Positions 1-64,000 of a stretch of 64,000 nt of DNA are shown piece after piece. Where the stretch lies: contig JAKJCA010000004.1 of NCBI GenBank assembly GCA_022706685.1, positions 1 through 64,000 of the forward strand. The letters are read 5' to 3'. Position 1 is the stretch's first letter. Every line of letters begins with the position of its first letter. Position numbers and translations under genes: made by a program. The notes below the pieces were generated by a model that was given only the letters and a program-made list of their open reading frames with translations, had not been told where the DNA came from and ran no database searches. Origin of the DNA: Bacillota bacterium. Its GTDB lineage: Bacteria > Bacillota > Clostridia > Oscillospirales > Acutalibacteraceae.

Positions 1-1611
1 GCAGTGACGCCCGCCCCTGACGCCGGGACTGTCGAACCCGCACAGGCAGACGGCGGTGCTGCGGATGAACCCGAGAGCGAAGACGCGGAGTTCAAAGTCG
101 CCCTCGAGGAGTCATTGAAGAGCCTGAACTCAGACCAGAAGGTCCGCGGTGTGGTGATGGGCATCTCCGCTACGGAAATTCAGGTCGATATCGGCAGGAA
201 GCACGCGGGCTATGTACCGTTTGAAGAGTACAGCGCGGACCCGAACGCCAACCCCGCTGCGGAACTCAAAGTCGGCGACGAGATGGACCTCATCATTTTG
301 AAAACCAACGACACCGAAGGCACCGTCGTCCTCTCCAAACGCCGCTGCGACGCGATGAAGTCATGGTTTGATATTTGCGATGCCGAGAACACGGACACCG
401 TGTTCGAAGGCGTCGTGACCGAGATTATCAAAGGCGGCCTGCTCGTCTTGTCGGACGGTGTGAAAGTATTCGTACCCGCCTCTCTGGCGACCGCTTCGCG
501 AGGCGACCCGCTTGACGATCTGCTCAACAAGCGCGTCAACTTCAAGATTATTGAGGTCAACAAGCAGCGCAAACGCGCCGTCGGTTCCATCAAGGCGACG
601 CTTTCCGACAGCCGCAAGGCCGCTGCGGACGCTTTCTGGGCAACTGCCGCCGTCGGTGATAAAATACGCGGCGTGGTCAAATCGATGACCAGCTACGGCG
701 CCTTTGTCGATATCGGCGGCGTCGACGGCATGATCCATATTTCCGAACTCTCCTGGAAGCGTATCAAGGACCCCTCGGAGGTTCTTGCTGTCGGCGACGA
801 GGTCGACGTCACCATCAAAGGCCTTGACCCCGAAAAAAGGAAGATTTCCCTCGGTTATAAAAAAGCCGAGGACAGCCCCTGGGAGCAGCTGCGTGAGCAG
901 TATCCCGTCGGTTCCGTGCTGGAGGCGGAAATTGTCGGCATGACCACTTTCGGCGCTTTCGCCAGGGTGATGCCCGGCATCGACGGCCTTATCCACATCT
1001 CGCAGATCGCCAACCGCCATATCGAGAAACCGCAGGACGAACTGAAAATCGGCCAGACCGTAACGGTCAAGGTGACCGGTATCGATTTTGACCGCAAGAG
1101 AGTCAGCCTCTCGATTCGCGCCCTGCTCGATCCGCTCGAGGGAGCCGAGGCGCCGGCCGAAGAGGCCGCCCCGGCTGTTGATGAAACAGCCGAAGAAGCT
1201 GCCCAGACGGCAGAACCCTGCGAGCCTGTAGGGAACGACCCCTGTGTCGTTCCGGAAAATACGGAAGAACCCTCGGAACCCGCGGAAGAGGCCGCCCAGG
1301 CGGCAGAACCCTGCGAGCCTGTAGGGAACGACCCCTGTGTCGTTCCGGAAAATACGGAAGAACCCTCGGAACCCGTCGAAGAGGCCGCCCCTGTTGTCGA
1401 AGAAATTGCCGAAGAGGCCGCCCCGGCAGTTGAAGAACCCGCGGAAGAGGCTGCCCAGGCGGCAGAACCCTGCGAGCCTGTAGGGAACGACCCCTGTGTC
1501 GTTCCGGAAAATACGGAAGAACCCTCGGAACCCTCGGAAGAGGCCGCACCGGCTGTTGTTGAAATAGCCGAAGAAGCCGTCGAGGACGCGCAGGAGGACG
1601 AGGCCGAATAA
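1..1611 (+). CDS. rpsA: 30S ribosomal protein S1-type protein, 5' end outside window
   Basis: The reading frame is open from the first base, so the true start lies upstream; the GTG at position 4 need not be the start. Counting from it, four S1 (OB-fold) RNA-binding domains lie near residues 43-115, 129-197, 217-288 and 302-376. The last two are the most typical, with SYGAFVDIGGVDGMIHISEL and FGAFARVMPGIDGLIHIS. S1 proteins help bind mRNA on the 30S subunit. Residues from about 377 to 535 form an acidic Glu/Ala/Pro tail containing three copies of a Cys-bearing unit (AEPCEPVGNDPCVVPENTEE). In many Clostridia S1 domains are fused behind an IspH domain; the missing 5' part prevents checking that here. 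The gene ends just before a strong terminator. Identification as an S1-domain protein is firm; rpsA itself is likely. Confidence 0.85.
   Translation, partial: AVTPAPDAGTVEPAQADGGAADEPESEDAEFKVALEESLKSLNSDQKVRGVVMGISATEIQVDIGRKHAGYVPFEEYSADPNANPAAELKVGDEMDLIILKTNDTEGTVVLSKRRCDAMKSWFDICDAENTDTVFEGVVTEIIKGGLLVLSDGVKVFVPASLATASRGDPLDDLLNKRVNFKIIEVNKQRKRAVGSIKATLSDSRKAAADAFWATAAVGDKIRGVVKSMTSYGAFVDIGGVDGMIHISELSWKRIKDPSEVLAVGDEVDVTIKGLDPEKRKISLGYKKAEDSPWEQLREQYPVGSVLEAEIVGMTTFGAFARVMPGIDGLIHISQIANRHIEKPQDELKIGQTVTVKVTGIDFDRKRVSLSIRALLDPLEGAEAPAEEAAPAVDETAEEAAQTAEPCEPVGNDPCVVPENTEEPSEPAEEAAQAAEPCEPVGNDPCVVPENTEEPSEPVEEAAPVVEEIAEEAAPAVEEPAEEAAQAAEPCEPVGNDPCVVPENTEEPSEPSEEAAPAVVEIAEEAVEDAQEDEAE
1210..1533 (+). 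repeat. Three near-identical 72-bp repeats with internal palindrome in the S1 tail
   Basis: Copies start at about 1210, 1303 and 1462 and run about 72 bases each. They are nearly identical at the DNA level, including silent positions. Each contains the inverted repeat GGAACGAC - six bases - GTCGTTCC, which can fold into an 8-bp hairpin. All three are in frame and add the same Cys-containing peptide to an otherwise acidic tail. Confidence 0.9.
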
Positions 1612-1640
1612 GGCCTTCTCACACCCCTTGTTTGTTTCAA

Positions 1641-1668
1641 GAGGCGGGGAACCCCGCCTCTTTTATTT
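1641..1668 (+). terminator. Rho-independent terminator after the S1 gene
   Basis: The inverted repeat gaggcgggg / ccccgcctc is followed directly by ttttattt, 30 bases after the S1 stop codon. Confidence 0.85.
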
Positions 1669-1782
1669 AAGATAACGCATTTGCATAAAAAATGCGCTTG
1701 TTGCCGGCGGTTTTTCTCCATAAACATGGAGAATATTTTGTAACAGCGCGTCGGCTAAAGTGCTACAATATCTTGAATCAAT

Positions 1783-2454
1783 ATGCAGGAGAACGCGCCC
1801 CCGTTGATTACGATCGTATGCGGCCATTACGGCAGCGGAAAAACCAATTTTGCACTCAACCTCGCCTTGCGGCGGCGTGCAGGCGGCGGGGAAATGACGC
1901 TTGTTGACCTTGACATCGTCAACCCCTATTTCCGCTCGTCCGATTATGCCCGCTTTCTCGAAGAGAAGGGCGTCCGCCTGATCGCCCCGGGCACCGCAGG
2001 TACCACGCTTGACGCACCGGCATTGACGCCGGGTATCGGCGCAGCCATCGGCGGCGGGGGAGACGTGATTATCGATGCCGGCGGCGACGACGCCGGCGCC
2101 GCCGCGCTCGGCCGCTTTGCCGGAGAAATCTGCGCGCGCGGCTACGAGATGCTCTATGTCGTCAACCGCTTCCGCATCCAAACCGCGGCTCCGGCCGATG
2201 CTGCTGCCCTGCTCGGGGAAATCGAAGCCGCATCAGGTCTCAAGGCCACGGCGATTGTCAACAATTCGCACCTTTCGGGGCTGACCGCCCCGGCCGATAT
2301 TCTGGACGGGCTTGCTTATGCGAAGGCGGTAGCAGGGCTGACAGGCCTGCCGCTGTTCGCCAGCACCGTCCCCGCGGCGCTTGCCGGCGCGCCGGAACTG
2401 GCCGGCTATGATCTTTTCCCGGTAGAGATTCTCGTAAAACTGCCGTGGAACTAA
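1783..2454 (+). CDS. MinD/ParA-like P-loop ATPase heading the 2-oxoacid oxidoreductase operon
   Basis: This 223-residue protein has a Walker A motif GHYGSGKT near residue 14 and a switch-like VDLDIVNPYFRSSDY segment, typical of the SIMIBI (MinD/CobQ/ParA-like) nucleotide-binding class. No further domain is visible. It stands 12 bases before the ferredoxin subunit gene and very likely belongs to the same operon, so a role in assembling or controlling the iron-sulfur oxidoreductase is a reasonable guess but is not shown. The ATG at 1783 has no upstream ribosome-binding site. A possible -10 (TACAAT, 1764-1769) would start the transcript only about seven bases before it. A downstream TTG at 1804 follows an AGGAG at 1787 but with a long spacing. 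Confidence 0.75.
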   Translation: MQENAPPLITIVCGHYGSGKTNFALNLALRRRAGGGEMTLVDLDIVNPYFRSSDYARFLEEKGVRLIAPGTAGTTLDAPALTPGIGAAIGGGGDVIIDAGGDDAGAAALGRFAGEICARGYEMLYVVNRFRIQTAAPADAAALLGEIEAASGLKATAIVNNSHLSGLTAPADILDGLAYAKAVAGLTGLPLFASTVPAALAGAPELAGYDLFPVEILVKLPWN

Positions 2455-2466
2455 ACGGAGGGAATT

Positions 2467-2673
2467 ATGCCTAAAGTCACCATCAACGAAAACTTATGCA
2501 AGGGCTGCGGCCTTTGCGCGGAGGCCTGTCCCAGGGGGGTGCTCGCACTCGCCGCGGATGAACTCAACGCAAAGGGTTACCCTCCCATGAAAGTGTCCAA
2601 TCCCGGCGACTGTACCGCTTGCAGGTCCTGCGCGATCATGTGCCCAGACTGTGCGATAACGGTGGAAAGGTGA
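2467..2673 (+). CDS. 2-oxoacid:ferredoxin oxidoreductase, delta (2x[4Fe-4S] ferredoxin) subunit
   Basis: The 68-residue protein carries two CxxCxxCxxxCP clusters, CKGCGLCAEACP near residue 14 and CTACRSCAIMCPDC near residue 48, binding two [4Fe-4S] clusters. As the delta subunit of a four-subunit ferredoxin oxidoreductase it would pass electrons from the TPP site to external ferredoxin. A good ribosome-binding site (GGAGG) lies just upstream, and its stop codon overlaps the first possible ATG of the alpha-subunit gene. Gene order delta-alpha-beta-gamma matches the Kor/Vor family in Clostridia. Confidence 0.92.
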   Translation: MPKVTINENLCKGCGLCAEACPRGVLALAADELNAKGYPPMKVSNPGDCTACRSCAIMCPDCAITVER

Positions 2674-2678
2674 TGAAT

Positions 2679-3742
2679 ATGGCTCAACGTGTTTTGATGA
2701 AAGGCAACGAAGCGCTCGCCCAGGCGGCAATCGACGCAGGCTGCCGTTGTTTTTTCGGCTATCCCATCACGCCGCAGACGGAACTGGCTGCCTACATGGC
2801 CAAACAAATGCCCAAGGTCGGCGGCGTCTATCTTCAGGCGGAGAGTGAAATCGCCGCCATCAATATGGTGCAAGGCGCGGCGGCGGCGGGCGTCAGGGCG
2901 ATGACCTCGTCCTCGTCGCCGGGCATCAGCCTGAAAACCGAGGGAATTTCCTATATGTGCGGCTCCGACCTGCCGGCGCTGATTGTCAACGTTCAACGCG
3001 GGGGACCCGGCCTCGGCGGCATTCAGCCCTCGCAGGCGGATTACTGGCAGGCGACAAAGGCTCCGGGACACGGCGATTTGCATATCCTCGTCTTTACGCC
3101 CTCATCGGTGCAGGAAATGGTCGACCTCGTCGGCAAGGCGTTCGACCTGGCGGACAAATACCGCATGCCGGCGATGATTCTTGCCGACGGTCTGCTCGGC
3201 CAGATGATGGAGCCCGTCGAAATCGGCGGCAAAGAAGTTCCGGTTCCGGCAGCGAAGCCCTGGGCGGCCTGCGGCCATCGCAACCAAAGGGAACACAATA
3301 TCGTCAACTCGCTCTATCTTACCGCGAGCGAATTGGAAGATTTGGTAAAAAAACGCTTTGAACGCTACCGTGAGATCGAGGCGAAAGAACCGCTTTGCGA
3401 AGCGTACCTCGTCGATGACGCCGATATCGTCGTGGCCGCCTACGGGGCCGCGGCGCGTATCGCCAAAGCCGCCGTGCGTACCGCCCGGGAACGCGGTATC
3501 AGGGCGGGGTTGCTCAGGCCCGTTACCGTATGGCCTTTCCCCAAAAAGGATTTTCAGGCTGCGGCCCGGCACGCTTCGCGTTTTTTATGCGTCGAGATGA
3601 ATATGGGCCAGATGGTCGACGACGTCAGGCTCGCCGTCGAATGTTCCAAACCCGTCGGCTTTTTCGGCACCACCGGCGGCGTGATTCCCACGCCGGCGCA
3701 GGTGCTCGAGCAAATCGAAAATCTTTCAGGAGGTGCGCGCTG

Positions 3743-3743
<1 letters not shown>
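2679..3743 (+). CDS. vorB: 2-oxoacid:ferredoxin oxidoreductase, alpha subunit (VorB/KorA type)
   Basis: The product (about 354 residues) begins with MAQRVLMKGNEALAQAAI and contains GYPITPQTEL, the characteristic N-terminal segment of alpha subunits, followed by QAESEIAAINMVQGAAAAG. It forms the core of the enzyme with the beta subunit, oxidatively decarboxylating a 2-oxoacid to an acyl-CoA with reduction of ferredoxin. The exact substrate (2-oxoglutarate or branched-chain 2-oxoacid) cannot be read from the sequence. I chose ATG 2679 because the GGAAAGG at 2664-2670 sits 8 bases ahead; ATG 2673, overlapping the previous stop, is an alternative. The gene overlaps the beta-subunit gene by one base. 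Confidence 0.92.
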
Positions 3744-4503
<760 letters not shown>

Positions 4504-4507
<4 letters not shown>

Positions 4508-5037
4508 AGGACCTCAACGTTCTGCTGGCCGGTTTCGGCGGCCAGGGCATCCTTTTCATGGGCAAACTCATCGCCTACGCCGGCCTGATTGACGGCAGGG
4601 AAGTCTCCTGGCTGCCGTCCTACGGTCCGGAAATGCGCGGAGGCACGGCAAACTGCAGCGTCTGCCTTTCAGACGAACCGGTCTGCTCGCCCCTGGTGAC
4701 CGAGCCCGACATCCTCATCGTGATGAACCAGCCGTCCTTCGACAGGTTTATCGGCAGCGTGGCGCCGGGCGGTATCGCCATCATCGACAGTTCGCTTGTC
4801 GGCGGCAAAACCGCGAGGGAAGATATTTCCTCTTTCTATGTGCCCGCCACCGCCCTCGCCGGCGAAAAAGGGCTGCAGGGCCTGGCCAATATTATCCTCG
4901 TCGGCAAAATGCTTGCGGAGACCCGCTTCTGTTCGCTTGACACCATGCGCGCGGCCATCGAAAAGGCGGTTCCGCCCCGCAAGCAAAACCTCGTCGCCGG
5001 CAACATGCGGGCCGTCGAACTGGGCATGGACAGCTGA
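4504..5037 (+). CDS. 2-oxoacid:ferredoxin oxidoreductase, gamma subunit
   Basis: The 177-residue protein starts with MKDLNVLLAGFGGQGILFMG and contains SYGPEMRGGTANCSVC, both hallmarks of the gamma (POR/KOR gamma) domain. It completes the delta-alpha-beta-gamma set. The ATG overlaps the beta stop codon (ATGA), and a rho-independent terminator follows, so this is the last gene of the operon. Confidence 0.93.
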
Positions 5038-5046
5038 AAGCAGCCG

Positions 5047-5083
5047 ACCCCGCCGCCCCGAGGGACAGCGGGGTTATTTTTTA
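5047..5083 (+). terminator. Terminator of the 2-oxoacid oxidoreductase operon
   Basis: The inverted repeat accccgc / gcggggt is followed by tatttttta, ten bases after the gamma-subunit stop. Confidence 0.8.
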
Positions 5084-5130
5084 CATTAAAAGCCGCGCGA
5101 TTTTGCGGCTGACCGAAAGGATATTAAGAG

Positions 5131-6087
5131 ATGAAACGCTTCCTCCTGCCCGAAACCGGCCGGTTTTTCAAAGCCAATCTCCACTGCCATACAACACTTT
5201 CCGACGGTTCTATGACGCCGCAACAGGTAAAAAAAGAATATGCGGCAAGGGGATATTCCATCGTCGCGTTTACCGACCATGAGCGGTTCTTTCGGCACAA
5301 CAATCTGACGGACGGGCGCTTTCTGGCGTTAAACGGTTATGAAATCGACATCAGCCAAAAAGATGTGGCGAACAGTTATTTCACAAAATGCTATCATTTC
5401 AACGCTTACGCGCTCGACGAAGGGGAGAGGGAGCCTGTTTTACCCAAACCCGCTTACGGCGACATGGCGGGCGTCAATACTTTTATTAAAACCTTGAACG
5501 CAAACGGGTTTATCGTTTGCTATAACCACCCGTACTGGTCGCTGCAAACGCTCGACGATTATCGCGGCTTAAAGGGGATATTTGCTTGCGAAATATTCAA
5601 TTTCGGCGCCTATAACCTCGACGGCATCGACGGCAATCAAACTCAGGTGTACGACACGCTGCTGCGCATGGGCAACCGCATCGGCTGCGTCGCCGCGGAC
5701 GACAACCATAACCGCAGCCCGTTCGGCCATCCTCTCAACGACTCGTTCGGCGGCTGGGTGATGGTCAAAGCCGAAAATCTCGATTACAAAACCATTATGG
5801 CGGCCCTCCAAAACGGCGATTATTACGCCTCGTCAGGGCCGGCCATCGAATCGCTTTCTATTGAGAATGATACGGTTTCAATCAGCTGCTCGGAAGCGGT
5901 CAGGATCACCTGTACAACGGCCGGCCGGCACGGACAGGCCGCGAACGCCGTAGGTTCCGGGCGGCTGACACACGCAAAGTTCGAGATTGATCCGTCGGAT
6001 GTCTATATTCGCCTTGAGGTGGTGGACGCACAGGGCGCAAGAGCGAATTCAAGGGCGTATTTCCTGGATGAATGGAAAGCGGATTAA
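5131..6087 (+). CDS. PHP-domain metal-dependent phosphoesterase
   Basis: The 318-residue protein opens with the PHP signature LHCHTTLSDGSMTPQQ near residue 13, followed by VAFTDHE, then YNHPYW and the aspartate/histidine cluster AADDNHN near residue 190. These are metal ligands in the polymerase-and-histidinol-phosphatase fold. Family members hydrolyse phosphoesters, from sugar phosphates to oligonucleotides; the substrate here is not evident. No signal peptide is seen. The ATG follows GAAAGG. The gene ends ten bases before the next plus-strand gene, so the two are probably cotranscribed. Confidence 0.85.
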   Translation: MKRFLLPETGRFFKANLHCHTTLSDGSMTPQQVKKEYAARGYSIVAFTDHERFFRHNNLTDGRFLALNGYEIDISQKDVANSYFTKCYHFNAYALDEGEREPVLPKPAYGDMAGVNTFIKTLNANGFIVCYNHPYWSLQTLDDYRGLKGIFACEIFNFGAYNLDGIDGNQTQVYDTLLRMGNRIGCVAADDNHNRSPFGHPLNDSFGGWVMVKAENLDYKTIMAALQNGDYYASSGPAIESLSIENDTVSISCSEAVRITCTTAGRHGQAANAVGSGRLTHAKFEIDPSDVYIRLEVVDAQGARANSRAYFLDEWKAD

Positions 6088-6097
6088 GGGCGAAGGC

Positions 6098-6580
6098 ATG
6101 GCTGAGTTGATTGTTTGCGCGCGCAAAGAAGTCCCGTTTCATATTTTGCCGGGCAAAAAGTACGATATCATCGCGTTTTATGACGAAGCGTGGGACCGCG
6201 TGCAATGCCCTCCCGGCAGTTTGGGCCGCCTGCTCGAACTCCATATCGCGGACGTCCTGCTGCCCGGCGACCCGAAATCAATGGATAACGCCGCCGCGCT
6301 ACGCATCAAGGTGTTTGCCGACGAGGCGATGAAGAACGCCGACGCTCTGATTGTATGTTGCGCCGCGGGTATGTCGCGCAGCCCTGCCGTTGCGGCTGCC
6401 GTCATGCGGGGCAGCGGGCTCGACGACGGCTGTATATGGGATGACGCACGCTACAGCCCGAACCCGCTTTGCTACGAGATGGTCTTAAACGCATACGGCA
6501 TAGCGCCGGACAACCTCGATGCGCTCAAGGAGCGGAGCAGACTGGCTCGATATAACAAAATCAACGATTTCCGCTTTTAA
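6098..6580 (+). CDS. Small dual-specificity/tyrosine phosphatase-like protein
   Basis: The 160-residue product contains IVCCAAGMSRSPAVAAAV near residue 85, which fits the CxxGxxR(S/T) phosphate-binding loop of cysteine-dependent protein phosphatases. DUxxxD-type signals outside the loop are not obvious, so substrate and true activity are open. The frame is open further upstream, but ATG 6098 has a purine-rich AAGGGCGAAGG just ahead and the earlier part overlaps the PHP gene, so I take 6098 as the start. It lies in the same direction as the PHP gene and faces groEL. Confidence 0.72.
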   Translation: MAELIVCARKEVPFHILPGKKYDIIAFYDEAWDRVQCPPGSLGRLLELHIADVLLPGDPKSMDNAAALRIKVFADEAMKNADALIVCCAAGMSRSPAVAAAVMRGSGLDDGCIWDDARYSPNPLCYEMVLNAYGIAPDNLDALKERSRLARYNKINDFRF

Positions 6581-6653
6581 AGCGAAGCGGAAATGCCATC
6601 CGTTTGCTTTAACTTTGGCGGCGGGATTATCAAATCCGGCTTTGTGCCGGCAG

Positions 6654-6686
6654 AAAAAAGGGGAGCGCGTCATCGGACGCGCTCCC
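6654..6686 (-). terminator. Terminator of groES-groEL
   Basis: On the minus strand the stem gggagcgcgtc / gacgcgctccc with a four-base loop is followed by a run of six T. It lies 27 bases downstream of the groEL stop. Confidence 0.88.
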
Positions 6687-6712
6687 GCTTTGTAATAGAA
6701 GGGGGCTGGGGA

Positions 6713-8371
<1,659 letters not shown>

Positions 8372-8374
8372 TCA

Positions 8375-8659
8375 TTATTCGACAACCGCAAGGATGTCGT
8401 TCTGGCGGACAATGGTGTATTCCTCTTTGTTGAGTTTGACCTCGGTTCCGGAATACTTGCTGGTGATGACTCTGTCTCCGACCTTGACGTACATCTCGAC
8501 CTCTTTGCCGTCGACAAGGCCGCCCGGTCCTACCGCTATCACCTCGGCAACCTGCGGCTTCTCCTGTGCGGATGCAGCCAGAATGATGCCGCTGCTTGTG
8601 GTTTCTTCAACCTCGATGAGCTTGACGACGACACGGTCTGCGAGTGGTCTGATCTTCAT
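8375..8659 (-). CDS. groES: Co-chaperonin GroES (Hsp10)
   Basis: The 94-residue protein starts MKIRPLADRVVVKLIEVEE and has the mobile loop TTSSGIILAASAQEKP and the closing YTIVRQNDILAVVE. It caps the GroEL ring. The frame is open 36 codons further upstream, but that stretch holds the promoter and CIRCE, and the ATG at 8659 has AGGAGG close ahead, so the short form is right. First gene of the groESL operon. Confidence 0.97.
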   Translation of the reverse strand: MKIRPLADRVVVKLIEVEETTSSGIILAASAQEKPQVAEVIAVGPGGLVDGKEVEMYVKVGDRVITSKYSGTEVKLNKEEYTIVRQNDILAVVE

Positions 8660-8723
8660 GAAATCTCCTCCTGATATAATATTTTGAAAGGGCTTTGGCA
8701 CCCTTCCTTGACGGACGATAGAT

Positions 8724-8750
8724 TTAGCACTCACGACTCCGGAGTGCCAA
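8724..8750 (-). promoter_or_regulatory. CIRCE operator (HrcA-binding site) of groESL
   Basis: The inverted repeat TTAGCACTC - 9 bases - GAGTGCCAA matches the CIRCE consensus with a single change (GAGTGCCAA for GAGTGCTAA). It lies just downstream of the -10 box and 65 bases ahead of the groES ATG. HrcA would repress here and release on heat or protein stress. hrcA itself is not in the window. Confidence 0.95.
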
Positions 8751-8754
8751 ACAT

Positions 8755-8783
8755 ATTCTAACGGCACCCGATTAAAAAATCAA
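8755..8783 (-). promoter_or_regulatory. Sigma-A type promoter of groESL
   Basis: Reading the minus strand, TTGATT (8783-8778) and TAGAAT (8760-8755) are separated by exactly 17 bases, directly ahead of CIRCE. Confidence 0.8.
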
Positions 8784-8838
8784 GTGCTTTCGCAAAAATT
8801 AACACATTTGTCATAAATTCGGGCCGCGGCCCTTCCGG

Positions 8839-10476
8839 TCAGGGTTGCGGCGAAACGGTTTTATCCTCGGAGTTGTGGTCGAAATTGATGAAATTGTTGC
8901 GCGCCGCGTAATACCAGGTCAGGCCGAATATCTCGGCACAGCTGTCGGCCGGCATGAACAGCTGGCCGTAGCGGCGCAGCACGGGCGACGGCATCGCCAG
9001 GCTGCCGGTATCAGTGACGGCTGTCGCGCTGCCTTCGGTGAATTCGGCTGTTTTACCGTAAAGGCCCACAGTCACTTTCCCGGGCTGTTTATCCACATAA
9101 CCGCCGACGGACTGGACCAGCAGCGCGAAAGGCACGTACCAAAGCCCGTTTTCCATAAAAGGCGGGATGCCGCGCGCCGCCATTTCCAGCAGATATCCCT
9201 TGAAAGCCAATTTGGTGCGCAGATAAACCGGCGCGAGCGCGGGCGGGCTGATGGTGTCGCTGCGCTTGTCGAGGGCGAAATAATCAACGGTGCGCCCGTC
9301 GTCGAGAAAGGCGGTAATCGTACATTTCGTACCGTCGATTTCCACAACCCCGGCCATTGCGACGGGCTCTTCCTGCGGATAAAAGCAGCAGTGCCATACC
9401 TTTTTGCTGTTTGAGAGGTAAGGGCTGCGCCCGGCGTTGCCCATGATGTAGTGCACGGTTCCCTGAGAAGGACGGTCGAACAGTTCGTCGTTTCTGGCGG
9501 GGTACGTTCTGCCGAAGGAATGCTCGTGCCCCGCGAAAAGGATGTCCAGCCGGCCTTCCTCGACGGGCTTTCGCAGTTGAGGATAACCGTCGTCGCGCTG
9601 GCCTTCCGGCATGAGCGGGTACACGGGGAAGTGGTAGACGCCCAGTTTCCACGTCTTATCGCTGCGCTGCAAATCTTCATAGGCCCATTCAGCGACGAGG
9701 TCCGGCGCATTGATGCCCATAATCAGGAAATGCGCGTCGCCGTAATCAAAGGAATAGTTTTCGGTTTGGTAGCCCGCAGGCCCGTTTTTCGGGTAGGAAT
9801 GCTCGAACTGGGCGTCGAAAAAATCGGCGTGTTCGAGGTAGAACTTGCCCTTAGGCTCCGGCAGGCAGCGCACAAAGCCGCGGTTGTCGTGGTTGCCCGT
9901 GGCCATCATAAACGGAATGCTTTCAATGATGCCTTTGAGGCCTTCAAACATGCCGTTCCATTGAATTTCATTCTCTCCGTTGTCGCAGTTGTCGCCGGCC
10001 GTCAGGATAAACCGGCAGTCGGGGTACTGCGCAAGCGCCCGGGCGATGACGCCGTTGATCAGCGAATAATCGGGCGCCTCGGCCGGCGCGCCTTTCTGCT
10101 GGTCCGCAATCAGCAGAAAACGGAACCGGTCGAGTTTTTCTTCCTGCGTGCGAAGGCAATAGGTTGCGCTCATGCACCCCGGCGTGCCGACGGCGTATTC
10201 GTAGAGTGTGCCGGGCATCAGGCCCGTGGCGGTCGCCCAGTGCCTGTTCGAAGTTTCCAGGTCGCCGCCGACAGGTTTGCACAGCGCTTCGAAACGGCTG
10301 AACGGCCCTTGAGAGCCTTTTTCCCGAAGTATCAGGCAGCCTTCAGCGACTTCCGCCGAGGTCCGCCAGGTGACGGTCGCCGTGGTTTTCGCATCGCCCG
10401 ATATGCTCAGCATGATGTGGTCCGGCGCCGGACCGGCCATCCGCTCGCGAAGGACGTCGTTTTCATGCGTTTTCAA
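8839..10476 (-). CDS. Metallophosphoesterase with FN3-like N-terminus and copper-amine-oxidase-like C-terminal domain
   Basis: The roughly 545-residue protein has a fibronectin III-like N-terminal part as in purple acid phosphatases (about residues 20-105). A calcineurin-like phosphoesterase core follows with AGDNCDNG, ATGNHDNRG and FAGHEHSFGRTYP. The last part (GLWYVPFALLVQSVGGYV) resembles the copper-amine-oxidase N-terminal-like 'stalk' domain of Firmicute surface proteins. It would hydrolyse phosphate esters, substrate unknown. Strikingly, no signal peptide is visible although both accessory domains are usually extracytoplasmic. Start: TTG 10476 has GAAAGGGG 8 bases ahead; GTG 10485 is an alternative but sits right on that site. 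Confidence 0.8.
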   Translation of the reverse strand: MKTHENDVLRERMAGPAPDHIMLSISGDAKTTATVTWRTSAEVAEGCLILREKGSQGPFSRFEALCKPVGGDLETSNRHWATATGLMPGTLYEYAVGTPGCMSATYCLRTQEEKLDRFRFLLIADQQKGAPAEAPDYSLINGVIARALAQYPDCRFILTAGDNCDNGENEIQWNGMFEGLKGIIESIPFMMATGNHDNRGFVRCLPEPKGKFYLEHADFFDAQFEHSYPKNGPAGYQTENYSFDYGDAHFLIMGINAPDLVAEWAYEDLQRSDKTWKLGVYHFPVYPLMPEGQRDDGYPQLRKPVEEGRLDILFAGHEHSFGRTYPARNDELFDRPSQGTVHYIMGNAGRSPYLSNSKKVWHCCFYPQEEPVAMAGVVEIDGTKCTITAFLDDGRTVDYFALDKRSDTISPPALAPVYLRTKLAFKGYLLEMAARGIPPFMENGLWYVPFALLVQSVGGYVDKQPGKVTVGLYGKTAEFTEGSATAVTDTGSLAMPSPVLRRYGQLFMPADSCAEIFGLTWYYAARNNFINFDHNSEDKTVSPQP

Positions 10477-10622
10477 ACACAGCACCCCTTTCGCCGGTAA
10501 AGCACGTTTATTCTAACGGCGGCGCCGGCCGCTGTCAAATCAGGCCGGCCGGTCCCGCCGCGCGGTTGTCGGGGGCTTTTTTCTATGGTATGATAAAAAA
10601 AAAACAACAACGGGAGAGGCCT

Positions 10623-11399
10623 TTGAGCATCGGCATATCGACATCCTGTTTTTATCCGCTGGAGACGGAGCTTTCATTACTCAGAGTCGCCGCGCTCCGG
10701 GCGGATTGCTGCGAGGTTTTTTTCAATTCCTGGTCGGAAATTGAAGAACCGTTCGCCGCCCGGCTCAAACGCGCCGCGCGGGAAGGCGGCGTGCGCGTCA
10801 GCGCGGTCCACCCCTTCTTGTCTTTCGGCGAAACGTATCTGCTTTTCAGCGAGTACAGGCGCCGCTTTGACGACAGTATGGAACTGTTTAAAAAGTTTTT
10901 CTCTGCCGCTGCGATGCTCGAAGCGGGCTTTGTGGTGCTGCACGGCGGCAGGAACCCCGGCGCCGTCGACGAACGCGAGCAGTTCGAACGTTATGCCCTG
11001 CTGGCCGAAGAGGCCCTCAGGCAGGGCGTCGTCCTTGCGCAGGAGAATGTGGTGCATTACCGTTCGCAGTCGCCTGACTTCCTGGAACGCATGAAAGAGC
11101 ATATCGGCCCGTTGTTCCGTTTTGTGCTTGACATCAAGCAGGCCCGGCGCGCCGGCTATTCGCCTTTCGACTTCAGCGTCCCCCTGGCCGACAGCCTGGT
11201 CCATGTCCATGTCAGCGATTTCAACGCCATATCCGACTGTTTGCCGCCCGGGGAGGGCGGGTTCGATTTTGCCGCTTTTTTTGCGGAACTGTCTGCCTGC
11301 GGTTATGCGGGCGACCACATCATCGAAGTCTACCGCGGCGATTTCGCGGACGACGCGCAGCTGAGGGCTTCCGCGGATTTTCTTGAGAAACTGCTTTGA
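10623..11399 (+). CDS. Sugar phosphate isomerase/epimerase (xylose isomerase-like TIM barrel)
   Basis: The 258-residue protein has the segments ISTSCFYPLETELSLL, VVLHGGRNPGA, LAQENVVHYRSQ, FVLDIKQARRAGYSP, VHVHVSDFN and DHIIEVYRGDF. These match the metal-binding His/Glu/Asp positions of the AP endonuclease family 2 / xylose isomerase-like barrel. Such proteins isomerise or epimerise sugars and inositols; the substrate is not clear. The start is a TTG at 10623 after GGGAGAGG. It is divergent from the metallophosphoesterase and 78 bases ahead of nrdR. Confidence 0.8.
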   Translation: MSIGISTSCFYPLETELSLLRVAALRADCCEVFFNSWSEIEEPFAARLKRAAREGGVRVSAVHPFLSFGETYLLFSEYRRRFDDSMELFKKFFSAAAMLEAGFVVLHGGRNPGAVDEREQFERYALLAEEALRQGVVLAQENVVHYRSQSPDFLERMKEHIGPLFRFVLDIKQARRAGYSPFDFSVPLADSLVHVHVSDFNAISDCLPPGEGGFDFAAFFAELSACGYAGDHIIEVYRGDFADDAQLRASADFLEKLL

Positions 11400-11407
11400 G
11401 CGGACGC

Positions 11408-11435
11408 TTGCATTCGGCGGCGCGCATGCTATAAT
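11408..11435 (+). promoter_or_regulatory. Probable promoter of nrdR
   Basis: TTGCAT (11408-11413) and a perfect TATAAT (11430-11435) are separated by 16 bases, 42 bases ahead of the nrdR ATG. Confidence 0.6.
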
Positions 11436-11477
11436 CTGAGTATATTCCTGTGTGAATAAAAATCGGGATGTGACACT

Positions 11478-11933
11478 ATGAAATGCCCTTTCTGCGCTGT
11501 TGAAGAAAGCAAAGTCATCGATTCCCGCCCTACCGACGAGGGCGAGCGTATCCGGCGCCGCAGGGAGTGTATCAGCTGCGGCAAAAGGTTCACGACCTAC
11601 GAAATCATCGAGAGCGTACCCATCATCGTCGTGAAAAAGGACAAGTCCCGCCAGGTTTTTGACCGCAACAAACTGCTCAACGGTATGCTGCGCGCTTGTG
11701 AAAAGCGTCCCGTTTCCATCGAGATGCTCGAAAACGCCGTGTCCGAAATCGAGGCAACGCTGCAGAATTCGCTGGAGCGCGAGGTTTCCACCGACTATAT
11801 CGGGGAGCTGGCCATGGAGAAACTCAAGGCCATCGACGAGGTCGCCTATGTCCGCTTTGCATCGGTGTACCGGCAGTTTAAGGACATCAACACTTTCATG
11901 GATGAACTGAAAAAACTTCTGCGCGAGAAATAG
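11478..11933 (+). CDS. nrdR: Transcriptional repressor NrdR
   Basis: A full-length 151-residue NrdR: zinc ribbon MKCPFC ... [12 protein letters not shown] at the N-terminus, then an ATP-cone ([20 protein letters not shown] onward). It senses ATP/dATP and represses ribonucleotide reductase genes by binding NrdR boxes. No nrd gene or NrdR-box pair is seen nearby. A terminator-like hairpin follows. Confidence 0.97.
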
Positions 11934-11958
11934 GGAGTAATATTCGCACGCTATCGGG

Positions 11959-11998
11959 GCGCAAGGCGGCAAGGGGCACTTCCGCCTTGCGCTTTCTT
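11959..11998 (+). terminator. Terminator after nrdR
   Basis: The 11-bp inverted repeat gcgcaaggcgg / ccgccttgcgc is followed by tttctt. Confidence 0.75.
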
Positions 11999-12041
11999 AT
12001 ACCGCCGATCAACAATATTTATCATAAATGGACAAAAATAC

Positions 12042-12070
12042 TTGAAAATGAACGTAATGTGTGATATCAT
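12042..12070 (+). promoter_or_regulatory. Promoter of the TetR-family regulator
   Basis: TTGAAA (12042-12047) and TATCAT (12065-12070) with a 17-base spacer, in an AT-rich stretch 41 bases before the ATG. Confidence 0.65.
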
Positions 12071-12110
12071 ACAAATATTATAAAAATATCCTATTGGAGG
12101 GGAAATTGCC

Positions 12111-12695
12111 ATGAAAAACCCGAAAGCGGAGGACAGAAGAGTCCGCCGCACCAAAGCGGCTCTGCGCCACGGTCTTGTCGAATTAATGCGCAAAAAGCCG
12201 ATCAGCAACATCACGGTCAAAGAACTTGCGGAAAAAAGCGACGTCAGCAGAGGGACTTTCTACAAATACTACAACGACATCGAGGGCATGAGCGAAGCCA
12301 TCAAAACGGATATGGCGGCGGAACTCAGGGCCATCGTCCAGAAACACACCGATACCGACACGGATTTTCCTCGGGAACTGTTCGTCGGATTTTACTCCTA
12401 CCTGAAACGCAACTCCGACTTCGGGGTCTTCTTTATGAGCGCCAACGGCAACGGCAAGTTTGTCGACAGCATCGTCGCCGTCGTCAGGCGCCGCATCGAG
12501 GAGGAGTACCGGGAAGTCCTTGGCAAACTGGAACCCGGTCCGCTTGACTACTTCTTTTCTTACAACACGGCCGGCTGCATTTCGCTGTTCGGCTCCTGGA
12601 TTGCGCACGGCATGAAGGAATCGCCGGAAGAAATGGCCGCCCTGACCGTCAGTTTTATCGTCAGCGCCGTCGACGCGGTCTCCGGGAAAGAATAA
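12111..12695 (+). CDS. TetR/AcrR-family transcriptional regulator
   Basis: The 194-residue protein has a TetR helix-turn-helix in its first 60 residues (RRTKAALRHGLVELM ... ITVKELAEKSDVSRGTFYKYY), of the sub-type with a TetR_C-like ligand/dimer domain after it. It probably represses a nearby or distant transporter or its own gene in response to a small molecule. Its neighbours (nrdR and the pantothenate genes) do not reveal a target. A strong GGAGGGG precedes the ATG. Confidence 0.88.
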   Translation: MKNPKAEDRRVRRTKAALRHGLVELMRKKPISNITVKELAEKSDVSRGTFYKYYNDIEGMSEAIKTDMAAELRAIVQKHTDTDTDFPRELFVGFYSYLKRNSDFGVFFMSANGNGKFVDSIVAVVRRRIEEEYREVLGKLEPGPLDYFFSYNTAGCISLFGSWIAHGMKESPEEMAALTVSFIVSAVDAVSGKE

Positions 12696-12712
12696 ACCGC
12701 CCCACCATATAT

Positions 12713-12741
12713 AAAAACGGCGCTCCCGTCAGGGGGCGCCG
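12713..12741 (-). terminator. Terminator of the coaX-ECF transporter operon
   Basis: On the minus strand a 10-bp stem (cggcgccccc / gggagcgccg, one G-T pair, loop tgac) is followed by TTTTTAT, 24 bases after the ECF gene stop. It also separates the converging TetR gene. Confidence 0.8.
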
Positions 12742-12764
12742 CGTTCTGATGAAGGGATATCCGG

Positions 12765-13418
12765 TTAAAGCCGCTGCTTTTCAAGCAGGTGCTTGAGCGG
12801 TTTGCAAATCGCGTAGGCGAGAACGGCTGCAAGCACAGCCTCGGGGATTCCGCTGGTGAGGATGGTCATGCCGATGATGCCCAGGATCAGATCGAACCCT
12901 TTGCCGATGGCGGCGGCATAATCCCTGCCGAAAAACAAATAGATGCCGCCGAGCACGAGCAGGGTGTTGGTCATCGAACCCAGGAAGCCGCTCAGGCCGT
13001 AGACCAGCGGGCCTGTGTTCTTTTTCTTCTGCAACGCTTTCTCGAGGCCTTTGAAAACCAGTCCGGCAACGACGCCGATCAGGATTCTCGGCACAAAGCA
13101 GATCAGCAGGCTCAGCGCGCTGCCGCCCGCTTCGCCGACGCCGTAAAACGGGGTGAAAATAAAGGCGACGACAGGGCTCGGCGGCATAAAGGTCCATACG
13201 ATGAAACTGAACAGGCCGAACAGGAAGCCCATCGCCGTGCCCGCGAAAGTGCCGAGCATTATGGCGGTGATTATCACCGGGATGTGCGACAGCGTCGCGA
13301 CAATGGGGCCGATTGCGGGCAGCGAACCGAGCGGGGTGAAACAAACAATCGCTTCGATGGCTGCCAGCAGCGCGAACTGGGTAACGAAGAGGATTTTCCG
13401 GTTTTTGACGTTTGCCAT
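12765..13418 (-). CDS. ECF transporter S component, probably for pantothenate
   Basis: The 217-residue protein is hydrophobic with about five to six membrane segments and an N-terminal KILFVTQFALLAAIEAIV helix, the pattern of substrate-binding S components of energy-coupling factor vitamin transporters. It lies directly downstream of the type III pantothenate kinase gene on the same strand (51 bases apart), so pantothenate is the likely substrate by context. The shared EcfAA'T module is not in the window. Confidence 0.78.
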   Translation of the reverse strand: MANVKNRKILFVTQFALLAAIEAIVCFTPLGSLPAIGPIVATLSHIPVIITAIMLGTFAGTAMGFLFGLFSFIVWTFMPPSPVVAFIFTPFYGVGEAGGSALSLLICFVPRILIGVVAGLVFKGLEKALQKKKNTGPLVYGLSGFLGSMTNTLLVLGGIYLFFGRDYAAAIGKGFDLILGIIGMTILTSGIPEAVLAAVLAYAICKPLKHLLEKQRL

Positions 13419-13469
13419 TTTTTATTCCTCCTTGCTGCTGCTCTCCCCGCAGGAGATGCAGCGCAAAAT

Positions 13470-14252
13470 TTACGGAGTTTTGGGCTTTCTGTTCTTTTCG
13501 AAGACCAGCCGCAGTCCTTCGAGCACCAGCTCGCCGTTGAAAACGATATCCCTCTTGCAGACGGGAACGATATCGGCGGCCAGACCGCCCGTCGCCACCG
13601 TGAAACAGGGCCCTTCGCCGAGTTCCGCTTCCATTCTCTCGCAAAGCCCGTCGATCATGGCAGCTGTGCCGAAGATAATGCCCGAGCGCATTGCGTCGAC
13701 GGTATTCTTGCCGGCCGCTTTCGTGGGGGCCTGCAGGCTGATATTGGGCAGCTGGGAGGTCCTTGAAGCCAGCGCCTCAAGAGATATGGCGACCCCCGGC
13801 GCGATGGTGCAGCCGCAGAAAGCGCCCTTCGAGTCGATGATGCTGATTTTCGTCGCGGTGCCAAGGTCAGCCGCAAGGCAGGGCAGGGGATACATCGCCG
13901 CGCACGCTACCGCGGCGGCGATGAGGTCCGCGCCCACTTGGGCTGGGTTGTCCGTCAAAATATTCAGCCCCGTTTTCAGTCCCGGGCCGAGAATCACGGG
14001 CTGGCAGCCGGTCAGCGTATAGGCGGCCGCGCCGAGTACCGGCGTCAGTTCCGGCACAACGGAACCGATTATCGCCGCGTCAAAAGCGCTGGGAGAGGTC
14101 CGGTGCATTTCGCAGATGGATTTCAGTTCAAGGGCGTACTGGTCGCCGGTACGGTGCCTTTCCGTCGCCAGGCGCGAGACGAAGACGAGCCGGTCTTCCT
14201 CAAAGGCGCCGACGGAAAGGTTCGAGTTGCCGATGTCGATCGCGAGCAGCAT
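13470..14252 (-). CDS. coaX: Type III pantothenate kinase
   Basis: The 260-residue protein begins MLLAIDIGNSNLSVGAF and carries PAQVGADLIAAAV and DLGTATKISIID, the phosphate-binding and substrate motifs of CoaX in the ASKHA fold. It catalyses the ATP-dependent phosphorylation of pantothenate, the first step of CoA synthesis, with a monovalent cation. ATG 14252 is chosen because AGGAG lies just ahead and family members start here; the upstream extension overlaps the promoter. First gene of an operon with the ECF S component. Confidence 0.96.
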   Translation of the reverse strand: MLLAIDIGNSNLSVGAFEEDRLVFVSRLATERHRTGDQYALELKSICEMHRTSPSAFDAAIIGSVVPELTPVLGAAAYTLTGCQPVILGPGLKTGLNILTDNPAQVGADLIAAAVACAAMYPLPCLAADLGTATKISIIDSKGAFCGCTIAPGVAISLEALASRTSQLPNISLQAPTKAAGKNTVDAMRSGIIFGTAAMIDGLCERMEAELGEGPCFTVATGGLAADIVPVCKRDIVFNGELVLEGLRLVFEKNRKPKTP

Positions 14253-14284
14253 ACCGCACTCCTTGTGCCTTGATAACAGGCAAA

Positions 14285-14313
14285 AGTATAGCACCGAATA
14301 TGAAATAAATCAA
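14285..14313 (-). promoter_or_regulatory. Promoter of coaX operon
   Basis: On the minus strand TTGATT (14313-14308) and TATACT (14290-14285) are 17 bases apart, 33 bases ahead of the coaX ATG. Confidence 0.72.
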
Positions 14314-14321
14314 ATGGAGCG

Positions 14322-14350
14322 TTGCGCGGGCGGGCCGCTTGTATTATGAT
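14322..14350 (+). promoter_or_regulatory. Possible promoter of the radical SAM gene
   Basis: TTGCGC (14322-14327) and TATGAT (14345-14350) are 17 bases apart, back to back with the coaX promoter. The match is moderate. Confidence 0.4.
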
Positions 14351-14385
14351 TATCTGCGGCGGCATGCCATTGACGGCGGAGGTTT

Positions 14386-15273
14386 ATGGAAGGCTGTGTT
14401 TTATGCCCAAGGCTTTGCGGCGCCGACCGGGGCGCTGCGGCGGGCATTTGCGGCATGCCGGATATCATTACGGCCGCCGCCGCTTTCCCTCATTTCTGGG
14501 AGGAGCCGTGCATCAGCGGCACCGGCGGTTCGGGAGCCGTTTTCTTCAGCGGCTGCCCCCTCGGCTGCGTCTTTTGCCAGAATGAAAAAATCAGCCGCGG
14601 CCGTTTCGGCAAACCTCTGTCGGGCGAAGGTCTGATGCGGGTGTTTGACCGGCTGCTGGAACAAGGGGCGCACAACCTGAATCTTGTCAGCCCCACGCCC
14701 TATGCCGAAATTCTCGCGCGCGTACTCGAGCAATACCGTTCGCCGGTCCCGGTCATTTACAACTGCGGCGGCTACGAGCGCGTCGAAACGCTCAGGCGCC
14801 TCGAAGGGCTCGTCGATATCTGGCTGCCCGATATCAAGTTTTTCGATTCGGCCGTTTCGGCAAAATATGCCGGCGCGCCGGATTATTTTGAGGCCGCGTC
14901 TTCCGCGGTGCTCGAAATGCAGCGCCAGCAGGGGACACTGGTTCTCGGCCGGGACGGGCTGGCCGTCAAAGGCCTGCTTATCCGGCACCTGGTGCTGCCG
15001 GGCAACCTCGCGCAGACCGGCAAAATCCTGCGCTGGGTCAGCGAAAACCTGCCCCGCGAAACCTTTGTCAGCCTGATGAGCCAGTACACTCCCTGCGGTA
15101 CGGCCGCCCTCGGCCTGCCTTTGTCCAGGCAACTCTCCGCAAGGGAATACCGCATCGCAAAGGAAATGTTCGCCCGTTTCGGCTTTGTCAACGGATATGT
15201 GCAAGACCCGGCTTCAGCCGGCAGCGAATGCGTGCCGGCCTTCCGCCTCGAGGGGCTGGAAGAAACGATATAA
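14386..15273 (+). CDS. Radical SAM protein of the PflX-like (COG1313) family
   Basis: The 295-residue protein has an N-terminal CVLCPRLCGADR segment and a radical SAM cluster motif GCPLGCVFCQN (CxxxCxxC) near residue 60. GLVDIWLPDIKFFD follows. This layout matches the PflX-like family annotated as putative pyruvate formate-lyase activating enzyme relatives. The substrate is unknown and no glycyl radical enzyme gene is adjacent. It is followed closely (14 bases) by the hemolysin III gene in the same direction. Confidence 0.85.
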   Translation: MEGCVLCPRLCGADRGAAAGICGMPDIITAAAAFPHFWEEPCISGTGGSGAVFFSGCPLGCVFCQNEKISRGRFGKPLSGEGLMRVFDRLLEQGAHNLNLVSPTPYAEILARVLEQYRSPVPVIYNCGGYERVETLRRLEGLVDIWLPDIKFFDSAVSAKYAGAPDYFEAASSAVLEMQRQQGTLVLGRDGLAVKGLLIRHLVLPGNLAQTGKILRWVSENLPRETFVSLMSQYTPCGTAALGLPLSRQLSAREYRIAKEMFARFGFVNGYVQDPASAGSECVPAFRLEGLEETI

Positions 15274-15287
15274 ACCCGGAGGAAACC

Positions 15288-15953
15288 ATGCAAAAAGTCA
15301 TTTTACCCAGTTATACCGTGGCGGAGGAAAGGCTCAACTATATTTCGCACGGCACCGGCGCGGCGCTCGGCGTCGCCGCTCTGGTGCTTTGCCTGGTCAA
15401 AGCGGCGCGCAGCGGCTCCGGCTACGCCGTCACGGCCGCGCTCGTGTATGGATCGTCGCTGATTTTTTTGTATATGGGCTCGACATTCTATCACTGGGCT
15501 AAGCCCGGCAAATTGAAAAAGGTGCTGCGCGTCATCGACCATTCGCTGGTTTTCCTGCTGATCTCGGGCAGCCTGACGCCGTATTGCCTTGTTTCTTTGC
15601 GCGCGGGCTATCCCGTCCAGGCCTGGGCCGGGTTGGCGGCCGCTTGGCTCGGGAGCGTGCTCGGCATTGTCCTGACCGCTGTCGACCAGGAGAAGTTCAA
15701 AGCAGTCCAGATGATTCTCTACCTGGCCATCGGCTGGATGGTAATGGTGTTTATCAAACCGCTGCGCGCCGTGTTTTCAGGCGAAAAATATCCCGGCCTG
15801 GTTTTGCTGTTCGTCGGCGGAATCCTGTATACTTTCGGCGCGGTATTGTTTGGCATCGGCAAAAAAATCAAGTTTTTTCACGGCGTTTTCCATATTTTTG
15901 TCCTCGGCGGCAGCGTGCTGATGTTTCTTTCGGTTTATCTTTATGTATTTTAA
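15288..15953 (+). CDS. Hemolysin III family (YqfA/PAQR-type) membrane protein
   Basis: The 221-residue protein has seven predicted hydrophobic segments and the conserved ligands of the family: EERLNYISHGTGAALG near the start, STFYHW, RVIDHSLVFLLI, and KIKFFHGVFHIFVLGGS at the end. The His and Asp residues correspond to the metal site of PAQR/hemolysin III proteins. The cellular role is uncertain despite the name. Start ATG 15288 follows GGAGG. Confidence 0.92.
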   Translation: MQKVILPSYTVAEERLNYISHGTGAALGVAALVLCLVKAARSGSGYAVTAALVYGSSLIFLYMGSTFYHWAKPGKLKKVLRVIDHSLVFLLISGSLTPYCLVSLRAGYPVQAWAGLAAAWLGSVLGIVLTAVDQEKFKAVQMILYLAIGWMVMVFIKPLRAVFSGEKYPGLVLLFVGGILYTFGAVLFGIGKKIKFFHGVFHIFVLGGSVLMFLSVYLYVF

Positions 15954-15982
15954 TCTATGAATTAAAAAACAAAATGCTTGGA

Positions 15983-16012
15983 TTGATTTTGAAAGGCGGT
16001 ATCGTTTATAAT
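15983..16012 (+). promoter_or_regulatory. Promoter of mscL
   Basis: TTGATT (15983-15988) and a perfect TATAAT (16007-16012) with an 18-base spacer. The -10 covers the ATG at 16011, which argues against that ATG as the mscL start. Confidence 0.65.
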
Positions 16013-16064
16013 GGCAAAGGAGACTTTCAGCAAAAAACAAATCAAAGACAAAGGAGCGGTAGTC

Positions 16065-16526
16065 ATGGAAAAAAGCAAAGGCTTCATTGCGGAGTTCAAA
16101 GCGTTTCTCATGCGCGGCAATGTCATTGATCTGGCGGTCGGTATCATCATCGGCGCCGCGTTCAAAGCCATCGTCGACTCGCTCGTCGCCAACATCATCA
16201 TGCCGGTCATCGGCCTGCTGACCGGCGGCATCGATTTCACGAACCTCTTCGTCGTTTTGAAGGGCGACCAAACTTTCAAGACCCTTGCCGACGCGCAGGC
16301 GGCAGGTGTGCCGACCCTCAACTACGGTCTGCTCATCAGCGCCATCATCAACTTCATCATCATCGGTTTTGTCATTTTCCTCATCGTCAAGGGCATGAAC
16401 AAGCTGGCCGAAAAGCGCAAGAAGGGCGAGCCCGAAGCCGCGCCGACTACGAAAGAATGCCCCTACTGCAAGTCTGAAATCAATATTGAAGCGACCAAGT
16501 GCCCCAACTGCACTTCCGACGTATGA
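16065..16526 (+). CDS. mscL: Large-conductance mechanosensitive channel MscL with C-terminal zinc ribbon
   Basis: The 153-residue protein has the MscL N-terminal helix and first membrane segment (GFIAEFKAFLMRGNVIDLAV), a second membrane segment (LLISAIINFIIIGFVIFLIV) and then a C-terminal CPYCKSEINIEATKCPNC zinc ribbon in place of a plain cytoplasmic tail. It would open under membrane tension during osmotic downshock. ATG 16065 has GGAGCGG ahead; the in-frame ATG at 16011 overlaps the promoter. The ribbon is likely an accessory regulatory or interaction module. Confidence 0.95.
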   Translation: MEKSKGFIAEFKAFLMRGNVIDLAVGIIIGAAFKAIVDSLVANIIMPVIGLLTGGIDFTNLFVVLKGDQTFKTLADAQAAGVPTLNYGLLISAIINFIIIGFVIFLIVKGMNKLAEKRKKGEPEAAPTTKECPYCKSEINIEATKCPNCTSDV

Positions 16527-16553
16527 ACCACTGATACGAAAGCGAGCTGCAAG

Positions 16554-17372
16554 ATGAAAATCGGTTTTATCGGCACCGGCAATCTCGCCAACGCGATGAT
16601 CAAAGGCATACTCAACGCAAAGGCGGTGGATGCGCAGGACATCCATGCCTTTGACATTGACGAGCCCAAGTTGGCGCTCGCGGCGCAAAAGTACGGTATT
16701 GTACAGGCTGCCTCCGCCGAGGATTTGGTGAAGCAGTGCGGCGTCGTCCTGATTGCCATCAAACCGGCCGATTTCCTGGCGCTGCTCGGCCGCTTGGATA
16801 AAACGCTGCAAGCAGCAGACCCTCTGGTCATTTCGACAGCGGCGGGGAACTCTCTGGAATACATCTCCTCTTTTCTTACCTACCGCCCCGCGCTGGTGCG
16901 TATTATGCCGAACATCAATGCCACCATCGGCGAGTCGATGACCGCATACTGCACCAATGGCAGGCCTTCGGAAGCGCAGACGGCTCTTGTCGAAAAACTC
17001 TGTTCCGCTTTCGGTACGGTTATCCCGCTCGACGAGAAGTATTTCCCGATGTTCGGCGTTATTGCAGGCGCGGCGCCCGCGTTCGCCTATATGTTTATCG
17101 ACGAGCTTGCCAGGGCTGGCGTTAAAATCGGCATGAATAAAAAACTGTCCCTGCAAATCGCCGCGCAAACGGTTTTAGGCAGCGCGAAATACATTCTTGA
17201 GAGCGGAGAGCACCCCTACGAACTCATTGACCGGGTCTGCTCGCCGGGCGGCACCACCATCGAAGGCATCGCGGCGCTGCAGGAGTTCGGCTTCTCCAAC
17301 GCGATAACAAAAGCGGTGGACCGCGCGCTTGAAAAAGACACCAAACTTGCGAACTTGAAGAAAAACGGCTGA
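16554..17372 (+). CDS. proC: Pyrroline-5-carboxylate reductase
   Basis: A 272-residue ProC with the Rossmann motif GFIGTGNLANAMIKGI at the start, IAIKPADF, RIMPNINATIGES, and the C-terminal dimer signature SPGGTTIEGIAALQEFGF. It reduces 1-pyrroline-5-carboxylate to L-proline with NAD(P)H. A terminator follows. The P5C dehydrogenase gene lies 1.8 kb downstream. Confidence 0.96.
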   Translation: MKIGFIGTGNLANAMIKGILNAKAVDAQDIHAFDIDEPKLALAAQKYGIVQAASAEDLVKQCGVVLIAIKPADFLALLGRLDKTLQAADPLVISTAAGNSLEYISSFLTYRPALVRIMPNINATIGESMTAYCTNGRPSEAQTALVEKLCSAFGTVIPLDEKYFPMFGVIAGAAPAFAYMFIDELARAGVKIGMNKKLSLQIAAQTVLGSAKYILESGEHPYELIDRVCSPGGTTIEGIAALQEFGFSNAITKAVDRALEKDTKLANLKKNG

Positions 17373-17388
17373 AAGTCCCGGAACACCC

Positions 17389-17417
17389 GAGGCGCATAGG
17401 CGTGCGCCTCTTTTTTT
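17389..17417 (+). terminator. Terminator after proC
   Basis: The 8-bp inverted repeat gaggcgca / tgcgcctc is followed by seven T. Confidence 0.88.
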
Positions 17418-17433
17418 ATCACAGGGGGTCCTT

Positions 17434-19074
17434 ATGTTCACCTGCTTGACGCTCAGTTCCCTCGCAAAGGTTTTTGCCGATGAAAAACCGAAAAATACGC
17501 CGCTTCGCACGCTCTCAATGCTTAAAAACGAAAGGGCTTCTTTCCAAACGGCTTTATTTGCGCAGGGAAAGGACGCGCTGGCGCTCGATGTCGAAATCGA
17601 CTCGCCGCTTGCCGGCAGCATCAAAATATATCAGGTCGAAGCCATCGCGTCGGCCTTGCCGGCCTATAAGGACCATGACGACTATTATCTGCGCACCGAA
17701 CCCGGTCTGTTCCCTGACCTGCTGCGTCCTGTCGGCGGGTCCATTTCCCTCAAGCCCGAACAATGGCAAAGCGTCTGGTTCGAGATAGACCCGGGCGGGG
17801 CGATGTCCGCCGGGGAATACACCGTAGCCGTAGCCTTCCGCTGCGCGGGCGAAACGCTTGCCTGCGCGCAGGTCGGCGTCGAACTCATTGATGCCTGCCT
17901 GCCCGCGCAAACCCTCATCCATACCAACTGGTTTCATACCGACTGCCTGGCGACATGGTATAAAACGGAGGTCTTCAGCGAAGAGTATTGGCGTATCACG
18001 GAGAATTATTTGCGTAACGCCGCCCGACACGGGATGAACATGGTGCTGACCCCCCTTTTTACCCCGCCGCTGGATACGCAGCCCGGCGGCGAACGGCCGA
18101 CCGTGCAACTGGTGGGCGTCCAACAGCAGGACGGGCGTTATCGGTTTGACTTGAGCCGTTTGAAACGATGGGTGGAAATGTGCGGCCGCTGCGGCGTATC
18201 GTATTTTGAAATGTCCCATCTGTTTACGCAGTGGGGAGCAAGGCACGCGCCGAAAATCGAAGCGGAGGCGGACGGCAGGCGGGTCAGACTTTTCGGGTGG
18301 AACACCTGGGGAGGCAGCAAAAAATATACCGGCTTTCTGACCGAATTCGCACAATCGCTCAATGCTTTTCTTGATGAAAACGGCATCAGGGAGCGCTGCT
18401 TCTTCCATGTGTCCGACGAACCGTCCGCCGCGCAGTATGCCGTTTACCAAAAGAGAAGCCGGCTGGTCAGGGCGCTTTTCCCGGGTTCCCCGGTCATCGA
18501 CGCCCTTTCGGATTTCAAGTTCTATGTCAAAGGGGCGGTTGAAACGCCGATCCCCGCGACCGACCATATCGAGCCGTTTATCGGCCGGGTACCTGAACTT
18601 TGGGCATACTACTGCTGCGGCCAGCACAAGGGCTATGTTTCCAACCGGTTTTTCGCCATGCCGTCCCAGCGCAACCGCGTGCTCGGAATGCAGCTTTACA
18701 AGTTCGGCGTCAAGGGCTTTTTGCAGTGGGGTCACAATTTTTGGTACGCGCAGTTTTCAAAGCGCGAGATCAATCCCTTTGAAGAGAGCGACGCGGGCAA
18801 AGCCTTCCCGTCGGGCGACGCTTTCGCGGTCTATCCCGGAGAAAACGGCGCGCCGCTGAACTCCCTGCGGCTGAAAGTCTTTTACGACGCCCTGCAGGAT
18901 ATGCGCGCGCTGCAGCTGCTGGAAAGCCTTGTCGGCAGGGATAAAACCCTTGCCCTGCTGGAACAGGGGCTCGAAGAGCCGCTGACCTTTTCAACGTATC
19001 CGCACAGCGAAGACTGGCAGCTTGAAAAACGCCGGCAGATCAATGAGGCCATCCGGCGTCAGGATATGGTATAA
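17434..19074 (+). CDS. DUF4091-type putative glycoside hydrolase-like protein
   Basis: The 546-residue protein has an N-terminal beta-rich part (about 1-150) and a TIM-barrel-like part with HTNWFHTDCLATWY, GVSYFEMSHLFTQWGA, CFFHVSDEPSAAQY, FLQWGHNFWYAQ and a C-terminal FYDALQDMRALQLLE. This pattern fits DUF4091 proteins, thought to act on glycans; no activity is proven. HVSDEP may hold a catalytic acid. No signal peptide is convincing. It follows its own AGGGGG site after the proC terminator. Confidence 0.75.
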   Translation: MFTCLTLSSLAKVFADEKPKNTPLRTLSMLKNERASFQTALFAQGKDALALDVEIDSPLAGSIKIYQVEAIASALPAYKDHDDYYLRTEPGLFPDLLRPVGGSISLKPEQWQSVWFEIDPGGAMSAGEYTVAVAFRCAGETLACAQVGVELIDACLPAQTLIHTNWFHTDCLATWYKTEVFSEEYWRITENYLRNAARHGMNMVLTPLFTPPLDTQPGGERPTVQLVGVQQQDGRYRFDLSRLKRWVEMCGRCGVSYFEMSHLFTQWGARHAPKIEAEADGRRVRLFGWNTWGGSKKYTGFLTEFAQSLNAFLDENGIRERCFFHVSDEPSAAQYAVYQKRSRLVRALFPGSPVIDALSDFKFYVKGAVETPIPATDHIEPFIGRVPELWAYYCCGQHKGYVSNRFFAMPSQRNRVLGMQLYKFGVKGFLQWGHNFWYAQFSKREINPFEESDAGKAFPSGDAFAVYPGENGAPLNSLRLKVFYDALQDMRALQLLESLVGRDKTLALLEQGLEEPLTFSTYPHSEDWQLEKRRQINEAIRRQDMV

Positions 19075-19182
19075 TCATCAGGCAGCCGGCCCGGTTGCCG
19101 CCATCGTTCACCGAACAAGACGGCCTTCTTCAGGCCGCTTGCCCTTAAAAATGGATTACAGCGAAAGGAACGATCTCCCGGT

Positions 19183-20796
19183 ATGAACAACGGCTATTTC
19201 AAAGTGCGTGAATTTCATAACGAACCCTCTCTGGGCTATTATCCGGCAGGCGCGGCAAAACAAGAACTGCTCGATACGCTTGCCTCGATGAGAAACGGCT
19301 TTCTGGATATCCCCTTAATTATCGGCGGCAGGGAAATCAGAACCGGAAAAACAAAAAACTGCATCATCCCCCACGATAAAGACAAAGTGATCGGTTGTTA
19401 TCATGAAGCCGGCGGGGACGAAATTCAGCTGGCGATCGACGCGGCGAACAAGGCGAAAAAAATATGGGCTGAAATGCCTTATGACCAAAGAATGCTGGTG
19501 TTTCTGAAAGCGGCGCACCTTGCTTCCACTACCTGGCGGGCGAGGCTGAACGCCGCAACCATGCTATGCCAAAGCAAAACGTTCTATCAGGCGGATATCG
19601 ACTCCGCGTGCGAGCTGATTGATTTTTACAACATCAACTGCAAGGCGCTGTGCGACATTTACGATATGCAGCCCGCCCCGACGAAAGACAGCATCAATAA
19701 GGTCGATTATCGTCCGCTCGACGGCTTTGTTTTTGCCGTCACCCCTTTCAATTTTACGGCAATCGCCTCGAACCTCCCGTCTGCGCCCGCCATAGCGGGG
19801 AATACCGTCGTGTGGAAACCGGCATCCTCTGCCGTCTACTCGGCTTATATGGTGATGAAACTCTGGCAGGAGGCCGGCCTGCCGGACGGCGTGATCAACT
19901 TTATCCCGGGCAACGCGCGCATGGTCAGCGATATTGTTTTCAACAGCGAAGATCTGGCAGGCGTTCATTTCACCGGGTCGACCGAGGTGTTCAACAGTTT
20001 CTGGAAAAAGATCGGCGACAATATCGGCCGATATAAGTGTTATCCCCGTATTGTGGGCGAAACCGGAGGGAAGAACTACATTATGGTTCACCCCTCTGCG
20101 GACGCCGACCGTGTGGTCGCGGCCATCATCCGCGGCGCCTTCGAATACCAGGGCCAGAAATGCTCCGCCACTTCCCGGGGTTATATTCCCCAAAGCAGGT
20201 GGCTTGAAATCAAGGAAAAACTTGCCGGCGAAATCGCCACCATTAAAATGGGAAACGCGGAAGAACCGGACACCTTTGTCAGCGCCGTCATCGACCGGGC
20301 GGCGTTCGATAAAAACAAACGGTATCTCGAATATATCAAAGCGTCCCCCGACGCCGAAATCATCTGCGGCGGCGGGTGCGACGACACAAAAGGATTTTTC
20401 GTCGAACCCACCGTGGTTTTGACAAGCGACCCGGCCTATAAGACCATGACCGAAGAGATTTTCGGGCCGATTATCACGCTGTATGTCTATGAAGACGAGC
20501 GTTATGAAGAGATGCTGGACGTGTGCGCGAACGCGAGCGAGTACGGCCTGACGGGCGCTTTCCATGCCACGAGCAGAGAAGCCATCGACCACGCCGAGAA
20601 GGTGCTTCGTTTTTCCGCCGGCAACCTGTATATCAACGATAAAAGCACAGGGTCCGTGGTCAACCAAAACCCCTTCGGCGGCAGCAGGGCTTCCGGGACC
20701 AACGACAAAGCGGGCAGTTTCATCAATATGCTCAAATGGGTCAGCCCGCTGGCGATTAAGGACAGCTATAACGCCGCGGCTGACTACAGGTATTGA
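19183..20796 (+). CDS. pruA: L-glutamate gamma-semialdehyde (1-pyrroline-5-carboxylate) dehydrogenase
   Basis: A 537-residue aldehyde dehydrogenase of the long ALDH4 type, with VTPFNFTAIASNLPSAPA (NAD site), FTGSTEVF, ETGGKN and the catalytic-cysteine loop YQGQKCSATSR near residue 325. It oxidises glutamate semialdehyde/P5C to glutamate with NAD. Length and motifs fit P5C dehydrogenase better than other ALDHs. No proline dehydrogenase is adjacent, so it may serve ornithine or arginine breakdown. Weak hairpins at about 19081-19136 precede it; a perfect 12-bp hairpin follows. Confidence 0.92.
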   Translation: MNNGYFKVREFHNEPSLGYYPAGAAKQELLDTLASMRNGFLDIPLIIGGREIRTGKTKNCIIPHDKDKVIGCYHEAGGDEIQLAIDAANKAKKIWAEMPYDQRMLVFLKAAHLASTTWRARLNAATMLCQSKTFYQADIDSACELIDFYNINCKALCDIYDMQPAPTKDSINKVDYRPLDGFVFAVTPFNFTAIASNLPSAPAIAGNTVVWKPASSAVYSAYMVMKLWQEAGLPDGVINFIPGNARMVSDIVFNSEDLAGVHFTGSTEVFNSFWKKIGDNIGRYKCYPRIVGETGGKNYIMVHPSADADRVVAAIIRGAFEYQGQKCSATSRGYIPQSRWLEIKEKLAGEIATIKMGNAEEPDTFVSAVIDRAAFDKNKRYLEYIKASPDAEIICGGGCDDTKGFFVEPTVVLTSDPAYKTMTEEIFGPIITLYVYEDERYEEMLDVCANASEYGLTGAFHATSREAIDHAEKVLRFSAGNLYINDKSTGSVVNQNPFGGSRASGTNDKAGSFINMLKWVSPLAIKDSYNAAADYRY

Positions 20797-20885
20797 CGCC
20801 GGCTTCCCGCTGAAACAACAATCGAAGCAAGCGCCGCGCGGCTGTATGGATACCGGATAAGGCGCTTGCGAATGCAGGAATCGAA

Positions 20886-20917
20886 AAGCCCGCCGCATTG
20901 GTGATTGCGGCGGGCTT
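20886..20917. terminator. Bidirectional terminator between pruA and the ABC permease gene
   Basis: A perfect 12-bp stem aagcccgccgca / tgcggcgggctt lies between two convergent genes. The minus-strand side has a TTTT tail. Confidence 0.75.
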
Positions 20918-20936
20918 GTACTGACAGGAGAGTACC

Positions 20937-23336
20937 TTAATTTCTCACGGGCGTTTCCGATGCAAAAGCGTTGATACGTTCTTTCAGCGCCGCGGGCATG
21001 TCCTGCTCGGGCACGAACAGTGTGGTATAGCCCCCGCCGTCTTTCAATTCAAAATTAACAAAATAACCCGCCCCTTTGGTGAAATACGAAAAGCGCGCCT
21101 TTTTCGCCAGCGCTGCGGCGGTCTCCGCGTCGTTTAGGACGAAAGCGCCGCCGAACCTGCCGTATTCGGGGGCTTTCGCATAAAAGCCGCCGATGAAATG
21201 ATAGGATATTTCAGAATAACCAGGATAGTAGGAAGAACCGGCGTCCGCCGAAGAGAAGGGGATGATTCTTGCGCCGGCGACTGTTGCACCGCTGTCAAGC
21301 AAATCAAAGTACGGTTGCTGCGTTACCGAGCCGTCATCACCGATGATGGTCGCCCGGTTGTCTTTCAAAAAACGCAGGGTATTCGCCATGTCGGCTGTGA
21401 CCGCGAAGCTTGAGACGCCCTGCGCCGTGACGTCGACGGCGTCGGCGAACGGAGTGCCGGACGGCGTGTCGGGCTTTTCAAACGGGTTGCCGCCGTCACG
21501 GTCGAGTATCGGTTCGTTCAAACGGAAGATAAGCAGCCCCAGCGCCGGCTCGGCCGCGAAATAACGCTGTTCGAGCGTTTGCGCGGCGAAGTCGGCGGCC
21601 AGCGCCGCGAGCAGTTCTTTGCGCTTCGGGGCGGTCAATTCCATCGGCGTTGTCTTATCCAGAAACCTTGAACTTAGAAAGACGTCAGCCTCTTTCTGGT
21701 AGAAAGTTTTCGCAAGGCCTGCGTCGTTGCCGTCGGCGTCGGTCCGCGGCTCGGTCAGGGCGCTCTTGACGGCGTCACGGTAACGCTGTGTGTTCTCAAT
21801 CTCGAGCAGTCTGACCAGCGTCCGCATGTCCGCCTTCGCGAAGTGGCGGTAAACGGCTTTCCCGTTTTTCAAATGATAGACGACGCTGAACGAGGCGTCG
21901 ACGCTATCCGAGCGGTTTGCGCCTGCGACTTCCTTGTGAAGCGCGGCAATAGCTTGTATATCAGCCTTCGAGGTGAAACCGTCCAGCGTGCCCGTCACGT
22001 CGACCGAAAATACATAATCGGGGTCATCATGGTAGTAAATCGAATCAAGCGGCTTGAGCAGTCCCCTGTACCCTTGCAGGGAGACCTCTGCGCTTTCGAC
22101 TTTGTCAGGATTGGGCACGTAAGTGGAAAAACCGAACAGCCCGGTGGAAAAAATAAAAAACACAGCCAGCGCCGCGGCCAGGTGAATCGGCAGTTTGAAC
22201 ATGCCGCGCAGCCACTCGCGAAAGTTGCGTATCAGCGCAAAGTCGACTACGAGGTAAATCAGGCTCATCGCGCCCAGACCCAGCGCCGCGCCCACGGCAA
22301 CCGGTTTGATGTTCGCCGCGCAAAGGCTGAAAAAGAAAATGCCCGGCAGAAAAACGGCGAGGAAATTCAGCGTCCTGTTCTGCCCGAGAAAGCCGCAAAT
22401 CTCCGCTTTTCTTCTTTTGAACAGATATACGGCCAGTAGCGCAAGCGCGCCGGATGCCGCCAGCCAGATCAGAGGCGGCAAAAAATCGGGTTTGACCCAG
22501 CGGAAATCCGTATCGGCGGTTTCTCTGGCCAGTACGCCTGCCTCACAAACCTTTTTATAAAAAAAGTAGACGGGGTTCCAGGAAGCGAGCGTATCCGCCA
22601 GCGATTTCGCCTGGCCTGTCATCGGGTCGGCGAAAAATCCGTAGGGGGATCCCGGAGTCAGGGTTTTCATCAAAACCTGCAGGCAGAAGAAAAAAATCGA
22701 CGGGGCGGCCAGCATGACCGCCGAAAACGCGATGCCTTCCGCCAGCGTGCCGACGCAGCTAAACACCGCGGCCGTCACGGTGAAAACCATGAAACACAGC
22801 GCGGTATAACCGGCGATATGGAAGGCGACGGCCGTCAGCAATTCTGCCGAAAATCCGAAATAGGCGGCGTTGATGGCCAGGCAGGCGAGGAAAGGCAGCG
22901 CGACGGAAGCGAAAAGCATCAGCAGCCCGGCGCTGTATTTCGCGCCGAAGAGCGTGCTTCTTTTTATGCCCAGGCTGTAAAAAACGTTGACGGTTTTCTT
23001 GCCGGCGATGAAGCGGAACATCATCACGCCCAGCAGCAGGGAAACGCCAACAGCCGCCACATGCATCACGGCGTTGCCGGAAGAGGCGCGGTAGCCTTCA
23101 AAAATAATGTACTTAAAAAGTTTGGAGAGGTCCTGCGCCTGCGGGCCTCCGCCGATTGTGTCGTAAACGGCTTTGCCGGCCGCAGGGTCAAATATGCTCC
23201 TGACGCTGGAATAACAACTCAATACGGCGGCCAGCGAGAACACGGCAAGGTTGAGCGCCGGCAGGAGAAAATTGCCCTTGAGGGCGGAAAAAAAAGTAGT
23301 CCGGAAAAGCTCAGCCGAAGATTTGCGAGAAGTCAT
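20937..23336 (-). CDS. ABC transporter permease with large extracytoplasmic domain
   Basis: The 799-residue protein has six hydrophobic segments in its first ~310 residues (e.g. LLPALNLAVFSLAAVLSCY, SLLLGVMMFRFIAG, VAFHIAGYTALCFMVFTVTAA). Two to three more lie near 330-430, ending with LAAALAVFFIFSTGLFGF. A soluble region of about 370 residues follows. It matches ABC-2-type permeases of the YtrB/YtrC-like exporters with an added C-terminal domain. Its start overlaps the end of the ATPase gene by 26 bases. Substrate unknown. Confidence 0.82.
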   Translation of the reverse strand: MTSRKSSAELFRTTFFSALKGNFLLPALNLAVFSLAAVLSCYSSVRSIFDPAAGKAVYDTIGGGPQAQDLSKLFKYIIFEGYRASSGNAVMHVAAVGVSLLLGVMMFRFIAGKKTVNVFYSLGIKRSTLFGAKYSAGLLMLFASVALPFLACLAINAAYFGFSAELLTAVAFHIAGYTALCFMVFTVTAAVFSCVGTLAEGIAFSAVMLAAPSIFFFCLQVLMKTLTPGSPYGFFADPMTGQAKSLADTLASWNPVYFFYKKVCEAGVLARETADTDFRWVKPDFLPPLIWLAASGALALLAVYLFKRRKAEICGFLGQNRTLNFLAVFLPGIFFFSLCAANIKPVAVGAALGLGAMSLIYLVVDFALIRNFREWLRGMFKLPIHLAAALAVFFIFSTGLFGFSTYVPNPDKVESAEVSLQGYRGLLKPLDSIYYHDDPDYVFSVDVTGTLDGFTSKADIQAIAALHKEVAGANRSDSVDASFSVVYHLKNGKAVYRHFAKADMRTLVRLLEIENTQRYRDAVKSALTEPRTDADGNDAGLAKTFYQKEADVFLSSRFLDKTTPMELTAPKRKELLAALAADFAAQTLEQRYFAAEPALGLLIFRLNEPILDRDGGNPFEKPDTPSGTPFADAVDVTAQGVSSFAVTADMANTLRFLKDNRATIIGDDGSVTQQPYFDLLDSGATVAGARIIPFSSADAGSSYYPGYSEISYHFIGGFYAKAPEYGRFGGAFVLNDAETAAALAKKARFSYFTKGAGYFVNFELKDGGGYTTLFVPEQDMPAALKERINAFASETPVRN

Positions 23337-24216
23337 AATCCGAGCCCTCCATTTCTTCTAAAAAGATTTCCTCAAGCGTCAGCGGCTGCTTCTCAATCAG
23401 CAGCGGCGAGAGTGTGCGCAGCTTTTCCTCAATCGCCTGCGCGCTTCCGCCGGCCGACAGCGTGATGATCTTGCCGTCCTTTGCGAAACGCTTGACCTCG
23501 ATGCCGGCTGCCTCGAAATCCTCCCGGCTGATGTCGCCGCCGAACACCGCGCGGAATTTGCTTCTGCTGCCGCTGAGTTCGTCGACGGCGGCGTCGAGCA
23601 CGATTTTCTTGCCGTTAATCAGCCCGATATGGTCGCACATATCGCCGAGTTCGTGCAGGTTGTGCGACGAGATGACGACGCAGCAATCTCTGCCGGAGGC
23701 GTATTCCATCAGCAGGTTCTTTGCCATGTTCCTTTTGGCGGGGTCAAGCCCGTCGAAACTCTCGTCGAGCAGCAGCACTTCGGGGAAGGTGGACAGCCCA
23801 AGCACCATTTCCGCCTGCCGCTGCATGCCTTTGGAGAAGCCGTTGATGCGTTTGGTCGTGTCGAGCCCGAACACTTCCGCGAGTTTGGCGAAGGTTTTCA
23901 TATCGAAACCCGGATAATACCCGCGGTAAAAACGCGCCATCTTATCCATATTCGCATAGGGCTGAAAGTACAGGTCGTCGGGCACATAGAAAAGTTTTTG
24001 TTTGACAAACGGGTTGTCGAACACGTGCTGGCCGAATATTCTGACTTCGCCGCCGTCGGGTTTAAACACGCCCGCGAGCGTTTTCAGCAGCGTGGTTTTG
24101 CCGGCGCCGTTGTATCCGACCAGCCCGTAAACCGAGCCCTTGCCGACACGAAACGACACGTCGCTGAGCGCGGTAAACGTCCCATATTTTTTTGTCATTT
24201 GGATGACTTCAATCAA
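23311..24216 (-). CDS. ABC transporter ATP-binding protein (YtrB-like)
   Basis: The 301-residue protein has Walker A GYNGAGKTTLLKTLAG near residue 34, a Walker B VLLLDESFDGLDP near residue 154, and in place of the usual LSGGQ signature a GFSKGMQRQAEM segment typical of this sub-family. It powers the permease encoded just downstream. In related loci a GntR-type regulator precedes this gene; none is seen here. It starts 31 bases after manA on the same strand and may be read from the same transcript. Confidence 0.92.
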   Translation of the reverse strand: MIEVIQMTKKYGTFTALSDVSFRVGKGSVYGLVGYNGAGKTTLLKTLAGVFKPDGGEVRIFGQHVFDNPFVKQKLFYVPDDLYFQPYANMDKMARFYRGYYPGFDMKTFAKLAEVFGLDTTKRINGFSKGMQRQAEMVLGLSTFPEVLLLDESFDGLDPAKRNMAKNLLMEYASGRDCCVVISSHNLHELGDMCDHIGLINGKKIVLDAAVDELSGSRSKFRAVFGGDISREDFEAAGIEVKRFAKDGKIITLSAGGSAQAIEEKLRTLSPLLIEKQPLTLEEIFLEEMEGSDYDFSQIFG

Positions 24217-24247
24217 TTTTCGGCCTCCTTTTCAAGGCGGTCACGGT

Positions 24248-25330
24248 TTATCGCGGCGGCAGACATTCCAGCAGTTCGAGCATTTCGCCGGTGTCGGCGC
24301 GCACGGTGTAAGTTCCCGCGCCGGCCGGGACAAAGAGGCTGTCGCCGGCTCGGACGGGGATGCCGTCTACCGCGCCCCTGCCGCGGGTGACGGCCAGAGC
24401 GCCGGGCCGGCCGAAGGTTTCGCGCGAGCATCGCCCGCTGACGATCAGGGCGTTGAGCGCGAAGCACGGGGTTTCCTTCTCGGTAATTAAGGCGTATTGA
24501 GCCATCTCCTCCGAGCGCGCGGTCAAACGCGGTTCCGGCTTGAACGCCTCAAGCAGCTGTTCGAATGTGTGGCCTTCATAGTGGAAACACTCGAACATTT
24601 TGTCGAAGCCGATGCCCTGGTGACAGAGAAAGTCGGGCAGCCGCTCCCCGAGCATATTGCACTTTTCCAAACTGATGGTGTAATCGGTCGGCTCCTGAAT
24701 TTCGAGCAGGAAGCAGCCGGGCCCGATCGCATGCGGCGTTCCGCCTTTGATAATAAACAAATCGCCGGGCTTAACCGGCACCTTGTGCATCAGAGCCGCC
24801 ATGCCCGCGATGTCCTGCGCGTCAAAGAGTTCCCTCAATTTCGCACAGTCGGTGTCTTGCTTGAATCCCAGCAGAATATACGGCTCTTCGCCTTTGATGA
24901 CGCGGCTGCCGAGGATATACCACGCCTCGGTTTTGCCGTAATCCGAACAGAAAAGCCTCTTGGCGGCGTCACGGTCCGGATGCACCTGAATCGGCAGGCG
25001 CTCCGCCGAATCGAGGAATTTTGTCAGCACACCGAAGTGGACGCCGAACTTCGCGATATGTTCCGCGCCGAGATATGCTTCCGGGTCCGACTCGATAAGG
25101 TCTTTCAAATAGACGGTTTCCCCGTTCGGAGCCATGACGCGGCTGAGCCCTTCGCGCTCGGGTTTGTCCGGCCGGTCGGGGTTGTTTGCGGCGACGACGG
25201 AGGCCAGCCAATCCTCGGGGAAATAACCGTCCGTCCCTTCCTTCCCCCTCAATTGGTCGAGCAGGGCGCCTCCGAGGTAGATTCTCCAGACCCGGTTTTC
25301 CAGCATTTTCAGCACAGAGGGTTTTTCCAT
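24248..25330 (-). CDS. manA: Mannose-6-phosphate isomerase, class I
   Basis: The 360-residue protein has the zinc-site motif LPIQVHPDRDAAKRLF, then KGGTPHAIGPGCFLLEIQEPTDY in the cupin core and a C-terminal cupin-like part. It interconverts mannose-6-phosphate and fructose-6-phosphate. With the alpha-mannosidase gene 4 kb away this would feed released mannose into glycolysis (inference). The ATG follows GGGAGG. It is divergent from the glycan operon. Confidence 0.93.
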   Translation of the reverse strand: MEKPSVLKMLENRVWRIYLGGALLDQLRGKEGTDGYFPEDWLASVVAANNPDRPDKPEREGLSRVMAPNGETVYLKDLIESDPEAYLGAEHIAKFGVHFGVLTKFLDSAERLPIQVHPDRDAAKRLFCSDYGKTEAWYILGSRVIKGEEPYILLGFKQDTDCAKLRELFDAQDIAGMAALMHKVPVKPGDLFIIKGGTPHAIGPGCFLLEIQEPTDYTISLEKCNMLGERLPDFLCHQGIGFDKMFECFHYEGHTFEQLLEAFKPEPRLTARSEEMAQYALITEKETPCFALNALIVSGRCSRETFGRPGALAVTRGRGAVDGIPVRAGDSLFVPAGAGTYTVRADTGEMLELLECLPPR

Positions 25331-25441
25331 GATGTTCCTCCCGTAAAGGCAATATACTTGACGGCGGGCGCCTGCATCCCGATTGACTCCCGTTCCCGCC
25401 TATCTTACTATACACGCCTTTTGAAATCAATGCGTTCTGCC

Positions 25442-25470
25442 TTGCATTCGCCAGTGCCGTATCATATAAT
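25442..25470 (+). promoter_or_regulatory. Promoter of the glycan operon
   Basis: TTGCAT (25442-25447) and a perfect TATAAT (25465-25470) with a 17-base spacer, 50 bases before the first ATG. Confidence 0.7.
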
Positions 25471-25520
25471 AGGTCGGACAGCGCCGCGCAAGGCGCGGCA
25501 CCATGTTTCGGGAGGCGCTT

Positions 25521-27644
25521 ATGGAACCGGTCGGCAGCAGTTATACCTCGGGGAGTTTTGTGCAGCGTTCGCGGGATTTTTTTACGCAGAAACACGGCTT
25601 GCCGTCCAACGAGGTTCTTTGCGCGGCCTTTGACAAAACAGGGCGTTTATGGGCGGGCACCTCCAAAGGTTTGGCCTGGTTTGACGGCGAAAAGTTCCTG
25701 CCGGTCCGGCCGGACGGCAAAAGTGCCCCGTGCGCGGTCACCATGCTTTTTTGCGATGCGGACGGCTGCTTATGGGTTGCCTGCGGGCCGAAACTTTATA
25801 CCTGCGTCAGCAACAAAATGACGCTGTATCAAGACTACGGCGAGGGCTGCGATGTGATGGACATGGCGCAGCACGGCGATAAGTTCTATATGCTGGTCAA
25901 AGGCACGCTTTACCGTTATGAGGGCGGCTGGCAGCCGTACAAAAATGTCGAAGGCCGCGTGCGCAACCTTGCCGTTTATGAACAGCTGCTTTATGTGTCG
26001 ACGGATTTGGTTTTCTACGGGCTGGAAGGCAAGCGCCCGCGCTGGAAAGGAATGTTCCCGCATCTGACCCATATGCCGAAAGCATCCATCAACGCCTTGC
26101 GGTTTGATTCCTGGGGCCATCTCTGGGTCGGTACGGACGAAGGCGTTTATATTTACGACAACACCGATTATTGGCTTAGCCCGGCCGAAACCGAGAATCT
26201 TCCGGCCGAAAAGATTAACGGCATCGCGATGGACCAAAAAGGCGCCAGGTACTTTGCGTCCGACAACGGCGTCATTGTTCTGGAAAAAGGCGCGCTGAAA
26301 TATTTGGGCGCGAAACGCTGGGTGCCCGATGCCGACGTAACGGCGGTCGCCGTTTCGGGCGACGGGCAGACCGTTTGGGCTGCAACGCGGGAAGGTTTGA
26401 GCCGGATCACCACGGCGCAGACCACGTTGAAAGCGAAAGCGGACCGCTTCTTGCGCTTGACCGAACAATACCATGTCCGCGACGGCTTTGTATGCGGCCG
26501 GCACGGGATTTCCGATGAAGACCTTTCGACCGGCAGAGTAGCCATTTCCGACAACGACGGCCTCTGGACCGGCCTGTTTGTCGCGGCGGAAGCGTTCCGC
26601 TGGGCGGTGACAAAAGACCGTAAGGCGCTCGAGAACGCCCGCAAGTCCCTCGAAGCGATGTTTTGGCTGACGAGAGTGACCGAACTGCCGGGCTTCACCG
26701 CCCGCGCGATTCGCCGCCCGGGCGAACAGGGTTTCGGGAACGGCGACAAAGAGTGGCATTTGACATCCGATCAAAGCTGCGAATGGAAATGCGAAACATC
26801 CAGCGACGAGATGGTCGGCCATTTCCTGGCGTTTTCGCTCTACTACGACCTGTGCGCGGATGCCGACGAAAAAGAAAAGATCAAAACGACCGTCTGCGCG
26901 ATGGTCGACCACATGATCCGGAACCATTACACGCTGGTCGACAAAGACGGCCTGCCGACGACCTGGGCGGTCTGGGCGCCCGAAAAACTCAACCACGACG
27001 AAAAGTGGGTGTGGGAAAAGGGGGTCAATTCCCTCGAAATACTGGCGTTCCTGAAAACCGCTTATCACATGTCGGGCGACGAAACATACGCCTCCGAGTA
27101 CAAAAAGCTGATTCAGCAGCACCATTACGCGCTCAACGCCGCGCGACACAAAGTCAAAGACGCTCACAGCTGCCACGTGGACGACAATCTGGGCTTTTTA
27201 AGTTCAATCATCCTGCTTCGTCTGGAAAACGACGAAACCATCCGGGCGCTGATTCTGATGGGGCTGGAGCATATCTGGCAGTATGAAAAAATCGAACGCA
27301 CCCCGATGTGGAACTTTATTTACGGCGCTTTCACCGGGCGGTATTGCGATGTGGAGGCGGCGGTGCAAACCCTGCGCGAAATACCGTTGAGTCTGATTGA
27401 CTACCCGATCAAAAACAGCACACGCAAAAAATTGGTCTACGACACCGAGCAGGAACAGTGGGGTGAACCCCTACAGTTACTGGAACCGCTGCCCGCCGAC
27501 GAACGCGGCGTCGGCCGGGACGATAGCAATCCTTTCCGGCCGGATTCAGGGAGGGGCACTTCGGCGGAGGACGGGTCTCTTTTCCTTATTCCCTACTGGT
27601 TTGCCCGCTATTACCGCCTGATCGGGGAAGCCGGCGAACGATAA
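25521..27644 (+). CDS. Two-component-regulator-type beta-propeller fused to a helical (glycoside hydrolase-like) domain
   Basis: The 707-residue protein begins with propeller repeats: GLPSNEVLCAAFDKTGRLWA, and INALRFDSWGHLWVGTDEGV, the Reg_prop type seen in hybrid sensors. The second half (about 310-707) is helix-rich with no membrane segment, kinase or DNA-binding domain. Its GLWTGLFVAAEAFRWAVTKD and DDNLGFLSSIILLRLE segments recall alpha/alpha-barrel glycosidase-like folds. There is no signal peptide. ATG 25521 is preferred over 25503 because GGGAGGCG lies between them. First gene of a five-gene run. The exact function is not recognised. Confidence 0.7.
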   Translation: MEPVGSSYTSGSFVQRSRDFFTQKHGLPSNEVLCAAFDKTGRLWAGTSKGLAWFDGEKFLPVRPDGKSAPCAVTMLFCDADGCLWVACGPKLYTCVSNKMTLYQDYGEGCDVMDMAQHGDKFYMLVKGTLYRYEGGWQPYKNVEGRVRNLAVYEQLLYVSTDLVFYGLEGKRPRWKGMFPHLTHMPKASINALRFDSWGHLWVGTDEGVYIYDNTDYWLSPAETENLPAEKINGIAMDQKGARYFASDNGVIVLEKGALKYLGAKRWVPDADVTAVAVSGDGQTVWAATREGLSRITTAQTTLKAKADRFLRLTEQYHVRDGFVCGRHGISDEDLSTGRVAISDNDGLWTGLFVAAEAFRWAVTKDRKALENARKSLEAMFWLTRVTELPGFTARAIRRPGEQGFGNGDKEWHLTSDQSCEWKCETSSDEMVGHFLAFSLYYDLCADADEKEKIKTTVCAMVDHMIRNHYTLVDKDGLPTTWAVWAPEKLNHDEKWVWEKGVNSLEILAFLKTAYHMSGDETYASEYKKLIQQHHYALNAARHKVKDAHSCHVDDNLGFLSSIILLRLENDETIRALILMGLEHIWQYEKIERTPMWNFIYGAFTGRYCDVEAAVQTLREIPLSLIDYPIKNSTRKKLVYDTEQEQWGEPLQLLEPLPADERGVGRDDSNPFRPDSGRGTSAEDGSLFLIPYWFARYYRLIGEAGER

Positions 27645-27660
27645 AGATAACGGAGGCGCG

Positions 27661-28566
27661 ATGATGTATCAAAAGGACAATATGCGGCAGTTCGACGGTG
27701 TCTGGGCGCTGATTCTGACACCGTTCCATGAGGACAGATCCGTTGACTTCACGGCGCTCGAGCGCTATGCCGCCTGGCAGGCGTCCCATAAACCGCAGCA
27801 TCTGTTCGCGGTCTGCGGCTCTTCGGAGATGACAAGCCTGACCCTGGACGAACGCATTCAAATCGCCTCGACGGTTGTCGCCGGGGCCGGCGGGGTGCCG
27901 GTGGTAGCGACGGCGAACCTGGAACCGTCCTGGTTCGCGCAGGTCGAGGAAGTCAAGCGGATGGAGTCAACGGGTGTTTCCGGCCTTGTTTTCGTGACAA
28001 AGGGCTACGGCAATGACCAGGACCGTATGTTCACCTACCTTGCCGAGTTGTCGACCCATACGCAGCTGCCCGTAATGCTGTATGAGTGCCCCGGCTTTTC
28101 CCCGCACAAAATGTCCGGCGAAACCTATGGCAAACTGGTGAAAACAGGCCGTTTCGTCGCCATTAAGGACACCACCTGCACCATGCCTTTGATTAAAGAA
28201 AAAATCGCCGTTCAGGGGGAATCTTCGGTTCTGCAGGCGAATATTCCGTATTTATTCGAGGCATACCGGGCCGGCGCGAGAGGCGTCTGCGCGACCCCGA
28301 CCACCTGCGGCGCGCAGCTGTTTGTCAAAATGTGGGACGAGTTCTCGCACGGGAAAATCGACGAGGCGAGACAGACCCATCAGCATATCTGCCTGCTCGA
28401 CAACGCCATCGACGGCGGCTTTTGCGCGACGGCAAAATACCTCGTCAAACTGCAGGGTATCGAGATGAACTGGTACACCAGAGGCAGCCACAACCTCAAC
28501 GCCCAGCGCCTCAAAGCGCTCGATGTCTGGTATGAATGGGCTAAAGATGCCGGCATTATGAAATAA
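27661..28566 (+). CDS. Dihydrodipicolinate synthase/N-acetylneuraminate lyase family protein
   Basis: The 301-residue TIM-barrel protein has GVWALILTPFHEDRSVDF at the start, a CGSSEMTSLTLDER segment equivalent to the family GTTGE motif but diverged, MLYECPGF with the catalytic Tyr, and FVAIKDTTCT with the Schiff-base Lys near residue 170. It probably cleaves or condenses a 2-oxo sugar acid; the altered GTTGE motif argues against true DapA. The position among glycan genes supports a sugar-acid aldolase role. Confidence 0.83.
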   Translation: MMYQKDNMRQFDGVWALILTPFHEDRSVDFTALERYAAWQASHKPQHLFAVCGSSEMTSLTLDERIQIASTVVAGAGGVPVVATANLEPSWFAQVEEVKRMESTGVSGLVFVTKGYGNDQDRMFTYLAELSTHTQLPVMLYECPGFSPHKMSGETYGKLVKTGRFVAIKDTTCTMPLIKEKIAVQGESSVLQANIPYLFEAYRAGARGVCATPTTCGAQLFVKMWDEFSHGKIDEARQTHQHICLLDNAIDGGFCATAKYLVKLQGIEMNWYTRGSHNLNAQRLKALDVWYEWAKDAGIMK

Positions 28567-28590
28567 ACGATTCGGAAAGGAAGCGTTCTC

Positions 28591-29493
28591 TTGAGCGGAA
28601 AGTATCTGATTGTCAACGCCGACGATTTCGGCATGTGCCGCGCCGCAAACCTTGCGACCTTCGACCTGTTCGAAAAGGGAGGAATCAGCTCGTCCACGGT
28701 GATGATTCCCTGCGGCTGGGCGCCCGAAGCCTGCAAATGGGCCGGCGAGCACCCGCAGTATGCCGTCGGCGTGCACCTGACCTTCACCAGCGAGTGGGGC
28801 GTTTACCGCTGGGGCCCTGTGGCGGCATCCGGCACGGACTCCCTGCGCGATGAATTCGGCTTTTTCTACCATGAAAACGACGAGTTTGAGGACCATTGCG
28901 ATATCGACGAAGTGGAGACGGAAATCAGGGCGCAGGTCTCCCGCGCCGTCGCGCTCGGGCTGAAGCCATCCCACCTCGACAATCACATGGGTTCGCTCTA
29001 CGGCCTCAACGGCAACTATGAAGTGATGCCCAAAACCTTTGAGGTCTGCGGCCAACTCGGCTACGCGTTCCGCATGTTCCGGAAAATACGCGAACAGGAT
29101 GTTCCCTCCGATTTTCCCGACGGTGTCCCGGTTGACGTCGCGCGCATGATTGTCAACGGCTACGCATCCTGCGCGGATGAGAACAAGGTCCCGCTTATCG
29201 ACTACCTGCTTTTCCCCGAGTGGACGGAAGAAACCAGGCGCGACTACAACATATACCGCGAATATATCCTCGAGCGGCTTTCCGGCATTGAGGAAGGCAT
29301 TTCCGAAACTTTCATCCACCCGTCGCTCGAGTGCGACGAACTCAAAGGTATCACCGCGCTGTGGCGCTGCAGGGTTTGGGAGCACAAACTGTTCTCCGAC
29401 CCGGCCACCAGGCAGCACCTCGAAAGCAAGGGAATCACCTACATCAACTACCGCGATGTCGTCCGTATGAGAAAAGCAGAGAACAAAGATTGA
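28591..29493 (+). CDS. ChbG/YdjC-type carbohydrate deacetylase
   Basis: The 300-residue protein starts (TTG) with KYLIVNADDFGMCRAANLA and contains GVHLTF and PSHLDNHMGSLYG. The Asp/His residues form the metal site of YdjC-family deacetylases, with FIHPS near the end. Known members deacetylate N-acetylated oligosaccharides such as chitobiose. No signal peptide, so it likely acts on imported sugar. A GGAAAGGAAGCG precedes the start, and alpha-mannosidase follows by 8 bases. Confidence 0.88.
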   Translation: MSGKYLIVNADDFGMCRAANLATFDLFEKGGISSSTVMIPCGWAPEACKWAGEHPQYAVGVHLTFTSEWGVYRWGPVAASGTDSLRDEFGFFYHENDEFEDHCDIDEVETEIRAQVSRAVALGLKPSHLDNHMGSLYGLNGNYEVMPKTFEVCGQLGYAFRMFRKIREQDVPSDFPDGVPVDVARMIVNGYASCADENKVPLIDYLLFPEWTEETRRDYNIYREYILERLSGIEEGISETFIHPSLECDELKGITALWRCRVWEHKLFSDPATRQHLESKGITYINYRDVVRMRKAENKD

Positions 29494-29501
29494 GGTGCCT
29501 T

Positions 29502-31979
29502 GTGGACAAAAAAGTTTTTTTAATCGGCAACGCGCATCTGGACCCTGTCTGGCTGTGGAGAAAATCCGAGGGCCTTGCCGAAATCAAGGCGACCTTCCGC
29601 TCCGCCCTCGACAGGATGAACGAATACCCCTCCTATGTGTTTACCGCCGCGGCGACAAGTTATTACCAGTGGATAGAAGCAAGCGAGCCGGAGATGTTCG
29701 AGGAGATCAAACGGCGGGTCAACGAAGGCCGCTGGGTGATCGGCGGCGGTATGTGGGTGCAGCCCGACTGCAACCTGCCGTCCGGGGAAGCCTTCGCCAG
29801 GCATATGCTCTACTCCCAGGGTTTTTTCCTTGAAAAGTTCGGTAAAATCGCCAGTTTCGGCTACAATGTCGATTCCTTCGGCCACAACGGTATGATGCCG
29901 CAGCTGCTCAAGCACGGCGGCATGGACAGTTATGTCTATATGCGCCCCGACGACTGGGAAAATCCGTCCCTTCCCTTCGGCCTTTCGTTTTGGGAGTCGC
30001 CCGACGGCAGCCGCGTGCTGGCTTACCGGATTCCGCTCGGCTATGGCGACAACGGCTTTTCAGAGGAGGAATATCCCGACCTTGCCGGACTCGACCAATA
30101 CACCGCGAAGGTGCGCTATTTCCTCAAGGCCTCCGGGAAGGCGGGCATCCCGCTGATGAGTTTCTACGGCGTGGGCAACCATGGCGGCGGCCCGACGGTC
30201 CGCCACCTCGATGCGCTCGAAAAAGAAATTGCCGCCCGCGGCGGCGAGGTGCTGTATTCCGGTCCGGAGGAATATTTTGACTATGTCCGCAAAACGGTCG
30301 ACCCCGATCAGATACCCGTGGTGAAAACCGATCTGCAGCATCACGCCAGCGGCTGCTACGCGGCCAATTCCCAACTGAAAAAACGCAACCGCGTCGCCGA
30401 AAACCTGCTGGTTTCCGCCGAAAAGTTCGACTGGCTCGGCGCCAAACTCACCGGCGCCGCGCAACATACCGCGCAGCTGAAAGCCGCCTGGGAAAAGGTG
30501 CTTTTCAACCAGTTCCACGACATTTTGGGCAGCTGCTCCATCCGCAGCGCCTATGACGAGGCATTCGACGCTTTCGGTTCGGCGAGCGATACCGCGCGCG
30601 AAATCGCCAGTTTCTCCCTCGAACGCATCTCCTGGCGTGTCAATACCGTCAGCCTTTTTTCCGTTCCCGGCAAGGAAGACGGCGCGCGCATGTTTGCCGG
30701 CGACGGCGAAGGCAAACCCGTCGTCGTCTTCAATCCGCACAGTTTTCCCGTGCGCCAAAGCGTCAACACGTCCCATGTGGCCTCTGGTGTCTGTGACAGC
30801 GAGGGCAGGAGCGTCCCCATCCAAAAAGTGCGCGCGGAACGTACCAACGGGACCGACCTTTTTGAAACCATGTTCACCGCCGAGGTGCCCGCGCTGGGCT
30901 GGGCGACCTATTACGTCTATTACCGTACGCCCATGGAGGCCCCCGCCACGGCCGGCGTTTCCGCCGCCGCCTGCAAGCTGGAGAACTCTCTGGTCAAAAT
31001 CAAGTTCGACCGTTTCACCGGCGCCGTGACCGGGTATCTCGACAAAACGGCCGGCAAAGATTTCGCGGCCGGTCCCATGGCGGTCCCCCTGGTCATACGT
31101 GACTATGAGAACGACACCTGGTCGCACCGCGTTTTCCGTTTCCGCGAGCAGCTGGGCGTCTTCACCGACGCCGAGATGAAAGTTATCGAAAACGGGCCCA
31201 TCAGGGCGACCCTCCGCGTCACGACGCGTTACAACAACAGCGTCCTTGTGCAGGATTTCAGCCTCTATGAAGGCCGCAGGGAACTTTATGTCCGCTGTTT
31301 CCTGACCTTTGCCGAACAGCTGAAAATCCTCAAACTTTCCTTCCCGGCCGCTGTCGGCGGCGATACGGTGACCTATTCGATGCCCTACGGCTTCATCGAA
31401 AAACCGGCCGACGGCTGCGAGGAGAACGCCCACAAATGGCTCGATGTTTCCGACGAGAACGGCCTGGGGCTTTCGCTTATCAACGACGGCCGTTACAGTT
31501 TCGATGTCCTCGGCCGCGATATCCGCATGACAGCTGCGCGCGGCTGCGGCTATGCCGACCATTTCGGCTGCCGCGACGACCTTATGGAGTTCCAGGACCA
31601 GGGCGAGCACTTTTTCCATTACATCCTCGCCCCGCACGAAACCAGGGATTTTGCCCGGACGGTCCAGATGGCGGCCGTGCTGAATTCCCCGCTTGTCCTG
31701 ATTCCGGAAACGCATCATGCCGGGCCGCTGGCGACAACCGGCTGCGCGATGGAAATTTCGGCGGAAAATGTTGCCGCCTCGGTCATCAAAGCGCCGGAAA
31801 AGGGCGGTGGCACGGTTCTGCGTCTCTATGAGACCGCCGGGCGCCCGGTGAAAGCCCGTGTCAAACTCCGGCCGGCGGGTCTCGACTGCGAACTCGATTT
31901 CGGCCCGCAGGAGATTAAGACGCTCTTGATTGACCCTCGCTCCGGTTCATACAAAGAAGTCAATTTTATCGAAATGTGA
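29502..31979 (+). CDS. Alpha-mannosidase, glycoside hydrolase family 38
   Basis: The 825-residue protein opens with FLIGNAHLDPVWLWRKSE (zinc-binding His/Asp) and has YNVDSFGHNGMMPQLLKHGG, which carries the predicted nucleophile Asp. The middle-domain KAAWEKVLFNQFHDILGSCS is followed by the C-terminal beta-sandwich domains. This is the GH38 layout; it releases terminal alpha-mannose. No signal peptide, so it is probably cytoplasmic. GTG 29502 is preferred: TGAGGTG lies just ahead and the longer frame would overlap the deacetylase gene. Confidence 0.94.
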   Translation: MDKKVFLIGNAHLDPVWLWRKSEGLAEIKATFRSALDRMNEYPSYVFTAAATSYYQWIEASEPEMFEEIKRRVNEGRWVIGGGMWVQPDCNLPSGEAFARHMLYSQGFFLEKFGKIASFGYNVDSFGHNGMMPQLLKHGGMDSYVYMRPDDWENPSLPFGLSFWESPDGSRVLAYRIPLGYGDNGFSEEEYPDLAGLDQYTAKVRYFLKASGKAGIPLMSFYGVGNHGGGPTVRHLDALEKEIAARGGEVLYSGPEEYFDYVRKTVDPDQIPVVKTDLQHHASGCYAANSQLKKRNRVAENLLVSAEKFDWLGAKLTGAAQHTAQLKAAWEKVLFNQFHDILGSCSIRSAYDEAFDAFGSASDTAREIASFSLERISWRVNTVSLFSVPGKEDGARMFAGDGEGKPVVVFNPHSFPVRQSVNTSHVASGVCDSEGRSVPIQKVRAERTNGTDLFETMFTAEVPALGWATYYVYYRTPMEAPATAGVSAAACKLENSLVKIKFDRFTGAVTGYLDKTAGKDFAAGPMAVPLVIRDYENDTWSHRVFRFREQLGVFTDAEMKVIENGPIRATLRVTTRYNNSVLVQDFSLYEGRRELYVRCFLTFAEQLKILKLSFPAAVGGDTVTYSMPYGFIEKPADGCEENAHKWLDVSDENGLGLSLINDGRYSFDVLGRDIRMTAARGCGYADHFGCRDDLMEFQDQGEHFFHYILAPHETRDFARTVQMAAVLNSPLVLIPETHHAGPLATTGCAMEISAENVAASVIKAPEKGGGTVLRLYETAGRPVKARVKLRPAGLDCELDFGPQEIKTLLIDPRSGSYKEVNFIEM

Positions 31980-32004
31980 AATCCGTGATCTTCTTCGGAA
32001 AGGT

Positions 32005-33108
32005 GTGTCAGTCATCAACATCTTCTTCAGGCGCACAGTTCCCTTTTTGCTGGCAGTTTTCATGATTCTTCCCGCGGCCGCGTGGAAAACCTCCGAGGGT
32101 CAAGTGCCGCTTCAGACGGCCGTGAATACGCGCATCGCCGTGAAATCCGCGGCTCCCGCCGCGGCCGTACCGGTCAGCGCGGCGGCTCAGGCCTCCGGCT
32201 CGAATGCAGGGGCCGAACCCGACGGACAAAACACGAAAGATGCTTGCGCCTGCGCGCGAATACCGGCGCGGGCATCTTTCCGTTCATCCTCTGCTGTCAG
32301 CGAAGCGTCCCTTGTTGTTGCTGCGTCAACCGGGGCGAGGACTGCTGCCGGCAGCGGCCATTCTTACGACGCCACCGTCGCCGCCATTCGGGCTTTTCTG
32401 CGCGAGATGGACAACGGCATCAAAAACATGCGCGTCTACCTGCAGGATGTTGCGGAAAACCGCAGGGAGTTTTACGCCGAGTACGATGACAATCAAGGCA
32501 ACCATCATCTCTGGCGTTCCGGCGTTTTCTATGATACGCAGACGCAGATGATCTATGGCGCCGACGAAAAAGGGGCTTTATCGCTCGGTTTCGACCTCGA
32601 CCACCGGCAGATGACGCTGTATGCCGCCAAAAACACCTGGCAGCGCGACTTCGGCTTCAATGCCTTCTACGATTTGCTTGCGCCGGCGGTTGGCGATTAT
32701 TATCAGACGATGCGCGTGATGTTCCGATATGCCGGTATGGATTGGATGGTTCAATTCTGGAAAGGGCAGTATGCCGTCACCGTCGGCGGCGAGTTCGGTA
32801 TTTACAACAAGCCCCTCGACAGACCGAACGGTTTTTATGACAGCGCATCGGACGAGTGGCTGATGCCCATGTCGATGAAACTCTACTGCTGCGATAAACT
32901 GCTCTTTGAACGTCCTTTACAGCCCCACTGGTGGATGACCGGTTTCAAGGGCGGCGTGTGCCTGCCCTCCATGCTGCGCCTGGAAGGAAGCATCGAGTTC
33001 CCGTCTGCCGAAATGGAAGATTCTTTTATTTACGCGCTGGCAAACGGCTCATATTCTGGCTTCGAATATGCCGCGGAAGGCGACACCGTCCGCTTCGCCT
33101 GGCAATAA
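32005..33108 (+). CDS. Secreted DUF4474-like protein
   Basis: About 367 residues from GTG 32005, with a basic start and a hydrophobic signal segment (TVPFLLAVFMILPAAAW), then a low-complexity Ala/Ser/Thr linker to about residue 115. A conserved C-terminal domain follows (MDWMVQFWKGQYAVTVGGE, then HWWMTGFKGGVCLP), resembling DUF4474 as I recall it. It is probably exported and anchored or released; function unknown. The start is uncertain because the GGAAAGG lies very close to the GTG. It follows the mannosidase by 25 bases and seems to end the operon. Confidence 0.7.
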   Translation: MSVINIFFRRTVPFLLAVFMILPAAAWKTSEGQVPLQTAVNTRIAVKSAAPAAAVPVSAAAQASGSNAGAEPDGQNTKDACACARIPARASFRSSSAVSEASLVVAASTGARTAAGSGHSYDATVAAIRAFLREMDNGIKNMRVYLQDVAENRREFYAEYDDNQGNHHLWRSGVFYDTQTQMIYGADEKGALSLGFDLDHRQMTLYAAKNTWQRDFGFNAFYDLLAPAVGDYYQTMRVMFRYAGMDWMVQFWKGQYAVTVGGEFGIYNKPLDRPNGFYDSASDEWLMPMSMKLYCCDKLLFERPLQPHWWMTGFKGGVCLPSMLRLEGSIEFPSAEMEDSFIYALANGSYSGFEYAAEGDTVRFAWQ

Positions 33109-33123
33109 GCGCGTTTTGAATGA

Positions 33124-33152
33124 ACCCGCCGGCAATTTTCCTGCCGGCGGGT
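33124..33152. terminator. Hairpin between convergent DUF4474 and sulfatase genes
   Basis: An 11-bp perfect inverted repeat acccgccggca / tgccggcgggt lies 15 bases after the plus-strand stop. The tail has few T, so terminator strength is uncertain. Confidence 0.55.
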
Positions 33153-33218
33153 CTCTGTTATCCTGCTGAACTTTATACGGATTGCTTGCGCATCGATCTC
33201 GCTTGTTTATCTTGCCGT

Positions 33219-34746
33219 TTACCGCCGCGTCCTGTATTTTGCGATATGCCGCGCTGCTCTCAGAGGATTCTTATGAATAACAAAACCGGTAAAACGGGCT
33301 TTTTTGCCGCAGTCGTAATCATATAATTGCCCGTGTCCCAAAACCTTATACTTTCTGCCGTCGTAATGCCGGTCGCCGAATTCCAGGAACCAGCTGTCGA
33401 GTTCATTTTGTAAGCTGTCGATGGTTTCCCGATGCCTCTTGTCTTTGATAAGATTGTTTTTTTCTCCGGGGTCGTTTTCCAAATCATAGAACTCGTCGTA
33501 ATAGAGGCCTCCCCGGGTAATCAGTTTGTACCGCTTGTTTCTGATCATTCTGGAATAACCGTATTCGCTGAAAGCGACGATACTGCCGGCATCCGCCCCG
33601 GTCTCTTTGCCTCGCAGGATATCCGCGAAACTCCTGCCGGGGAGTTTTTGTATGACTTCGCCCTGCAGGTCCAGGTAATCCAATGAGTGTCGGCATCAAA
33701 TCATAGTGGCTATAAAGATTACAGATGGTCCGGCCTCCACGGATTGCTTTTGGGAAGCAGACGAGGAACGGCACCTTGACGGAGGTGTCGTACATATTCT
33801 GCGGGAAGGTGGCGTTTCCCTTGCCGAAAAGCCCGTGGTGCCCCATGTTCATCCCGTTGTCGGATGTAAAGATGATGATGGTGTTATCGTATAATCCGTT
33901 GCTTTTAAGGGCCTCGATGATTTTTCCGATCCCCGCATCCATGGCGGTGATGGCCGAATAATAACCGCGCAGCAGCGCTTTCCTTTTATCGCCCCGCCCG
34001 AACGGAGCGGAGAAAGTGAAGCAGGGGTGATATTCCTTTTCTTCCGGAGTATTGCAGAATGCGTTGCCTTCGTAAAGCGCCCATACATCGGCCGGGTGTT
34101 CATGTTTATCCCAGGGCGAGTGCGGCGCCGTATAATGCACGCTCAGATAAAACGGTCTGCTGCTGCCGGCGCACTGGTTCAGGTTTACCACCGCGTTTTC
34201 GGTGATTAAATCGGTAATATATTTTTCGGGATAACATATTTTACCGCCTTCTGCTACGCGCGGATTCATGTAGCTGCCGCCGCCCGTTGCTATGGTATAC
34301 CATCTTTCAAAACCCTGCTGCGGGGTGCAGCTGTCGCCCAAATGCCATTTGCCGCTCAGGCAGCATTGGTAACCCTCTTGAGCCAGGAGGGAAGTATATG
34401 TGGTGATGTTGTGAAGATATTGCTGCGGTACGGTTTCGCGGCAGTTCGGTATGAGATTATAAAGCCTGCTTTCATAAAATTTCTTTTTATTCTTTTGGCT
34501 GCCTTCAATATTGCCCCTAGCAAGCCAGTCGTGTATCCCGTGGCGGGAAGGTATGGTGCCCGTGAGAATCGAAGCGCGCGCGGGCGAACAAACCGGGCTG
34601 ACGCAGAAGAAGTTGTCGAAACGTATGCCTTCCCTTGCCAGCCCGTCTAAATGGGGCGTTATCACATCGGGGTTGCCGGCGTTCCGCATAGCCCATGCGC
34701 CCATATCATCAGCCAAAATAAATAGAATGTTGGGCTTGTTATTCAT
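33219..34746 (-). pseudogene. Cys-type sulfatase with a frameshift near 33684
   Basis: From ATG 34746 the product reads NKPNILFILADDMGAWAMRN, the sulfatase metal site, then PVCSPARASILTG, the C-x-P-x-R site whose Cys must be converted to formylglycine. GKWHLGD and FTSDNGMNMGHHG follow. After SHYDLMPTL the frame runs into unrelated sequence, while the expected continuation (LDYLDLQGEVIQKLPGRSF to the C-terminus at 33219) is in another frame. A single extra base near 33684-33686 explains this. It is either a recent inactivation or an assembly error. It would remove sulfate from sugars. GGAGG precedes the start; pyridoxamine kinase lies upstream. Confidence 0.85.
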
Positions 34747-34825
34747 TTCGGCCTCCGTCCGGCAAATGATGAACCGGCGCTTGATGTCAGAGGGATTGCC
34801 CCCCGTCTGCGTCAACGGTTACCGG

Positions 34826-35677
34826 TTATCTGCCGCCGATTTGACGAATCAAATCCGGCAATCCCGCCTCAAAGTTTACCCCGAAGCGCACGTCCGTTCC
34901 GGCATCTTTGGTCCGTTTGATGCTGCCGCAGGTAAAATCCACTGCGATTTGAACGGCATCTGCCAGTGATTTTCCCCGAAGAAAAGCGGCAAGCATGGCG
35001 CTGGCAAAAATATCGCCCGTTCCGTGGAAATTGCCTGCAATCATGTCGGAAAAAGCGTAGCGTATTTCCCCCGTGCTTTGATCGAAACTGGCGGCGCCGA
35101 GCCGCTGTTCGTCAAACATCACACCGGTTAAGACAACCATGGCGGGCCCGATACCGCTTAATTTGCGCAGCAGATGCTCGATATATTCCGGGGTATAAGG
35201 CCTTTCCAAATACTCCTCGCCCAGCAGAAAAGCCGCCTCCGTCATGTTCGGCACGATCATATCGGCTTTGGCGCAAAGCCGCGCCATTTCCGCGGCGAAA
35301 TCTTTGTTGAAAACGGAGTACATTTTCCCCTCGTCGGCCATCGCGGGATCGACGAAAACGACGGTGTCTTTTTGCCTGAACGTGTCGATGAAATCCGATA
35401 CAATCCCGATTTGTCCGATTGAACCGAGAAAACCGCTGTAAATCGCGTCGAAAACAAGGCCGAGACTTTCCCAGTGCGCGGCGAAAGCGCGAAGGTCGCC
35501 TGTCAGGTCGCGATAGGTGAAACCGTCAAATCCTCCGGTATGCGTCGAAAGCACCGCGGTCGGCATGACCGCCGTTTCAATACCGGCCGCCGACAGAATC
35601 GGCAGCGCAACCGTCAGCGAGCACTTTCCGAAACCGGAAATATCATGTATCGCGGCCACCCGTTTCTGCCTGTCCAA
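34826..35677 (-). CDS. pdxY: Pyridoxamine/pyridoxal kinase
   Basis: The roughly 283-residue ribokinase-like protein begins RVAAIHDISGFGKCSLTVALP, then PTAVLSTHTGGF, VVFVDPAMADEGKMY, VPNMTEAAFLLGE, and the anion-hole/catalytic FHGTGDIFASAML near residue 225. It phosphorylates vitamin B6 vitamers to make PLP precursors. TTG 35677 has GGAAGGGG 8 bases ahead; GTG codons at 35719 and 35659 are alternatives. It is divergent from deoC. The symbol is by family. Confidence 0.87.
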   Translation of the reverse strand: MDRQKRVAAIHDISGFGKCSLTVALPILSAAGIETAVMPTAVLSTHTGGFDGFTYRDLTGDLRAFAAHWESLGLVFDAIYSGFLGSIGQIGIVSDFIDTFRQKDTVVFVDPAMADEGKMYSVFNKDFAAEMARLCAKADMIVPNMTEAAFLLGEEYLERPYTPEYIEHLLRKLSGIGPAMVVLTGVMFDEQRLGAASFDQSTGEIRYAFSDMIAGNFHGTGDIFASAMLAAFLRGKSLADAVQIAVDFTCGSIKRTKDAGTDVRFGVNFEAGLPDLIRQIGGR

Positions 35678-35812
35678 ACGCCGAGCCCCTTCCGCTTTTG
35701 CTGAATGCAAATATAGCACATGCTCCCGCGCAAGGCAAGCGCCGCCCTGTCCGACGAGGTATACATTCGACCCTTAATGGTGTAGAATAAATCCGTTAAG
35801 GAGGAATGAAAA

Positions 35813-36478
35813 ATGAAGATAGAGGATATTTTATCCAAAGTGGACCATACGCTGCTGGCGACCGCCGCGACATGGGACGACATCAGGGGCGCCTGCGATG
35901 ACGCGGCCGCATTCCATACCGCCAGCGTCTGTATCCCGCCTGCCTTTGTCCGCGGTGCCGCCGCTTATCTCGCCGGCCGCACGCCCGTATGCACGGTCAT
36001 CGGCTTTCCGAACGGCTATATGACGACGCGCGGCAAATGTTTTGAGGCAGCCGACGCCGTCGAAAACGCCGCGGATGAAATCGACATGGTGATTCATGTC
36101 GGCGCCCTCAAAGCCGGCGACAGCGCCGGCGTGCTTGATGATATCAAGGCGGTGAAAGCCGCCTGCGGCGGCAAAGTGCTCAAGGTGATTATTGAAACCT
36201 GCCTGCTGACCGAAGCCGAAAAAATCGAGATGTGCCGCGTCGTCACCGAGTCGGGCGCCGACTTCATCAAAACGTCGACGGGCTTCTCGACCGGCGGCGC
36301 AACGCGCGAGGATATCACCCTTTTCGCTTCGCACGTCGGACCTGGCGTCCGCATCAAAGCGGCAGGAGGCATCAAAAGCCTTGAGGACGCCGAAGATTTT
36401 ATCCGTTTGGGCGCTGCCAGGCTCGGCACCAGTACCATCGTCAAACTGCTCAAGAACCTGCCGGCCGGTTCCTATTGA
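35813..36478 (+). CDS. deoC: Deoxyribose-phosphate aldolase
   Basis: The 221-residue TIM barrel has [48 protein letters not shown] and the Schiff-base motif [15 protein letters not shown]. It splits 2-deoxyribose-5-phosphate into acetaldehyde and glyceraldehyde-3-phosphate. First of a nucleoside-salvage run with deoB, cdd and pdp. A strong AAGGAGG precedes the ATG. Confidence 0.97.
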
Positions 36479-36506
36479 CGCGCCTTGCCCGCGGGAGGGA
36501 ACAGCT

Positions 36507-37676
36507 ATGATACAGCGCTTTTTCATCATTGTCGCCGACAGTTTCGGTATCGGCGAAATGCCGGACGCCGCCCTTTTCGGCGACGCCGGCAGCAATACGC
36601 TGCTTTCGGTGTCCAAATCGGCCCGCTTTCACGTTCCGGTGATGCGGCGGCTGGGCCTGTTCAATATCGACGGGGTGACTGCCGCCCGGGGCGTACCGGT
36701 CCCCGAGAGCGCTTTCGCGCGCCTTTCAGAACTTTCAAAAGGTAAGGACACTACAGTCGGCCATTGGGAAATGGCCGGCCTAATCTCTGAAAAGCCGCTT
36801 CCGGTTTATCCGCACGGTTTTCCGCCCGAAATCATCAGCGCTTTCGAAGAGGCGACCGGGCGCAAAACGCTGTGCAACCGCCCGTATTCGGGCACCGACG
36901 CGTTGCGTGACTTCGGCCTCGAGCATGTCAGGACAGGCGCGCTGATCGTTTACACCTCTGCCGACAGCGTTTTCCAAATCGCCGCGCACGAGTCGGTGGT
37001 CCCGCCCGAACTCCTGTACGATTATTGCCGGGCGGCGCGTCGAATCATGACCGGCGAACACGGCGTCGGCCGCATCATCGCAAGGCCTTTTACGGGGGAG
37101 TATCCCAATTATCAGCGCACGCCGAACCGGCACGATTTTTCGCTCGATCCGCCGGGAACCACGCTGCTGGACGTCCTGTCGTCCAAGGGGCTCGACACGC
37201 TGGCCGTCGGCAAAATTTTCGATATTTTCGCCGGCCGCGGCATCGGCAGTTCCGTCAGAACCACGGGCAACAATGACGGCATGCGCAAGACCATCGCCCT
37301 TCTTTCGGAGAGTTTCCGCGGCCTTTGCTTTGTCAACCTGGTCGATTTCGACATGATGTACGGCCACCGCAACGACGTCGACGGTTATGCCGCGGCGCTC
37401 AGCGATTTCGACCTTCAGCTCGGGGAGTTTATCTCCCTGATGCAGCCGGAAGATGCGCTGATTGTGACGGCGGACCACGGCTGCGACCCCGGCAGCGAGA
37501 GCACCGACCATTCCAGGGAGTATGTCCCGATGCTCCTGTACGGCAGGCATATCAAACCGGGCGTCAACCTCGGTACGCGCAGCGGTTTTTGCGATATCTC
37601 GGCAAGCGTTCTCGACGCTTTCGGGCTGGAGAACCCGCTGCCGGGGGCCAGTTTTTTAGGGGAGGCGAGGGCGTGA
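36507..37676 (+). CDS. deoB: Phosphopentomutase
   Basis: A full-length 389-residue alkaline-phosphatase-superfamily mutase: IVADSFGIGEMPD, DAGSNTLLSV, KGKDTTVGHWEMAGL (phospho-acceptor Thr), NLVDFDMMYGHRND and VTADHGCDPGSESTDHSRE, the metal sites. It converts (deoxy)ribose-1-phosphate to the 5-phosphate. ATG 36507 follows GGGAGG. Its stop codon overlaps the cdd start (GTGA). Confidence 0.97.
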   Translation: MIQRFFIIVADSFGIGEMPDAALFGDAGSNTLLSVSKSARFHVPVMRRLGLFNIDGVTAARGVPVPESAFARLSELSKGKDTTVGHWEMAGLISEKPLPVYPHGFPPEIISAFEEATGRKTLCNRPYSGTDALRDFGLEHVRTGALIVYTSADSVFQIAAHESVVPPELLYDYCRAARRIMTGEHGVGRIIARPFTGEYPNYQRTPNRHDFSLDPPGTTLLDVLSSKGLDTLAVGKIFDIFAGRGIGSSVRTTGNNDGMRKTIALLSESFRGLCFVNLVDFDMMYGHRNDVDGYAAALSDFDLQLGEFISLMQPEDALIVTADHGCDPGSESTDHSREYVPMLLYGRHIKPGVNLGTRSGFCDISASVLDAFGLENPLPGASFLGEARA

Positions 37677-38086
37677 ATTATCCCGTCTTGATTGAAAAAG
37701 CGTTGGAAGCCCGCCGGCGGTCCTATTGCCCGTATTCGGGGTTCGCGGTCGGCGCCGCGCTGGAGACGGCCGACGGCCGCATATTCCTCGGCTGCAATAT
37801 TGAAAACGTGGCCTTCACGCCGACCAACTGTGCGGAACGCACCGCCTTTTTCAATGCCGTATCCCGCGGCGCTTCCGGCTTCAAAGCCATCGCTGTCGTC
37901 GGCGGGCCCAAAGACGCGGCCGAACTTGATTTCTGCGCGCCCTGCGGGGTATGCCGCCAGGTCATGGAGGAGTTTTGCGTTCCCGACGATTTTCAAGTCA
38001 TTCTCGCTAAATCGCCGAGCGTTTACAAGGTGCTGACGCTCGCAAAACTTCTGCCGATGGGATTTGGTCCGGCTGCTTTGGGTTGA
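37673..38086 (+). CDS. cdd: Cytidine deaminase
   Basis: The 137-residue protein has YCPYSGFAVGAAL, TNCAERTAFFNAV (zinc-binding Cys with the catalytic Glu) and CAPCGVCRQVMEEF (two further zinc Cys). It deaminates cytidine and deoxycytidine. GTG 37673 overlaps the deoB stop codon and AGGGGAGGCGAGG lies ahead, so translation is probably coupled. Confidence 0.96.
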   Translation: MNYPVLIEKALEARRRSYCPYSGFAVGAALETADGRIFLGCNIENVAFTPTNCAERTAFFNAVSRGASGFKAIAVVGGPKDAAELDFCAPCGVCRQVMEEFCVPDDFQVILAKSPSVYKVLTLAKLLPMGFGPAALG

Positions 38087-38159
38087 AACAGCCGGTCATA
38101 TCCGGCGGTTTCTTGACCGCATGCGAATAGCAAGTGCCCGCAAGGAAAAGGTGATCGCC

Positions 38160-39464
38160 GTGAGAATGTATGACATCATCAAACACAAACGCGACGGCGG
38201 CGCGCTGACGAAAGAAGAAATCGAGTATTTCGTCAGCGGCGTCACCGACGGTTCCGTGCCCGATTATCAAGCCGCCGCGCTGCTGATGGCCGTTTTCCTC
38301 CGCGGCATGGACGCACGCGAAACGGCCGAACTGACCCTCGCCATGGCGCGCAGCGGCGAAACGGCGGATTTGAGCGGTATCCAAGGCGTCAAGGTCGACA
38401 AACACTCGACCGGCGGCGTCGGCGATAAAACCACCCTCGTCGCCGGGCCCGTCGCCGCCGCTTGCGGCGTCAAGGTGGCCAAAATGTCGGGACGCGGGCT
38501 CGGCCATACCGGCGGTACGGTCGACAAACTCGAATCCATCCCCGGTTTCCGCACCGCTTTGCCGCCCCGGGAATTCGTCGATACGGTCAACCGCGTCGGC
38601 TTGAGCGTCATCGGCCAGTCCGGCAACCTGGCCCCTGCCGACAAAAAACTGTACGCCCTGCGCGACGTGACCGCGACGGTGGAGAACGCGTCGCTGATTT
38701 CCGCCAGCATCATGAGCAAAAAAATCGCTTCGGGCGCGGACAGGATTCTGCTTGACGTCAAGGTCGGCAGCGGTTCTTTTATGCGCACGGCCGGGCAGGC
38801 GGAGCATCTCGCGCGCATGATGGTCGATATCGGCGCCCGCGCGGGCAGGCGGACGGCCGCGTTGCTGACCAACATGGACGTGCCGCTCGGATTCGCCGTC
38901 GGCAATACCCTTGAGGTCGCCGAAGCGGTGGAAACGCTGCGGGGCCACGGCCCGGAAGATTTGACAAGGGTCAGTCTCGCGCTGGCTTCAGAAATGCTCT
39001 ATTTAGCCGGAAAGGGCAGCGGGGAGTCGTGCCAATCGCAGGCACGCGAAGCGCTTGCCTCGGGTGCCGCGCTTGAAAAGTTCGCGCTGATGGTCGAGAC
39101 GCAGGGAGGCGACGCCTCCGCTGTCCGGGGGCTTTCGCCGTTTCCTCAGGCGCCCTATTCCCGGTCCGTTGTTTCCCCGAGGGACGGCTTTATCACAGCG
39201 ATGGACGCCGAACGCTGCGGCACCGCCTCGGTGCTGCTCGGCGCAGGCCGGGCGAAGAAGGAAGACCCCGTCGATCACGAGGCGGGCATCCGGCTGTTGA
39301 AAAAAAACGGGGATGCCGTGAGCGCGGGCGAGCCGGTCGCGCTGCTTTACGCCTCGCGCGAGGAACTTTTCGCCGCGGCGGAAGAAGTGTATTTGTCATC
39401 CTTGAGCATCGGGCCCGAACCGCCGCCCGAAACGGAACTGATTCTGGGCAGAATCGAAGCGTAA
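38160..39464 (+). CDS. pdp: Pyrimidine-nucleoside phosphorylase
   Basis: The 434-residue protein starts MRMYDIIKHKRDGGALTKEE and has VDKHSTGGVGDKTTLV (phosphate loop) and MSGRGLGHTGGTVDKLESIP, the family signature. It phosphorolyses uridine, thymidine and deoxyuridine. Length and N-terminus fit Pdp better than DeoA. GTG 38160 has AAGGAAAAGG 8 bases ahead; GTG 38151 and ATG 38121 are alternatives. With deoB and deoC it makes a complete route from pyrimidine nucleosides to central metabolism. Confidence 0.94.
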   Translation: MRMYDIIKHKRDGGALTKEEIEYFVSGVTDGSVPDYQAAALLMAVFLRGMDARETAELTLAMARSGETADLSGIQGVKVDKHSTGGVGDKTTLVAGPVAAACGVKVAKMSGRGLGHTGGTVDKLESIPGFRTALPPREFVDTVNRVGLSVIGQSGNLAPADKKLYALRDVTATVENASLISASIMSKKIASGADRILLDVKVGSGSFMRTAGQAEHLARMMVDIGARAGRRTAALLTNMDVPLGFAVGNTLEVAEAVETLRGHGPEDLTRVSLALASEMLYLAGKGSGESCQSQAREALASGAALEKFALMVETQGGDASAVRGLSPFPQAPYSRSVVSPRDGFITAMDAERCGTASVLLGAGRAKKEDPVDHEAGIRLLKKNGDAVSAGEPVALLYASREELFAAAEEVYLSSLSIGPEPPPETELILGRIEA

Positions 39465-39493
39465 ACAAATCAACGGAAAAGGGGCGCGTTCAG

Positions 39494-40666
39494 GTGGACA
39501 AGGCGCAAAAGAGCAAGGTGGCCGTCGTCGCGTGCGAGAACTACGACGATGAAAAAGTGTATGCCGCTGTCCGAGAAGGCATCGGCCTTCTCGGGGGCAT
39601 CGGCGCTTTTTTCGGCAGGGATGAAAGCATCCTGCTGAAACCCAACCTCCTGCGCAAGGCGGAACCTTCCCAGGCCGTCACCACCCATCCCGCCGTGTTT
39701 GCCGCGGCCGCCCGCCTTTTGCGGGAGGAGGGTTTCGACAAACTTCTCTACGGGGACTCGCCGGGTTCGATCCACGCGCCGTCCAAAGTCGCCGAAGCCG
39801 CCGGTATCGCCGCGGCGGCAGCGCGCTATGACGTTGCGGAAGGCGACTTTTCCGGCGGCGTCACCGACGGCTTTCCCGGCGGCAAAGCCGTCAAAAGCTT
39901 CGAACTGTGCGCCGCGGCCGCGCAGGCGGATGCCATATTGAACCTCTGCAAGATGAAAACGCACGCCTCCATGCGCCTGACCGGCGCCGTCAAAAATATG
40001 TACGGCTGCGTTTTCGGCTTCAACAAAGGCGCCGGCCATGCCAGGTATCCGGACCCCAACAGTTTCGGTAAAATGCTTGTCGACCTCAACCTTTTGCTGA
40101 AACCGCGCCTGAGCGTGATGGACGGCATTGTCGCCATGGAGGGCAACGGGCCGGGTTCCGGCGACCCTGTGCCGATGAAGGTGCTGCTTTTTTCGGCCGA
40201 CCCCGTCGCGCTCGACACGGTGTTCTGCCATATGGTGAACGTGGACCCCGCGACGCTCCCGACCAACGTATACGGCGAAATATACGGCTTGGGGTTTTCC
40301 GATACCGATGCCATCGAAATTGTCGATGGTTCCGGGGTTTTGTCTATTGAACAGATGCGTTCGAAATACGGCTATGCCGCGTTCCGCGTCAACAGGGGAG
40401 CGCTCAAGGCGAATATCCCCGGCGCGAAAGGCCGCCGGCCGGTCATTGTCAAAGACCGCTGTGTGCGCTGCGGCGCCTGTGTGACCGCCTGCCCCGTTGA
40501 ACCCAAGGCGCTGGCTTTCGATAAAGCGAAAGGCGCCGTACCCCAATATGATTACAATTTATGTATCCGCTGCTACTGCTGCCAGGAAATGTGCCCGGAA
40601 AAGGCCATCCGCGTCAAAACGCCCCTTCCGCTCGCGCTGCTCGACAAAGTGCGCCTGCGCCGATAA
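39494..40666 (+). CDS. DUF362 domain protein with C-terminal 2x[4Fe-4S] ferredoxin domain
   Basis: The 390-residue protein has a DUF362 region (about 5-290: ILLKPNLLRKAEPSQAVTTH, NLCKMKTHASMRLTGAVKNM, NKGAGHARYP, MEGNGPGSGDPVPM). A ferredoxin tail follows, with CVRCGACVTACPVEP and CIRCYCCQEMCPEKAI. Such proteins are presumed redox or maturation proteins; no defined reaction is known to me. GTG 39494 follows GGAAAAGGGG. It lies 29 bases after pdp in the same direction, so it may be cotranscribed with the salvage genes, though a functional link is not obvious. Confidence 0.85.
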   Translation: MDKAQKSKVAVVACENYDDEKVYAAVREGIGLLGGIGAFFGRDESILLKPNLLRKAEPSQAVTTHPAVFAAAARLLREEGFDKLLYGDSPGSIHAPSKVAEAAGIAAAAARYDVAEGDFSGGVTDGFPGGKAVKSFELCAAAAQADAILNLCKMKTHASMRLTGAVKNMYGCVFGFNKGAGHARYPDPNSFGKMLVDLNLLLKPRLSVMDGIVAMEGNGPGSGDPVPMKVLLFSADPVALDTVFCHMVNVDPATLPTNVYGEIYGLGFSDTDAIEIVDGSGVLSIEQMRSKYGYAAFRVNRGALKANIPGAKGRRPVIVKDRCVRCGACVTACPVEPKALAFDKAKGAVPQYDYNLCIRCYCCQEMCPEKAIRVKTPLPLALLDKVRLRR

Positions 40667-40723
40667 AACTGCGGACGGACGCTTCGGGGCAAAACGGCAG
40701 CCGTTCGGCGAAGGAGGGCTTGC

Positions 40724-41932
40724 ATGGCGGGTGCGCGCATCGCTTCTGCCTTTGAAAAAGTGAAATATGAATTGCCTGTTTTCTGCGTGATGCTCGCTCT
40801 GGCGGTTCCCCAAATCACGGATTTCAGCAGCCAGGCCTATTCCACACTGCTGGCGCTCGATTACCGCGTCGGTTTCGCGCCGCGTATTTTTATGGGCAGC
40901 CTGCTGTCGCTGTTTACCGATTTCAGAGGCCGCAGGGAAATCAACATTTTTTACGTCGTCATGTTTCTGCTGACCTTTCTGTTGGTGGCCTGGCTTGCGG
41001 GCCGGCTGATCCGTTCGGCGGAAGCCGAGATGAAGAACACCATCATTGCCCTGGTTGCCTTGTTTTTGGCGCTTCCCTACACGGCGGCGTTTCTTTATCC
41101 GCAGATATTTTCACCGGACCGTTTTTTGATTTTTTTTACGCTGCTTGGCCTTTTGGTGTTTGATAAACCATATCTTCGCTGGTCGCTTCCGCTTTTTTTG
41201 GGCGCGGCGCTGGCCACGCACCATATGTTCCTGTTTGCCTTTATGCCCGCGTTTGCGGTACTCTTTGCCTTTATGCTCGGGCAAAAAGTCCCTAAACGAA
41301 AAGACATTGCATTTTGCGCGTTCAACTGTACGGTCACGGCGCTGTTATCGGGCTATTTCTATTTATTCGGCGGCCTCAAAGGCATCAGCCTCGAGCAGCT
41401 CTATGACTTTGCGCAAGCCCATACGGATTTGCCCATTGACAGAAGCGCCGACAGCATTTTCAAAGGCTATTTTTTCCTCGATCCCTCGCTGGTATTTCAA
41501 TATAATACGAAATTAGGTCCGGGCATATCCAATATTCTCAATTACGAATGGACGACGGCGGTTTTTTTGCTGCCTCTCATCATAATGTTTTTTGTCATAT
41601 GGAAAAGGGCTATCAAAAACAGCGTGCGCCGCTATGACCGGTTTGTTTTCCTGATGTGCCTGCTTGCGCCGCTTGCGCGTTTGCCGTTGTTTTTTGTTAC
41701 CAGTGAAATCTATCGGGGCAGAATAGGTATCGTTATGGTGCAGTTTTTCCTGCTTTTCTATTTTCTTCACCATAAAAACCCTGCCGTGCTTTCGGCGGTG
41801 CGCAGCGTTGCCGCGCTTTTTAAAAGCAACGCTGTTCCGGTCCTGCTGCTTGTGGCTTATTATGCAGCCGCGTTTTCCACATATGCATTTGCGCAGCCGT
41901 GGGTTGAAATGATGAATCGCCTTTTTGCGTAG
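40724..41932 (+). CDS. Multi-pass membrane protein, unknown function (first of a related pair)
   Basis: The 402-residue protein has about nine to ten hydrophobic segments, for example VFCVMLALAVPQITDF, IFYVVMFLLTFLLVAWLAG, RFLIFFTLLGLLVFDK and TAVFLLPLIIMFFVIWK. No motif of a known transporter or glycosyltransferase is recognised. The part near residues 125-185 lines up with the next gene product in the order and spacing of aromatic/hydrophobic blocks and Pro-Lys turns, suggesting tandem paralogs. GAAGGAGGG precedes the ATG. Confidence 0.7.
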   Translation: MAGARIASAFEKVKYELPVFCVMLALAVPQITDFSSQAYSTLLALDYRVGFAPRIFMGSLLSLFTDFRGRREINIFYVVMFLLTFLLVAWLAGRLIRSAEAEMKNTIIALVALFLALPYTAAFLYPQIFSPDRFLIFFTLLGLLVFDKPYLRWSLPLFLGAALATHHMFLFAFMPAFAVLFAFMLGQKVPKRKDIAFCAFNCTVTALLSGYFYLFGGLKGISLEQLYDFAQAHTDLPIDRSADSIFKGYFFLDPSLVFQYNTKLGPGISNILNYEWTTAVFLLPLIIMFFVIWKRAIKNSVRRYDRFVFLMCLLAPLARLPLFFVTSEIYRGRIGIVMVQFFLLFYFLHHKNPAVLSAVRSVAALFKSNAVPVLLLVAYYAAAFSTYAFAQPWVEMMNRLFA

Positions 41933-41969
41933 TATTCGCTCCTATCTTTGTCCAAGGATGATCGATTGC

Positions 41970-42983
41970 ATGGATTCAAAATTCAAAGCATTTTTCAAGA
42001 AAAGAGAAAACGAAGGATTCTTTTTCGCTTTTTTATTGCTGAAACTGTTCAATCACGGCATATCGGCGGGAAATTATCGAACCATTGTTCCGCGTTTAGC
42101 GGCGGAACTTATTGTGCTGGTTTTGGCGGCTCTTATTGCGGGCGCGGTAATTCGCGCAAGCGGTAATCGCGAAAAAACTGCCGTGACGTTTTTGCTTGTT
42201 CTGTTTTTTGCAAGCCCTGCGGCCAATGACGTCCTTCTGCTTGATTTGTGGTTTAAAGATTTGCGCGTTTTTATCAATTTATTTCTCCTTGGCAGTGTCG
42301 CGCTTGGTTTTTGGCTCATTGAAAAGCCGAAATGGAAATGGCTGCTCCCGCTTCTGTGTTTTGCCTGCGTCGCACTGAAGCCGATGTTTCTGCTTACGTT
42401 CTTTCCGCTAATCGTCATCCTGATAGCGCATTATATCAGTTCTAATAATAAAGAAGAGGACTACCGCGACCTCATGGCTTCCACTTTGGTGGCTGTTTCT
42501 CTCGGATTTTTGCTCTTCGGGCTTAAAAAGGTCTTCCTTCCTGGTGAACAGCTGTTGTCCGGCTTGTCGAGCGCTGTTGAACTCACAGCGTTCAGGCTGG
42601 CAATCGTATTTCCGCTCTTTGTTTTATTCGCCGTGGCGGCGCACTCAGCACGTCGTGTGCCGGCGGAACAAGCCGGCTCAAGAACGGCCGTGTTCGTCGC
42701 ATTGCTGCCCCTGCTGTCGCTGGCTGCGCCTCTGACAGCTAAGGCTGAAGGTCCAAGCATCGTAATGTCCGCCGTTTTTATCCAGACCTGCCTGTGGCTT
42801 TGGTTTCTATCCCGCGGCAAAGAGCCCTTCTGCTTTGCGGCGGAATGTCTCGTATCCGGCTTGCGGAAAAACCCATTGCTGCTTTGGCTCGCGCTCATCT
42901 GGCTCGCTTCTTTTTCCGGACTTGCTAAAACGTTGCTGCTGAGCCTGACGAAGTCAAAAAGTTTTTTCAATATCTGGAAATAA
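41970..42983 (+). CDS. Multi-pass membrane protein, unknown function (second of a related pair)
   Basis: About 337 residues with eight to nine hydrophobic segments (RLAAELIVLVLAALIAGAVI, TAVTFLLVLFFASPAAND, INLFLLGSVALGFWLIEKP, WLLPLLCFACVALKPMFLL). It resembles the preceding product over its central segments. ATG 41970 is the best start by the look of the protein; ATG 41958 and TTG 41925, which overlaps the previous gene, are alternatives, and no strong ribosome-binding site decides. A terminator follows, so it closes this transcription unit. Confidence 0.65.
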   Translation: MDSKFKAFFKKRENEGFFFAFLLLKLFNHGISAGNYRTIVPRLAAELIVLVLAALIAGAVIRASGNREKTAVTFLLVLFFASPAANDVLLLDLWFKDLRVFINLFLLGSVALGFWLIEKPKWKWLLPLLCFACVALKPMFLLTFFPLIVILIAHYISSNNKEEDYRDLMASTLVAVSLGFLLFGLKKVFLPGEQLLSGLSSAVELTAFRLAIVFPLFVLFAVAAHSARRVPAEQAGSRTAVFVALLPLLSLAAPLTAKAEGPSIVMSAVFIQTCLWLWFLSRGKEPFCFAAECLVSGLRKNPLLLWLALIWLASFSGLAKTLLLSLTKSKSFFNIWK

Positions 42984-42990
42984 TAACACC

Positions 42991-43010
42991 CTTTGCCTGG
43001 CAAAGTTTTT
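42991..43010 (+). terminator. Terminator after the membrane protein pair
   Basis: A short stem ctttgc / gcaaag with a three-base loop is followed by five T, seven bases after the stop codon. Confidence 0.7.
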
Positions 43011-43138
43011 CAGCAGGCGGCAGAAATGCGACGCTTTGCTATGAGTAGTTTTGCAATATTGTTAATTTACAAATGAGCAATATAGTGGGTAATAATGTAC
43101 AAAACTATATTCCGGATTTACAAATGAATAATAAATAT
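43011..43138. other. AT-rich leader with two 12-bp direct repeats
   Basis: This gap is far richer in A and T than the flanking genes. It carries the sequence atttacaaatga twice, at 43065-43076 and 43116-43127, 51 bases apart. The copies lie just upstream of a strong promoter and could be regulator sites. No coding frame is convincing here. Confidence 0.7.
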
Positions 43139-43167
43139 TTGACAATTATTAAAAGTGGTTATATTAT
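43139..43167 (+). promoter_or_regulatory. Strong sigma-A type promoter of the giant dockerin protein gene
   Basis: A perfect TTGACA (43139-43144), 17-base spacer and TATTAT (43162-43167). The transcript would start near 43175, leaving about 105 bases of leader before the ATG. Confidence 0.85.
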
Positions 43168-43280
43168 TATATTGCGATAGTCCATTTTATCGCTGTGATA
43201 TAGATTGCATTGACACATCCAAATATGATACGCATCCACAACATCCCGCACGTTTGATATTTCCCCTGAGGAGGATTTTT

Positions 43281-46200
43281 ATGAAAAACACAAGAAGGGG
43301 CCTGAGTATCCTGCTGTCGCTGGCGCTGGTCATTTCATTTGCCGGCATCGGCCTCGATACCGGCCGGACAAAAGCGGACCTCCCTGCGGCTGAAACGCTT
43401 AGCCATTCGGCTGTTTCGACCGCCGTGACTTTTTATGTACCGGAACTCATTTACCTGACTCCGTCCATAGCGGCCAACAGCGCAACCACTTTCAAGTATT
43501 ACGTGGACTGCGACTCAGACGGCAAACTCAACAACTCGAATGCGAAGACCACCGGCGCGGTCTATTTCAACGCCCCGGGCGCGTCGGCCTGTTCCATTTC
43601 CGTTTCGGGCGCGACGGTGACCATGGGTTCCACGAGCGGAACGAACACCATCAATACCACCGTCACCGCGGGCACCTTGTCCGCGGGCCTTTCGCAGGGC
43701 TATGCCAGCACGCTGACCTGGACGGCGTCCTATACCATCAACGGCGAGGTGAAAACCGCCAAAGCCTACACGGTCTGTTATGCGCCGCAGGTATCGGTTC
43801 TCGGCGCAGTCGCCAGAACTTATAACAACGACGGAACTGATGATTATAAAGCCGATTTTCAAGGATGGGCATACATCAGCGGTGTGCACGGAGCCGGTAC
43901 CGGCGGCAACTACCAGGCCAATACATCGGGTTCTTATATTCTCAACCCTATGCAAGGCACGGTAACCTCTTTGACAAGCGATGTCGGTTCCATCAGTTGG
44001 TTCTTCGCCCAGTCAGGCGGCTGGTCGAAATATATCAACAATGAATCCGGCGGTGACAGTATCATTGTCCAGGCGGTCAGCCCCACAGGTACGCTGACGG
44101 TTGACACAAGCCGCTACAGCAATATCAACCAGATACCGAACTTGAAGTGCGGCTTTGCCATGACACACATGGGCAGTATGAACGACAACTATATCCGCTG
44201 GGCAGGCGGTTTCTCTAACACAGTGTCAGGCTGGCATTACAGCGATGTCAACGAAAATAATAACAACCGCTTACAGAATGCCATCGTTCGTGATACCGAA
44301 CTGCCCGACGGCGGTGTATTTCTCTTTGGTTCAACCGACTCCGGTCAGTCGCTGACACGCGGCGTCTATTATGGCGGCAGCACGGGCGGCGAAATGTGGA
44401 GCCAGACCCTTTCCTCTTATAATGTCATTCGTTTGAAGTGGGCGGGCTGGGCGCGCAACAGCACCGGCGGCGAATACAACGGGCTGTCCTGCGTCGTTGC
44501 GATCGATTTGACCAAAGTCGACAAATCCACCCTGCGCAGCCATGTGCGCCAATACGTTAACATGGGCCTTCAGGCGGCGGATTATTCCAACGATGCCGCC
44601 GATTTCGCGGCTTATGAGGCGGAACTAAAAGCCGCGGCTGAGCGCCTCGGCAACCCGACGAACAGCAACAATGCCGACACCATCGCCGACAAATACGCCG
44701 CGCTGACTAAAAACTCCTACACGGCGACGGTCAATGATGTCTTCAACAACGGCAAAACGACCGTTGTGGAGTCGCAGACTTTTTATGCGGGCGAAACGGT
44801 CAGCTTCGGCCCGGATACCTATACAGGTTACACACTCGCGTCCGCGTCGGGCTATACGACGAGCACGTCCGCTCAAACGGTATACAACTGCCGTACGGCC
44901 ATTACGCAGAATTATAACTACAACGCACACACCTATACCGTCGCTTACAACGGCAACGGCGCCACGGGTGGCTCGACGGCGAGTTCCTCGCACACCTATG
45001 ACGTTGCCAAAAACCTGACTGCAAACGGCTTCACACGCACGGGCCATACCTTCGCCGGCTGGGCGACGAGCGCGGGCGGCGGTGTGGCTTACACCAATAA
45101 CCAGAGTGTCAGCAACCTGACTTCCACCAATGGTGCGACGGTCACGCTTTACGCCGTGTGGACCCCGAACAACTATAACGTCACCTTCTACCCCAACGGC
45201 GGCAGCGGGACGATGAGCCCGCAGTCCATCACTTTTGGCACTTCAGCCCTTCTCAACGCCAACACTTATTCCTATCCCGGCTATAATTTCGCCGGTTGGG
45301 CGACCAGCGCCGGTGGCGCGGTGGCTTATGCCGACGGCGCGAGTTTCACCATGAACACGGAGGGTGCCTCGCTGTACGCTGTCTGGACGGCGAATAACTA
45401 CACCGTTACCTTCAACGCCAACGGCGGTTCCGCGCCGTCGCCGGCATCGAAAATCGTTACCTTCGGCAGCCCCTACGGCACCCTGGCGACGACCACTCGG
45501 ACGGGCTACACCTTCACCGGCTGGTGGACCGCATCCTCCGGCGGCAGCAAGATAGAGACCAGCACGCCCGTGGCAATCGTGGGCGACCATACCTTGTATG
45601 CGCAATGGTCTGCCAATACTTATCAGGTCGTCTTTGACGCCAACGGCGGTTCGGGCTCAATGGTCAACCAGAGCATTGTCTTCGGCCAAAGCGCAGCGCT
45701 GACAGCCAACTCGTTCACGCGCACGGGCTACACCTTCGCCGGCTGGGCGACCAGCGCGGGCGGCGGTGTCGTTTACCTTGACGGTGCGAACTATACCATG
45801 TCGACCACAGGCGCAACGCTTTACGCTGTCTGGACGGCGAATACCTATACGGTGACTTTCAACGCCAACGGCGGCTCTGCGCCGTCGCCGGCATCAAAAA
45901 TCGTTACCTTCGGCAGTGCCTACGGCACCCTGGCGACGACCACGCGCGCCGGCTATACCTTTGCGGGCTGGTACACGCAGTTGTCCGGCGGCAGTTTGGT
46001 AACGGATGCAACCGTCGTTTCGACGGCCTCCGACCATACGCTTTATGCACACTGGACTGGCATCAACTACACGGTGGTGTTCAACGGCAACGGGGCGACG
46101 GGCGGCTCGATGGCGCCGCAGGCGTTTGTCTACGGCACGGCGCAGAACCTTAACGCCAACACGTATGTCCGCACGGGGTACACGTTCAGCCATTGGAACA

Positions 46201-49200
46201 CGCAGCCGGGCGGGGGCGGCACCAACTACAGCAACAACCAGAACGTCAACAACCTGACGACGACGCCGAACGGCACCTACACGCTGTACGCGCAGTGGAC
46301 GCCGATACTCTATACCATCACATTCCACTACCAGGGCGGGCAGAGCTCCAACGGCGTAACGGTGACGGACGTCTACTATGACGCGACCTACGGTTCGGGC
46401 GGGTGGCCTGAAGGGGTGACCCGCGCCGGTTACACGCTCAACGCCAACGCGTGGAACACGGCTGCGGACGGCTCCGGGTACAATGTGGAAAGCACGACGA
46501 TCTTTGCGGAGTGGGGCGACACGCAGATCCACACGGACCTGTACGCGCAGTGGACGGCGAACACCTACTATCTGACGTACGACCCGGAGGGCGGCACGGT
46601 GACGCCGACGGGCAAGACGGTGACCTTCGGGATGACGTACGGCGCGCTGCCGACGCCGACGCGGACGGGCTACACCTTCCTGGGCTGGTATAACGGCGAC
46701 AACGGGACGGGCGAGCAGATCACGACGATATCGGTCGTTTCGACGCCGAGCGACCATACGATTTACGCAAAATGGCAGATTAACTCCTACACCATCAACT
46801 TCGTCGAGAACGGCGGGTCGACGGTGACGAACATCACGCAGAACTACAACACGCAGGTGGCGAAGCCGGCCAACCCGACGCGGACGGGGTATCTGTTCGC
46901 GGAATGGTATTCCGACATCGGGCTGACCAATCTGGTGACGTGGCCGTACACGATGGGGGCGTCGAACGTCGACTTTTACGCGAAGTGGACGCCGATCACG
47001 TACACGGTGACGTACAACGGCAACAACGCCACGGGCGGGAGCACGGCGGACTCGACGCACACGTACGATATCGCGAAGAACCTGACGGCCAACGGGTACA
47101 CGCGGACGGGCTACAGTTTCCTGGGCTGGTCGCTCAACGCGGGGGCGCCGACGCCGTCGTACGCGGACCAGGAGAGCGTGCTCAACCTGTCGTCGACGAA
47201 CAACGCGGTTGTGACGTTCTACGCGATCTGGCAGGCGAACACGTACCAGGTGACCTTCAACGCCAACGGCGGGTCGGGCACGATGACGCCGCAGGATATC
47301 GTATACGGGCAGACGGCGGCGCTGTCGACGCTGGCGTACACCAAGACGGGCTACACGTTCGTGGGCTGGGCGACCAGCGCGGGCGGGCCGGCGGTGTACC
47401 CGAACGAGGCGAACTACACGATGAACACCACGGGTGCGACGCTGTACGCCAAATGGCAGGCGAACACTTACACAGTGGTATACAACATCAACGACAACTC
47501 CCCGGCGGGCTGGCCCGCGACGGGGACGATGGCGAACACGTCGCACACGTATGACACGGCGATGAACCTGCGGACGAACGCCTACGCGAGGAACGCCTTC
47601 ACGTTTGTGGGCTGGGCGGTGACCGAGGAGCGCGCGGACGCGGTGCTGGTGGACTACACCGACGGGCAGAGCGTGATGAACCTCAGCGCGCTGCAGGGCG
47701 CGACGGTGACGCTGTACGCGGTGTGGCAGGAGAACCCGGCGAGCTACACGGCGCTCAACGCGGCGGTGGCATTGGCCAACGCGACGAACCTGCCGGTCAA
47801 CGCAACGCACGACCCGCAATACATGGCGCCGGACGGCGAGATGTACCTGGCGGGCGAATTCACCAACAACGGATTCTATCCGCGGTCGAACTTCACGACG
47901 GCGAGCATCGGGGCGCTGGAGAGCGCCGTGGGCGCGGTGGTGTACGGCCTGGGCGCGACGCGGCAGGCGGACATCAACGGCTGGACGGCGGCCGTCACGG
48001 CGGCGTACAACAACCTGGCTTTGGCTGTGGCTGACTTTACGGAGCTTAACGGGCTGATTGCGCAGGTGGACGCGCTCAACAGGAACCTCTACACGGAGGA
48101 TTCGCTGACGAACCTGGATTACTACTACTATCCGGCGGTGGACATGACGACGAGCCCCGACCCGATCAGGGCGCCGCTGCAGGTATGGGCGGACGATTTG
48201 GCCGACCTGCTGAGCGGCGCGATCGCGGCGCTGGAGTACAAGGACGCGGACTACACGGGGGTCAACAACGCGTACGCCAGCAGGATGCTGAAGAACGGGT
48301 ATCCGACGTACTACACGACGGAGTCGGTCAACGCGCTGGAGAACTACTATCTGACGCAGATCAACTGGACGCTGAAGATTAACCAGCAGTCGGTGGTCGA
48401 CGGCTACGCGCAGTCGATTCTCAACCTGATCAACGCCCTGGTGCTGAAGCCCGCGAATTACAGCGCGGTGACGGCGGCGATCGCGGCGATTCCCGACGGC
48501 GACGGCGGGGCGGCGAACGTGGACTACACGTACCTGGCCACGAAATACACGACGGGGTCGATCGCGGCGCTGCAGAACGCGGTCAACGCGGTCATCTACG
48601 GCAAGTACATCGACGAGCAGTCCATCGTGGACAGCTACGCGGCGAACATCACGGCGAAGACCAACGCGCTGGTGCCTCTGGGCGCGGACTACACGTACCT
48701 GGGCCTTGCGCTGGCGCAGGAGCCGGCGTTCCCGGATTCGTACTACACGCCGGCGTCCATCAACGATTTCCGCAACGCGAAGGCGGCGGGCCTGGTGCTG
48801 TACAACAACCAGAACCTGTCGATTCTGGAGCAGTACATCATCGACGACGCGACGGCGGCCATCAACAACGCCTACTTCAACCTGGCGCTCAAGGCGGTGA
48901 CGTATACCATCCGCTGCCAGAACGGTTCCGGGGTGACGCTGCGGGCGGATGAAGTGCTCAACGCGACGGCGGGCGACACGCCGATGGTGTACGCGCCGGC
49001 GGTGACGGGCTACACGCCGGTGACGGCGAGCCAGTCGAGGCAGTTGACGGGCAACAACGCGGAGAACATCTTCCTGTTCGTCTACACCATCAACCAGTAC
49101 ACGGTGACGTTCGAGTCCAACGGGGGCTCGGCGGTATCGAACATCACGCAAAATTACGACACGCAGGTGGCGCAGCCGGCCGACCCGACAAGGGTGGGCT

Positions 49201-52200
49201 ACACCTTCGCGGGGTGGTACGGCGAGAGCCAGCTGGTGAACCCGGTGAGCTGGCCGTACACGCTGGGGGCGTCGAACGTGACGTTCTACGCGAAGTGGAC
49301 GGCGCACACCTACACGGTCCAGTATGACAAGAACAGCGGCCTGGCGACGGGGACGACGGAAGCGTCGTCGCACACCTACGACACGGCGAAAGCGCTGACG
49401 GCCAACGGCTTCAGCAGAACGGGCTACCATTTCGGCGGCTGGGCGACCTCGCCGGCGGGGGCCGCGGTCTACACGGACGGACAGAGCGTCACGAACCTGA
49501 CCACGGTCAACAACGACGTGCTGACGCTGTATGTCGTGTGGGCGCCCAACCAGTACACGGTGACCTTCGACGCGCAGGGCGGCACGGTCGACCCGGCGAG
49601 CAAGCAGGTCAGTTACGACGCGACGTACGGCACGCTGCCCGACCCGGTGCGCGAGGGCTACTCGTTCAACGGGTGGTTTACGGAAAGCGCGGGCGGCACG
49701 CAGGTGACGGGCGGCACGGGCGTTTCCATCCTGGCGCCGCAGACCTTGTACGCGCAGTGGACAATGATTCCTGCGGACACCGAAGAAGTGGAAGTGCTCA
49801 TTGATTTCGAGGTTTACATCGAGATGACGGGCAGCGACCCGGTGTACCAGGGCGACGCGACGCAGGCGGGCACGGTCTACTACTACGGCACGCCGGCGCA
49901 GCGCGAGGCTTACAACGACGCGTATCTGAACGCGCTGGCGCTGATGGCGGAGTCGCCGATGCCCGACACGGCATACAACCGCGGGAGGATTGCGGATGCG
50001 GCCGGCGCCTTGTCCGACGCGCTGGCGGTGCTGTACGCCAACCCGAACCCGGCAGATTACACCTACTGCGACGAAGAGATGGCTGCGGCGGGGGCGCTGA
50101 ACCTCAACCGCTACACGACGGCGTCGCTGGACGAACTGCAGGCGGTGGCCGACGCGGTTACGCCGGGCAAGATGGCGACCGAGCAGATAGACGTCAACGA
50201 TTACACGACGGCGCTGTACTCGCAGCGCGAGGACCTGGTGCCCTATCAGGATGCGGCGGCGCCGAGGCTGAAGGTGCTGGAGACCGACGCGGCGATGGCC
50301 GGCATCACGATACCGGGTTATGACCCGGAGGATTACGGGAACGTCAGCTACGTCTATCCGGGCAAGGCCTACTATACGTACTACTGTTACACCAATAGCG
50401 AGAACCCGTCGATTGTGGTGAACATTGCGGATTTGGCGGACGGGAACGGCAGGCTGTCGTACCCGACGAATATGGACATCACGTCGGTATCGGGTCTGGT
50501 CAACAGCGGATGGATGAGCTACACCTACGACAGCGGGCAGCGCGCGGGGACGCCGCTGCAGGGCACGGTGACGGTGGCTTCGAACCCGTACGCGGACTAC
50601 ACCATCGGGATGGATTACGACCCGATGGGGGCGGACTACTACCGCCAGGCGGAGTACCTGGTGCTGAAACCCGAGTTCGTGCAGGCGGGCGGCAAGCAGT
50701 TCGCGAAATACACCATCAGTGGCAAGGACGACGCGGCGGCGGACGGGAACCTGGCGAACACGACGTCGCTGTCGGGCGGCAACCAGACGTACCGGGACGG
50801 CGTGGCGATGACCACGGCGAACCAGGCGGTGACGCCGCTGAACACGATTACGATTTACGTCGAGTACCGCAACAGCATGTCGCTCGACGGCGGCGTGTGG
50901 TATGACGACGGGCGCAGCGCTGCGTCGCTGCGCGGCTACAACAACCTGCTGCCGGACGACCAGTGGGTGAAGAAGGATTACATTTACAGGGTTTCGGGCG
51001 GCGCGACGAACGACGAGATCATCGGGCTGGGCGACACGGTGTACACGGCCAACGACCCGAACTACGGTCAGGCGGACCTGGCGTGCTTCTACTACTGGCT
51101 GAGCGACACGGCGGACGCGGACGTGATTGCGGAGTTCAACGCCAACGGGCAGTATTCCGCGACGCGGATGCTGATGGCGGATATCGCGGCGAACCCGGGC
51201 GGCTATACCTTGCGCAACTGGCCGAAGACGGCGACGTCCATCAGCGGCTTTGACCCGAACACGAACTGCCGGCTGGTGTATGTGCACATGGTAGACCGCT
51301 GGGGCAACGTGTTCAACCGCATCATCAAGACCAACAATGTCGACGCGGTGGCGCCGGTGGCGGACCAGCAGGGGATCAACGGCTACGTGAAGATCACCGA
51401 GGACGGCGGGAGCGCGGTGCAGACCATCCGGCTGTACCAGTACGCGTACGAAGGCACGCCGTCGTACGTCGTCCCGTGCTGGAGCAGCAAACTGATTACG
51501 GACCTGGGGGTCATCAGTTCCGAGGATAACACGTTCGACATTCACGTCAATCCGGCGGAGATTACGGATCCTTCGGGCAGGCTGACGCTGTACGTCAAAG
51601 ACAAAGCGGGCAACGAAATGACGAAGACGGTCAAGCCCGACGCGAACGGCGACATCCTGTTCGAGATTGTGGACCCGGTGAACATGCCGGGCGGCGGCGC
51701 GGTGAACAGCGTGGGCGGCATCTACACCTTCCTGTTTGACGACACGCTGACGGTCAAGCTCAACGTGCCGGGCGCGCCGAAACTGACCGCGCTTTCCACG
51801 ACGGTCATCGACGAGGAGAACGGGTTCATTTACGGCCTGACCGAGGGCATGACGCAGATGGCCTTCGAGGCGGATTATGTCCGCGTCACGGGCAACGGGC
51901 GCCTGGCGTTCACGCCGGCCGGCGGCTTCGGGACGGGGACGAAGGTCGAGCTCATCGACAACGAGACCAATGAAGTGCTCAAGGCCTACACGGTGGTCAT
52001 CTTCGGCGACGTCAACGGCGACGCAAATATCGACTCTTCCGACGCGGCGCTGATTACGGACTTCGAGAACTACGCCGTGTCATGGGCCCTGCCGGCCGAC
52101 GCCGCGTACCTGAAAGCGGCCGACCTCAGCGGGGACGGCAACGTCGATTCCTCCGATGCGGCGCTGGTCACGGACGCTGAGAACTTCACCGTGGCCATCG

Positions 52201-52232
52201 ACCAGGTGACCGGGCTGGCGCGCGTCTTCTAA
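43281..52232 (+). CDS. Giant secreted dockerin protein with fifteen InlB B-type (Listeria-Bacteroides) repeats
   Basis: The frame encodes about 2983 residues from ATG 43281, which follows GAGGAGG. Residues 1-32 form a signal peptide ([19 protein letters not shown]). Residues 33-548 are a beta-rich N-terminal region. Twelve Listeria-Bacteroides repeats (units ending like [14 protein letters not shown] ... TLYAVWTAN) fill about 549-1485. Residues 1486-1870 are helical repeats, FIVAR-like. A MucBP-like unit ([20 protein letters not shown]) follows, then three more Listeria-Bacteroides repeats to about 2164. A helical and beta-rich region leads to a C-terminal type I dockerin (about 2905-2974) with two calcium loops, [12 protein letters not shown] and [12 protein letters not shown]. 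It likely acts as a long surface adhesin or scaffold-bound spacer docked to a cohesin. No LPXTG or S-layer anchor is seen. Codon use changes inside the gene. Confidence 0.9.
44925..47735 (+). repeat. Twelve tandem Listeria-Bacteroides repeat units
   Basis: Twelve units of about 70-85 codons each share a [10 protein letters not shown]-like start, a TGYTFAGW core and a TLYAxWTxN end. Units 3 and 5, and units 2, 4 and 11, resemble each other most, showing two alternating sub-types. Confidence 0.9.
49090..49770 (+). repeat. Three further Listeria-Bacteroides repeat units
   Basis: Three units follow the helical region. The first ([20 protein letters not shown]) is close to unit 9 of the first block, suggesting duplication and separation. 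Confidence 0.88.
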
Positions 52233-52261
52233 ACGGCAACGTCCCAAACACGCATCAACAC

Positions 52262-52293
52262 AAAAGGCGGCTCCCTTAAACGGGGGCCGCCTT
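52262..52293 (-). terminator. Terminator of ackA (probably also of the giant gene)
   Basis: On the minus strand a 12-bp stem aaggcggccccc / gggagccgcctt (one mispair as G-T) is followed by TTTTG. It lies between convergent genes. Confidence 0.75.
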
Positions 52294-52353
52294 CGGCGTT
52301 TGCAGGACCGGTTATCAGGCGTGCCGCCCGACGGTCCGTTGCCGGATAAACTG

Positions 52354-53562
52354 TTATTTCATCGCCTCGACAATCGCTTTGGTATCGCGCGCAATGACCA
52401 GTTCCTCGTTGGTGGGCAGCACAAAGACCCGGACTTTCGACTCCGGTGTGGACAACTCGCCCTCTTTGCCCCTGATAAGTTTTTTGTTCATTTCTTCATC
52501 GATTTTGATGCCGAGGAAAGACAGGTTGTTGCAGACGCTCGCGCGCAGGTCGATCGTGTTTTCGCCGATGCCGCCTGTAAACACGATGGCGTCGACGCCG
52601 TCCATGGCGGCGACATAACTGCCGATAAACTTGCGGATTTGGTAACGCTGCATCTTTCTGGCCAGCGCGGCGCGCTTGTTCCCCATGCGTTCGGCTTTGA
52701 GAATATCGCGGTCGTCGCTTGAAATCCCCGACACGCCCAGCATGCCGGATTTTTTATTGAGAACCTCGTCGGTCTGGTGGGGTGTCCAGCCCTCTTTTTC
52801 CTGCAGGTAGAGCACGGCGGAAGGGTCGATGCCGCCCGAACGCGTTCCCATAATGAAGCCGTCGAGAGGCGTCAGCCCCATGCTTGTGTCGAGCACCTGG
52901 CCGTGCATGACCGCCGTAATCGAACAGCCGTTGCCGAGATGGCAGGTGATAATCTTTAAATCTTTAATATCCCTTTTCATGACATCGGCGCACCGCTGGC
53001 TAACAAAACGGTGGGAAGTTCCGTGGAAACCGTATTTGCGCAGGTTATACTTTTCATAATATTCATAAGGTACGGCGAAAGTATAGACCTCCGGCGGCAT
53101 GGTGGAGTGGAAGGCATTGTCGAAAACGACCACCTGCGGCACATCCTCGCCCAAAACGTGGCGGCAGGCCTGGATACCCTGCAGGTGGGCTGCGTTGTGG
53201 AGAGGGGCAAGGTCAATCAGGTTTTCAATGCCGGCAATGACTTCTTCCGTAACAAGCACGCTTTTGTTGAAAATGGAGCCGCCTTGAACGATACGGTGGC
53301 CGACCGCCGAAATCTCCGAAAGGCTGTTGATGACCTTGGCATCGCCTTGGGTCAGGACCTTTTCGACCTCCATAAACGCTCTGGTATGGTTGTTGAGCAC
53401 CACATCGTACTCGAACGAGCGGCCCTTGGAGGTCGTTCCGCTGATTCTGCCGTCGAGGCCGATGCGCTCGCAGATGCCCTTGGCTAAAATTTTCTCTCCG
53501 CGCATATTGAACAACTGATACTTCAGCGAAGAACTGCCCGCGTTGATGACAAGGATTTTCAA
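52354..53562 (-). CDS. ackA: Acetate kinase
   Basis: A full-length 402-residue acetate kinase: KILVINAGSSSLKYQLFN at the start, ISAVGHRIVQGG, YGFHGTSHRFVS, THLGNG-type segment CHLGNGCSI, MGTRSGGIDPS and VFTGGIGENTIDLR, the ATP and acetyl-phosphate sites of the ASKHA fold. It makes ATP and acetate from acetyl phosphate. The start is a TTG at 53562 with GGGAGG 7 bases ahead. No pta gene is adjacent. Its promoter overlaps that of xylA. Confidence 0.97.
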   Translation of the reverse strand: MKILVINAGSSSLKYQLFNMRGEKILAKGICERIGLDGRISGTTSKGRSFEYDVVLNNHTRAFMEVEKVLTQGDAKVINSLSEISAVGHRIVQGGSIFNKSVLVTEEVIAGIENLIDLAPLHNAAHLQGIQACRHVLGEDVPQVVVFDNAFHSTMPPEVYTFAVPYEYYEKYNLRKYGFHGTSHRFVSQRCADVMKRDIKDLKIITCHLGNGCSITAVMHGQVLDTSMGLTPLDGFIMGTRSGGIDPSAVLYLQEKEGWTPHQTDEVLNKKSGMLGVSGISSDDRDILKAERMGNKRAALARKMQRYQIRKFIGSYVAAMDGVDAIVFTGGIGENTIDLRASVCNNLSFLGIKIDEEMNKKLIRGKEGELSTPESKVRVFVLPTNEELVIARDTKAIVEAMK

Positions 53563-53588
53563 ATTGATGCCTCCCGATAAATTATGGC

Positions 53589-53617
53589 TTGAAAGCAGGG
53601 TATAACTGCTATATTAT
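53589..53617 (+). promoter_or_regulatory. Promoter of xylA
   Basis: TTGAAA (53589-53594), 17-base spacer, TATTAT (53612-53617), 46 bases before the xylA ATG. Confidence 0.75.
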
Positions 53618-53641
53618 ATACATTGATATATTATATTTCAA
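53613..53641 (-). promoter_or_regulatory. Promoter of ackA overlapping the xylA promoter
   Basis: On the minus strand TTGAAA (53641-53636), 17-base spacer, TATAAT (53618-53613). Its -10 occupies the same bases as the xylA -10, shifted by one. Confidence 0.75.
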
Positions 53642-53662
53642 CATTTGTTTGGAGGCAAAAAA

Positions 53663-54982
53663 ATGGCCGAAATTTTCAAGGGGATTCCAAAAATCGAGTA
53701 CCGTGGTCCGAAGGCGTCCGAACCGTTGTGTTTCCGTTTCTACAACCCCGACGAAACCGTCGGCGGCAAAACGATGCGCGAGCAGTTGAGGTTTGCGCTC
53801 TCCTACTGGCACACTTTATGCGGCGACGGCCTCGATATGTTCGGCGTCGGGACCGTCGACAAGACTTTCGGGGCATCCGGCCCGATGGAGATCGCGCGGG
53901 CCAAAGCGCTCGCATGCTTTGAACTGCTTGATAAACTGGATATTGATTTTTTCTGTTTTCATGACAGGGATATCGCGCCGGAAGGGAAAACCCTTGCGGA
54001 AAGCAACGCACGCCTGGACGAAATGGTTCCGTTTATCGAAGAACTGATGAAACGCAGCGGTAAAAAACTCCTCTGGGGTACCGCCAACTGCTTCTCCAAT
54101 CCCCGTTACATGAACGGCGCAGGTACCTCCTGCAGCGCAGAGGTATTCGCATTTGCCGCCGCGCAAATCAAAAAGGCCATCGAAATCACCGTCCGGCTCG
54201 GCGGCGCGGGTTATGTGTTCTGGGGCGGCCGCGAAGGTTATGAAACGCTTCTGAACACCGATATGGGGCTGGAACTTGACAACATGGCACGTCTGATGCG
54301 CCTTGCCGTCGATTACGGCAGGAGCATCGGGTTCAAAGGCGATTTCTATATCGAACCGAAACCCAAAGAGCCGACCAAGCACCAGTATGATTTCGACGCA
54401 TCCACCGTCCTGGCGTTTCTGCGCAAGTACGGCCTCGACAAAGATTTCAAACTCAACGTGGAGGCGAACCACGCGACGCTGGCGCAACACACCTTCCAGC
54501 ACGAACTGCGTGTCGCCGCAGTCAACGGGGCTTTCGGTTCCATCGACGCGAACCAGGGCGACCTGCTGCTGGGCTGGGATACCGACCAGTTCCCGACCAA
54601 CGTTTACGACAACGCGCTGTGCATGTACGAGGTCATCAAAGCCGGCGGATTTACCAACGGCGGCCTGAATTTCGACGCCAAAACCCGCAGGGCGTCCAAT
54701 ACGCCCGAGGATATTTTCCACGCGTATATCGCCGGCATGGACGCCTTCGCGCTCGGCCTGCGCATGGCCTGGAAAATCATCGAAGACGGCCGAATCGACC
54801 GCTTCGTCAGCGACCGCTACGCGAGTTTCCGTTCGGGCATCGGCGCCGATATCGTCTCCGGCAAGGCCACGATGGAACAGCTGGAACGTTTCGCGCTCGA
54901 ACAAGGCGATGTGCGTGCGTTTGTGCATAGCGGCAGGCAGGAATACCTTGAAAATATCCTCAACGAAGTAATGTTCGGCTAA
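53663..54982 (+). CDS. xylA: Xylose isomerase
   Basis: A full-length 439-residue class II xylose isomerase with [13 protein letters not shown] (catalytic His), [38 protein letters not shown] and [10 protein letters not shown] (metal ligands). It converts xylose to xylulose. ATG 53663 has GGAGG eight bases ahead; the in-frame codon at 53645 lies on that site. Followed by xylB after 22 bases. Confidence 0.97.
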
Positions 54983-55004
54983 AACCGCGAAAGGTGGCGC
55001 CCGT

Positions 55005-56528
55005 ATGCAGTATTTAATCGGTATCGATATCGGCACTTCAGGCACCAAAACGGTTCTTTTTACGCAGCAGGGCAAACCTGTAACCTCTCACAGCGCCGAA
55101 TATCCGCTCTATCAGCCGCAAAACGGCTACGCGGAACAGGAGCCGCTCGACTGGTGGAACGCTGTCGTCGAGACTTTGAAGGCCGTTATGGCGAAAAGCG
55201 GCGTGAAAAAGCAGAACATCGCAGGCATCGGCCTTTCCGGCCAGATGCACGGGCTGGTGATGCTCGACGCTAAAGGCGATGTGCTGCGCAGGTCGATCAT
55301 CTGGTGCGACCAGAGGACCTCCGCGGAGTGTTCCGAAATCACGCGCAAAGTCGGCCGCGAGCGTCTGGTCGAGATTACGGCGAACCCTGCGCTGACCGGC
55401 TTTACCGCGTCCAAGATTCTCTGGGTGCGCAACCACGAGCCCGAAATCTATGAACGGTGCAGGCATATCCTGCTGCCAAAGGATTATATCCGTTACCGCC
55501 TTACCGGCGAGTTTGCCACAGAGGTGAGCGACGCGTCGGGCATGCAGCTGCTCGACGTGCCGGCGAGACAATGGTCCGGCGAAGTTCTTTCCAAACTGGA
55601 AGTTGACCCCGCGCTTCTCGGCCAAGTGTACGAGTCCCCCGAAATCACGGGCGCCGTCACAGCGAACGCCGCGGAACTGACCGGCTTGGCGGAAGGGACG
55701 CCGGTCGTCGGCGGGGCCGGGGACAACGCGGCAGCCGCCGTCGGTACGGGCGTCGTCAGAGACGGCCGCGCCTTCACCACCATCGGCTCAAGCGGCGTGG
55801 TCTATGCACATACTTCCGCTATTTCCATTGATAAACCCGGCCGCGTGCACACCTTCTGCTGCGCCGTCCCGGGGCAATGGCACGTCATGGGCGTTACGCA
55901 GGGGGCCGGGCTCTCGCTGAAATGGTTCCGCGATACCTTCTGCCTGGCCGAAAAACAAACCGCCGAAGACATGGGGGTCGACCCGTATACGCTGCTTGAC
56001 CGCGAGGCTGCGCAGTCGCCCATCGGGGCAAACGGCCTGTTGTATCTACCTTATATTATGGGCGAGCGTACGCCGCACCTTGACGCGGACGCGCGCGGCG
56101 TCTTTTTCGGACTGTCCGCCATTCACAGGAAACGCGATTTGCTAAGGGCGGTGATGGAAGGCGTGACCTTCTCCCTGCGCGACTGCCTGGGCGTCCTGAG
56201 GGAAATGGATGTTGAGGTCGGCAGTATGGCTGCATGCGGAGGGGGCGGTTCGAGCGCTTTCTGGCGGCAGATGCTCGCCGATGTCTTCGCCTGCCCCGTC
56301 ACCACCATCGATTCCAAAGAAGGCCCCGCGCTGGGCGTGGCGCTGCTGGCGGGTGTCGGGACGGGTTTGTATAACAGCGTGCCGGAAGCATGCGACGCGG
56401 TCATCGGTTTTGCCGAAACCTGCGCCCCGGCGGAGGCGAACACGGCGCAGTACCTGAAATATTACGAAGTCTACCGGAACCTGTATCCGGCGCTGAAAGA
56501 CAGCTTTTCACAGTTGAGGAAAGTCTAA
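55005..56528 (+). CDS. xylB: Xylulokinase
   Basis: The 507-residue FGGY kinase opens with YLIGIDIGTSGTKTVLF (ATP phosphate loop), then GIGLSGQMHGLVMLD (substrate site), VVGGAGDNAAAAVGTG and CGGGGSSAFWRQMLADVF. It phosphorylates D-xylulose to xylulose-5-phosphate for the pentose phosphate route. The preceding xylA fixes the substrate assignment. No xylR or xylose transporter gene is in the window. Confidence 0.97.
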   Translation: MQYLIGIDIGTSGTKTVLFTQQGKPVTSHSAEYPLYQPQNGYAEQEPLDWWNAVVETLKAVMAKSGVKKQNIAGIGLSGQMHGLVMLDAKGDVLRRSIIWCDQRTSAECSEITRKVGRERLVEITANPALTGFTASKILWVRNHEPEIYERCRHILLPKDYIRYRLTGEFATEVSDASGMQLLDVPARQWSGEVLSKLEVDPALLGQVYESPEITGAVTANAAELTGLAEGTPVVGGAGDNAAAAVGTGVVRDGRAFTTIGSSGVVYAHTSAISIDKPGRVHTFCCAVPGQWHVMGVTQGAGLSLKWFRDTFCLAEKQTAEDMGVDPYTLLDREAAQSPIGANGLLYLPYIMGERTPHLDADARGVFFGLSAIHRKRDLLRAVMEGVTFSLRDCLGVLREMDVEVGSMAACGGGGSSAFWRQMLADVFACPVTTIDSKEGPALGVALLAGVGTGLYNSVPEACDAVIGFAETCAPAEANTAQYLKYYEVYRNLYPALKDSFSQLRKV

Positions 56529-56541
56529 GGGGGCTTTACGG

Positions 56542-57411
56542 ATGGCTATTTTCGGGAAAATCGCCGCGCTGATGAAGACGGTATGGTCCATGGTTCTCGT
56601 CCTCGTGATTATGGCCGCTGCGGCCGGGGAATACCCCGCGAAACCGGACTATGTCGAACCGGTCTCGACCAGGCAGTATGCGCTTTTCGATGCGTTGATG
56701 CGCGGACAGGGGATTGCCGACGACGGGGAAAGTTACTATTTCAGCTGGAACTTCGGTTTGACAAAAACGGCGCTTGACGGCGTCACCGTACAGGCGCGCA
56801 ACCTCATCGCCATTCCGCCCGAACTGCTGGCGCTCGGCTGCAAGCACATCGGCGGAATCTCCTATGCCAACGGCAAGATTTATGCGCCCATTGAAGACAG
56901 CAAGGTCTTTCAGCATTTGTATATCGCCGAGTACGATGCGGCAACGCTCCGATTGATACGCTATCGGGCGCTGCCTCTCAGCGTTCACGAATTCGGCGTG
57001 CCGTGGTGCGCCGCTGACCCCGATGCCGGCGTTATTTATTCGGCCAGGCGCGACCATATCACCACCCTGAATATCTATTCCGCCGACACGCTTGAATATA
57101 TCGGCCAAAAGGAGCTGACCGCTCCCGTGCATAAGGTGCAGGGAGGCGATGTGTACGGCGGTGTGCTGTATCTGGCGGTCAGCCGCGAAACGCAGGGCAT
57201 CTTTGCGGTCAACCTGAAAACCGGCGAGGTCCTCAAGGCGATGGACCGCAACCTGGCTGATGGCTGCGAAGGGGAGGGCATTGCCGTGCTGCCGACCGCC
57301 GACGGCGCGTTTTTCCATGTGCTGAACATCGGCAAAGATGTGACGACGGTGGCGTTGCGCCATTACGCATTTGACCCTTCTTCTCTCGCGTGGACCATGG
57401 GAGCGCCATAA
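56542..57411 (+). CDS. Membrane-anchored beta-propeller-like protein, unknown function
   Basis: The 289-residue protein has a single N-terminal hydrophobic segment (TVWSMVLVLVIMAAAAG) acting as anchor or signal. A beta-rich body follows with blade-like repeats such as GGISYANGKIYAPIEDS, GGDVYGGVLYLAVSRETQ and GEGIAVLPTADGAFFHVL. I do not recognise a defined family. It starts 13 bases after xylB and ends 25 bases before the dockerin beta-helix gene, so it is likely cotranscribed and located outside the membrane. Confidence 0.7.
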   Translation: MAIFGKIAALMKTVWSMVLVLVIMAAAAGEYPAKPDYVEPVSTRQYALFDALMRGQGIADDGESYYFSWNFGLTKTALDGVTVQARNLIAIPPELLALGCKHIGGISYANGKIYAPIEDSKVFQHLYIAEYDAATLRLIRYRALPLSVHEFGVPWCAADPDAGVIYSARRDHITTLNIYSADTLEYIGQKELTAPVHKVQGGDVYGGVLYLAVSRETQGIFAVNLKTGEVLKAMDRNLADGCEGEGIAVLPTADGAFFHVLNIGKDVTTVALRHYAFDPSSLAWTMGAP

Positions 57412-57435
57412 TTTCTGCGTTTTGGAGGGGTTGTT

Positions 57436-59763
57436 ATGAAAGTAACGAAAAAATTCGCCGCGATAGCCCTCGCTTTCGTGCTCCTAACCGGCGTTTGCGT
57501 TGTGCCTGCTTCCGCCGGCGCCGCGCCGGCGCCGTTTTACCTGGGTGATAAAAACGGCGACGGCATCGTCGGCATTTCCGACTTTGTGCTTCTTCTGCGC
57601 GCCCTCTTCGGTATCGCGCCCCTGCAGAGCGACAGCGCGCTTCGCGCGGATGTCGACGCCGACGGTACTACGGGGTTCAAAGACGCTTTTCTGATTCTGC
57701 TCACCGCGCTGAAAATGATCCCGCCCGCAGAATATAACGCCGGAGGCGGCGAAACGGAGGAATTCGTCATGGGATCCCACGACCTTGTCGTATCGCCGTT
57801 GGGCAGCGACCTGTGGAGCGGTAAAATACCCGAACCCAATGCAGAGGGAACAGACGGGCCGCTCGCCAGCATCGAAGAAGCGAAAGAACGGCTGAAGAAA
57901 CTCAAGAACATCGACTGCGGCGAAGGCAGCGACTGTATCCTCAAAGATGTGACCGTCTGGCTGAGGGAAGGCGCCTATTTCCCCGCCGCGACGCTGAAAT
58001 TCGGTCCCGATGACCTGGGCAACGTCACGTACAAAGCTTATCCGGGAGAGAAGCCGGCAATATCCGGCGCGGTTCCCGTCAGCGGCTGGAGGGCCGAAAC
58101 CGTCAACGGCGTCCCGGCATGGACAACGCAGTTGGAGCCCGGCACCGCGTTTAACACATTATACCGCGGCGGCACCAGCCTGCCGAGGCCCCGCTTTCCG
58201 AAAGAAGGCGAACTGAACGTCGCTTCGGTCAACCACGCGGACGAGCTCGCACCCGACAGCACCTATTTCAAAGCGAACCTTTCTTTCAACGCCAACCCGG
58301 CCGATATGTTCGCGTTTCACAACCTCAAGGATGTCGACGTGCGCATTCTGCATTTCTGGAAAGATGAACTCATCCCGTTGGAGAGTTTTGATCCCGCCAC
58401 CGGCTATGTGCGCCTTTCGAAACCCTCGAGCATGACCATCAGCGAGGGCGACCGTTATTTCTTCGAAAATGTTTTTGAAGCCCTCGACGAACCCGGCGAA
58501 TGGTACCTCGACCAGGTCACGGGCAAACTCGCCTATGTGCCCGAACCCTCCGAAGACATCGCGTCAACGGTCCTCTATGCCGGCAAGCTCGAGCGAATCA
58601 TGAGCATCGACTCGGTCGACGGCATCGTCTTTGAAGGCATCACGTTCAGGGACAGCGAGTGGAACATCGTACCGCAGCCGCTCGAGAACTCGCAGGCGGC
58701 GTACGGCGTCGCGCCGTGCATCCTGGTTCAAAACGCCGAAAATATCGCGTTTACCTCCTGCAGGCTCGAGAATATCGGCGCCAGCGGCATCAAAATCGGC
58801 GCCGACTGCCAAAACTGCTCGGTCACCGGCTCTTTGTTTTATAAAATCGGCGCCAACGCCGTCTTTATCGAAGGGCAAAATTTACAGCCGGGCGACGCGC
58901 GGGTGACGCGGAATATTAAAGTGTCCGATAACCATATTTACCGATACGGCAGAAACTTCAACAACGCCATCGGCGTGCTGCTCATCCACGCACGTGAGTG
59001 CGAAATTTCCCACAATGAAATTCACGACGGCTTCTACACTGGAATATCCGCCGGCTGGGTGTGGGGCTACGGCTACAATGTGACCGATTATCTGAAAATT
59101 TCCGATAATCTGATTTACGACATCGGCCAGGGCTGGCTGGCGGATATGGGCGGCATCTATACGCTGGGCATGCAGCCGCATACCGTCGTCAGCGGCAATG
59201 TGGTGCACGACGTCGGTTGCTACAGCGGCAGCAGCGGCTACGGCGGCTGGGGCATTTACCTCGACGAGGGTTCCACCGGCATCACGGTGGAGAACAACCT
59301 TGCCTACGACTGCTCTTCGCAGGGCTTCCACCAGCACTACGGCCGCGAAAATCTTGTGCGCAACAATATTTTCGCCTTCAACGCCGACGGCCAGGTCCGT
59401 GTTTCCAGAGTGGAGGAGCACACATCCCTTTTTCTGAAAAACAACATCATTGTTTCGAAAAACCAGCCGATTTATACGGGCATCACCAAAGGGCAGTTTG
59501 TGGATGACAGCAACCTTTACTGGGACTATTGCCGAGGCGCAATCGTTCTCAGCGGCTCGACGACGAATATTTTTGATAGAATCTATCCCATCACCGCGCG
59601 CTGCCGCGGCTACTACAATCACGGGGTATTCGAAGACCCGCGTTTTGTGGATGCCTGCGCGAGGGATTTCCGGCTCAAGCGCGGTTCACCCGCCTTCGAA
59701 GCCGGTTTCGTCGAGTGGGATATTTCGGCGGCAGGCACCTTGACGGCGTTCGATGTCGGTTAA
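57436..59763 (+). CDS. Secreted right-handed beta-helix protein with N-terminal type I dockerin
   Basis: The 775-residue protein has a signal peptide (KFAAIALAFVLLTGVCVVPASAG) and at once a dockerin with two calcium loops, DKNGDGIVGISD and DVDADGTTGFKD (about residues 37-95). Residues from about 115 carry a parallel beta-helix carbohydrate-active-like domain (SPLGSDLWSGK, EGITFRDSEWN, HNEIHDGFYTGISAGWVWGYG, GNVVHDVGCYSG). It resembles right-handed beta-helix polysaccharide lyases/hydrolases, e.g. GH141-like; substrate unknown. Dockerin at the N-terminus is less common than at the C-terminus. It probably docks to a cohesin scaffold encoded elsewhere. Confidence 0.85.
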   Translation: MKVTKKFAAIALAFVLLTGVCVVPASAGAAPAPFYLGDKNGDGIVGISDFVLLLRALFGIAPLQSDSALRADVDADGTTGFKDAFLILLTALKMIPPAEYNAGGGETEEFVMGSHDLVVSPLGSDLWSGKIPEPNAEGTDGPLASIEEAKERLKKLKNIDCGEGSDCILKDVTVWLREGAYFPAATLKFGPDDLGNVTYKAYPGEKPAISGAVPVSGWRAETVNGVPAWTTQLEPGTAFNTLYRGGTSLPRPRFPKEGELNVASVNHADELAPDSTYFKANLSFNANPADMFAFHNLKDVDVRILHFWKDELIPLESFDPATGYVRLSKPSSMTISEGDRYFFENVFEALDEPGEWYLDQVTGKLAYVPEPSEDIASTVLYAGKLERIMSIDSVDGIVFEGITFRDSEWNIVPQPLENSQAAYGVAPCILVQNAENIAFTSCRLENIGASGIKIGADCQNCSVTGSLFYKIGANAVFIEGQNLQPGDARVTRNIKVSDNHIYRYGRNFNNAIGVLLIHARECEISHNEIHDGFYTGISAGWVWGYGYNVTDYLKISDNLIYDIGQGWLADMGGIYTLGMQPHTVVSGNVVHDVGCYSGSSGYGGWGIYLDEGSTGITVENNLAYDCSSQGFHQHYGRENLVRNNIFAFNADGQVRVSRVEEHTSLFLKNNIIVSKNQPIYTGITKGQFVDDSNLYWDYCRGAIVLSGSTTNIFDRIYPITARCRGYYNHGVFEDPRFVDACARDFRLKRGSPAFEAGFVEWDISAAGTLTAFDVG

Positions 59764-59784
59764 CCGGCCCGAGAGGTGCTCAAC

Positions 59785-61014
59785 ATGAAGGTTGCCGGTA
59801 TTGTGGCCGAATACAACCCTTTTCATCTGGGGCATGACTACCATATCCGGCAGACGAGGCAGCTTACCGGAGCGACGCATGTCGCCGTTGTGATGAGCGG
59901 CAACTTTGTGCAGCGCGCCGAGCCCGCCATCGCGGAAAAAAACGCGCGCGCGGCCATTGCGGTCGGCTGCGGCGCTGATTTGGTCCTCGAACTGCCCGTG
60001 GCATGGGCTTGCGCCACGGCGCAAACTTTCGCTTTCGGCGCCGTATCCCTGCTCGACGGCCTCGGCTGCGTCGATACGCTGAGTTTCGGCAGCGAATGCG
60101 GCGATACGGCTGCCTTAAGCCGTTTGGCAAAGGGTGTGTCGGGCGAACCGTTCAACGCCGCCGTGCGCGCGCAGCTGAAAAGCGGTCTTCCGCTTGCCGC
60201 GATACGGGAAAGGTGCGCCGTGAGCCTGTTCGGCAGACAAACCGCGTTGCCGCTGACCACCCCCAACGACACCCTCGCCGTCGAATACCTCTCGGCGCTC
60301 GGAAAACTCGGTTCCTGCATCGAACCGTTTGCCGTAAAAAGAATTGGCGCCGGCCATGACAGCGAGCGCGCCGACGGCACATACCGCAGCGCATCGCAAA
60401 TCCGCTCGATGATCAGAAACGGCGAGGCTTTCTCCGCGTTTCTCCCGCAGGCTTCCGCCGAAGGATTGGAAGAGGAAATCGCCTCCGGGCGCGCCCCCGC
60501 GGATTACGGCAAACTTGAAACGGCGGTGCTCTACGCGCTCAGGCGCATGCCCCCCGAAGAGTTCCGGGCGCTGCCGGATATTTCGGAGGGTATTGAAAAC
60601 CGTATCATCAAAGCCGCCATGCAAACCGCGGACCTGGAGACGCTTTGCCTTGCGGCGAAAACCAAACGCTATTCCCACGCCAGAATCAGAAGGATTGTTT
60701 TAAGCGCCTTTCTCGGTATCCGCGCTGCCGACTCCGACGGCGCTCCGCTGTACGCGCGCGTGCTCGCCGCCAATGAAAAAGGCATGGAAGTGCTCAAAGC
60801 CGCGGCGGCGCGGGGTACGGTTCCCGCCGTAGTGAGCGCTTCGCAAATTGCCAAACTCGGCGGGAGGGCGGCGGCAGCCGACGCGCTTGAAAGCAGGACG
60901 GACGCCATCTTCGCGCTCTGTCTTCCAAACCCTCTAAGCCACAGGCCGCAAAGCGGCGTGAAGTTTGCGCCGGTTTCAAACATTCAATCAACGAAACGGG
61001 TAACGGAGAGATAA
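59785..61014 (+). CDS. tmcAL: tRNA(Met) cytidine acetate ligase
   Basis: The 409-residue nucleotidyltransferase-like protein starts KVAGIVAEYNPFHLGHDYHI (the HxGH-type site), then VVMSGNFVQRAEPA, LELPVAWACATAQTFAFGAV and FGSECGD. This matches the TmcAL family that makes N4-acetylcytidine at the wobble position of elongator tRNA-Met using acetate and ATP. It acts on acetate, the product of AckA nearby. ATG 59785 follows GAGAGG by 8 bases. Confidence 0.93.
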   Translation: MKVAGIVAEYNPFHLGHDYHIRQTRQLTGATHVAVVMSGNFVQRAEPAIAEKNARAAIAVGCGADLVLELPVAWACATAQTFAFGAVSLLDGLGCVDTLSFGSECGDTAALSRLAKGVSGEPFNAAVRAQLKSGLPLAAIRERCAVSLFGRQTALPLTTPNDTLAVEYLSALGKLGSCIEPFAVKRIGAGHDSERADGTYRSASQIRSMIRNGEAFSAFLPQASAEGLEEEIASGRAPADYGKLETAVLYALRRMPPEEFRALPDISEGIENRIIKAAMQTADLETLCLAAKTKRYSHARIRRIVLSAFLGIRAADSDGAPLYARVLAANEKGMEVLKAAAARGTVPAVVSASQIAKLGGRAAAADALESRTDAIFALCLPNPLSHRPQSGVKFAPVSNIQSTKRVTER

Positions 61015-61016
61015 AT

Positions 61017-62501
61017 TTGACGCTGACTATTTTGAAGGACGGGGTTCCTCAAACCCTTGCGGCTGCAAAAGGGGAGAACCTGCTGAATATTTTAAGAACG
61101 CAGGGTTACGACATCAACTCTGTCTGTTCGGGCAACGGCAGCTGCGGCAAGTGTAAAGTCCACTTTCTGACGACGCCTCCGCCCCTGTCGCGCGTCGAAC
61201 AGCGCATGCTCTCGCCGCAGGAGATTTCGGAGGGGATGCGCCTTGCCTGCCGTGTCGCGCTCGAAGGCGACTGCACGGTTGAAATACCATCCGATTCCGG
61301 TATGGCGATCGCCGGCGCGGGCGTAGAAAAGCGAGAAAACGGTGACGGTCGCTGCTTCGCCGCCGTCGATATCGGAACGACCACCCTGGTCGCGGCGCTC
61401 GTCGATGCCTCGGGCTCTGTTCTCGCCACAAAAGGCGAAAAAAACCGTCAGGCCGCGTTTGGCGCCGACGTCATTTCGAGGGTCAAGCACATCCATACCG
61501 GCGGGCTTGGCGAACTGCAGCGTACCGTCGCCGCGCAAATCGATTCGATGCTTCTCGGCCTGCTCAAGGAGTTCCCTGCCGCCCGGCTCGAAAGCACGAC
61601 CGTCAGCGGCAACACCGCCATGCTCAACATTTTTTTTAACGAAGATTGCTCCGGCCTCGGTTTTGCGCCGTATACGCCCGCTTTCCTGTCATCGCGCAGG
61701 GCGTCCGCCGCGTCGCTCGGCCTGAGTGTCGGCGGGGACGTCGTTTCGGTCGCCGGCATGGCGAGTTTCGCAGGCGGCGACATCACGGCGGGCATCGTCG
61801 CCTTGCCCGCGCAGGACGACGGCCTCGCCATGCTCATCGACCTTGGTACCAACGCCGAAATCGCCCTCTACGGCCGCGGTAAAATCTGGTGCACCTCAGC
61901 CGCCGCGGGCCCCGCTTTTGAGGGGGCGAGCATCCGGCAGGGGATGGGCGCGGTCAACGGCGCGGTTTGCTCGTTTGAATTGGTTAACGGCAACCCCCGT
62001 GTGCGGACCATCGGCAACAAACCCGCCATGGGCATCTGCGGCTCCGGCCTCATCGATATCGCCGCGCAGCTGCTGGAAAACGGCATTCTCGATGAAACGG
62101 GCAGGCTGCTCGGCGGCAGTTTTGAAATTTGTGACGGCGTCAGCCTGTACGCTGAGGATATCAGGGAATTGCAACTGGCCAAAGCGGCCATCGCCGCGGC
62201 CATCGAACTGCTCGTCGCCCGCTCCGGCGTCGCTTTCGATGACATCGCCGATGTCTTTATCAGCGGCGGCTTCGGCAGTTATATCAATACCGCCAACGCG
62301 GTCCGTCTCGGTCTGCTGCCCGAACAGCTCAAAAAGAAAACGGCCGCCGTGGGCAACAGCAGCCTTGCGGGCTGTATCCTTTGCGCCGTATCACCGGAGA
62401 AGATGGCATTAGCCGATGAGATAGCAAAAAAAGCAGTCTACTTAGAACTGACCAACTCCGCCGCGTTCTCCGACGCTTATATCGAGCACATGTTGTTTTA
62501 G
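61017..62501 (+). CDS. DUF4445/RACo-like corrinoid-protein reductive activase
   Basis: The 494-residue protein has an N-terminal [2Fe-2S] ferredoxin-type domain (CSGNGSCGKCKVHF, then LACRVALEGDC) and a C-terminal ASKHA-fold part with AVDIGTTTLVAAL, IDLGTNAEIALYG and GICGSGLIDIAAQLL. This is the layout of RACo/RamA-type activases that reduce inactive cob(II)alamin to cob(I)alamin at the cost of ATP. It begins with TTG 61017, two bases after the tmcAL stop, with GGAGAG ahead. The URO-D-type methyltransferase gene follows. Confidence 0.9.
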   Translation: MTLTILKDGVPQTLAAAKGENLLNILRTQGYDINSVCSGNGSCGKCKVHFLTTPPPLSRVEQRMLSPQEISEGMRLACRVALEGDCTVEIPSDSGMAIAGAGVEKRENGDGRCFAAVDIGTTTLVAALVDASGSVLATKGEKNRQAAFGADVISRVKHIHTGGLGELQRTVAAQIDSMLLGLLKEFPAARLESTTVSGNTAMLNIFFNEDCSGLGFAPYTPAFLSSRRASAASLGLSVGGDVVSVAGMASFAGGDITAGIVALPAQDDGLAMLIDLGTNAEIALYGRGKIWCTSAAAGPAFEGASIRQGMGAVNGAVCSFELVNGNPRVRTIGNKPAMGICGSGLIDIAAQLLENGILDETGRLLGGSFEICDGVSLYAEDIRELQLAKAAIAAAIELLVARSGVAFDDIADVFISGGFGSYINTANAVRLGLLPEQLKKKTAAVGNSSLAGCILCAVSPEKMALADEIAKKAVYLELTNSAAFSDAYIEHMLF

Positions 62502-62527
62502 ATTTTGAAACGGAGGCTTTAATAATA

Positions 62528-63610
62528 ATGATGACAGGTATTGAGCGTATATCGCGGAACCTTCAGAGGAAAAAGGCGGACAGGATCGGGCTGTATGAGC
62601 ATTTTTGGGGTGATACGCATAAAACATGGTTAAGCCAGGGTGAAATCAATGAAAATGAAAGCCTGGAGGACATTTTCGGTTTTGATTTTGCGGGTTCCTG
62701 GCCGTTCAATTTTACGGCCGACCTTGATTTTGTGCCGGAAAGGCTGACCGAAGATGAGGATACCTATACCACACTTGACGGCAACGGCGCGACCCTGCGC
62801 CGGCATAAAAAACACGACACCACGCCGGAACACATCGATTTTTCCGTCAAAGACAGCAGGGCATATTATGAAAAAATACAGCCCTTGATTACCCCGTCCG
62901 AGAGACGAGTTGATTTCTGGGGATATGCTGCCGCGAAGAAAAAAGCCGCCGAAAAACAGCGTTTTTTTGTTTGGAGCGGCGTCAACGTTTTCGAACTGAT
63001 GCATCCTGTCTGCGGCCACGAGAATATGCTCGTCGGCATGGCGCTGGAGCCTCAATGGATTGCCGAAATGGCGATGGATTATGCCAGGGCGACCGTTGCC
63101 ATGCAGGAAATGCTGTTCAGCGAAGCGGGCAAGCCGGATGGTATCTGGTATTATGAAGATATGGGCTTTAAAGACAGGCCGTTCATGTCGCCGGCCATGT
63201 ATAAAGAACTGATTCAACCGGCGCACAAATATACGATTGATTTTGCCAAGAGCCTGAACCTGCCGGTCATTATGCATTCCTGCGGCTTTGTGGAACCGCT
63301 GCTGCCGGGCATGATGGAAGCGGGCATTGACTGCCTGCAGGTCATCGAAGTGAAGGCGGGGATGGACCTTCTGCGTATATATAAAAATTACGGCGACAGG
63401 CTGTCTTTGATGGGCGGCATCGATGTCCGCGCTCTGTACTCCAATGACAGAAAGATCATTGACGCCGAGCTTGAGGCAAAGATTCCGATTGTGAAAGAAG
63501 GATTCGGATATACCCTGCACAGCGATCATTCAATACCCAATACCGTCGAGTTTGAGACATACAAATATTTTGTTGAAAAAGGGCTTGAACTGGGCAGCTA
63601 TACCGGATGA
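62528..63610 (+). CDS. Uroporphyrinogen decarboxylase (URO-D) family methyltransferase-like protein
   Basis: The 360-residue protein has the URO-D family features KADRIGLYEHFWGD, the HSCG motif near residue 252 (His/Cys as zinc ligands in MtaA/MtbA-like methyltransferases), MGGIDVRAL and HSDHSIPNTV near the end. The typical C-terminal Cys ligand of MtaA is replaced by this His-rich motif, so it may be a more distant branch. With the activase it suggests methyl transfer to or from a corrinoid protein; the methyl donor is unknown. It is the last gene of the long plus-strand series. Confidence 0.82.
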   Translation: MMTGIERISRNLQRKKADRIGLYEHFWGDTHKTWLSQGEINENESLEDIFGFDFAGSWPFNFTADLDFVPERLTEDEDTYTTLDGNGATLRRHKKHDTTPEHIDFSVKDSRAYYEKIQPLITPSERRVDFWGYAAAKKKAAEKQRFFVWSGVNVFELMHPVCGHENMLVGMALEPQWIAEMAMDYARATVAMQEMLFSEAGKPDGIWYYEDMGFKDRPFMSPAMYKELIQPAHKYTIDFAKSLNLPVIMHSCGFVEPLLPGMMEAGIDCLQVIEVKAGMDLLRIYKNYGDRLSLMGGIDVRALYSNDRKIIDAELEAKIPIVKEGFGYTLHSDHSIPNTVEFETYKYFVEKGLELGSYTG

Positions 63611-63698
63611 GAACACAACTTGGCGGTTTGAAAAAGGCAGTAAGACAGATAAACCGTCCCACAGCCTCTCACAGCCTCTATGTATCGAGCAAGTTTTA

Positions 63699-64000
63699 TT
63701 AGACTTCCGCTAAACAGCGCGTCTCGTCCGCCCTCGTGACGCGCGCGCTGACTATCATCGCGCGCCGCAGCCCGGTGCCGCTGACGGCGACCGGTGTATA
63801 GTTGGAGGTGTAGCCAATCCACAGCCCGTCGGGTCCCTTCTGCTCGAGCAGCACCTCGACGGTTTTGCCCGTCTGCCGCCGCAGAAAATCCGAGCGTATT
63901 TCCTGCGCTGCCGCGTTGAGTTGCCGGCAGCGTTTTTGTATCGTGCCCCTGTCGACCGCGCCCGGCAGCCGCGCCGCGGCGGTACCCGGCCGTGCGGAAA
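63699..64000 (-). CDS. mtaB: MtaB-type tRNA methylthiotransferase, C-terminal end only
   Basis: The frame is open from the window edge to the stop at 63701-63699, giving about 100 codons of the C-terminus. It reads RPGTAAARLPGAVDRG, then GKTVEVLLEQKGPDGLWIGY and TSNYTPVAV, matching the end of MiaB-like radical SAM enzymes of the MtaB (t6A to ms2t6A37) branch. The radical SAM core lies outside the window. The assignment to MtaB over MiaB or RimO is likely but based only on this end. Confidence 0.75.
   Translation of the reverse strand, partial: SARPGTAAARLPGAVDRGTIQKRCRQLNAAAQEIRSDFLRRQTGKTVEVLLEQKGPDGLWIGYTSNYTPVAVSGTGLRRAMIVSARVTRADETRCLAEV

Follow-up and report, generated by a model that had tools for sequence, protein, structure and literature searches.

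Results

Three palindromic repeats in the tail of a ribosomal protein S1 gene

The window, meaning the whole 64,000-nucleotide stretch that was analysed, opens with a truncated S1 gene (rpsA). With its open reading frame (ORF), the NCBIfam model NF005208 for 30S ribosomal protein S1 gave 371 bits (cut-off 368) and the model NF000907 for bifunctional IspH/S1 gave 372 bits (cut-off 624); the contig start cuts the gene, and in relatives the open frames at the S1 locus are ∼660–830 residues long. The tail is known from one assembly only, a 2.78-Mb draft in 113 contigs. Feature coordinates are reported in Table 1, where the palindromic units are already named REPs, an assignment that is argued below.

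Table 1. Positions of the S1 tail features and of the RAYT loci of the host and a congener
Feature	Position	Strand	Remarks
3′ part of ribosomal protein S1 gene, IspH-S1 fusion type	1–1611	+	Four S1 domain matches and acidic tail
REP copy 1	1228–1254	+	GTAG foot, 8-bp stem, 6-nt loop, closing G; in-frame VGNDPCVVP
REP copy 2	1321–1347	+	Same sequence as copy 1
REP copy 3	1480–1506	+	Same sequence as copy 1
Tail block 1	1208–1282	+	20 nt 5′ of REP, REP and ∼28 nt 3′
Tail block 2	1301–1375	+	75 nt identity to block 1
Tail block 3	1460–1533	+	74 nt identity to block 1
Host RAYT	G000:C61:2008–2682		Match to NF047646 below cut-off; first ATG at 2017
Exact REP 5′ of C61 RAYT	C61:1972–1997		Ends 19 nt before the ATG
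Exact REP 3′ of C61 RAYT	C61:2702–2727		Starts 16 nt past the stop codon
Congener RAYT	G002 C120:8901–9419		Exact REP copies on both sides and one inside

An earlier note on this DNA had described three near-identical repeats in the S1 tail, each with an 8-bp inverted repeat and each encoding a Cys-containing peptide within an acidic context, and all of these observations were confirmed. The tail copies share exact blocks of 74–81 nt (1208–1282 with 1301–1375, 75 nt; 1208–1281 with 1460–1533, 74 nt; 1294–1374 with 1453–1533, 81 nt), and the palindrome GGAACGAC-N6-GTCGTTCC is intact, without mismatch, in all three. What had been overlooked is that GTAG precedes the palindrome and G follows it, which makes a unit of 27 nt, or nine codons. 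At every copy the unit reads GTAGGGAACGACCCCTGTGTCGTTCC and then G, and its codons (GTA GGG AAC GAC CCC TGT GTC GTT CCG) encode VGNDPCVVP within a predicted tail peptide of VGNDPCVVPENTEEPSEP. One of the two other forward frames of the unit contains a TAG stop.

With up to three mismatches allowed, the window holds five matches to the palindrome against 0.43 expected, a number reached in none of 100 shuffles. No other GTAG-footed palindrome with arms of at least 8 nt is present in the window, which also gave zero Rfam matches. The S1 copies stand singly, all in one direction, and form no dimers.

The unit is an interspersed hairpin

The exact palindrome occurs at ten places in the host genome (reversed control, zero), and GTAG before and G after it are present in 10/10 of these copies. 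When the GTAG foot was required and up to three mismatches were tolerated, 18 copies were found on five contigs, comprising the three S1 copies and 15 at other loci, of which seven are exact; clusters lie on contigs C93 and C61. The earlier note had proposed a search for copies elsewhere as a check on mobility, and these 15 copies answer it. The distribution is interspersed and mostly intergenic, as for REPs, with a copy number that is low for a REP family. Four ORFs outside S1 and the RAYT genes that carry a copy were scanned, of which three have no family match and the fourth, GH43-like (C93:8211), has the copy upstream of its likely start; these four thus gave no further clear in-frame copy in a known gene, and many of the ORFs overlapping other copies look spurious.

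The 27-mer folds as single-stranded DNA with −7.8 kcal/mol (z −3.6). We then searched 1.09 Mb with a pattern (GTAG-N8-loop-N8) that prescribed the foot and most of the loop but no base of either 8-nt arm, and 188 of 196 places were paired at 7–8 of the eight positions compared with 1 of 25 for seven other tags, figures that speak to pairing and not to frequency because the sequence set was enriched for the REP. At 16 places the stem is altered yet fully paired (for example GGAACGGC/GCCGTTCC); the stem changes are compensated and the hairpin is maintained. Among copies at up to three mismatches, 24 of the 31 neighbours lying less than 130 nt apart form inverted pairs spaced by 43–56 nt. Such inverted dimers, with GTAG outside, occur in other carriers and once in the congener G002.

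Three local arrangements were also noted. On C93 (L067:16800–16900), REP-like half-sites surround an apparent second palindrome, AAATC...GATTT, as if one repeat lay inside another. At L070:7868–7913, a copy is followed at once by a 19-nt partial second copy of itself. Draft contigs of S31_Bin1 (L104, L134 and L191) carry the loop variants CCTTAGT and CCTCTGT on the same stem, which suggests REP loop subfamilies.

A probable RAYT gene flanked by the same unit

RAYTs (TnpA-REP) are HUH single-strand transposases that recognise a REP by its GTAG foot and stem. The Pfam model Y1_Tnp gave zero matches in the host genome, but the absence of a host RAYT that this null implied was overturned by a RAYT-specific model, the gene being split by in-frame REPs. 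NF047646 matched at G000:C61:2074–2640 and C23:34840–35121, both below its curated cut-off. The C61 gene scored 64.3 bits (cut-off 80) and retains MPNHIH and the tyrosine motif WRYIDENP. In frame within it lie a REP with two mismatches (GTTRGSFPT) and a more eroded one (GTTRGAFST); with a score below the cut-off and these two REP-like insertions after the HUH motif, the enzyme may be impaired. The preceding ORF (L068:1252–2004), for which no family match was found, runs into the REP upstream of the RAYT, and this REP encodes its C-terminal VGNDPCVVPLK. The second host RAYT (L218, on C23) contains two REPs that are in frame and belong to a different stem family (GGGCGAAC), and no flanking copy of that family is present within 400 nt.

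Two Ruminococcaceae contigs, L148 and L181, have an exact REP both before and inside the RAYT, and their genes score 82.8 (above the NF047646 cut-off of 80) and 77.8 bits (just below it), respectively. The L148 protein finds PDB 4er8 by sequence (E = 8e-4), and its AlphaFold2 model (mean pLDDT 71, from four sequences) finds IS200-type transposases and, by fold, the E. coli REP transposase 4er8 (E = 7e-7). In this model the REP-coded stretch is a partly low-confidence loop running from the HUH strand to the next helix.

RAYT homologues were detected in 14 of 20 genomes reached through REP loci, compared with 72 of 391 in the class sample, and in eight of the 14 the present REP family (up to three mismatches) lies at the RAYT locus that was fetched. 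The six REP-bearing genomes without a RAYT by this query are G481, G482, G487, G488, G490 and G500, three of which are Syntrophomonas-type, including S. wolfei subsp. methylbutyratica (G481). For class-wide co-occurrence the sample is too thin, as only three of the 391 genomes carry the REP, one of them without a RAYT match.

Identity of the unit

The earlier note had likened the repeats to Rickettsia palindromic elements. The reading as a mobile palindromic element stands; the Rickettsia type does not, since the unit is a GTAG REP and the genome encodes a probable RAYT that is cognate to it. Features of GTAG-type REPs that are found here are the foot with a short hairpin, interspersion, inverted dimers (in other carriers and once in G002) and RAYT association, or REPtron, at G000:C61, G002:C120, L148 and L181, and the evidence supports assigning the S1 repeat to this class. 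A Rickettsia-like or MITE-like unit that depends on a different transposase, not seen here, is highly improbable: Rickettsia units do insert in frame into genes that are likely to encode working proteins (PMC3733652), as here, but the GTAG foot, the single hairpin, the inverted pairs (24/31) and the cognate RAYT locus all fit a REP.

The tags separate the two as well. According to the part of PMC3733652 that treats them, the intragenic R. conorii units are tagged with CGTC, a repeat class without associated transposase genes, whereas the S1 element is GTAG-tagged and has a RAYT; a Rickettsia palindromic element was rejected on this basis. The same source gives MITEs as 70–300 bp with terminal inverted repeats of 15–30 bp, and a 27-nt unit with an 8-bp stem was accordingly rejected as a MITE.

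Spread among genomes and absence from other S1 genes

At up to two mismatches the REP is present in four of 98 genomes, the host included (host, 15 copies; congener G002, 9; congener G003, 1; same-family G032, 1). The 26-mer, with one C/T position left free, matches at least 115 stretches in named genomes, and many of those listed are in Syntrophomonas, Ruminococcaceae or Oscillospiraceae drafts. Exact copies among the matches listed come from Syntrophomonas, Ruminococcaceae, Eubacteriaceae, Geosporobacter and other groups, and one locus each lies in a Roizmanbacteria and a Chloroflexi draft (L151 and L203); these last two reflect either horizontal spread or mis-binned contigs. RAYT homologues are present in both drafts. 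The viral contigs searched contained zero exact copies.

An S1 match was found in 60 of 60 genomes searched, the host included. Across 30 S1 loci (one per genome), the GTAG palindrome is absent from the S1 ORF of the 29 others, and the congeners G001, G002 and G003 have acidic S1 tails that lack it. The near relatives' S1 genes, which the earlier note had named as a further check, are thus free of the palindrome even in G002, where the element occupies other loci. Together with the exact copies outside S1, this supports the proposed entry of a mobile palindrome into a coding region; the opposite pattern, a repeat confined to S1 with diverged DNA and a conserved peptide, did not appear.

Ordinary protein evolution, in which slippage expanded the acidic tail and the palindrome arose by coincidence or was kept for its peptide, is favoured by the EEAAP-type acidic S1 tails of differing length that are common in relatives, and tail slippage fits the duplication step. 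It is contradicted by the exact 26-mer at other loci of the genome and in genera that are not related, and 29 of the 30 S1 loci have no such palindrome, so that we consider this explanation extremely improbable.

In-frame REPs within RAYT genes of Clostridia

We examined 60 RAYT loci, drawn from among the top entries in the list of class-sample matches; several genomes contribute more than one locus. A GTAG palindrome lies inside the RAYT ORF at 43 loci (two or more at 29 of them) and within 400 nt of it at 23. With 13 loci found before, the set comprises 73 (the pattern was noted across L224–L283, L068, L072, L148, L181 and L213–L220), and GTAG palindromes are inside at 54 and in the flank at 33, against 0–4 and 0–8, respectively, for ten control tags. 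Among 135 within-locus pairs, 64 have identical 5′ stem arms, compared with 3.1% of between-locus pairs, and internal palindromes are usually of the stem family of the flanking REPs.

Sense copies share a common frame in 38 of 40 cases; the HUH motif was located for 37 sense copies, of which 21 start exactly 41 codons ahead of it. Antisense copies (n = 49) use all three frames; the motif was located for 46, and all but one of these (45) follow it by 11–22 codons. The frame of the S1 REP is the preferred sense frame of the RAYT-gene copies.

In-frame REPs within the transposase gene are a trait of TnpA-REP subclass 2.4, where they generally lie between HuH and Y (PMC6006769). According to that paper the subclass abounds in Cyanobacteria and Bacteroidetes, occurs sporadically in other groups and has eight inserted residues where helix B ends; the site that precedes the HUH motif in our loci may correspond to this insertion. 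The host and congener RAYTs resemble it, by this feature only, in that a copy of their own REP is read in frame downstream of the HUH motif; they differ from what that account gives in belonging to Clostridia and in often having a second fixed site ∼41 codons before the motif. A two-site RAYT pattern in Clostridia was not found in the open-access literature searched.

One tentative explanation, which we hold to be possible but doubtful, is that the Clostridia RAYT gene is built around a REP pair (sense ∼41 codons before HUH, antisense 11–22 after) that stays in frame despite stem change, so that the gene would carry its own recognition hairpins as self-tags and REPs would be pre-adapted as a harmless peptide. 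If so, the internal hairpins would serve co-mobility or autoregulation on the gene's own ssDNA or mRNA, and the VG...VP peptide would allow the cell to survive insertions into genes such as S1.

Discussion

Proposed origin of the S1 repeats

We propose that a RAYT-mobilised GTAG REP inserted once in the S1 tail and that tail duplication then gave three copies, a reading to which we assign a probability of roughly 0.88. The earlier note had envisaged spread of the element into S1, and insertion is retained; since the three copies have common flanks, one insertion followed by duplication reads best, and three independent insertions were rejected. A single REP would have entered the acidic tail in the direction and frame that read VGNDPCVVP. 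The frame would have been kept because the unit is 27 nt, or nine codons, and the tail tolerates changes in length. A segment holding the REP, 20 nt 5′ and ∼28 nt 3′, would then have multiplied to three, the most likely routes being slippage or recombination within the repetitive tail.

Observed directly are what the element is and where it has spread, its hairpin, the cognate RAYT locus, the absence from relatives' S1 and the common flanks. Which enzyme acted at S1, and when, we infer from sequence comparisons; the C61 RAYT, with exact copies of the same REP on either side, is the likely mover. The S1 copies and one C93 copy have eight extra 3′ bases in common, and the inserted piece may for this reason have been longer than 27 nt.

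That overlap also bears on a different route, in which a REP-bearing piece, from C93 for example, reached S1 by recombination or gene conversion without RAYT action there. S1 and C93:17105–17138 share 34 exact bases, eight beyond the 26-mer, and C93 is rich in local repeats; the other exact copies, however, match S1 only over the element and one or two bases per side, and we regard this route as unlikely. Our preferred reading, RAYT-mediated insertion followed by duplication, does not imply a benefit to S1.

Relation to known REPs

PMC3733652 describes GTAG REPs together with their RAYTs, and also reports REPs that lie in frame in many genes. The present element shares with those the 5′ GTAG foot, short stem, mostly intergenic location, head-to-head dimers, nearby RAYT and some in-frame copies; compared with the cases in the accessible part of that source, it differs in that the gene is rpsA and in that the copy was tripled together with its flanks. 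The terms ‘Clostridi’, ‘Firmicutes’ and ‘ribosomal’ are absent from the main text of PMC3733652. As in the REPINs or BIMEs covered in PMC3116915, the REP in other carriers forms inverted pairs ∼52 nt apart, whereas those in S1 stand alone and share one orientation. PMC8266576 treats how group 3 enzymes recognise REPs that are perfect palindromes. Intragenic REPs and REPs inside RAYT genes are thus already known; new are the ribosomal gene and the Clostridia, and a report of a REP in an S1 gene was not found in the open-access literature searched.

On this account, a named mobile unit, whose likely mover is encoded by the same genome, added sequence to an essential ribosomal protein and was then amplified, which makes S1 a clean natural example of REP-driven protein expansion in Clostridia. 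The frame bias and the in-frame REPs of RAYT genes make two ideas testable, that REPs are selected for translatability and that a RAYT acts on its own gene.

Follow-up and report, generated by a model that had tools for sequence, protein, structure and literature searches.

In Ruminococcus flavefaciens the adhesin CttA, which reaches cellulose with two carbohydrate-binding modules (CBMs), is held by ScaE, a wall-anchored, sortase-attached cohesin (PMC4081043), and in a human gut bacterium a force-resistant XMod-Doc:Coh adhesion complex has been described whose dockerin has two binding modes (PMC7456326). In both systems an X module and a dockerin stand at the end of the adhesin and a cohesin takes the place of an anchor of its own. 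In R. flavefaciens FD-1, whose full cellulosome includes many glycoside hydrolases, dockerins are also found on leucine-rich repeat (LRR), transglutaminase-like and serpin proteins, for which the authors suggested a role in cell-surface structuring (PMC2930009). Dockerins in seemingly cohesin-free genomes have been a standing puzzle.

Here we describe a 2983-residue protein encoded in a 64,000-nucleotide stretch of DNA (hereafter the window) from a member of the Acutalibacteraceae; as we read its sequence, it is probably a giant adhesin of elongated shape which, once secreted, is tethered non-covalently through its X-dockerin end to a divergent cohesin carried by a second secreted or surface protein. 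An X-like module lies directly before the dockerin, as in the CttA-like layout with which we compare it, and there is a putative head. Unlike CttA, the adhesin has no CBM and would instead present a beta-sandwich head on a stalk of InlB and FIVAR-like repeats; its X-like module has no detected sequence relation to solved chains, and the cohesin proposed as its partner is one of a divergent subfamily. It shares its main repeat family (Flg_new, TIGR02543) with the Listeria internalins and other InlB B-repeat surface proteins, but has neither a leucine-rich head nor an LPXTG anchor, ending in an X-dockerin. The genome as a whole resembles FD-1 in having dockerins on proteins without glycoside hydrolases, and the group 4 dockerins of FD-1 are, like that of the adhesin, internally symmetric; it differs in that no glycoside hydrolase scored over the cut-off in any of its scanned dockerin proteins. 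We found no paper in the open-access literature on a dockerin combined with InlB or Listeria-Bacteroides repeats, although the combination may still have been reported. What is new, as far as the open literature goes, is the divergent cohesin subfamily, the lack of glycoside hydrolases among the scanned dockerin proteins and the giant InlB/FIVAR-like cargo.

The Adhesin Gene and Its Domain Layout

The ATG at the start of the adhesin gene (Table 1) is preceded by a ribosome-binding site, GAGGAGG, and a near-consensus promoter-like site lies upstream. A longer frame beginning with GTG at position 43155 was rejected because this codon falls inside the promoter-like site. Where domains could be recognised, the neighbouring genes are metabolic; the first one downstream, on the opposite strand, encodes acetate kinase. 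A 1883-aa antisense ORF looks mechanical.

Table 1. Features of the adhesin gene and of a second dockerin-like gene, in window coordinates.
Feature	Position	Strand	Basis or remark
Promoter-like site TTGACA-17-TATTAT, upstream of adhesin gene	43139..43167	+	Near-consensus, 11/12 matches; consensus match only
Adhesin gene, 2983 aa	43281..52232	+	ORF from ATG 43281 to stop 52232; secreted, dockerin at C-terminus
Signal peptide, ~aa 1-31	43281..43373	+	Read from sequence; the protein's only strongly hydrophobic stretch
N-terminal region, aa 32-477; candidate ligand-binding head	43374..44711	+	Ig-like beta-sandwiches and a helical segment; homologs in 7 relatives
12 InlB B-type (List_Bact/Flg_new) repeats, aa 556-1483	44946..47729	+	Pfam, TIGR02543, own-unit profile
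About five FIVAR-like helical units, aa 1487-1871	47739..48893	+	Local profile
MucBP-like unit, aa about 1873-1937	48897..49091	+	Resemblance only, no Pfam match
3 further InlB B-type repeats, aa 1944-2161	49110..49763	+	Own-unit profile
One more FIVAR-like unit	50052..50243	+	Local profile, E 6e-8
C-terminal region, aa 2325-2830	50253..51770	+	No Pfam family
X-like module, aa 2834-2908	51780..52004	+	Leave-one-out profile E 7.5e-31; present in almost every dockerin protein of the genome
Type I dockerin, class 1, aa 2909-2982	52005..52226	+	Two intact calcium loops; Pfam Dockerin_1; leave-one-out E 3e-33
Second dockerin-like protein	57436..59763	+	N-terminal dockerin-like segment and right-handed beta-helix

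An earlier note, made from the letters of the window, had described a dockerin-bearing repeat protein of this length, and Pfam matches over the cut-off to Flg_new (the InlB/List_Bact repeat) and to Dockerin_1 confirm this. Flg_new matched with an E-value of 1e-157 in 14 stretches and TIGR02543 with 9e-69, likewise over its cut-off, while a profile built from the protein's own units gave the fifteen InlB repeats that had been counted (12 + 3), with no further unit scoring positive. The FIVAR-like helices of the note were also recovered, about six units matching a profile made from sibling and relative proteins (7e-8 to 1e-13 each); as Pfam FIVAR (PF07554) gave no match up to an E-value of 1, we call these units FIVAR-like only. 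Pfam MucBP (PF06458) was equally silent up to an E-value of 1 and the MucBP-like unit remains a resemblance. Two parts had been overlooked in the note, namely the X-like module before the dockerin, for which sequence searches of the PDB gave nothing convincing, and the conserved N-terminal beta-sandwich region.

The AF2 model of this N-terminal region reached a pTM of 0.74, and its matches in the PDB were generic Ig-like ones only (best Z 8.5), which we took as uninformative. Some homologs of the head in relatives end with Ig-like domains or an amphipathic helix and not with a dockerin, so the dockerin is not essential to the head family.

That a type I dockerin forms the C-terminus in place of a usual anchor was borne out: in the adhesin we found no LPXTG motif, no C-terminal hydrophobic segment, no membrane-spanning segment beyond the signal peptide and no wall-binding Pfam family, and a search for SLH domains found none. 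Sortases and LPXTG proteins are present in the genome. At one such locus (L036:1087-4571, G000 C92) a BspA-LRR dockerin protein is directly preceded by a pilus-like cluster comprising two sortases and LPXTG-type proteins.

Dockerin Classes and the Proteins that Carry Them

The adhesin dockerin matched Dockerin_1 (PF00404) with an E-value of 3e-8 (34.1 bits against a cut-off of 22.9), both of its loops following the pattern D-x-[NS]-x-D-x-N-x-D-x-x-D. Its two halves are identical at 16 of 24 positions, and each has S10 S11 and D18-x-E20-N21-aromatic, position 22 being Y or F. A survey of ruminococcal dockerins lists repeat positions 10, 11, 17 and 18 for recognition (PMC4081043); these read S,S,T,D in both halves, and the adhesin dockerin is therefore symmetric at all four positions of that survey.

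There were 26 Pfam dockerin matches in the genome, 25 of them over the cut-off, and 23 could be aligned jointly with their upstream part, nearly all sharing the X-like module. Nineteen of the dockerins, including those of the adhesin and of the adaptor protein C22b described below, form class 1, whose profile matches solved cellulosomal dockerins. In both halves of these, D18 and N21 are invariant, E20 is kept in 18 of 19 and an aromatic residue stands at position 22. Position 10 is S, T, A or N and position 11 is S, A, G, T, N, M or L, with Ser-Ser in both halves in four dockerins among the class 1 siblings. The earlier note had taken Ser-Ser in both loops to set cohesin specificity; the symmetry at these positions holds for the adhesin, but their role in specificity is doubtful because they vary within a class that keeps D18 and N21 throughout and E20 with a single exception. 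In a second class (C21, C83 and C104) the helices differ, and its members are located at contig ends.

The proteins that bear the dockerins carry InlB repeats, BspA-type LRRs, DUF6273, calcineurin-like phosphoesterase, subtilase, Big_2 and FIVAR domains. The pairing of InlB repeats with a dockerin is no singular oddity, since it recurs in at least six other proteins of the genome. In the dockerin proteins scanned, which were those of the genome apart from four contig-end fragments (C80a, C83, C104 and a 311-aa piece of C21), no glycoside hydrolase scored over the cut-off.

A Divergent Cohesin Subfamily

The note had made its reading depend on a cohesin being present in the genome (2.78 Mb, 95.8% complete), and with the Pfam Cohesin profile (PF00963) there at first seemed to be none, nothing scoring over the cut-off and the best E-value being 0.0018. 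The same Pfam profile detects clear cohesins in the three congeneric genomes. Two sub-threshold matches in the genome of the window lay on dockerin proteins: C22b, a 366-aa frame consisting of a cohesin-like domain, an X-like module and a dockerin, and C30, a subtilase that also bears a cohesin-like domain, one InlB repeat, an X-like module and a dockerin. A profile of only these two rows identified C77 (2.4e-8) and C52 (3.1e-6) in the same genome and also matched eight further genomes of the family. An 11-row profile then brought the total for this genome to six, adding C21 (7.5e-11) and C22c (3.9e-30), neither of which was among its rows, and gave the same number for every congener at E-values below 1e-7. 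The seeming lack of cohesins, overturned by this lineage-specific profile, was thus a consequence of the Pfam cut-off. A profile of the ordinary cohesins of the genus identified C22b only (0.012).

Searches of PDB sequences with the divergent profile returned nothing of note, two fibre proteins at E-values of about 0.05 being taken as chance matches. We rely on structure and profile comparison for the identity of these domains as cohesins. The AlphaFold model of C22b, built with four sequences, had a moderate mean pLDDT of 62, with several of the cohesin strands at about 75-84. Nearly all of its best matches among solved structures were cohesins (Foldseek E 2.4e-7), with a VIA Z of 12.8 over 135 residues against solved cohesins. 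As a control, the model of the adhesin N-terminal beta-sandwich region was put through the same structure search and no cohesin was listed; the match of C22b is therefore not one expected of any beta-sandwich. The cohesin fold, a jelly-roll beta-sandwich, is modelled for C22b, and the other five cohesins are tied to it by profile. The divergent and the ordinary cohesins of the family aligned in hhalign with a probability of 92% (6.5e-7, 99 columns), and in a small set a local profile of ordinary cohesins scored C22b at 4.9e-8.

A Conserved Gene Cluster and Candidate Anchors

C22b is part of a cluster of three genes in a row that is present in the genome of the window (C22) and in three congeners (G001 C109, G002 C185 and G003 C6), whose products are a large dockerin protein (1112-1442 aa), the cohesin-X-dockerin adaptor of about 365 aa and one more cohesin protein. 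With one cohesin and one C-terminal dockerin, C22b is built like the cellulosome adaptor scaffoldin ScaC; it differs in that its cohesin lies below the Pfam cut-off and its neighbors encode the large dockerin protein and the cohesin protein, not an enzyme scaffold. More distant relatives that carry such an adaptor include many herbivore gut MAGs.

In a tree of 29 cohesin domains, C52, C77 and C22c grouped with the TM-anchored congener proteins G002C304, G003C42 and G001C95 (clade support 99/98). Because this clade holds TM-anchored cohesin proteins, judging from sequence it is most likely the group that holds the adhesin. The genome of the window itself yielded no cohesin bearing a recognisable cell anchor; C52 and C21 have none at their ends, and the contigs break off within C77 and C22c. 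A search with G002C304 returned known cohesins only, none of them TM-anchored in this genome. The contig-end cohesin-InlB genes C77 and C22c and the class 2 dockerin pieces are probably two halves of cohesin-InlB-X-dockerin proteins, a reading based on comparison with the complete congener proteins G003C6y (1290 aa) and G002C185b (393 aa).

Among the six cohesins of the genome, two of them cut by contig ends, there was no multi-cohesin protein. The congener G003 has a protein (L052, C6, matches at 1846-3534) in which ordinary cohesins alternate with InlB repeats, a multi-cohesin scaffold. In several relatives (L099, L101, L129, L130, L131 and L083) surface proteins, cohesin proteins among them, end in an aromatic amphipathic helix, e.g., FIGFIIRFIHIIIKFVQDLFAK, which is possibly another means of membrane attachment.

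A Proposed Mode of Attachment and Its Alternatives

The claim in the earlier note that the protein is held by a cohesin gains indirect support from the six divergent cohesins, the cohesin fold of the one modelled and the lack of any other recognisable anchor. We propose that the adhesin would be secreted and its X-dockerin would then plug into a divergent cohesin of another secreted or surface protein, presumably one of the scaffold or anchor group C52, C77 and C22c, whose closest congener homologs include membrane-anchored proteins. Binding of the class 1 dockerin would be calcium-dependent and, given its symmetric halves, might occur in two orientations. The N-terminal beta-sandwich region would bind a surface or another cell, with the InlB and FIVAR-like arrays serving as the stalk, and the whole network would form a modular cell-surface coat and not a polysaccharide-degrading machine.

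The note had instead suggested an arm reaching the substrate for a cellulosome-like complex, with polysaccharide-degrading enzymes on the same scaffold. Cohesins and dockerins are cellulosome parts, the cohesin-dockerin adaptor and its cluster resemble the R. flavefaciens sca cluster (PMC4081043), and the dockerin-like beta-helix protein of the window has a sub-threshold match to GH141_M; however, this beta-helix protein lacks the class 1 motif, no multi-cohesin scaffold was seen in the genome, and the absence of any glycoside hydrolase over the cut-off from the scanned dockerin proteins leaves such an arm very unlikely. Mainly because of this absence, the sequences suggest a surface-coat network built on cohesins and dockerins, in which the adhesin is tethered in the manner of CttA, and not a cellulosome. 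The partner cohesins could also be cell-free, the dockerin joining the adhesin to a released complex that forms part of an extracellular matrix or biofilm, which would suit the complete cohesin proteins C52 and C21 with their anchorless ends. As the same cohesin group is membrane-anchored in congeners, and the assembly breaks up at precisely these repetitive genes, we consider this unlikely. The least probable account is that the dockerin has no cohesin partner in vivo and is a calcium-bound folded cap protecting the C-terminus: dockerins do occur in genomes where cohesins are few or absent, that of R. albus being one (PMC4081043), but here six cohesins are present and adjoin dockerin genes, and 19 siblings keep D18, E20, N21 and the aromatic residue in both halves, which exceeds what calcium binding needs.

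Beyond the tethered adhesin, we would give about even chances to the wider proposal that genus-wide divergent cohesins and one main X-dockerin class, a system without recognised glycoside hydrolases and unseen by the standard cohesin profile, build a modular adhesive surface coat. If this is true, the coat would consist of giant InlB/FIVAR-like adhesins, BspA-LRR and DUF6273 proteins, phosphoesterases and a subtilase. If the binding holds, the cohesin-dockerin plug would hang proteins without polysaccharide-degrading domains on the cell at scale, its role would be wider than cellulose digestion, and new binding pairs would be available for bioengineering.

The C30 subtilase (L030, G000 C30), which combines a divergent cohesin with a dockerin of a third kind and has related proteins in all three congeners, is possibly a processing protease of the network.

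Other Genes of the Window

Upstream of the adhesin gene are genes for a GH38 alpha-mannosidase (29331-31979) and a sulfatase (33484-34815), which suggests the use of sulfated or mannose-bearing glycans. At 61017-63610 the gene for a RACo-type corrinoid activation protein adjoins that of a URO-D family protein, and the pair suggests a corrinoid methyltransferase system.
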